Virus record (IMG/VR): IMGVR_UViG_3300035698_003861
Location: 1-23,064 of that record
DNA length: 23,064 nt
Direction: 5' to 3' (one strand)
Source of the DNA: a virus
Under the pieces are notes generated by a model. It was not told the DNA's origin, did not search any database, and saw only the letters and a list, made by a program, of their open reading frames with translations. This document shows positions 1 to 23,064 of this stretch, piece by piece. Numbering within the stretch: position 1 is the first letter of the stretch; each line of letters opens with the position of its first letter. A program made the translations under genes and the position numbers.

Positions 1-574
1 ATGTATATGTATAAGTTGCACCATTTCCAGTTATAACATTAACTTTACCTTCATGTAAAAGCTCAGTGATAGCCGCAGTTCCAACTAAAGAAACTACTCG
101 AGCCGAAACATCACAAACTCTTTTAATCTCAGCAGCTGTTGCATCACCTACAGTCGCAATAGTTAAAGCTCCTGTATTTGCCAATGTAGCATCACCACTA
201 ATTGCTTGAGCAGCTGCAGCTCCAGCTGCACTTCCAACCAAAACATTAGTATCTGCTAATACTATCTCTCCTGCAGATACAGAACCTATAGCATTAAAAA
301 CACAGCTTGTTTTTGTACCTATATTCTCATACAAGCCGGTTGTACCAGTAGCGACATCAGTATCTATAAACAAACAACCTTTAGCAAAACCAGTTGTTGT
401 ATCAGTAGGAACTGTCGTACCAGTAGCTAATAGCGCATCATCATTACTATCCTTAAGCAAATAAGTAACGCTACTAACAGTATATCCAGTAAGCTGTAAA
501 TAGTGTCTAAGGAAATGTATTTTATTTCCTACAACATCTATTCCAGCTTTAATTAATTCTCCAGCAACTGACAT
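1..574 (-). CDS. Phage virion structural protein, 5' part (runs off window)
   Basis: The first 191 codons are visible; the gene continues past the left edge. The start is the ATG at 574, preceded by a TAGGAGGA ribosome site, and it follows the 338-aa virion gene by only 8 bases. The protein begins MSVAGELIKAG. It then shows a Gly/Thr/Ala-rich, beta-prone region (residues about 35-90) including GCLFIDTD and LYENIGT. In my recollection such strings occur in phage head-decoration or fibre-like proteins. The visible end (residues about 130-191) is Ala/Val-rich. Its position, last in the late block after portal and scaffold-like genes, fits a virion component. A capsid role is possible, but no capsid fold can be recognised from this fragment. 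Confidence applies to the coding call and the broad virion assignment. Confidence 0.8.
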   Translation of the reverse strand, partial: MSVAGELIKAGIDVVGNKIHFLRHYLQLTGYTVSSVTYLLKDSNDDALLATGTTVPTDTTTGFAKGCLFIDTDVATGTTGLYENIGTKTSCVFNAIGSVSAGEIVLADTNVLVGSAAGAAAAQAISGDATLANTGALTIATVGDATAAEIKRVCDVSARVVSLVGTAAITELLHEGKVNVITGNGATYTYT

Positions 575-582
575 AATTCCTC

Positions 583-1599
583 CTATCGCTGATAACCGAT
601 ATCTATGTTTCTAAGATTAACTACACCTGCAGCATGCGTATCATTGAGAAAATAGAAAAATGGTACAACTACTTCAGTATCATCAAAAGTAAAAGCTGCA
701 GTTGTTGTAGGAGCTACTCCATCTATAAGATAAGTAACTACACCCGCACTAGAAACTCTAACTTCAAGAGTATGTGTAGCAGTATCTATCCAAGTATCTG
801 TTGTATCAGTAGTAGCTCCAACAGTATTAAGAATAGTTTCAATATTAATAGCGCCGCTAATAACATTTAAACATGCCAGCTCATCATAATCATCTATATT
901 AGCCTGATAAGCTTCAAGCTTCCTAAATCCAACAGCACAATCATCAGTACCAGATATATCCTCAATAGTAAAATATACCTGAATATAAAAAGCTGCATCA
1001 GTACCAACAGTAAAGCTACCATTACAACCTGCTAAAATTCCAGTACATATCTCAATACCATCATCATCAACATCATCCTGATTAATATTCAAACCTCCTG
1101 CAACTGCACTAGGTGCAAGAACTGTCTGTGTTCCAAGAACATGCCACTCAAAAATATTCTTTCCAGTAAACATTACATTTTCATGGCCTGCAGTTCCAGT
1201 AGCTGCTCCACCTGCTTTAGCAGATGACACTATCTCATTAGAGAAATCATCATAAATTCTCTTATAAGGTGCACTATAAGAATTAGTAACAACTTCATAA
1301 CCTATACCATTAGAGTAAAAACTCACAGCATCAAAGTCATGTGATACACCACCTAAAATAGCTCCATTAGGAGCCTTTACTCCTACTGAATAAGGTGGAG
1401 TTAGAGACTGTGCAAATACAGTCAAAGTCTCACCCTCAACTTCTTTCGGCTGAGGGAGTGTAATAAAAACATTAGCAGTAGTAGTCGTAACTCCTACTAC
1501 CAAATCCCTATTAGTCATTGTATAAGCAGCAGATTTAAAAGCAACTCTAGGATGCAGTAAACCTCCATCTATACGTCTTCCATCTGATTCTAAACTCAT
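583..1599 (-). CDS. Virion structural protein, beta-rich, fibre or decoration type
   Basis: 338 aa, starting at an ATG with TAGGAGG just upstream. Two parts can be seen. Residues about 20-110 resemble the beta-strand segment common near the N-terminus of phage fibre or spike proteins (alternating hydrophobic strands such as DLVVGV and NVFITLPQP, then a Gly/Ala turn). Residues about 145-335 look like one larger beta-sandwich, with many Thr/Val strands, short acidic turns (DDVDDDG) and a C-terminal NLRNIDIGYQR. A concanavalin-like or jelly-roll carbohydrate-binding fold is plausible, but this rests on residue pattern only. There is no signal peptide or membrane segment. It lies between the scaffold-like gene and the last, partial virion gene. 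A head-decoration protein and a host-contact fibre are both possible. Confidence 0.8.
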   Translation of the reverse strand: MSLESDGRRIDGGLLHPRVAFKSAAYTMTNRDLVVGVTTTTANVFITLPQPKEVEGETLTVFAQSLTPPYSVGVKAPNGAILGGVSHDFDAVSFYSNGIGYEVVTNSYSAPYKRIYDDFSNEIVSSAKAGGAATGTAGHENVMFTGKNIFEWHVLGTQTVLAPSAVAGGLNINQDDVDDDGIEICTGILAGCNGSFTVGTDAAFYIQVYFTIEDISGTDDCAVGFRKLEAYQANIDDYDELACLNVISGAINIETILNTVGATTDTTDTWIDTATHTLEVRVSSAGVVTYLIDGVAPTTTAAFTFDDTEVVVPFFYFLNDTHAAGVVNLRNIDIGYQR

Positions 1600-1619
1600 T
1601 AGTTAATTCCTCCTAAAAA

Positions 1620-2456
1620 TTATTTTAGTCCGATTACTTCATCTATATCACCCTGAAGTTCCGATACCTTTGGTTTAGCCTTGCGAGTGTTACTTTTTTT
1701 AGTATTAGCAAACGCAGGCTTTTTTCTCTGAGCAACTTTCTCAGTCTTTTCAACGCCCTCTTCTAACTTAAGTGCTTTATAAGCACGTTCCGCAGTTTTA
1801 TCCAGAACCTCTTTAACAGTAAAATCTGGATTCTCAACAGTAATCTCATTAGCAATAGTTGAAACATATTTAGGTATACTAGCAAGTTCTGGATTAGACT
1901 CAAAAAACGTAGATTTAATATGTTTTAAATCATCTGCTCTTTGTACAAACCTACTAACAACCTCAGGAGTAGAAGTCAAAGCTGCTTCAACAGAAGAATT
2001 TTTAATAGCTCCTGCAACGTCTAGAATAAAGCCAACAAACTTTTCTTTATCATCTATAAGTTCCTGAGGATCACCTAAAGTCTCCATTAAAGCTTCTACT
2101 GTAACTGGTTTAGAAACTTCCTTAGCTTCAGGAATAACATTTTTAGCATTTATTTCCTTCTGAAAAGCTTCATTCTCTAACATAAGCTTACGCATAGCAG
2201 GAGTTATTTCTTCTTCCTCTATTACTTCTTCTAACTTCTCTTCAGGTTTAATTACTTCTACTTCTTCTACTACTTCTTCAGGCTTAATCTCTTCCTCTAT
2301 TACTTCCTCTTCTATTACCTCTTCTTCAATAGGTTTAACTATTTCCTCTTCAATAGGTTCAACTACTACTTCTTCAACTACTTCCTCCTCACTAACTCCG
2401 TCAGGACTTAGTCCACTGAGAAGATCATTTATATCATCTTTTAATTCTTTAGTCAT
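1620..2456 (-). CDS. Acidic scaffold-like protein
   Basis: 278 aa from the ATG at 2456, chosen because GGAGG lies 8 bases upstream. An upstream in-frame start at 2507 would place 17 codons across a hairpin repeat and lacks a good ribosome site. Residues about 20-95 are a low-complexity run of Glu with Val/Ile/Pro/Lys (EEEVIEEE-type units), followed by helical segments (about 100-220). The C-terminus has a basic patch (KKPAFANTKK, KAKPK). Strongly acidic, helical, coiled-coil-prone proteins with a basic tail, placed just after the portal, are typical of capsid scaffolding proteins, where the basic end contacts the coat protein. The assignment is by composition and position, not by a specific motif. 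A minor capsid or assembly protein is the alternative. Confidence 0.7.
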   Translation of the reverse strand: MTKELKDDINDLLSGLSPDGVSEEEVVEEVVVEPIEEEIVKPIEEEVIEEEVIEEEIKPEEVVEEVEVIKPEEKLEEVIEEEEITPAMRKLMLENEAFQKEINAKNVIPEAKEVSKPVTVEALMETLGDPQELIDDKEKFVGFILDVAGAIKNSSVEAALTSTPEVVSRFVQRADDLKHIKSTFFESNPELASIPKYVSTIANEITVENPDFTVKEVLDKTAERAYKALKLEEGVEKTEKVAQRKKPAFANTKKSNTRKAKPKVSELQGDIDEVIGLK

Positions 2457-2480
2457 AACAACCTCCAAAAAAGTTATCTT

Positions 2481-2505
2481 GCTATCTTCACCCATTGAAG
2501 ACAGC
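2481..2505 (-). repeat. 25-nt hairpin repeat, copy 1 (late block)
   Basis: Imperfect palindrome lying 7 bases after the stop of the 157-aa gene and before the scaffold-like gene. Read in the transcribed sense, the arms are GCTGTCTTCA and TGAAGATAGC with loop ATGGG. All ten positions pair, one of them as G-T. GCAA follows the right arm and a T6 run follows 9 bases later. It belongs to a five-copy family described in the findings. Confidence 0.75.
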
Positions 2506-2512
2506 ATATTAA

Positions 2513-2986
2513 TTATGGTTTAAGACTTCTAAATATCTCATACCAAGTCCCATTACCAGTTCCCTGAATACCGCCATCGTTATAGAAAGCTATAATATCA
2601 CCAGCTCCTACATTAAAAGTAGTTATTGCAGTTGGTTGTAACAAAACTATATTATCACTAGTATCAAAATTAAATGTGCTTCCATTAGATCTAAAAATCT
2701 TTAACATACCATTCTGACCATTTGCTATAGTGGCAATAGTTGGAAGAGCCGCTGTTGCAACAATAGTTATTTCTAAATTAATATCTAATAGATCAGTTCC
2801 ATCTACACTTCCAATTGTTAGAGTAGTCTGAGCAACTGATAACGTAATATCATTTGTTATAGCTAAGGCAGACAAAGCTGCAATAGCCGTCTCGTTATCA
2901 TTAACAGCATCTCGAGTCTCTCTAACAATACCTGCATGAGTGTCAGCAAATCCACTATCAGTAGGCTTAGTAATATCAAGCGTCAT
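2513..2986 (-). CDS. Small beta-rich virion protein
   Basis: 157 aa, with ATG preceded by GGAGG and overlapping the end of the 102-aa gene by 11 bases. The N-terminal 35 residues (TLDITKPTDSGFADTH) look like a phage fibre or head-fibre attachment segment. The rest is a Thr/Ile/Ala-rich beta domain ending GTGNGTWYEIFRSLKP. A C-terminal GTWYEI or similar is common in phage fibre and decoration proteins. Function beyond virion component is inferred. There are no transmembrane or signal segments. Confidence 0.75.
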   Translation of the reverse strand: MTLDITKPTDSGFADTHAGIVRETRDAVNDNETAIAALSALAITNDITLSVAQTTLTIGSVDGTDLLDINLEITIVATAALPTIATIANGQNGMLKIFRSNGSTFNFDTSDNIVLLQPTAITTFNVGAGDIIAFYNDGGIQGTGNGTWYEIFRSLKP

Positions 2987-3284
2987 TATCTGTATCCTCC
3001 GTCTCTAATCTTTTACGTTCTATATCTCTACTATTCCCTAAAGCTAATTCATGAAGAACAGTAAATATTTCCTTAACCTCTTTAAGATTCCTAATCCTAC
3101 CTTTAATCATATCACCAGTTATAGGATCACCTTCTAATTTCTCCAGAGCTTTCTCAGGTAGAAGAATTAAAGATAAACTCTCCTCAAGTCTAAGATCAAT
3201 CTCGTTTTGAAAATCTATAAATATAACTGTATCCATAAAATTTTCAACTTGTTTAGGAGTGCTTCTTATAGCTAATTCTTTCAT
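2976..3284 (-). CDS. Unknown small late protein downstream of portal
   Basis: 102 aa. The start codon overlaps the portal stop as ATGA, so it is translationally coupled to portal synthesis. The protein is mainly helical and charged (KALEKLEGD, LKEVKEIFTVLHEL, RDIERKRLETED). It has no Cys, no membrane segment and no motif I recognise. The position between portal and virion or scaffold genes is where small head-completion or assembly proteins often lie, but that is inference from context. The stop is TGA, one of four TGA stops seen in the late block. Confidence 0.75.
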   Translation of the reverse strand: MKELAIRSTPKQVENFMDTVIFIDFQNEIDLRLEESLSLILLPEKALEKLEGDPITGDMIKGRIRNLKEVKEIFTVLHELALGNSRDIERKRLETEDTDNDA

Positions 3285-5260
3285 ATCTGTTCCTCCACTG
3301 GTACTAAATTTCCACTCTGAACTCCCTTATCAATATCACCCTGAGACTTAATTTCAGGAGCTATAGTCCCACCCTGTTTAACAAACTGATTAACATCTTT
3401 AGCTCCTAAATTACGTGCTATATGTTTAAATATTCTAACAATATCAAACTCGCCTGCTAACTCTTCATTAGCAGTAATCTTATCAAACAGAGTTATCCAG
3501 TCTCCTGCAAAATTACCTCCTGGAACACTTCCATCTCTAATAATTATATCATAGTCTATAAGCAAATCCTCTGGAGTTACTTTAAGTCTACCACGATCAT
3601 TAGTGAGATTATCTACCCCATACTCAGCCATTAAAACATCTTGCCATTCTCCAGTTACCTTAACATAAGTATCTTTAGACATTAACTGTTGAGTATTTTT
3701 AGCAAAAAGTTCACCAATATCTTGCATACTTTGTAAGCTGATTACTCTCGCTATACGTTCAATTCTAGAAAAAGCACCAGTCTGTGTACCCTGAAACTCT
3801 TTAGATGTAAGTCTATCAGGCCCACCTTTTCTAAGACTTCCCTGCATAGCACTATCAGTAGCTCCAGTCTGCTGCATTAAATTAACTAAAAATCCTACAT
3901 CAGCTACATTAGCTTTAGTTATATCAGTAATCTTAAGTTGTTGAATAGCATTCTTAACCCCCTGTCCCCAGACAGGTCTACGAGTTCTAATTATTTTTCC
4001 AGGTTTTGGATCTTTAACATCATTAATATTAACCATGAAAGGATCAACTATAAGCATATCATTAATAGCTTTTCTAACATTCTGAATATGAGAATTAAAA
4101 AGCCAGTTAACAGTCTCCTGTAACCCATCCATTATTTCAAGTCTACTAAGTGGAGTAGAACTGTATCCATCAAACTCAGGTGCACATACACCTATTGAAA
4201 ACTTATTATGATCAAAAGCTGCAGGCCTAGCTTTTATAATAACTTCATCAGCAGCTAATCCAAATAACCATTTTTCAGGATTTTCATTATCACCAAGATT
4301 AAGTTCACTAGGTATAAGTTTATCATACATCCAAATAACATCAGTAGGACTTGTTGAACTTTCTGTTCCATCCGCACTACGTTTACTTATACCAGTTTTT
4401 CTATTTCTACTTGAATCATCTCCTGGAAATATACTAGATCGTTTATACCCTAAAGAAGCTAAATACTTAACATTAAACATATCATCATCAGTGTTTTCTG
4501 ATGTTAAGAGGTCTTGGTAATTAGTTGGAAATACCCAACCTACATATTCTCCCTTCTGAGGTTGATCTATACTAACATTTACATCTGGTAGATATAAATA
4601 AGGATCTATATTATTTAGAGCATTTCCCTCAAAAAGAACTGCATTCTCTTCTATCTCTCTTCCAGTTTTACCTAAAAGACTAGACATTCTAGCTTTCATA
4701 CCAGTTTGTTTCGTTACTCTAGTTCCAGTAACAGTTTCCCAGAAAGGTGTAACAGCTCCAAAGCCATATACTAAACTATCCCTAAATTGAGTATGTAGGT
4801 TTAAGCCTACTTTGTTTTTATTACAATGTAGAAAGATAATCTTTTCAAGTAATATAGCTCCTATAATATCCTCTGGACTATTCCCCTCATAACGAAAATA
4901 AGGTTCCTGAATAAGGGCGTTAGTTAAATAAGCCATTAGTGTTTCAAGAATAGTATAAGAATAAGGAAATACTATACTTACTGGTTTTCTAGAATCTTTA
5001 TCCTTAACACGTTTTTCACTTGTACTAAGATCTATATAACCAGTAAGAGTCTTATCTAATTTATTCCAAGACTTATGACGATTAGCCATTACTCTAGCAC
5101 TAGCATTAGCTTTAAGTAAGATTCTAGTCTTAAGCTTTTCATGAAGAGCAGAACCTGGTTTTAAATCTAATCCTTCAGGATATTCATAATCATGATTAAC
5201 AGTACTTAAAGTACTATTTCCTGATCTACCTCTTATATTTCCTGATAAATTAATTGGCAT
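3281..5260 (-). CDS. Portal protein
   Basis: 659 aa. Portal proteins form the dodecameric ring at one capsid vertex through which DNA is packaged and to which the tail attaches. Supporting features are its length; an N-terminal helical region (HEKLKTRILLKANASARVM, about residues 38-57); an aromatic-rich core with FPYSYTILETLMAYLTNAL; long helices around residues 370-420 (LEIMDGLQETVNWLFN); the Gln/Gly-rich stretch LMQQTGATDSAMQGSLRKG (about 462-480), of the kind found in P22-type and other podovirus or siphovirus portals; and a C-terminal helical region with Gln/Gly. It lies in the same operon as TerL and is followed by the scaffold-like gene, the usual order. The ribosome site is GAGGGA. There is no sign of truncation. 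The subfamily cannot be fixed by eye. Confidence 0.88.
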   Translation of the reverse strand: MPINLSGNIRGRSGNSTLSTVNHDYEYPEGLDLKPGSALHEKLKTRILLKANASARVMANRHKSWNKLDKTLTGYIDLSTSEKRVKDKDSRKPVSIVFPYSYTILETLMAYLTNALIQEPYFRYEGNSPEDIIGAILLEKIIFLHCNKNKVGLNLHTQFRDSLVYGFGAVTPFWETVTGTRVTKQTGMKARMSSLLGKTGREIEENAVLFEGNALNNIDPYLYLPDVNVSIDQPQKGEYVGWVFPTNYQDLLTSENTDDDMFNVKYLASLGYKRSSIFPGDDSSRNRKTGISKRSADGTESSTSPTDVIWMYDKLIPSELNLGDNENPEKWLFGLAADEVIIKARPAAFDHNKFSIGVCAPEFDGYSSTPLSRLEIMDGLQETVNWLFNSHIQNVRKAINDMLIVDPFMVNINDVKDPKPGKIIRTRRPVWGQGVKNAIQQLKITDITKANVADVGFLVNLMQQTGATDSAMQGSLRKGGPDRLTSKEFQGTQTGAFSRIERIARVISLQSMQDIGELFAKNTQQLMSKDTYVKVTGEWQDVLMAEYGVDNLTNDRGRLKVTPEDLLIDYDIIIRDGSVPGGNFAGDWITLFDKITANEELAGEFDIVRIFKHIARNLGAKDVNQFVKQGGTIAPEIKSQGDIDKGVQSGNLVPVEEQI

Positions 5261-5274
5261 ACTATTCTTCCCTC

Positions 5275-5526
5275 TTATATTGAGTAATTAGCAGAAAGTT
5301 TCTTTTCTGCTTTTAGCTCTTCAATAGCCTGAATCCTTGCAAGACTCTCAATCCTCTGTTTAATTAAAATAGAATCTGCTCGCCTATCATTTCTTTTATT
5401 AAAGAATTCTTTAACTTCGAGAGCATCACTATCCAATTCATCAAGAGGAACTCCTCTGTTCTGTAAGCGTTTAAAAACACCACTTATTATACCATTACTA
5501 TATCTTTCAACAAATACCTTTTCCAT
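5275..5526 (-). CDS. Unknown 83-aa late protein
   Basis: ATG preceded by AAAGGA, 3 bases after the stop of the 586-aa fibre-like gene and 14 bases before the portal start. The protein is helical and highly charged (ERYSNGIISGVFKRLQNRG, then KEFFNKRNDRRADS, then a Lys/Glu/Ala helix to residue 77). There is no membrane segment and no recognisable motif. Tight spacing and operon position support a real gene. A small head-assembly or portal-associated function would fit the position but is not shown by the sequence. Confidence 0.7.
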   Translation of the reverse strand: MEKVFVERYSNGIISGVFKRLQNRGVPLDELDSDALEVKEFFNKRNDRRADSILIKQRIESLARIQAIEELKAEKKLSANYSI

Positions 5527-5529
5527 AAT

Positions 5530-7290
5530 CTATTCCTTTCCTCTACTGTCAAGCCACCCGATTGTTGCAATATCAAACTCGGTGCTTCCTCCTGAAGATC
5601 TCGCTTCAATCTGGCTTGATGTATCAGTATAAATGTTAGTAATCTGAACTATAGCACTCTGCCCAGCTCCGTCTGTCGCTGTTGTAGCTAAAGGCCCAGC
5701 AGCATCGGCGGGAGCTTCATCGTCGATATCTGGTGATCGAACGTAGACCAGCCTCTTATTCCCTCCACCATCATCATCAATATGCGCGTTCATAATAGGC
5801 CACGTGACAACCTCGTTAGGAGTTGACAACGCATAAACAAGGGCAGTTGTTGGAAGAACATTTGTCGAAACATCGAGTGGCGGATCATCCCAGTAAAATC
5901 TATCATCTACCTGTTTAAATCCAATAATATTAGCTGATCCATCCGTAAGTACTGAACCTATTCTTCTATAATTTGTAAATCCTGCAACTACTACTGCCGC
6001 AGTTGCTATAAGATTTGCTGCAGTCACACTGGTATCAAATCCATAATCACCCAGTAAAGTTCCATCAGCATCACCTAGAGCAAATACATGATACCATGTA
6101 TCATTTCCAAGACTAACTCCAGCTGATCTACCTCCAGCAGCATCACCTACAGCCCAGGGAGCATCTATCTGTTTAACTAAAGTTGCAGTTTGATATATAC
6201 GTCTATCATTATCTCCACTACCAACACCCTGAATTATATTAATATCATGATCTGCATCAGCCCCAACAGACATTATAAATCCAGAAAGATAACCTCTAAG
6301 AGATACACCAGTAGAGCCTGTAACTACTAAACTTCCTCCAACAGTTAAATCTCCATCAATAACACCATCATCAGTGCTATAAAGATGTTCAGCTTGAACT
6401 GTAGTATCAGAAGTTATACTTCCAACTGATGTAATAGTCCCAGTAGAGGCAATAATTGCCGCTGTTAATGTACCTGCTGTTAATGTAATATTCCCTGCTG
6501 CCGAGATATAATTTCCAGTAATAGTTATACCTCCAGTTGAAACTAAAGCTAATGCACTAAGAGTTCCAGCAGTGAGAGTTATATTACCTGCAGCACTAGT
6601 CATATGACCAGTTAAAGCAAAAGCTCCTAAAATTGCTAAATCATTATTTATTATAACATCATTGACAAAAGTTACATCTGCAGCCCCTCCAGTCCATACA
6701 CTTAAAACTATAGTATTATCACTAAATGTATAAGTTCCAGCTCCAGTAACTATTAAAAAATCACCTGCAAAAACTTCACCGCTAAACGTAACGTTAAATG
6801 CTCCAGTGGTTATTTCCATATTTCCATAAAGAAATATATTAGTAGTCGTAGCAGGTACAACTAAATGAGCTGTAAGAGTAGAATTAGTATCATAGACTAG
6901 AGATACATTATCTGTACTAATAAAAGCTACTGCTGCTGCAACTGTATCAAACCAAGATAGTTTAAGTATAGATCCTGCCTTAAAACTTAAAGTTCCAGTA
7001 CCCGCAAGAAACTGTCCTGGCCCAACATCTATATTATCAACACCATCAAAAGTAAGAGTATAACCTGCGCTGATAGTAACAATAGCTCCATTAGCTCTTA
7101 TAAGCTTAATGTTATCAGTGATAGTTACATCAGCCCCTATAGTCTGATCTTCTGTTATTAATATCTGTCTTTTATTTACTGCTCCAATAGCAGTAACTAA
7201 AGTTGCTAAATCTGTAAAACCTCTAAGATCAATAATAGGTGCAGATAAATCTGTTATGATTACATCTGGAATATATTCAGCTCTTGCCAT
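5530..7290 (-). CDS. Large beta-rich fibre or spike-like virion protein
   Basis: 586 aa, with ATG preceded by GGAGGTTAAA, where the TAA is the stop of the preceding gene. Residues about 15-115 have the strand-turn periodicity of a pectate-lyase-like beta-helix (TIGADVTITDNIKLIRANGA, GYTLTFDGVDNIDVGPG). Residues about 200-330 contain near-repeats of SAAGNITLTAGTL, giving a repetitive beta shaft. Residues about 330-520 form a distinct C-terminal domain with GDNDRRIYQTATLVKQID, NDTWYHVFALGDADGT, NYRRIGSVLTDGS and KQVDDRFYWDDPP. Strings of this kind recur in phage fibre and appendage proteins. It is likely an appendage that contacts the host surface or decorates the virion. No catalytic residues for a depolymerase could be assigned. 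The placement between TerL and portal is less common than a place in the tail module. Confidence 0.82.
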   Translation of the reverse strand: MARAEYIPDVIITDLSAPIIDLRGFTDLATLVTAIGAVNKRQILITEDQTIGADVTITDNIKLIRANGAIVTISAGYTLTFDGVDNIDVGPGQFLAGTGTLSFKAGSILKLSWFDTVAAAVAFISTDNVSLVYDTNSTLTAHLVVPATTTNIFLYGNMEITTGAFNVTFSGEVFAGDFLIVTGAGTYTFSDNTIVLSVWTGGAADVTFVNDVIINNDLAILGAFALTGHMTSAAGNITLTAGTLSALALVSTGGITITGNYISAAGNITLTAGTLTAAIIASTGTITSVGSITSDTTVQAEHLYSTDDGVIDGDLTVGGSLVVTGSTGVSLRGYLSGFIMSVGADADHDINIIQGVGSGDNDRRIYQTATLVKQIDAPWAVGDAAGGRSAGVSLGNDTWYHVFALGDADGTLLGDYGFDTSVTAANLIATAAVVVAGFTNYRRIGSVLTDGSANIIGFKQVDDRFYWDDPPLDVSTNVLPTTALVYALSTPNEVVTWPIMNAHIDDDGGGNKRLVYVRSPDIDDEAPADAAGPLATTATDGAGQSAIVQITNIYTDTSSQIEARSSGGSTEFDIATIGWLDSRGKE

Positions 7291-7291
7291 T

Positions 7292-7453
7292 TTAACCTCC
7301 TAAAAGAAAATAAGCAGTAGTTAAAGCTATACTTATAGTAGTACTAATTATTATAGTACCCCAAGGGACACTTATAATAGTTTCTCTTATAGTATCCTTT
7401 TCATTATTCTTTAAGTATACTCTAGTATTTTTAGTTATCCTTATAAATTTCAT
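7292..7453 (-). CDS. 53-aa single-span membrane protein
   Basis: A short reading frame between the 102-aa and 586-aa genes, starting at the ATG at 7453 with AGAGG upstream. The TAA stop at 7292-7294 sits inside the ribosome site of the next gene. The N-terminal 27 residues are basic and charged (MKFIRITKNTRVYLKNNEKD), followed by one hydrophobic segment (about residues 29-53, VPWGTIIISTTISITLTTAY). The likely topology is a cytoplasmic basic N-terminus with a C-terminal membrane anchor. A holin-like or other lysis role is possible in a late operon, but there is no diagnostic motif. The snug fit between neighbours supports it being real. Confidence 0.6.
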   Translation of the reverse strand: MKFIRITKNTRVYLKNNEKDTIRETIISVPWGTIIISTTISIALTTAYFLLGG

Positions 7454-7469
7454 TACACAGCCTCTTTAT

Positions 7470-7778
7470 TTATATATTCACCCAGCCACTTAAAGCCCCT
7501 AAGGCAGTTACAATACCACCATCATAAGTTAAAACTCTTGACCTATATTGAAATCCTATAGCTCCAGCACCTCCAACCTGAATATTAGTGATCATAGTTA
7601 AATTACCACTAATCCCAGTACCTCCAGAAGCTTCAAAACTAGCTGCTGTTATATGACCTGAAGCTGTTACATTATTAGTTTCTATATCACCATCAGTATC
7701 AACTGCAAGGGGATACTCTGCATCATCATAGATAATAGCATTTTCAATGGGGCCTAGTTTTATAAATCTTGCAACCAT
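7470..7778 (-). CDS. Short fibre-like virion protein
   Basis: 102 aa. ATG is preceded by AAGG, which forms part of the right flank of hairpin repeat copy 2. The sequence is Gly/Thr/Ala-rich with short strands (DGDIETNNVTASGHITAASF, GTGISGNLTMITNIQVGG) and ends in RSRVLTYDGGIVTALG. This pattern matches short shaft segments of phage fibre proteins, and its N-terminal part resembles repeats in the 586-aa gene downstream. It could be a minor appendage or a piece detached from a larger fibre gene. There are no signal or membrane segments. Confidence 0.7.
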   Translation of the reverse strand: MVARFIKLGPIENAIIYDDAEYPLAVDTDGDIETNNVTASGHITAASFEASGGTGISGNLTMITNIQVGGAGAIGFQYRSRVLTYDGGIVTALGALSGWVNI

Positions 7779-7790
7779 ATTTTATACCTT

Positions 7791-7815
7791 GCTGTATTCA
7801 TCGATTGAACGTAGC
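7791..7815 (-). repeat. 25-nt hairpin repeat, copy 2 (late block)
   Basis: Sits directly after the stop of the 79-aa membrane gene and before the 102-aa fibre-like gene. In the transcribed sense the arms are GCTACGTTCA and TGAATACAGC with loop ATCGA. Eight of ten pairs form (one G-T). The flanks TTGC and GCAA extend the dyad. The GCAAGG flank supplies the ribosome site of the next gene. Confidence 0.7.
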
Positions 7816-7822
7816 AACTTAA

Positions 7823-8062
7823 TTATTCACGACTTTCTTTTATAGCTATAATAATTCTCTGCTCACTTTCTATTATAAGTTTATCAACTTCTAAATCTTT
7901 TATAGTGCATAAATCATTATGTTTATCTTTAGTTAAAACTATTTCTTCTATATGATTAAGCTTATTATTTTGAACTTTAGTTGTAATACCCATACAAGCT
8001 AATAAAAAAGTTCCTATACTAACTAAACTTACCCAGATATTTAAATCACTTTCTGTACTCAT
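7823..8062 (-). CDS. 79-aa membrane protein, holin- or spanin-like layout
   Basis: The start at 8062 was chosen because its ATG overlaps the TGA stop of TerL as ATGA and has GGAGA upstream; an upstream in-frame ATG at 8074 would add four residues. One hydrophobic segment (about residues 8-27, NIWVSLVSIGTFLLACMGI) is followed by a charged helical tail with coiled-coil character (EEIVLTKDKHNDL, EVDKLIIESEQRI). One N-terminal span plus a helical tail is seen in small phage membrane proteins such as some holins and i-spanins. It is the best candidate partner for the endolysin here, although not adjacent to it. Confidence is in the gene; the lysis role is inference. Confidence 0.7.
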   Translation of the reverse strand: MSTESDLNIWVSLVSIGTFLLACMGITTKVQNNKLNHIEEIVLTKDKHNDLCTIKDLEVDKLIIESEQRIIIAIKESRE

Positions 8063-9594
8063 GCAGTTCTCCATTCTTCCAGAAGTTTATCATTCTCATT
8101 CTCAAGTTCCTCGTAGTCATTTTCTATATTCTCTGGAATCTCATCATCACTAGGATCAAAATAATAAGCCATTTTATCCATTAGATAAGTTATGTAAGCT
8201 GTAGCATCCATAACATCCCAGAGTTTAGATCTAGGAAATGTTAAAAGTTGTTTTTCTAATGGCAGACAGTTATTCTTATTATGATACATATAGCCTAAAC
8301 GATAATTAGGAGCAAGTCCCGCTATTCTATGCTCTTTTTTACCAGTTGCATTAAGCTCTACAAACATTGGATATATGTTTCTAACTCTCATCTCCGATTC
8401 AATCGGTTGAGATATCCAAAGGTTTAGAGAGGTTACTTCAACTGCAAGAATCCGAGCATTATACATAAGGATCATATTGAACATAGAATCTAATAACTCA
8501 TCTGGTAACATCTTCCTAGAGTCTATATCCCTAACAAATATCTTATGAGTTCTTCTATCTATACTAATACAAACAACAGCACTTTCAGCACTATGAAGTT
8601 TAACAGTTTTTGCAGGATCAACTATAATAACCGTGATTAAACTTCGAGTAGAAATAGTTTCTGTATTATCCTTTTCATATATTTTAAGATTACCTACTTC
8701 CTCAGTAAAGTATTTAAAATATTCTAGTTTAAAAACTGCATCTTCAGTAGATATAGGTAAATTCATTCTTTCACGATAGAATAAATCCAGTTTACCTTTT
8801 GCCCTATGTTCCTCAACCTCAGCTTTAATTTCCTCTGTGGTCATATAAGCTGGATCATATGAATTATATTTATCATCACATATACTAAGATGTATAGATT
8901 TCCATTCTGAAGAATCTAATAACATCTGTAAAAGACAATTTTCATGTTTTATAGTATCTATATATATAAAAATAGTAGGCTCTCCATATTTATCTTCAGT
9001 TTTCATTAAATCTGAGAAGAACCAATCCTCTGTCTTTTCCCTTATAGCTTCATTCTTAACTTCTTCAGCATCTTCTAAGTCATCTATTATAATAAGCTGT
9101 GGACGTTTACCTTTCCAGTTTAATCCACGAACCTGTTGACCACTCCCACGAGGTAGGACAAATGTAGATCCAAATGCTACCCATGCAGTTTTAGAAAATG
9201 TTTCATCTATTCCATCATAGTTATTTATTTTAATATTACCAAAAAAGTTTCTAATTATACTATTAGTCATTAACTCACGCTTGATATTCTCAGTCTGCAT
9301 TTCCGCTGAAGTAGCTGAGTTAGATACATATGATATAAATTCTTTATCTCTATAAAGAATCCCTTTAGCTGCTATAGTTCTTGCTATTGTCGTTTTACCT
9401 ATTCCACGAGGAGCCGCGATGGCTATCTTATTATGGCCAGAGTCTATAAGATCAAATATCTGGTTATGCAAGATAGAAAACGGAGCAGTAAATAAATCAG
9501 GAAAGAAAGCCTTAGATAAGGATTTCGTACTGAGATAACACTGCTCCATTAACTGTTGTATTTCAGGATCTGTTTTATCTAAAGTTATATCCAA
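8059..9594 (-). CDS. terL: Terminase large subunit
   Basis: 511 aa. This is the ATPase-nuclease motor that cuts concatemeric DNA and pumps it into the prohead through the portal. The N-terminal ATPase has a Walker A motif APRGIGKTT (residues 61-69) and a Walker B motif LIIIDDLED (167-175; Asp171/Asp172, Glu174 as likely catalytic acid). The C-terminal RNase-H-like nuclease shows IVDPAKT (Asp326), AVEVTS (Glu386) and KLWDVMDA (Asp460, Asp463) as candidate metal ligands. All expected parts are present and in order. The start is a TTG at 9594, supported by GGAGG six bases upstream, lying in the end of the previous gene. The stop overlaps the next start as ATGA. The small subunit is four genes upstream rather than adjacent. 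Confidence 0.95.
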   Translation of the reverse strand: MDITLDKTDPEIQQLMEQCYLSTKSLSKAFFPDLFTAPFSILHNQIFDLIDSGHNKIAIAAPRGIGKTTIARTIAAKGILYRDKEFISYVSNSATSAEMQTENIKRELMTNSIIRNFFGNIKINNYDGIDETFSKTAWVAFGSTFVLPRGSGQQVRGLNWKGKRPQLIIIDDLEDAEEVKNEAIREKTEDWFFSDLMKTEDKYGEPTIFIYIDTIKHENCLLQMLLDSSEWKSIHLSICDDKYNSYDPAYMTTEEIKAEVEEHRAKGKLDLFYRERMNLPISTEDAVFKLEYFKYFTEEVGNLKIYEKDNTETISTRSLITVIIVDPAKTVKLHSAESAVVCISIDRRTHKIFVRDIDSRKMLPDELLDSMFNMILMYNARILAVEVTSLNLWISQPIESEMRVRNIYPMFVELNATGKKEHRIAGLAPNYRLGYMYHNKNNCLPLEKQLLTFPRSKLWDVMDATAYITYLMDKMAYYFDPSDDEIPENIENDYEELENENDKLLEEWRTA

Positions 9595-9596
9595 TA

Positions 9597-10127
9597 CTAG
9601 CCTCCAAAAAGCTGCATTGTTACAATATCTATTGAAAAAGCTATGGCATTAAAACCAACAGCCGAGCCTATAAACGGGTAGTTTGTTCCTGCTGGAAACT
9701 CAACGATTCCACTATAAGTAGCTTCGGTTGTTGTAGGTGTAAATGTAAAGGAATCAGGAATACCGCCTATACCATCTGTAATAGCAAAACCTAAAGGTGT
9801 AGAAGCCATACCACCAACTGATAAAGGATCAAGTGTAGATTTAATAGTTACTTTATATTTACCTGCTGGCAGACTTGTAAGCATTATCATGCCCTCAGTA
9901 CCACCATTACCAAGCATATATGCTTTATCGGCTACAGTACTGTTTACATCAAAAGTTGCTAAACCACTATTAACCCAATTACCTGCGCCGGAAAAGTCTG
10001 AATCCGTTCCGGTTATAATACTAGCGCCAAGAGATGGGACTGAACCTTGTTTAAGATTAGCATTAAACATCTGGTTATTACCAGGCATAATTATCGGATA
10101 TCCATCTGTTATATTTTTACTAAACAT
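9597..10127 (-). CDS. Virion protein with carbohydrate-binding-like beta domain
   Basis: 176 aa. The start overlaps the upstream stop as TAATG, with only a distant AGGGA, so coupled translation is likely. Residues about 40-175 look like a jelly-roll beta-sandwich: GNWVNSGLATFDVN, LPAGKYKVTIKST, a Thr-rich strand and a C-terminal AIAFSIDIVTMQLFGG. This arrangement (GxW near the start, LxAGKYxVxxxS in the middle) resembles carbohydrate-binding modules. It is probably a small virion or appendage protein. The carbohydrate-binding fold is a pattern-based inference; no ligand residues were assigned. Confidence 0.7.
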   Translation of the reverse strand: MFSKNITDGYPIIMPGNNQMFNANLKQGSVPSLGASIITGTDSDFSGAGNWVNSGLATFDVNSTVADKAYMLGNGGTEGMIMLTSLPAGKYKVTIKSTLDPLSVGGMASTPLGFAITDGIGGIPDSFTFTPTTTEATYSGIVEFPAGTNYPFIGSAVGFNAIAFSIDIVTMQLFGG

Positions 10128-10468
10128 TATGATAAATTTGTCCCTATTTCATAAAATGGAGTTACGTTAATAATAGCGGCATTTTGTTGTGTTTTATTTA
10201 GAAACCTAAATTCTCTAATAGTCTTAGAGTTATTTAATACTAAACTATAAGTATCATAAAGAGTATGCCCTAAACCGGTTCCAGCTACTGGTGCAGGATC
10301 TGTATTAAAAGCAAACTTTACATCATAAGTCTCAGCCGTTATAAGTATTGATATAGGTGATTTGTTATTTATTTGCACTATAGCATTAGCCAAAGTTTGT
10401 ACTACATCTGTACAGACTATTCTAGTAGTAGTACCTGGAATACCCTCTATATTCATCATTAATTTCAT
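10127..10468 (-). CDS. Small virion-associated protein
   Basis: 113 aa. ATG at 10468 has AGAGGA upstream, overlapping the previous stop codon. The sequence alternates helix (DVVQTLANAIVQIN) and beta strands (SPISILITAETYDVKFAF, NSKTIREFRFLNKT) and ends in VTPFYEIG. In my recollection, combinations of LITAE, NSKTIREFRF and TPFYEIG occur in short conserved phage proteins near packaging genes, with no established function. It is coupled to the next gene through TAATG. A decoration or fibre-attachment role is possible. Confidence 0.7.
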   Translation of the reverse strand: MKLMMNIEGIPGTTTRIVCTDVVQTLANAIVQINNKSPISILITAETYDVKFAFNTDPAPVAGTGLGHTLYDTYSLVLNNSKTIREFRFLNKTQQNAAIINVTPFYEIGTNLS

Positions 10469-10479
10469 TATTTAATCCT

Positions 10480-10917
10480 CTAAACATTTATAGTACGAAG
10501 TTCAGATATTCCCTCTAAAATGCCTTTAAGATAATGCTGATAATTTTCTAAGAGTTCTTCAGCATCCTCTTTTTCCATCTCTACGGAAAGTTCTAGAAAC
10601 TTAATACCTTTGTTAATATATCTCTGTGCCTTAGCATCTATTTTATCTCTCTCTGTTAAAAGCTGAGTTATGCTTTTTAAAGTTCCTGCAATAGAACTAG
10701 GCAAAGCAAATAAACTAAGTTCATTAATATTTTTATCTACTGCATTAAACCAAACTGTTAATTCTCCCTGGTTTTTATCCTGAAGTAAATAAGTAGCTGT
10801 TCTATAACCAGCCTCATTTAAACCTAATCCAAGAAAAGCTGGTCTTATGCTAATAGAACTACATCCAATAAAAAATCCAACTAAACAAATCACAAGTCCT
10901 AATACTAAAAATTTCAT
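10480..10917 (-). CDS. Small lipoprotein next to the endolysin
   Basis: 145 aa. The N-terminus is a lipoprotein signal: MK, a hydrophobic stretch (about residues 3-17) and a lipobox ending FFIGC with the acylated Cys at residue 19. The rest is helical (about 65-80, 85-140, with KEDAEELLENYQHYLKG). It overlaps the endolysin stop as ATGA. In phages of Gram-negative hosts, lipoproteins beside endolysins are often outer-membrane spanins, but classic o-spanins are shorter and Pro-rich, so this is not a typical one. A lysis-assisting or superinfection-exclusion lipoprotein are the main readings. No paired inner-membrane gene overlaps it. Confidence 0.75.
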   Translation of the reverse strand: MKFLVLGLVICLVGFFIGCSSISIRPAFLGLGLNEAGYRTATYLLQDKNQGELTVWFNAVDKNINELSLFALPSSIAGTLKSITQLLTERDKIDAKAQRYINKGIKFLELSVEMEKEDAEELLENYQHYLKGILEGISELRTINV

Positions 10918-11327
10918 ACTAAATCTCCTGTTCTTAAAATATTTATATTATTCCGAGCTCGAATACCTGCTTGTCGATAATACAAACTATCCTTAAGCTC
11001 GTCTCCAGCTAACTCAAAGTCCTGTACTTTAAGTGCAGCTAGCATACGTCTAAACTTTTTAACCTTTTCTATTCCCATATTAAAAAGCAAGTCGATGATT
11101 ACTATTTTACGAATAGAATCAAGAGTTAGTTCCAGTAACTTATATTCTCTTCTAGCCTTAGCATAATCCATCTTAAAGAATATATGAGAAACTATCTTAG
11201 GAACCTTAGATCCATTTCTAAGGTAATGTCCCCAACCTGAAGTAAGATTACCTAAAGAGTCTTTATATATTAAATCTCTATAACCCTCATTCTTTTTTAT
11301 ATACTTAGCTCCAAGTTTATAGCTCAT
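10914..11327 (-). CDS. Endolysin, T4-type lysozyme (GH24)
   Basis: 137 aa. It hydrolyses the MurNAc-GlcNAc bond of peptidoglycan. The GH24 catalytic pattern Glu-x8-Asp-x5-Thr is intact: Glu14 in KNEGYRD, Asp23 in YKDS and Thr29 in NLTSGWGH. The C-terminal helices include LLFNMG and the AGIRARN stretch, where GH24 lysozymes usually have R-rich helices. The start at the ATG at 11327 has AAGGAG upstream; a TTG five codons earlier is less likely. There is no signal peptide, so it probably needs a holin. There is no wall-binding domain, which favours a Gram-negative host. It overlaps the small terminase gene by 11 bases. A lysis gene between small and large terminase is unusual. Confidence 0.92.
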   Translation of the reverse strand: MSYKLGAKYIKKNEGYRDLIYKDSLGNLTSGWGHYLRNGSKVPKIVSHIFFKMDYAKARREYKLLELTLDSIRKIVIIDLLFNMGIEKVKKFRRMLAALKVQDFELAGDELKDSLYYRQAGIRARNNINILRTGDLV

Positions 11328-11922
11328 TTTGCTCCTTAGCAATATCTATAACTACACAATTTTGCATGGCACTATCTTTTATTTTAGAAAGATCATCTGG
11401 TGTAAAATGTAAATGAGTATTCTGTGATCTTATGTTCTGAGTAGGTTTACCAACTTCTCTATCCATAACTTTGTTACTTTCAGCTAAGATAGTTTTAGCA
11501 TCTAATTCTTCTCCATGTACAAAGCCAGTTTCAATAGCTTCCTCTATATTCTTAAGGGCTAATGGAGCTAACGTAGCTACTCTCTTCTGTAAAGAAATAA
11601 CATCAACATCTGCAGATGCGCTCATTAAGGCTAACTCTTCTTTTACTACTGGAGAGTTCCTAACGGCTGAAACAGTTGCTACTGAGCATCCTAGATCTTC
11701 TGCTATAATATTATTTTTTGTACCTAAGAAAAGACGTCTTTTGATTTCATGATGTAGTTCTTGAAGTTCTGTGACCTGCCAAGAATTATTTCTACCAGTC
11801 TTTCTTTTATCTCTAAAATCATCAGGACTGATATTATCTCTACGTGCTTGAGCTACTAAAGGATTCTTAGATGCTACTTCTTTTTGAAAATCCCCTAAAA
11901 GTTCTTTAACCTGATTTGACAT
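11317..11922 (-). CDS. terS: Terminase small subunit (putative)
   Basis: 201 aa and the first gene of the late block, with GGAG upstream of ATG. Residues about 55-95 hold a helix-turn-helix (LGTKNNIIAEDLGCSVATVS), followed by helical oligomerisation-type segments (LQKRVATLAPLALKNIEEAIE) and LAESNKVMDREVGKP. That layout (N-terminal DNA-binding HTH, central helices, polar C-terminus) fits small terminases, which recognise the packaging site and load TerL. The call also rests on the operon containing TerL and portal. Its reading starts just inside the divergent control region. An HTH regulator of late genes is the alternative. Confidence 0.8.
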   Translation of the reverse strand: MSNQVKELLGDFQKEVASKNPLVAQARRDNISPDDFRDKRKTGRNNSWQVTELQELHHEIKRRLFLGTKNNIIAEDLGCSVATVSAVRNSPVVKEELALMSASADVDVISLQKRVATLAPLALKNIEEAIETGFVHGEELDAKTILAESNKVMDREVGKPTQNIRSQNTHLHFTPDDLSKIKDSAMQNCVVIDIAKEQNEL

Positions 11923-11985
11923 AATTAATTCTCCAATTTCTATTCAAGTATAATTCCACCCTAACATATACATTAATATAAGTCA

Positions 11986-12077
11986 ATGTATTTATATACA
12001 TAATTCATCCATCTAATAACACCCATATCCTAACACCTCCAAACCTAATAACACCCTTGCTACGCATATAAATACAT
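11986..12077. repeat. Inverted repeat enclosing CTAATAACACCC iterons
   Basis: The outer arms are ATGTATTTATATAC (11986-11999) and GCATATAAATACAT (12064-12077), complementary at 13 of 14 positions. Between them lie two direct CTAATAACACCC copies and a shorter CCTAACACC roughly midway, at about 15-17 base spacing. Such layouts are typical of binding sites for regulators or initiators, but no protein is tied to it here. Confidence 0.5.
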
Positions 12078-12177
12078 ATATGTGGGACTTATTTGAAAAA
12101 CTGAGAAATTTTATATAGGTACTAGATTTACGCGCGCTTTTTTAAATTTTCCCCATTACGTTTTTTTCATAAATAAC

Positions 12178-12205
12178 TTGCTTTTTATATAAGTTATGGT
12201 ATAAT
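12178..12205 (+). promoter_or_regulatory. Early promoter, extended -10
   Basis: -35 TTGCTT (12178-12183), 16-base spacer and a perfect -10 TATAAT (12200-12205) preceded by TGG, giving an extended -10. It lies 36 bases before the first early ATG and points rightward. Recognition by host housekeeping sigma factor is expected, which fits immediate early expression. Confidence 0.72.
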
Positions 12206-12240
12206 GAAGTTAAGATAAATAACTTTTAAAGGGGATTAAC

Positions 12241-12417
12241 ATGGTATTAACTTTTAAGATTAAAAAACAACTTGACGAATATGTTATAATTACCAAACTT
12301 GATAACATACGTATCGAATCAAAATGTTATTATACGGATAACTTGCAAGATGCAAGAATAACAATGCAAAGTATGATCAATCAAGAATATCGAAAAATAA
12401 GCATCACAAGAATATAA
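12241..12417 (+). CDS. First early gene, 58-aa unknown protein
   Basis: ATG preceded by AAAGGGG and placed directly downstream of the early promoter. The protein (MVLTFKIKKQLDEYVIITKL at its start) has an alternating beta N-terminus, one Cys and a basic helical end (DARITMQSMINQEYRK). No known motif. Being first after a strong promoter, it may be a host-modulating product, but that is inference. Its TAA stop is the first three bases of a perfect hairpin. Confidence 0.65.
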   Translation: MVLTFKIKKQLDEYVIITKLDNIRIESKCYYTDNLQDARITMQSMINQEYRKISITRI

Positions 12418-12437
12418 GCTTGAATAACTCAAGCTTA
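12415..12437 (+). other. Intergenic hairpin after first early gene
   Basis: Perfect dyad: TAAGCTTGA (12415-12423), loop ATAAC, TCAAGCTTA (12429-12437). It starts at the stop codon. It is followed by AAAACC rather than a T tract, so it is not a standard terminator. mRNA end protection or processing is more likely. Confidence 0.7.
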
Positions 12438-12462
12438 AAACCACAATGAGGAGAATTAAAAC

Positions 12463-12843
12463 ATGGGTATATTAAAACTTGATGAAAACGGCGACCTGGC
12501 AAAGGGAAGTATTATAAGTAAAGCATGGAAAACCACCCTTGATATTGAAACGGGAGAAAGTATTAAGATGAGTATGCAAGTTGACTTATCCGGTATGTCA
12601 ATCGATCAACTTGTTGAGAAAACAATGGGAAGTCTTATTATAACGAGACAGGCGCAAGAAAGAAAGGTAACTTTGGAAACGCTCAAGCAAGTTAATAATG
12701 GCGTTATACATTATTCAATGATGGGAAAAGCAATCAAGGACCCCATTAAAGAGCGTGAAGAAGTATATAACAACGTTGAGACAATGCCAAAAGCGGATAT
12801 CATTGCATTACATGCAAGGATTGCAAAACTTATACAAAGTTAA
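12463..12843 (+). CDS. Unknown 126-aa early protein
   Basis: ATG preceded by GAGGAGAA. The protein begins with beta-type segments (residues about 1-45, AWKTTLDIETGESIKMSMQV), then helical regions (SIDQLVEKTMGSLI; ITRQAQERKVTLETLKQV) and a C-terminal helix (ADIIALHARIAKLIQS). There is no Cys, membrane span or known motif. Codon use here contains more CG-containing codons than the small genes after 13.7 kb. It is flanked on both sides by strong hairpins. The overall layout (beta start, helical end) is loosely like the 122-aa protein at 18725, but the residue match is too weak to claim homology. Confidence 0.75.
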   Translation: MGILKLDENGDLAKGSIISKAWKTTLDIETGESIKMSMQVDLSGMSIDQLVEKTMGSLIITRQAQERKVTLETLKQVNNGVIHYSMMGKAIKDPIKEREEVYNNVETMPKADIIALHARIAKLIQS

Positions 12844-12844
12844 A

Positions 12845-12891
12845 TTCTTATCTTGCTTATAAGTTTAAAAGCTTATAAGTAAGAATAAGAA
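12845..12891 (+). other. Long intergenic hairpin, 19-bp stem
   Basis: Starts one base after the stop of the 126-aa gene. The arms are 12845-12863 and 12872-12891: TTCTTAT pairs with ATAAGAA, and CTTGCTTATAAG pairs with CTTATAAGTAAG (one G-T), with a single bulged A at 12884 and an 8-base loop. No T tract follows. Confidence 0.75.
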
Positions 12892-12926
12892 GTTAAACCG
12901 AGTAACTTAAAAGGGGAATATGACTT

Positions 12927-13109
12927 ATGGCACACACACTTAAAATAAGATTATTTAATGTTATTGAAATTGAAAACGATCATGGGCAATTTGCAATACA
13001 TACGCACGGTGGGAATATAACTTATTTCGACGATTATGGAGTTGAAGTACAAGTACATTATGCCAAAGATTTTAAAGATATACTTTGCGTTGAAGTTTTT
13101 ATAAGTTAA
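12927..13109 (+). CDS. Unknown 60-aa early protein
   Basis: ATG 10 bases after AAGGGG. A small beta-rich protein (LKIRLFNVIEIEND, GGNITYFDDYGVEVQVHY, DILCVEVFIS) with two His near the centre. No recognisable family. It sits between two strong hairpins, as do the first and second early genes. A minus-strand frame overlapping most of this region is less likely because it lacks a ribosome site and runs against the operon. Confidence 0.62.
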   Translation: MAHTLKIRLFNVIEIENDHGQFAIHTHGGNITYFDDYGVEVQVHYAKDFKDILCVEVFIS

Positions 13110-13116
13110 AAATTGA

Positions 13117-13147
13117 ACTTGTATATATTTTATAAGTATATACAAGT
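13117..13147 (+). other. Intergenic hairpin, perfect 11-bp stem
   Basis: ACTTGTATATA (13117-13127), 9-base loop, TATATACAAGT (13137-13147), starting 7 bases after the stop of the 60-aa gene. A short T5 run follows at about 13153-13157, so weak termination is possible. It is the third hairpin in the same position relative to an early gene. Confidence 0.72.
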
Positions 13148-13188
13148 ATGAGTTTTTAAAATAACACACTTATAAAAGGAATAAGCTT

Positions 13189-13497
13189 ATGGAAAAAACC
13201 GTTGATGAAGCATTGAAGCAAGATACGGAAAAACTTAAAAAAGTACACATGGATATTTTCAACTTGCAAGAAAAAATAAATCCGTTAATAGTTTTGCGAA
13301 GCAAGTTAAGAGTATTAGTTGAGGAAAAACAGAGAGAGATATTTATCAGAGATAAGGGTATAACTATATGTAAAAGCAAGTTGGAAAAGGGAGTTAAGAA
13401 AAAAGACAGTATTGAGGATATAGTCGGAAAAGTCAGCAAAATGACACAAGATGAAAAGAGACAGTTTTTAATTATGCTAGAAAAGCGTAACTTGTAA
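13189..13497 (+). CDS. Coiled-coil FIRDK-family protein A
   Basis: 102 aa, with ATG preceded by AAAAGGAA. Helical, charged and coiled-coil-prone (residues about 1-60), with FIRDK at about 54-58, a Lys-rich linker (KLEKGVKKKDS) and a C-terminal KMTQDEKRQFLIML. The same order, coiled coil then FIRDK then basic linker then KMTxxE, recurs in the 115-aa protein at 14713, so the two are likely paralogues. Function is unknown; nucleic-acid or host-protein binding would fit the basic linker. Its stop codon lies within the first GTAACCC repeat of the next element. A 110-aa antisense frame over the same bases is treated as a shadow. Confidence 0.75.
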   Translation: MEKTVDEALKQDTEKLKKVHMDIFNLQEKINPLIVLRSKLRVLVEEKQREIFIRDKGITICKSKLEKGVKKKDSIEDIVGKVSKMTQDEKRQFLIMLEKRNL

Positions 13498-13657
13498 CCC
13501 AATGTAACCGTGTAACCCGTAACTTGTAACCCAACCGGTATATATATATTATAATTGAATGAAGCAAGATATGGAGGTTAGATATATTCTCAACTTGCTG
13601 TGTTCAATCCTTCCAAATGGGGGGGGGATGGGTTACGGGTTACGGGTTACGGGTTAC
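13494..13657. repeat. GTAACCC / GGGTTAC inverted-repeat region with G-tract
   Basis: The left side carries GTAACCC at 13494-13500, 13512-13518 and 13526-13532, with partial GTAACC/GTAAC copies between. The right side carries four exact tandem GGGTTAC units (13630-13657) preceded by a nine-G run (13619-13627). The two sides are complementary, and an AT-rich segment (TATATATATATTATAAT, about 13539-13555) lies between them. The G-rich strand has five or more G3 tracts with short loops, the textbook pattern for a G-quadruplex. No convincing gene covers it. A promoter-like pair (TTGTAA, 17 bases, TATTAT) falls inside. A replication origin, a telomere-like or recombination element, or a transcript-level switch are possible roles. 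Confidence 0.75.
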
Positions 13658-13714
13658 GCATATACAAGATAAAAAAAGAAGTATTGGTGTTAATAGCTAT
13701 AAAAGGAGACAGTT

Positions 13715-13909
13715 ATGGAAATAAAAACTATTAAAGACGAAAAGATTAAAGAAGTAGTTGGAAAAGGATTAGATGAATTTTGGGCAGAAATTGTTAAAGC
13801 CTATCCGGAAATAACTACGGGAGATTTCTGTGCCTTTATATATTCTCGTTTTGAATCACATGCGGAGAATATAGTTGATTTATGGATTAGAATGAATACA
13901 TCAGATTAA
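13715..13909 (+). CDS. Unknown 64-aa early protein
   Basis: ATG preceded by AAAAGGAGA. An acidic, helical small protein (KIKEVVGKGLDEFWAEIVKA, then YPEITTGDFCAFIYSRFESH, then NIVDLWIRMN). It has the look of a compact helical domain. No known motif. It opens the second run of early genes after the G-rich repeat region; codon use here is strongly AT-biased with few CG codons. Confidence 0.7.
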   Translation: MEIKTIKDEKIKEVVGKGLDEFWAEIVKAYPEITTGDFCAFIYSRFESHAENIVDLWIRMNTSD

Positions 13910-13919
13910 AGGGAATAGT

Positions 13920-14132
13920 ATGAAAAAACTATTAAGGATTAATAGTAAGGGTATAAGAGTTTATGAAGAAGAGGCTAAGGAGTTTAAGTTAGAAGAGTTC
14001 TTCTCTAAGGGTGAGCTTAGTAAGGGGGAGATAGCTCGGTTATACTTAGTATATGCTTCTTCTAATAATATCCAAGAGTTAAGGGATAAGTATAAAGAAG
14101 CTTATGGGCGGAGTTTAGATGAAAGGTTTTAA
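13920..14132 (+). CDS. Unknown 70-aa early protein
   Basis: ATG preceded by AAAGGG, which overlaps the previous stop. N-terminal strands (KKLLRINSKGIRVYEEE), then acidic and helical segments (EFKLEEFFSKGELSKGEIAR; NNIQELRDKYKEAYGRS). The second half has a helix-turn-helix-like rhythm (KGEIARLYLVYASSNNIQEL), but the match is too loose to call DNA binding. It ends just before the ribosome site of the next gene. Confidence 0.7.
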   Translation: MKKLLRINSKGIRVYEEEAKEFKLEEFFSKGELSKGEIARLYLVYASSNNIQELRDKYKEAYGRSLDERF

Positions 14133-14151
14133 ACTAAAAAGGGAGAAAGTT

Positions 14152-14319
14152 ATGGAGATTACTATTAGATTGAATGAAACTGAGATATGTTATTTATTTG
14201 AGGAATTAGATACATTATATAATGCTGATATGATTCCAGTTTGGTTTACCACACTAGATAAATTTTATGCTCTTTTACAACAGAAAGTAAAGGAAATTAG
14301 AGATGAAAATATCATATAG
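14152..14319 (+). CDS. Unknown 55-aa early protein
   Basis: The start at 14152 was chosen because GGGAGAAAG lies just upstream. An in-frame ATG at 14119 would add 11 basic residues and overlap the previous gene. Small and helical (NETEICYLFEELDTLYNADM; LDKFYALLQQKVKEIRDE) with one Cys. No family recognised. It overlaps the next start by 17 bases, typical of this operon. Confidence 0.62.
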   Translation: MEITIRLNETEICYLFEELDTLYNADMIPVWFTTLDKFYALLQQKVKEIRDENII

Positions 14320-14485
14320 TAAATGGCACGAATGTACTTCTTGTTTAGATTTTCATGATTTAGATAATAAAGATACAGAGAAGGGTGAAAAATGTAATAA
14401 AAGGATTAGTATATATTTTAATAAACTGGCAAATGAATGTTCTAAATGTAAACATTTAGAGCCATTAAGTGCTATATTTCAATAA
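14303..14485 (+). CDS. Small Cys-rich protein, probable zinc ribbon
   Basis: 60 aa, with ATG preceded by AAAGGA inside the previous gene. Cys at 11, 14, 31, 46 and 49 form two CxxC knuckles (HECTSC and NECSKC), an arrangement typical of small treble-clef or zinc-ribbon proteins; His9, His18 and His51 are near. Zinc binding is inferred from spacing. It is one of several short Cys-rich genes in this block. Confidence 0.68.
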   Translation: MKISYSKWHECTSCLDFHDLDNKDTEKGEKCNKRISIYFNKLANECSKCKHLEPLSAIFQ

Positions 14486-14505
14486 CTACTAGGAGGAAAT
14501 TAGAG

Positions 14506-14700
14506 ATGGAAATAATTAAAAAAGTTTTAATGCAGAGAGATGGAATAACTGAAGTATATGCCTCTGATATAATTGAAATAGCCGTCGATGAATTAGATGA
14601 ATTAATTAAAGATGGGGATATTACAGAGGCAATGAATATCTGTGAAGAACATTTTGGTCTTGAGGAGGATTATTTAGAGGAGTTAATAAAACTATTATAA
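14506..14700 (+). CDS. Conserved-type 64-aa acidic phage protein
   Basis: ATG preceded by TAGGAGGAAA. Very acidic and helical. The pattern MQRDGIT...ELDELIKDGD...AMNICEEHFGLEEDYLEEL recalls a short hypothetical protein repeatedly seen in tailed phages (MQRDGM...GD...ICEE.FGLE.DY), from memory and not searched. No known activity. The single Cys sits in the conserved-looking ICEE. Confidence 0.72.
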   Translation: MEIIKKVLMQRDGITEVYASDIIEIAVDELDELIKDGDITEAMNICEEHFGLEEDYLEELIKLL

Positions 14701-14712
14701 GGAGAGTATGTT

Positions 14713-15060
14713 ATGGAAACTAATAAACTTAATAGAAAGATAATCTTAAACGATGAGATTATTAGTAACTTACACAAGCGGATTGGTAGACTAAAGGGGA
14801 CGTTAGTTCCACTTACAAGTAGGTTAGAGGGGCTTATAGAAGAAACTCTTGAGTTAAAGAAAGATCAGTTTATAAGAGATAAGAAAGTTACAGTTGTTAG
14901 GAAGAAAAAAGCTCCTAAGAAGAGGGCTAGAGTGTCAACACGTGAGAGGGAGTTAGCTACTATGCAAAAGTTTCTGGATAAAATGACTAAATTAACTCCA
15001 GAAGAATTAATTCCAATAATGCACATCGTTAGAAAGGGATATGATTATGACGATGACTAA
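14713..15060 (+). CDS. Coiled-coil FIRDK-family protein B
   Basis: 115 aa, with ATG preceded by AAGGAGAG. Paralogue-like to the 102-aa protein at 13189: an N-terminal coiled coil (residues about 15-52), QFIRDKKVTVV (about 53-63), a highly basic linker (RKKKAPKKRARVSTRER) and KMTKLTPEELIPIMHIV near the end, closing with an acidic DYDDD tail. The basic linker suggests nucleic-acid contact. Its last bases contain the start of the next gene. Confidence 0.75.
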   Translation: METNKLNRKIILNDEIISNLHKRIGRLKGTLVPLTSRLEGLIEETLELKKDQFIRDKKVTVVRKKKAPKKRARVSTRERELATMQKFLDKMTKLTPEELIPIMHIVRKGYDYDDD

Positions 15061-15271
15061 AGCATTAAATAGGAGAGGTTTAACAGAGGAGAGGTTTAAA
15101 ACTGTGGTTGAAGCTACTGCAGATCGTTTAGGGTTTATGGCTACTATTGATTTCCAGACTAATGGAATTAACTTAGAGGAAATGGCTAGTGGTATTCATT
15201 TTAATGTTATAGACTGTGCAGAAGAGTGCTATAAGATGATAGAGATAGAACTCGATGCTATAGGAGATTAG
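15047..15271 (+). CDS. Unknown 74-aa early protein
   Basis: Three in-frame ATGs occur (15041, 15047, 15053). The one at 15047 has the best distance (8 bases) from AAAGGG. It overlaps the end of the previous gene by 14 bases. Helical N-terminus (GLTEERFKTVVEATADRLGF), then a short strand region and an acidic C-terminus with two Cys (VIDCAEECYKMIEIELDAIG). No family recognised. Confidence 0.65.
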   Translation: MTMTKALNRRGLTEERFKTVVEATADRLGFMATIDFQTNGINLEEMASGIHFNVIDCAEECYKMIEIELDAIGD

Positions 15272-15275
15272 AGTT

Positions 15276-15506
15276 ATGGAAAATATATCTATTAAAGAAA
15301 GTAGAAAGATGGCTAAGCAGATTATAATAAGTGTAGTTAAAAAATCTGAAGTTGATGAATCTGTTTTATTTATACTGGCTTCCTTTTGTACTGCAATGGC
15401 TAAGGCAGGTTCAATAGAAGGAGCTCCTAGTATACTCGTTGAAGTTCTTACAGATATACATGAAAAGTTAGACTCAGTTATGTCTAGAGGTAAAACTATA
15501 CATTAA
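15276..15506 (+). CDS. Unknown 76-aa helical early protein
   Basis: ATG preceded by AGGAG, 4 bases after the previous stop. Probably all-alpha: KESRKMAKQIIISVVKKSEV, then a moderately hydrophobic helix (ESVLFILASFCTAMAKAG), then ILVEVLTDIHEKLDSVMSRG. The hydrophobic stretch is short and contains polar residues, so a membrane span is uncertain. Hairpin repeat copy 3 follows five bases after its stop. Confidence 0.68.
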   Translation: MENISIKESRKMAKQIIISVVKKSEVDESVLFILASFCTAMAKAGSIEGAPSILVEVLTDIHEKLDSVMSRGKTIH

Positions 15507-15511
15507 ACCTT

Positions 15512-15536
15512 GCTACGTTCAATCGGTGTATGTAGC
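15512..15536 (+). repeat. 25-nt hairpin repeat, copy 3 (early block)
   Basis: Arms GCTACGTTCA and TGTATGTAGC with loop ATCGG; nine of ten positions pair (one G-T, one T-T mismatch). The flanks TTGC and GCAA extend the dyad. It lies between a stop codon and the ribosome site of the next gene, as in copies 1 and 2. Confidence 0.75.
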
Positions 15537-15556
15537 AATTTAAGGAGGTAACTAAA

Positions 15557-15697
15557 ATGCTAAGACCTAAAAGAATAATCCGTCTATGGGAATTTAGCAC
15601 AGAGGTACAGACCTGGCTAAAGATTAGAGATATTAATTACTCTTTGGAGAACTTGCTATATTGGGCTTCAGAGGGTTACATGTGTCAATGTTTATAA
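15557..15697 (+). CDS. Unknown 46-aa early protein
   Basis: A short frame starting at an ATG with a strong AAGGAGG upstream and ending 12 bases before the next gene. It has a basic N-terminus (MLRPKRIIRLWEF), Trp-rich helix (EVQTWLKIRDINYSLENLLY) and a C-terminal MCQCL. No family recognised. The strong ribosome site and the fit between neighbours support it. Confidence 0.6.
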   Translation: MLRPKRIIRLWEFSTEVQTWLKIRDINYSLENLLYWASEGYMCQCL

Positions 15698-15709
15698 GAG
15701 GGAATAGTT

Positions 15710-16078
15710 ATGAGAAAGCCAATTTATAAGATAGTAAGTATAGATAAATGTGGAAATTTGTGCAGTCAATTTGCCACTAGTAAATATAAAACTACTTACC
15801 AAATAGGAAAAGTTACAAAAGCTAAAAAAAATAGTTTAGGTCTATTTTGTTTTAGAACTTTAGAACAGGCTAAAGGGTGGTATAGAGCATCTGGAACTTC
15901 TCACTATTGTAAATATATAATTAAAGTAGAACCTATAGGTAGAGGTAAGAGTCCTAAAAGTATGGGTAGTTTTAAAGATTTAGGACGTTATTATAAGTAT
16001 CCAAAGGAGTTTAGACTAAATCCTCCAGTTGATACTATATGCTATCCTGCCGTTAAAGTATTAGCTATAGTTAAATAA
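15710..16078 (+). CDS. Unknown 122-aa basic early protein
   Basis: ATG preceded by GAGGGAA. A beta-alpha-type protein: KPIYKIVSIDKCGNLCSQFA, TTYQIGKVTKAKKNSLGLFC, then RTLEQAKGWYRASGT, a Gly/Lys/Ser loop (GRGKSPKSMGSFK), and a C-terminal AVKVLAIVK. Strongly basic overall. In my recollection, strings like FRTLEQAKxW occur in short phage proteins of unknown function. No catalytic motif was identified. Confidence 0.72.
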   Translation: MRKPIYKIVSIDKCGNLCSQFATSKYKTTYQIGKVTKAKKNSLGLFCFRTLEQAKGWYRASGTSHYCKYIIKVEPIGRGKSPKSMGSFKDLGRYYKYPKEFRLNPPVDTICYPAVKVLAIVK

Positions 16079-16104
16079 TTAAAATCTTATAAGGAGAAAC
16101 TATT

Positions 16105-16461
16105 ATGAAAACAGATTATCCAGAATTAGAGAGAAAGGAAGTAAAGTATGCTTCAGGTAGTACAGTATCTGCAGGAATAGTATCTGGCTGTAATTACCAT
16201 ATAGGTATTACAATTCAGCATGCTTTTGATCATGAAATATATCTATTATGTTTAATAGGTAGAAGTAGTCCTAGGTTTAAAGATGTTGGTAATGCAGTGT
16301 CAAATTCAAACTATCGTAAAAGATTTCATTATATAGTTAAAAGTATCCAAGAGGGGTATTTTAATGCTCAAAAATATTTAGAGTATACAGGTAGAGGTAT
16401 TAGCTCACTATATATAGAATGTCAACAACCTTCAGCAAAAACTTGCCCATATAATACATAG
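16105..16461 (+). CDS. Unknown 118-aa early protein
   Basis: ATG preceded by AAGGAGAA. A mixed alpha/beta soluble protein, with Gly/Ser-rich N-terminal strands (YASGSTVSAGIVSGCNYHIG), a helix with Tyr/Arg (NSNYRKRFHYIVKSIQEGYF) and C-terminal Cys (YIECQ, KTCPY). No known motif. It ends the operon segment that precedes the promoter of the RHH-type gene. Confidence 0.7.
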   Translation: MKTDYPELERKEVKYASGSTVSAGIVSGCNYHIGITIQHAFDHEIYLLCLIGRSSPRFKDVGNAVSNSNYRKRFHYIVKSIQEGYFNAQKYLEYTGRGISSLYIECQQPSAKTCPYNT

Positions 16462-16480
16462 AGTAAATAACTCTTTCTAC

Positions 16481-16509
16481 TTGACAAAGGATTTTTTATA
16501 TGATATGGT
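16481..16509 (+). promoter_or_regulatory. Promoter for the RHH-type gene
   Basis: Perfect -35 TTGACA (16481-16486), 17-base spacer and -10 TATGGT (16504-16509, four of six consensus bases). It lies in a 125-base gap and reads into the gene at 16587. Confidence 0.65.
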
Positions 16510-16520
16510 TTATTATAAAG

Positions 16521-16538
16521 ATATTTTGGAGAAAATAT
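16521..16538. promoter_or_regulatory. Candidate operator dyad
   Basis: A perfect dyad, ATATTTT and AAAATAT around GGAG, placed about 12 bases after the -10 of the preceding promoter. That position suits repression of the downstream gene, possibly by its own RHH-type product. It is inferred from position and symmetry only. Confidence 0.45.
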
Positions 16539-16586
16539 TTATTTCACACAGTTATAAAACAAAACTAATTTAAAACAGGTAAAAAT

Positions 16587-16991
16587 ATGCCAAATACGTA
16601 TGTAGCCAGTTTGCGTTTAAACGCTAGGGTCTTAGCTTCTATTTACAAGAGCTTTATTAAATCAGGAGTTGAGGTTAATTCTATTAATGAGTTAGTTAGA
16701 TTAAGTCTAAACTCTTATTTAGAGTTTTTAGTAGAAATGGATGTTATAGATAAAATCGACTTAGAGGATGAAGCTTGGAATATCCTTAACAATGCTGGTC
16801 TTATAACTAAAAGAGCTAAGGAGTCAAATAAAACTATTTTAAGAAAAGTATTACAGATAGAATCTATGAAAGGAGATTCTATGCAAGAGTATATAGATGG
16901 GAGAAAGATTACTAAGGGAAATCAACAGGGATTTAAAAAGGATAGTCCTGAAGTTTTAAAAGCTTTAGAAATGTTAAATAAGGAGGATTAG
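16587..16991 (+). CDS. Putative ribbon-helix-helix regulator
   Basis: 134 aa. An N-terminal strand (YVASLRLN) followed by two helices (ARVLASIYKSFIKSG and SINELVRLSLNSYLEFL) matches the ribbon-helix-helix layout of Arc/MetJ-type DNA-binding proteins, in which paired strands enter the major groove. Residues about 50-134 form a longer charged tail (NKTILRKVLQIESMKGDS; KGNQQGFKKDS) that may add oligomer or partner contacts. It has its own promoter and a dyad between promoter and start, which suits autoregulation. The ribosome site is weak (CAGG). Fold assignment is by secondary-structure rhythm; no search was run. Confidence 0.6.
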   Translation: MPNTYVASLRLNARVLASIYKSFIKSGVEVNSINELVRLSLNSYLEFLVEMDVIDKIDLEDEAWNILNNAGLITKRAKESNKTILRKVLQIESMKGDSMQEYIDGRKITKGNQQGFKKDSPEVLKALEMLNKED

Positions 16992-17043
16992 AAATAAATG
17001 TAGATAAATAAAAATAACTAAAACTTTATAAGGAGATTAAAAG

Positions 17044-17259
17044 ATGTCTAAAAAATGTAAAATAAAGTATCTTAGAAAAGATTCAAATAAATTAAATACT
17101 GGTACTGTACTTCCTATACTTCCATTAAAAGAAGCTATTACTTTAGCTAGAAAATGTAATGTACAGTATGAAGCAGCTAATCATTGGGTAGTAGATGCTG
17201 AGACAGATGAAGTTTTATGGGAAAGGGAGGATGATATAGATGCTAATACCAGAAACTAA
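17044..17259 (+). CDS. Unknown 71-aa early protein
   Basis: ATG preceded by AAGGAGA. A small protein with a basic N-terminus (MSKKCKIKYLRKDSNKL), a central LPLKEAITLARKCNVQYEAA and an acidic C-terminus (ETDEVLWEREDDIDANT). The helix then WVVDAETDEVLWE hairpin resembles small single-domain phage proteins, but I cannot name a family. It overlaps the start of a 56-aa membrane gene by 20 bases. Confidence 0.7.
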   Translation: MSKKCKIKYLRKDSNKLNTGTVLPILPLKEAITLARKCNVQYEAANHWVVDAETDEVLWEREDDIDANTRN

Positions 17260-17410
17260 GATAGACAAGTTTGTGGATTTTATCAGAGGAGCTTTAGCAG
17301 TTATTATATTAATAGCGTTTATAATAACTATAATACTAACACTTATATCAGATAACTTTACATCTTGCTTCGTTCAATCGTTGAACGCAGGAGAGATGGT
17401 TAGGAGATAA
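17240..17410 (+). CDS. 56-aa single-span membrane protein with embedded hairpin repeat
   Basis: ATG at 17240 with GGGAGG nine bases upstream; it overlaps the previous gene and ends 3 bases before the next ATG. One hydrophobic segment spans about residues 18-36 (ALAVIILIAFIITIILTLI). The residues after it (SCFVQSLNAG) are encoded by hairpin repeat copy 4. A second small membrane gene (21134) also ends in a copy of this repeat. Function unknown; it may be a small membrane effector of host takeover. Confidence 0.62.
   Translation: MLIPETKIDKFVDFIRGALAVIILIAFIITIILTLISDNFTSCFVQSLNAGEMVRR
17367..17391 (+). repeat. 25-nt hairpin repeat, copy 4 (inside a small membrane gene)
   Basis: Arms GCTTCGTTCA and TGAACGCAGG with loop ATCGT; eight of ten positions pair, including the CGTTCA/TGAACG core. 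It lies within the last third of the 56-aa gene and ends 16 bases before its TAA. Confidence 0.68.
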
Positions 17411-17413
17411 AAA

Positions 17414-18343
17414 ATGACAGAAGCTAAAAGCTGCGGTAATTGTGGTAATGGTAAAATAGCTACTAATATATCTTGTAGTACTAATAATCCAGAATTATTT
17501 CACTCCTGTGATTATTATGATAACTGGGAACCAATATCTATAAGAAAAGATTGTACAACTTGTTCTGAGGGGCATAGACATCATCCATCAGGTGCATTTT
17601 GTCATGTAAGAAATCCTATAGTAATAGATGATTGTAATTATTCTAATAATTATAAACACTGGAAACCAATACCATCACCAATAACTAAAAAGGAGAATAA
17701 AGAAATAAAACCAACTAATGAAGAGATAATAAAGGCAGTAACTATAGATATTGAAAGGTGGGAGAAAAGAAAAATCGGTAAGATTATTACTGATGATTGT
17801 AGTCTATGTCGTATATTTAAGTATAATAATGGTGGTGGACCTAATTGTGATATGTGTCCTTTTCCTATAGATTGTTTTACAGGTCCTAACTCATGGACTG
17901 CATTAAGAGACCATTATAGTCGTGAGCATTTACAGTATGATAGCAAAATTACAGGTAATATTGACTATAGTTATATTAGAGGTTTTGCTAACTGCTGTGA
18001 TTCATATTTTGATGATTTACTAAGTGATCTTAAAATTATTAAAGAGAAGTCTAGTAAACCTAAAGAACCTACTTATAAGATAGGTGATTTAATTATGGAT
18101 ATATCAGATTCTAATAATTATATTTATACAATAGTTAATCTGGGATATGAGAATTCTATGTGTTGTGTAGGACTTTTAAGAGAGAATAAAATATCTATAG
18201 GTTTAACGCTTATAATGGGTACATCATCTATAAAAGTTCAGAATCAAGAAAAGATAACTCAGCAGGAAGCAGATAAACTCTGTAGAGGAAAAGCTATACA
18301 TTGTAAGAAGAAAGGAGAAAACTATTATGCGCTCACCCTGTAG
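17414..18343 (+). CDS. Cys-rich protein with duplicated zinc-type modules
   Basis: 309 aa, with ATG preceded by AGGAGAT. Residues 7-41 and 47-86 are two copies of one module: Cys7, Cys10, Cys21, Cys32, Trp38-x-Pro-Ile, then Cys47, Cys50, Cys63, Cys74, Trp83-x-Pro-Ile. A third, different domain follows (about 116-205): CxxC at 129/132, Cys145 and Cys148 in CxxCPFP, Cys154, LRDH (His167) and His172. A C-terminal beta region begins KIGDLIMDIS (about 224). The third domain is shared with the protein at 21742, in the same order and spacing. Zinc binding is likely from ligand spacing; function is unknown. DNA, RNA or host-protein binding are all possible. Confidence 0.78.
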   Translation: MTEAKSCGNCGNGKIATNISCSTNNPELFHSCDYYDNWEPISIRKDCTTCSEGHRHHPSGAFCHVRNPIVIDDCNYSNNYKHWKPIPSPITKKENKEIKPTNEEIIKAVTIDIERWEKRKIGKIITDDCSLCRIFKYNNGGGPNCDMCPFPIDCFTGPNSWTALRDHYSREHLQYDSKITGNIDYSYIRGFANCCDSYFDDLLSDLKIIKEKSSKPKEPTYKIGDLIMDISDSNNYIYTIVNLGYENSMCCVGLLRENKISIGLTLIMGTSSIKVQNQEKITQQEADKLCRGKAIHCKKKGENYYALTL

Positions 18344-18509
18344 AGAATGTTCAAAAATCTATGACAACAAAGATGAATGTGTAGATACGTGTCCTATACT
18401 AAAAGCATTCCAGAGTCATTTACTCACTAATCGTGCCGGATTAGAAACTATACATCAGGATATATATACTGTTAGTTTACAAGGACAACGCTATTTTGGA
18501 AAACATTAA
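18327..18509 (+). CDS. Small Cys-rich protein, probable zinc knuckle
   Basis: 60 aa, with ATG preceded by AAAGGAGAA and overlapping the previous gene by 17 bases. Cys5, Cys8, Cys18 and Cys22 (CRECSKIYDNKDECVDTC) make a compact four-Cys site, followed by a helix with Gln/His/Leu (FQSHLLTNRAGLETIHQDIY). Zinc binding is inferred. No family named. Confidence 0.68.
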   Translation: MRSPCRECSKIYDNKDECVDTCPILKAFQSHLLTNRAGLETIHQDIYTVSLQGQRYFGKH

Positions 18510-18517
18510 ATTTAACA

Positions 18518-18546
18518 TTGACAACCACAAGATATTATATTAAAAT
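18518..18546 (+). promoter_or_regulatory. Promoter 1 upstream of the 122-aa gene
   Basis: TTGACA (18518-18523), 17-base spacer, TAAAAT (18541-18546): both hexamers are at or near consensus. It lies in a 215-base gap after the four-Cys gene. A 63-codon frame that would begin at this TTG is rejected because it would be made of the promoter itself. Confidence 0.68.
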
Positions 18547-18611
18547 AATAACATCTTTATGGAGAAAAGATTATCTATTCAAAACGTCTTTCTGTAAATA
18601 CATTAAACTAC

Positions 18612-18640
18612 TTGACAAAGAAATTCCGTTGTGTTATAAT
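18612..18640 (+). promoter_or_regulatory. Promoter 2, perfect consensus
   Basis: TTGACA (18612-18617), 17-base spacer, TATAAT (18635-18640): a fully consensus sigma-70-type promoter, the strongest in the window. The expected start is near 18647, leaving an untranslated leader of about 78 bases. Confidence 0.82.
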
Positions 18641-18659
18641 GGTTTTAACACTGAGGAAC

Positions 18660-18676
18660 GCAGGCATGGTGCTTGC
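18660..18676 (+). other. Leader hairpin
   Basis: GCAGGCA (18660-18666), loop TGG, TGCTTGC (18670-18676), pairing at seven positions with one G-T. It lies in the leader between promoter 2 and the 122-aa gene, near the expected 5' end, where it could protect the transcript or modulate translation. Confidence 0.55.
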
Positions 18677-18724
18677 AATATAAATGCAGTATTATTAATC
18701 TTTCTATAATAAGGAGAACTAAAT

Positions 18725-19093
18725 ATGGAAATTTCTGCAAAAACAAAATTAGGTGATGGTGATGATGCGCAGGTTATTGAAACTACTTGCACATGGAAAG
18801 ACATTACAACACTGGCAGACCTTGTAGAGGTTTGTGGTGGAGGAGATGTTGGTGAGGGAGTTGTACTCTCTAATGCAATAGCACAGATTACTGTGGCAAT
18901 CCAGGCACGGATTCGTGGTATTGTAAAAGCAGGTGGTGATCCACAGGCTATGCTGAATGAGTATGTTCCTGGCGTTAAATCTGCTAGATCTTCTATATCT
19001 ACCGAGGACAGAGCTGTAGCAATGTTCGCTGGTATGGATGCTGAAGCACGTGAGGCTTTTATTGCGAAACTGAAAGAAAAAGCTGAGGGTTAA
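18725..19093 (+). CDS. Unknown 122-aa protein under a very strong promoter
   Basis: ATG preceded by AAGGAGAA. Acidic and Gly/Ala-rich: a beta-type start (EISAKTKLGDGDDAQVIET), a glycine-rich turn (EVCGGGDVGEGVVLS), helix (NAIAQITVAIQARIRGIVKA), and a C-terminal helical region (TEDRAVAMFAGMDAEAREAF) ending in Lys/Glu. No membrane span or known motif. It differs from its neighbours in higher G+C and use of CTG, GCA and CGT codons, consistent with selection for high expression or recent acquisition. It is bracketed by a perfect promoter and an intrinsic terminator, so it is probably expressed alone at a high level. An abundant DNA-binding or host-inhibitory protein would fit, but nothing proves it. 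Confidence 0.8.
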   Translation: MEISAKTKLGDGDDAQVIETTCTWKDITTLADLVEVCGGGDVGEGVVLSNAIAQITVAIQARIRGIVKAGGDPQAMLNEYVPGVKSARSSISTEDRAVAMFAGMDAEAREAFIAKLKEKAEG

Positions 19094-19096
19094 AAG

Positions 19097-19133
19097 TATT
19101 ATAAGGTGCTTTCTACAGCACTCATAATATTTT
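19097..19133 (+). terminator. Intrinsic terminator after the 122-aa gene
   Basis: Stem TATTAT..GTGCT / AGCAC..ATAATA with small internal loops (AAG and TC) and a 6-base apical loop, followed directly by TTTT. It starts three bases after the TAA. Confidence 0.7.
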
Positions 19134-19137
19134 CTCC

Positions 19138-19201
19138 GAGTAGGAAGAGGGCGGTTAGGGTGTTTAGTTATATCCGAAGCTGGATGAACCTCTTCCTACT
19201 C
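19138..19201 (+). ncRNA. Candidate structured RNA with perfect 13-bp stem
   Basis: GAGTAGGAAGAGG (19138-19150) is exactly complementary to CCTCTTCCTACTC (19189-19201). The 38-base internal part can form a second hairpin, ATCC GAAGCT GGAT (about 19172-19185), and an alternative GGTT/AACC pairing (19153-19156 with 19187-19190). There is no open frame or ribosome site across it, and it is less AT-rich than other gaps. It could be a trailing RNA made by read-through of the terminator, an independent small RNA, or a processing site. I could not match it to a known riboswitch or ribozyme. Confidence 0.5.
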
Positions 19202-19240
19202 AACCACATAAGATTAAAAATAATATAAGGAGAGTGTCTA

Positions 19241-19759
19241 ATGAATGATACTTGTATGTTTACTCATAGATGTAATAATCATGCACCTATTTCAAATTCC
19301 TACAGTTGTAACAAACCTAAGTTAGAAAATCTCATAGATGAACGAATCCAGATAGCTCTTAAACATATGGCTTCTAAAGCTTATGTTAGAGATAGAACTA
19401 ATACTATTATGAATCTGTATATTAAAGATCATAAAACAGAACTGCCAGTAAACCATAAAGTTAAGGTATGTTTTAAATCTGGTAAAAAACAGTATACATA
19501 TCATACTAACATTAAACTTAAACAGGGTGATTATGCTATAGTAGAAAGTCCCTATTCAGGTTTAGAAGTTGTTAAGGTTATGTGTAATAGTAGAAAATAT
19601 GATCTTAAACCCTTTAAAAGCATAATCCAAAAAGTAGATTTATCTAACCATAAAGAAAAAGTTGTTACTTGTCTATATCATGCTAGTATTAATTGTGCAG
19701 GTTGGAAAACTAATAGCTTAGGGTGTAAAAATAGTTGTAATCATAATACTAAGGAATAA
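19241..19759 (+). CDS. Unknown 172-aa protein with Cys/His-rich ends
   Basis: ATG preceded by AAGGAGAG. The N-terminus (residues 1-25) holds Cys5, His9, Cys11, His14 and Cys23; the C-terminus (about 143-168) holds Cys143, His146, Cys151, Cys161 and Cys165. Between them lie a helix (LENLIDERIQIALKHMASKA) and a beta domain with VKVCFKSGKKQYTYHTNIKL and GDYAIVESPYSGLEVVKV, which looks like a small SH3-like barrel. Strongly basic. The Cys/His clusters may form two zinc sites. No named family; nucleic-acid binding fits the charge. Confidence 0.72.
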   Translation: MNDTCMFTHRCNNHAPISNSYSCNKPKLENLIDERIQIALKHMASKAYVRDRTNTIMNLYIKDHKTELPVNHKVKVCFKSGKKQYTYHTNIKLKQGDYAIVESPYSGLEVVKVMCNSRKYDLKPFKSIIQKVDLSNHKEKVVTCLYHASINCAGWKTNSLGCKNSCNHNTKE

Positions 19760-19764
19760 CTAAT

Positions 19765-19878
19765 ATGCCTACTTGTTTTTATGATAATAACTATTGTCGT
19801 CATAGAGAGGAGTTGTTAGATCATAAGCTTCTTTCTATCCAATGCTCTAAATGTAAGAGAAATATAGGGATTATATAA
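19765..19878 (+). CDS. 37-aa zinc-ribbon-like peptide
   Basis: ATG preceded by AAGGA, five bases after the previous stop, ending one base before the ligase start. It holds four Cys (positions 4, 11, 27, 30) with CSKCKRN at the end, like a minimal zinc ribbon. Too short for firm assignment. Confidence 0.55.
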   Translation: MPTCFYDNNYCRHREELLDHKLLSIQCSKCKRNIGII

Positions 19879-19879
19879 T

Positions 19880-20716
19880 ATGGGAAAACGTGCAGGTATA
19901 ATGTTATGATATCCTTTTGAAGAAAAGCGTTTAGCTAAGTGGAAGTATCCAGTTATAGTCCAACCTAAGCTTGATGGTGAGCGTTGTCGAGCCATAGTTA
20001 AAAATCACAAAGTTACTCTTTTGTCTAGTGAGGAAAATGAGATAACAAGTGTACCTCATATTAACGACTGGTTAAACCGTACCTGTAATGATATAGAGCT
20101 AGATGGAGAACTCTATACACATGGACTTAGTTTTGAAGAAATTCATTCCAGAGTTTCAAGAACTAAGAATATCCATCCTGATCATAAGCAGATTCAATAC
20201 CATGTTTTTGATATAATAGATGAACGTGAACAGTATGTTAGATTAGATTATCTTAATAAGCTAAGAGACTCTCTATCTATTAAGGTAGTTAAGTGGTATG
20301 CTGTTATAGATTTTAGTGGATTAATGGAACTGTATAAACATATTTTAGATCAAGACTATGAGGGGATTATAGTTAGACACCCGACAGCTTCTTATATCCG
20401 CAAGCGTTCTATCTATATGATGAAGTTTAAACCTAAGAAAGATGATTGGTATACTGTAGTTGACTATAAAGAGGAGATAGATAAAGATGGAAATCCTAAG
20501 AACTCTCTTGGCGCTATTATTTGCACTAGTGATGGTGGGGATAGGTTCTCAGTTGGTAGCGGTTTTACTAGAGCTAATCGGGATAAATACTGGCTCATGC
20601 GAGAGGGGTTAGCAGGCATGCTTTGTCATGTCCAGTATCAACATATAACTCCTGGCAAAGGCGTACCTAGATTTCCAATATTTGTGGAGTTACATAGTAT
20701 AGATAAATTATTCTAA
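19880..20716 (+). CDS. ATP-dependent DNA ligase, interrupted by in-frame TGA at codon 10
   Basis: Seals nicks by forming a lysyl-AMP intermediate. Read from the ATG at 19880 the frame gives 278 residues with one TGA (19907-19909) in place of residue 10. Beyond it all ligase motifs are intact: motif I KLDGER (Lys30 catalytic, 30-35), ELDGEL (about 74-79), FDI (110-112), EGIIVR (161-166) and KFKP (182-185), then an OB-fold domain with GRGF-like SVGSGFT and a C-terminal VPRFPIFVELHSI. Length fits the minimal phage ligase class. No ATG, GTG or TTG occurs between the TGA and the catalytic Lys, so the enzyme cannot be made by a downstream start. The open part alone (20021-20716) lacks motif I. Either the TGA is read through, is a sequencing error or a recent mutation, or initiation is non-canonical. 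The ribosome site (AGGG) is weak. Confidence 0.85.
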
Positions 20717-20738
20717 AATAATATAAGGAGAGGCTAAT

Positions 20739-21149
20739 ATGGATAGTATATATAAAGGATTAGTTTATGATGAAACACTTAGGCATCAGACAGCACTAGA
20801 AGTATTAAGGCAAAAAATACCTACTATAGATTTAGTAAATAAACTCGCTAAAGAATGGAGTCCTAATAAAGAGTATATTAATGATTATACTAGATGGGCA
20901 ACTTCAAGTTTTAATTATTCTATATATCTTAACTTAGGTCTACCAATAAATGAAAGTATTAGAAAAGAGGGGTTTATATTTCTGGAACATATATTAGATA
21001 TAGATGGAATAATACCTGCATATCTTGGTAATGACTTCGAAGCAGAGTATCAAGTAAAACATAAAGGTAATTTTATTTATATTAATATAAAATCTTTAAA
21101 CTGTAAATATAAAACAATTAGGAGAAATTTAATATGCTATTTTATTTAA
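20739..21149 (+). CDS. Unknown 136-aa early protein
   Basis: ATG preceded by AAGGAGAGG. A soluble alpha/beta protein: helical first half (TLRHQTALEVLRQKIPTIDL, VNKLAKEWSP), aromatic middle (YTRWATSSFNYSIYLNLGLP) and a C-terminal basic beta region (NFIYINIKSLNCKYKTIRRN). No motif recognised. It ends inside the next gene, a 16-base overlap. Confidence 0.7.
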   Translation: MDSIYKGLVYDETLRHQTALEVLRQKIPTIDLVNKLAKEWSPNKEYINDYTRWATSSFNYSIYLNLGLPINESIRKEGFIFLEHILDIDGIIPAYLGNDFEAEYQVKHKGNFIYINIKSLNCKYKTIRRNLICYFI

Positions 21150-21370
21150 TAAACTTAGTTAAAAGACTATCCATAATATATCTTGATATATTTTTAATAT
21201 TAGCATTACTACATTCGATAACTCTGAGAGTAACCAGTAGTAATGTTATAACTGAAAAAATCCTAGACATTTTCTTAACTTTATGTCTTTTACTGGGAGC
21301 TAGAACGATTATACTTTGCTGCCTTCAATCGGTGAAGACAGCATATAAAAAGATAACTAAAACTGACTAA
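21134..21370 (+). CDS. 78-aa two-span membrane protein with embedded hairpin repeat
   Basis: ATG preceded by TAGGAGA. Two hydrophobic segments: about residues 2-27 (NLVKRLSIIYLDIFLILALL) and about 42-62 (ILDIFLTLCLLLGARTIIL). The tail after the second span (CCLQSVKTAYKK) is encoded by hairpin repeat copy 5, in the same position as copy 4 in the 56-aa gene at 17240. It could be a small membrane-active early protein. Confidence 0.65.
   Translation: MLFYLINLVKRLSIIYLDIFLILALLHSITLRVTSSNVITEKILDIFLTLCLLLGARTIILCCLQSVKTAYKKITKTD
21318..21342 (+). repeat. 25-nt hairpin repeat, copy 5 (inside a small membrane gene)
   Basis: Arms GCTGCCTTCA and TGAAGACAGC with loop ATCGG; nine of ten positions pair. 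It lies within the C-terminal part of the 78-aa membrane gene, ending 28 bases before its stop codon ends. Confidence 0.7.
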
Positions 21371-21382
21371 AGGATGTGCTAT

Positions 21383-21712
21383 ATGAAAAAGAAAGTTTAT
21401 ATAATTAATAAGGGAACTCATGACTATTCAGCCGCAGATAAATATGGTGAGTTAGAATATTTAACAACTGGAAACTTCCATATCTTAAACACTTCTAATA
21501 TGGCTAGAAGATTTATAGCAGGTTTAAAATTTTCAAAATCTTCTGATTACATAATGCCTTGTGGTCTTAGCATAATGACACTTATAGCCTGTGGAATTTT
21601 CATCCTAATGCACAAACGAATTAATCTTTTAATCTATATCACAAATAACACTGGTGAAGGAACTTATAAAGTTAGAACTCTTAATTTTAGGGATTTAACT
21701 CATGAGGTATAA
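21383..21712 (+). CDS. Conserved-type phage protein, 109 aa
   Basis: The start at 21383 was chosen because AAAGGA lies about 8 bases upstream; an ATG at 21374 overlaps that site. The pattern VYIINKGTHDYSAADKYGEL, GNFHILNTSNMARRF, DYIMPCGLSIM, and a moderately hydrophobic IACGIFILMHKRINLLIYIT matches, from memory, a short conserved protein seen in many tailed phages near DNA-metabolism genes, with no assigned function. The hydrophobic part is likely a buried helix-strand pair rather than a membrane span. Not searched. Confidence 0.72.
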   Translation: MKKKVYIINKGTHDYSAADKYGELEYLTTGNFHILNTSNMARRFIAGLKFSKSSDYIMPCGLSIMTLIACGIFILMHKRINLLIYITNNTGEGTYKVRTLNFRDLTHEV

Positions 21713-21741
21713 TAACTATATAAGAAAAAGGAAAAAAAGAT

Positions 21742-22449
21742 ATGATATTAAACGAGAGAATAGTAAAAGCGGCAAAAGAGAGTATTGAGAAATATCAGAA
21801 ATGGATGGAGGGTGGTATTGAGGTGGGAAATAGTTCTGGTTGTGCTTTATGTGAATTTTTTAATGAGGGTACAATAGATGGTTGTGTCAAATGCCCATTT
21901 CCAAGATGTGGGGATAAGGGGACATCTTTTAATAAATTGAGAAATCATTGGTACGAGGAGCATAAAAAATACAATGGAAACAGCACACAAATCAAATGCG
22001 TTGGGAAATGCTGTATCCCTTATGGTGAGGCAGTAATAAAAGACCTGCAAGAAATAGTAGAAAACCACAGTGAGCCAGAGCAGACTTATAAGTTGGGTGA
22101 TGTGTTTGGAAATAATGACAGAACGCGCAAAATAATACGTATTGGGCTTAATAAAATTGCATACATTAACCATCTTAACGAGATAGGGGTTCGTAATGAT
22201 TTTTTAGATTATACCACCGAAGTAGATTGTATTTGTACTGAAAAAATAACCAAAGCAGAAATGGAGAGCGTAATTGGTAGTGGATGGACTCACATATCAG
22301 GACCAACATTTAAGGAGAATTTATGCACGTGGGGTTACGATATAGCTAAAAGCAAAACACATAAAATTTGTGGCAACTGTGATACTGTTCCGTGTGTTAG
22401 GGGTTCAGATGCTTATAGTGCTTGCAGAACAGCAAAGGAGAGTAAATAA
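21742..22449 (+). CDS. Cys-rich zinc-type protein, paralogue of the 309-aa protein
   Basis: 235 aa, with ATG preceded by AAAGGA. Residues about 15-110 match the third domain of the protein at 17414: KYQKW, CxxC (34/37), Cys48 and Cys51 in CxxCPF, Cys56, LRNH (His69), His74, then a Cys pair near 93-94 and TYKLGD. The C-terminus holds ICGNCDTVPC...SAC, a shortened form of the CGNC module that sits at the N-terminus of the other protein, so module order is reversed. Codon use is richer in G+C and CG than in the flanking genes to the left, suggesting a separately acquired copy. Zinc binding is likely; function unknown. Confidence 0.75.
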   Translation: MILNERIVKAAKESIEKYQKWMEGGIEVGNSSGCALCEFFNEGTIDGCVKCPFPRCGDKGTSFNKLRNHWYEEHKKYNGNSTQIKCVGKCCIPYGEAVIKDLQEIVENHSEPEQTYKLGDVFGNNDRTRKIIRIGLNKIAYINHLNEIGVRNDFLDYTTEVDCICTEKITKAEMESVIGSGWTHISGPTFKENLCTWGYDIAKSKTHKICGNCDTVPCVRGSDAYSACRTAKESK

Positions 22450-22491
22450 TTCCATTTGAAATTCAATCAAAAAAGAAATAGAGGTGTAACA

Positions 22492-22731
22492 ATGACAGAA
22501 TATAAAGACACAGGAAGCCCTCTTGTACAAGCTGTTGAGGAGTGCGCTGAAATAATTCATATCGCATGCAAGATAGATAGATTTGGATGGTTTAACTACC
22601 ATCCAGACGATTTACACAAGACTCCTAATATAGAAGTTCTTGAAAGAGAAATGGATGATGCTGTCAGGGCTTTTGAAAAATTGGAAAAACATATCAAAAA
22701 AATAAAGGAAGCTGAATATGACAGAATATAA
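22492..22731 (+). CDS. MazG-like nucleotide pyrophosphohydrolase
   Basis: 79 aa from the ATG at 22492, supported by GAGGTG upstream; a TTG at 22456 has no good ribosome site. All-alpha MazG-type enzymes hydrolyse NTP or dNTP to the monophosphate using Mg bound by EExxE...ExxD. Here EECAE (Glu16, Glu17, Glu20) lies in the first helix and EMDD (Glu53, Asp56) in the second, with KIDRFG between, as in phage MazG-like proteins. It is short but has both metal-binding motifs. A nucleotide-pool or alarmone role during infection is known for relatives but not shown here. Confidence 0.75.
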   Translation: MTEYKDTGSPLVQAVEECAEIIHIACKIDRFGWFNYHPDDLHKTPNIEVLEREMDDAVRAFEKLEKHIKKIKEAEYDRI

Positions 22732-22870
22732 ATGCAGTTACTTAGATGCTCTCGGATTCTGTGATTCTTACGATAAAAAAGCTAATGAGTGTAATGATCC
22801 TGCAAACAAAAACTGCCAATACAAAGCCGGATACAGGCAGTGCAAACAATTAAAATGTAAGGCGGTATAG
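22718..22870 (+). CDS. 50-aa Cys-rich protein
   Basis: ATG preceded by AAAGGA within the end of the MazG-like gene (14-base overlap). Cys at 6, 15, 25, 33, 42 and 47 and a basic C-terminus. Its first 15 bases are identical to the first 15 bases of the MazG-like gene, so both proteins begin MTEYK. Zinc binding is possible. Function unknown. Confidence 0.65.
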   Translation: MTEYKCSYLDALGFCDSYDKKANECNDPANKNCQYKAGYRQCKQLKCKAV

Positions 22871-22871
22871 T

Positions 22872-23064
22872 ATGAAACTATTAGATAAAAAATATCCTAT
22901 CCCAACTAACGAGACATGGGAGATTGTTGACTCTACTAAACTCCAGTGTTTTATGGACTGTCCTAGACGTTACTTCTATGAGTATACCTTAGGATGGCGA
23001 CAAGATGTTACTAATAACCATCTGGTCTTTGGCTCTGCGGTGCATGAAGCTATGGAACATCTTC
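22872..23064 (+). CDS. PD-(D/E)XK-family nuclease, N-terminal part (runs off window)
   Basis: The first 64 codons are visible. The pattern STKLQCFMDCPRRYFYEYTL (residues 21-40) then HLVFGSAVHEAMEHL (50-64) is the characteristic start of RecB/Cas4-type PD-(D/E)XK nucleases, with GxxxH (Gly54, His58) as the conserved motif before the catalytic Asp and Glu, which lie beyond the edge. The Cys residues could be iron-sulfur ligands as in Cas4/AddB relatives if more Cys follow. Likely a phage exonuclease in DNA replication or recombination, next to ligase and MazG-like genes. Confidence 0.82.
   Translation, partial: MKLLDKKYPIPTNETWEIVDSTKLQCFMDCPRRYFYEYTLGWRQDVTNNHLVFGSAVHEAMEHL

Follow-up and report, generated by a model that had tools for sequence, protein, structure and literature searches.

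A dyad-symmetric short-repeat element of conserved layout and changing sequence, a candidate replication origin or genome end in lytic tailed phages

In the SaPI origin of replication, repeats lie on both sides of an AT-rich region. In phage T7, the terminal-repeat region carries the SRL and SRR heptamer arrays, and Chung et al. reportedly described in 1990 a palindrome or hairpin near the direct terminal repeats. On pSM19035, the ribbon-helix-helix protein Omega is the reader of unspaced 7-bp repeats that adjoin promoters (PMC9499535); it binds WATCACW and works with ParA.

The element that we describe here combines short repeats with a segment of A/T-rich or poly-A DNA, as the SaPI, plasmid iteron and PLE origins do, but its arrays are inverted over an imperfect palindrome of ~170-400 bp with G/C runs. 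It shares with pSM19035 parS the short-repeat arrays next to promoters and a protein of ribbon-helix-helix fold (here a candidate reader), whereas its units differ from phage to phage, an A/T core lies between its two facing arrays, and we recognised no ParA. Its likeness to the T7 region lies in the palindrome or hairpin and the short-repeat arrays; a similar element is tied to a genome end only in the distant phage Kuura, and in the window, which is a fragment, no terminal repeat was found. Replication genes of their own are found in these lytic phages, yet no initiator or origin was recognised for them in our analysis, and the element is a concrete candidate for an origin or a terminus.

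The element fills the gap between two early genes. The window, by which we mean the whole stretch of DNA analysed (23,064 nucleotides, IMG/VR record IMGVR_UViG_3300035698_003861), has its late genes on the minus strand and its early genes on the plus strand from ~12.4 kb (Table 1), and the element is ~1.6 kb from the start of terS at 11922. A preliminary description, made by a model from the sequence, had placed a GTAACCC/GGGTTAC inverted repeat with a run of nine G at 13494-13657. We found it as described and far beyond chance: GGGTTAC occurred 10 times on the two strands of the window against 1.39 expected, and 10 was reached in none of 100 shuffles. The repeats lie where they had been placed, but the true start of the element is slightly earlier, at about 13486. 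Six GTAAC-type units make up the left array, three of them exact GTAACCC (13494, 13512 and 13526) and three partial GTAAC (13487, 13504 and 13519), with irregular spacings of 7, 10, 8, 7 and 7, and the stop codon (13495-13497) of an ORF at 13189-13497 falls within the array. On the right, the units start at 13630, 13637, 13644 and 13651, a strict spacing of 7. The G9 is the sole run of G or C of at least 7 within the window. Complementarity of the arms was 88% over 25 nt and 80% over 30 nt. The AT-rich stretch that had been claimed between them holds for 13537-13560 (12.5% GC), to which the strongly AT-rich part is limited, and not for the whole 82-bp core (29% GC vs 33% window-wide). An array of short repeats adjoining an AT-rich opening segment, the arrangement of iteron origins, is thus present, with an AT segment that in the window is short.

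Table 1. Features of the repeat element and of its surroundings in the window.
Feature	Position	Strand	Remarks
Portal-like gene	3281-5260	-	late gene
Large terminase	8059-9594	-	late gene
Small terminase-like HTH protein (terS)	11317-11922	-	assigned by synteny with large terminase and homology to relatives; late side of divergent junction
Second inverted repeat	arms 12397-12427 / 12830-12860		around early ORF 12463-12843; context, not part of the element
Left iteron array	13486-13536	+	GTAAC-type units, terminating in CCCAACC
Core	13537-13618		(TA)n-rich at 13537-13560, then nested TTGAA..TTCAA / GCAAG..CTTGC hairpin
G9 run	13619-13627	+	inner edge of right arm
Right iteron array	13630-13658	+	four exact tandem GGGTTAC, inverted relative to left array
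Ribbon-helix-helix-like protein	16587-16991	+	candidate iteron binder; downstream of element, homologues likewise in relatives
Ligase	20021-20716	+	early gene
Exonuclease	right end of window	+	early gene

The element was conserved in layout and place. We gathered relatives with a terminase search (55 loci), to which a terS search added more; loci collected afterwards with a ligase query formed a separate check set. At the matching place, inverted repeats with arms far apart enclosed an A/T-rich core in L072, L073, L074, L075/L078, L076/L077, L079, L017, L029 and L091 (a Desulfofustis phage), and the check set added L105, L108, L109, L110/L111 and L112. The same layout and place were seen in 14 of the 15 distinct relatives holding the region, a count from which we left out L026 (stops short), L080 (1,250 bp of the early side only) and L065 (weak repeat). 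L107 had no inverted repeat above threshold, and no counterpart was seen in L046 and L054, loci that may not hold the early region. The shared layout consists of inverted arrays of 6-11-mers, G/C runs and an A/T core, and the shared place, 1-2.5 kb away from the terminase small-subunit gene, is an interval between the first of the early genes. In most whole genomes we counted 1-2 such inverted repeats; randomised versions had 0-0.2. Each stretch checked combined a G/C run of at least 4 with (TA)n or an A/T homopolymer, the exception being a misplaced PaMx41 stretch, and G/C runs of 4 or more recur near the arms. The automatic PaMx41 match (42480-42583) was rejected as a smaller hairpin; the likely counterpart straddles the ends of that record. 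An ORF flanked by an inverted repeat also recurs between terS and the array element in many relatives. As judged from these comparisons, the element is not an oddity of one contig.

The sequence of the repeat unit was almost wholly different between phages, and the two arms changed together. The unit is GTCAGCC in L029, TTAGTCC-like in L075, TTATTATG in L077 and TGTATGCC in L108. Between the near-identical phages L076 and L077 the number of repeats differs, on the right side only. Random variation in repeat number without positional conservation had been named as evidence against a functional element; number does vary, but position is conserved. A kept layout with changing repeat letters fits a start site for genome copying or packaging, with a matching phage protein as its recogniser. 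A single-copy element whose form is kept while its repeats are replaced, together with an apparent reader protein, offers a system for studying joint change of a DNA-binding protein and its iterons.

The best candidate for the reader is a protein encoded downstream of the element. In its predicted structure two helices (pLDDT above 90) come after a short extended strand at the N terminus, and almost all of its VIA-align matches were ribbon-helix-helix proteins (NikR, antitoxins, Arc, PutA and CopG; Z 4-5, residues 2-54). Pfam returned no ribbon-helix-helix family, nor did profile searching of solved structures return such a match, and Foldseek by itself was weak; the assignment comes from structural alignment. 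A protein of the Omega fold is thus present, and the family occurs in the close relatives in which it could be looked for (L017, L072, L073, L074, L075/L078, L077, L091, L029, L079, L105, L107, L108 and L109). The presumed DNA-reading strand of the protein varies between phages. L072 and L074 have the same QTRCKRT strand and also have GTATGCTACCCC in common, a pairing that is suggestive of a match between reader and array. By HMM, the family was not found in PaMx41, Kuura, Mel-JY34, the Vibrio phage or MW202489, and it therefore cannot be a general binder of such elements. We also considered TerS as reader of the arrays and found this unlikely, as its HTH is conserved and the arrays are not: the TerS proteins of L026, L021 and L027 are 62-86% identical to that of L066, HTH included, and the arrays of L066, L021 and L027 are unrelated (the L026 contig ends before the element).

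The preliminary description had suggested that iterons flanking an AT-rich core mark a replication origin. This is the best-supported reading, given the conserved position and architecture, and a role as genome terminus is its serious rival. We give about an even chance to the element being an iteron-type, dyad-symmetric replication origin; an origin ranks first and a genome end or packaging site second, and both may be one site. We infer three events, namely binding of the ribbon-helix-helix protein to the arrays, melting of the core and the start of replication at the element. In this mechanism the element would serve a lytic tailed phage as a cis site of iteron type and dyad symmetry, and a phage-specific DNA-binding protein, of which the ribbon-helix-helix protein is the best candidate, would coat both inverted arrays as duplex DNA, as Omega of pSM19035 coats its heptads. 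The nucleoprotein complex would assist both in opening the A/T-rich core and in loading the phage's own DUF3987 primase-helicase and PolA. The 46-kb relative G002 has a replication set with a DUF3987 primase-helicase, a PolA to which a UDG domain is fused, Sak4, a ligase and an exonuclease; a ParB-N domain joined to a DNA methyltransferase is encoded in its replication region (L082, 11184-12521). We recognised for these phages neither RepA_N nor a SaPI-type Rep nor any other known initiator.

Several observations count against an origin. The core of the window is modestly AT-rich, there is no clear promoter past the right arm of the window, and L107 has the ribbon-helix-helix gene without the repeat. 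A change in skew, proposed earlier as a check, was seen in the window at ~12.2 kb, but it coincides with the divergent gene boundary. The skew minimum of G002 also lies at a divergent gene boundary and is explained by transcription. Because of these positions, skew cannot separate replication from transcription.

The terminal-repeat boundary of Kuura, which falls inside a similar element, would point to packaging and makes this the main rival. According to this explanation, which we regard as possible but tentative, the element is a genome-end or packaging site at which the terminase cuts in or beside the palindrome to give direct terminal repeats, and the arrays and hairpin help to duplicate the terminal repeat, as has been proposed for the T7 'hairpin' end. 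In Kuura, PhageTerm identified a direct terminal repeat of 606 bp (PMC9959647), which is exact in the sequence record. An A12 core with GGGCAGT arrays is seen at 43037-43208 (L096), and the boundary, 43208, falls at a run of G, with this core on one side and an inverted ACTGCCC unit of the similar element on the other. The linear records of PaMx41, PaP2 and 119X start at the centre of a similar element, and the proximity of the element to terS and the recurrence of G/C runs at the inner edges also favour packaging. However, the Kuura element was chosen by eye, and Kuura is distant (its primase-helicase is 26% identical to that of Mel-JY34) and lacks the ribbon-helix-helix gene by HMM. The record starts of the PaP2 type may reflect convention or a hairpin that is hard to sequence, and PaMx32 and 20Aug470 read through. 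The conservation of TerS beside unrelated arrays also argues against a packaging signal. A genome end at this site is thus seen in the distant Kuura and suggestive in PaMx41, PaP2 and 119X; since these phages are distant and without the ribbon-helix-helix family by HMM, they provide a lead for the window and not a result. Aeromonas phage P5 had neither a terminal repeat nor a recognised counterpart of the element.

An early promoter next to the right arm was common in the relatives and is among the observations in favour of an origin. We found a near-consensus promoter within about 120 bp after the right arm in 10 relatives (L072, L074, L075, L029, L017, L092, L105, L108, L109 and Tiera). In Tiera (L097), two near-identical direct repeats of ~70 bp at ~43993 and 44065 lie in the right part of the element and are followed by TTGACA-17-TATAAT. 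A sigma-70 scan after the right arm of the window gave no convincing promoter. These promoters, the fold of the candidate protein and the precedent of Omega, whose 7-bp repeats overlap promoters (PMC9499535), are what an operator or partition-like array would predict, in which the protein binds the repeats and controls the adjacent early promoter or positions the genome as Omega does on the heptads of pSM19035. We consider this unlikely: paired arrays around an A/T core exceed the needs of an operator, the window has no clear promoter, and among the 10 early proteins of G002 that were scanned (the window being a fragment) no ParA-type ATPase was recognised as a partner, only the ParB-N/methyltransferase fusion. 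A possible but rather improbable reading is a composite locus that would serve as origin, genome terminus and early-promoter hub, with a repeat 'barcode' replaced wholesale along with a fast-changing ribbon-helix-helix reader and an architecture that a broad range of PolA/DUF3987 phages, perhaps with Fredfastierviridae relatives among them, would have retained.

The pairing of the arms did not appear to be what is selected. A cruciform or large RNA hairpin had been suggested from the long complementary arms, and the element strand of the window does fold (z -7.2, and -8.8 with each half shuffled separately), as do the stretches of the relatives, which form hairpins of nearly full length (z from -3.8 to -16.5, again with each half shuffled by itself). 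However, an RNA hairpin on the early strand would favour G-U pairs, and the stem mismatches comprised 40 of GU type and 40 of AC type, without a G-U excess, which argues for duplex DNA. Between the arms of L108 and L109 there were 6 one-sided changes and no compensatory ones; one further pair was altered on both sides and is not paired in both. Pairing was thus kept through neither compensatory nor G-U changes, and an Rfam search gave no match. Because the arm pairing has no G-U bias and no compensatory changes, we believe that selection probably acts on duplex DNA and not on an RNA hairpin; the one-sided change of repeat number in L076/L077 and the one-sided changes in L108/L109 fit binding sites within duplex DNA. 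On this evidence it is highly improbable that a large structured RNA or cruciform acts through its base pairing itself, though the DNA may still form a cruciform. The G-quadruplex pattern noted earlier (G3-N4 four times) is present in the window but is not conserved: among the 14 stretches scanned, four G3+ tracts with N1-7 loops were found on the early strand of the window only, and the distant relative L095 has the pattern on the other strand.

Searches beginning from the window itself returned little. BLASTN of the element region against named phages gave no match, protein queries with ORF 13189-13497 and with the terS of the window found no relatives, and a GTDB scan with terL confirmed no relative, so that no host can be assigned to the window phage. 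The small ORFs 13189-13497 and 14713-15060 contain FIRDKGITI and FIRDKKVTV, respectively, and may be distant paralogues, with weak BLASTP support (E 0.009).

The same 7-mer also occurs elsewhere. Thirteen viral contigs with three exact GGGTTAC units belong to other phages and have it in a different context, often with the array just upstream of a start codon; we set them aside as not homologous. In L005, L007, L008, L009, L011, L012, L013, L014 and L016, at least three tandem GTAACCC lie directly upstream of a start codon. A heptamer that contains TAA, repeated in tandem, places a stop in every frame.
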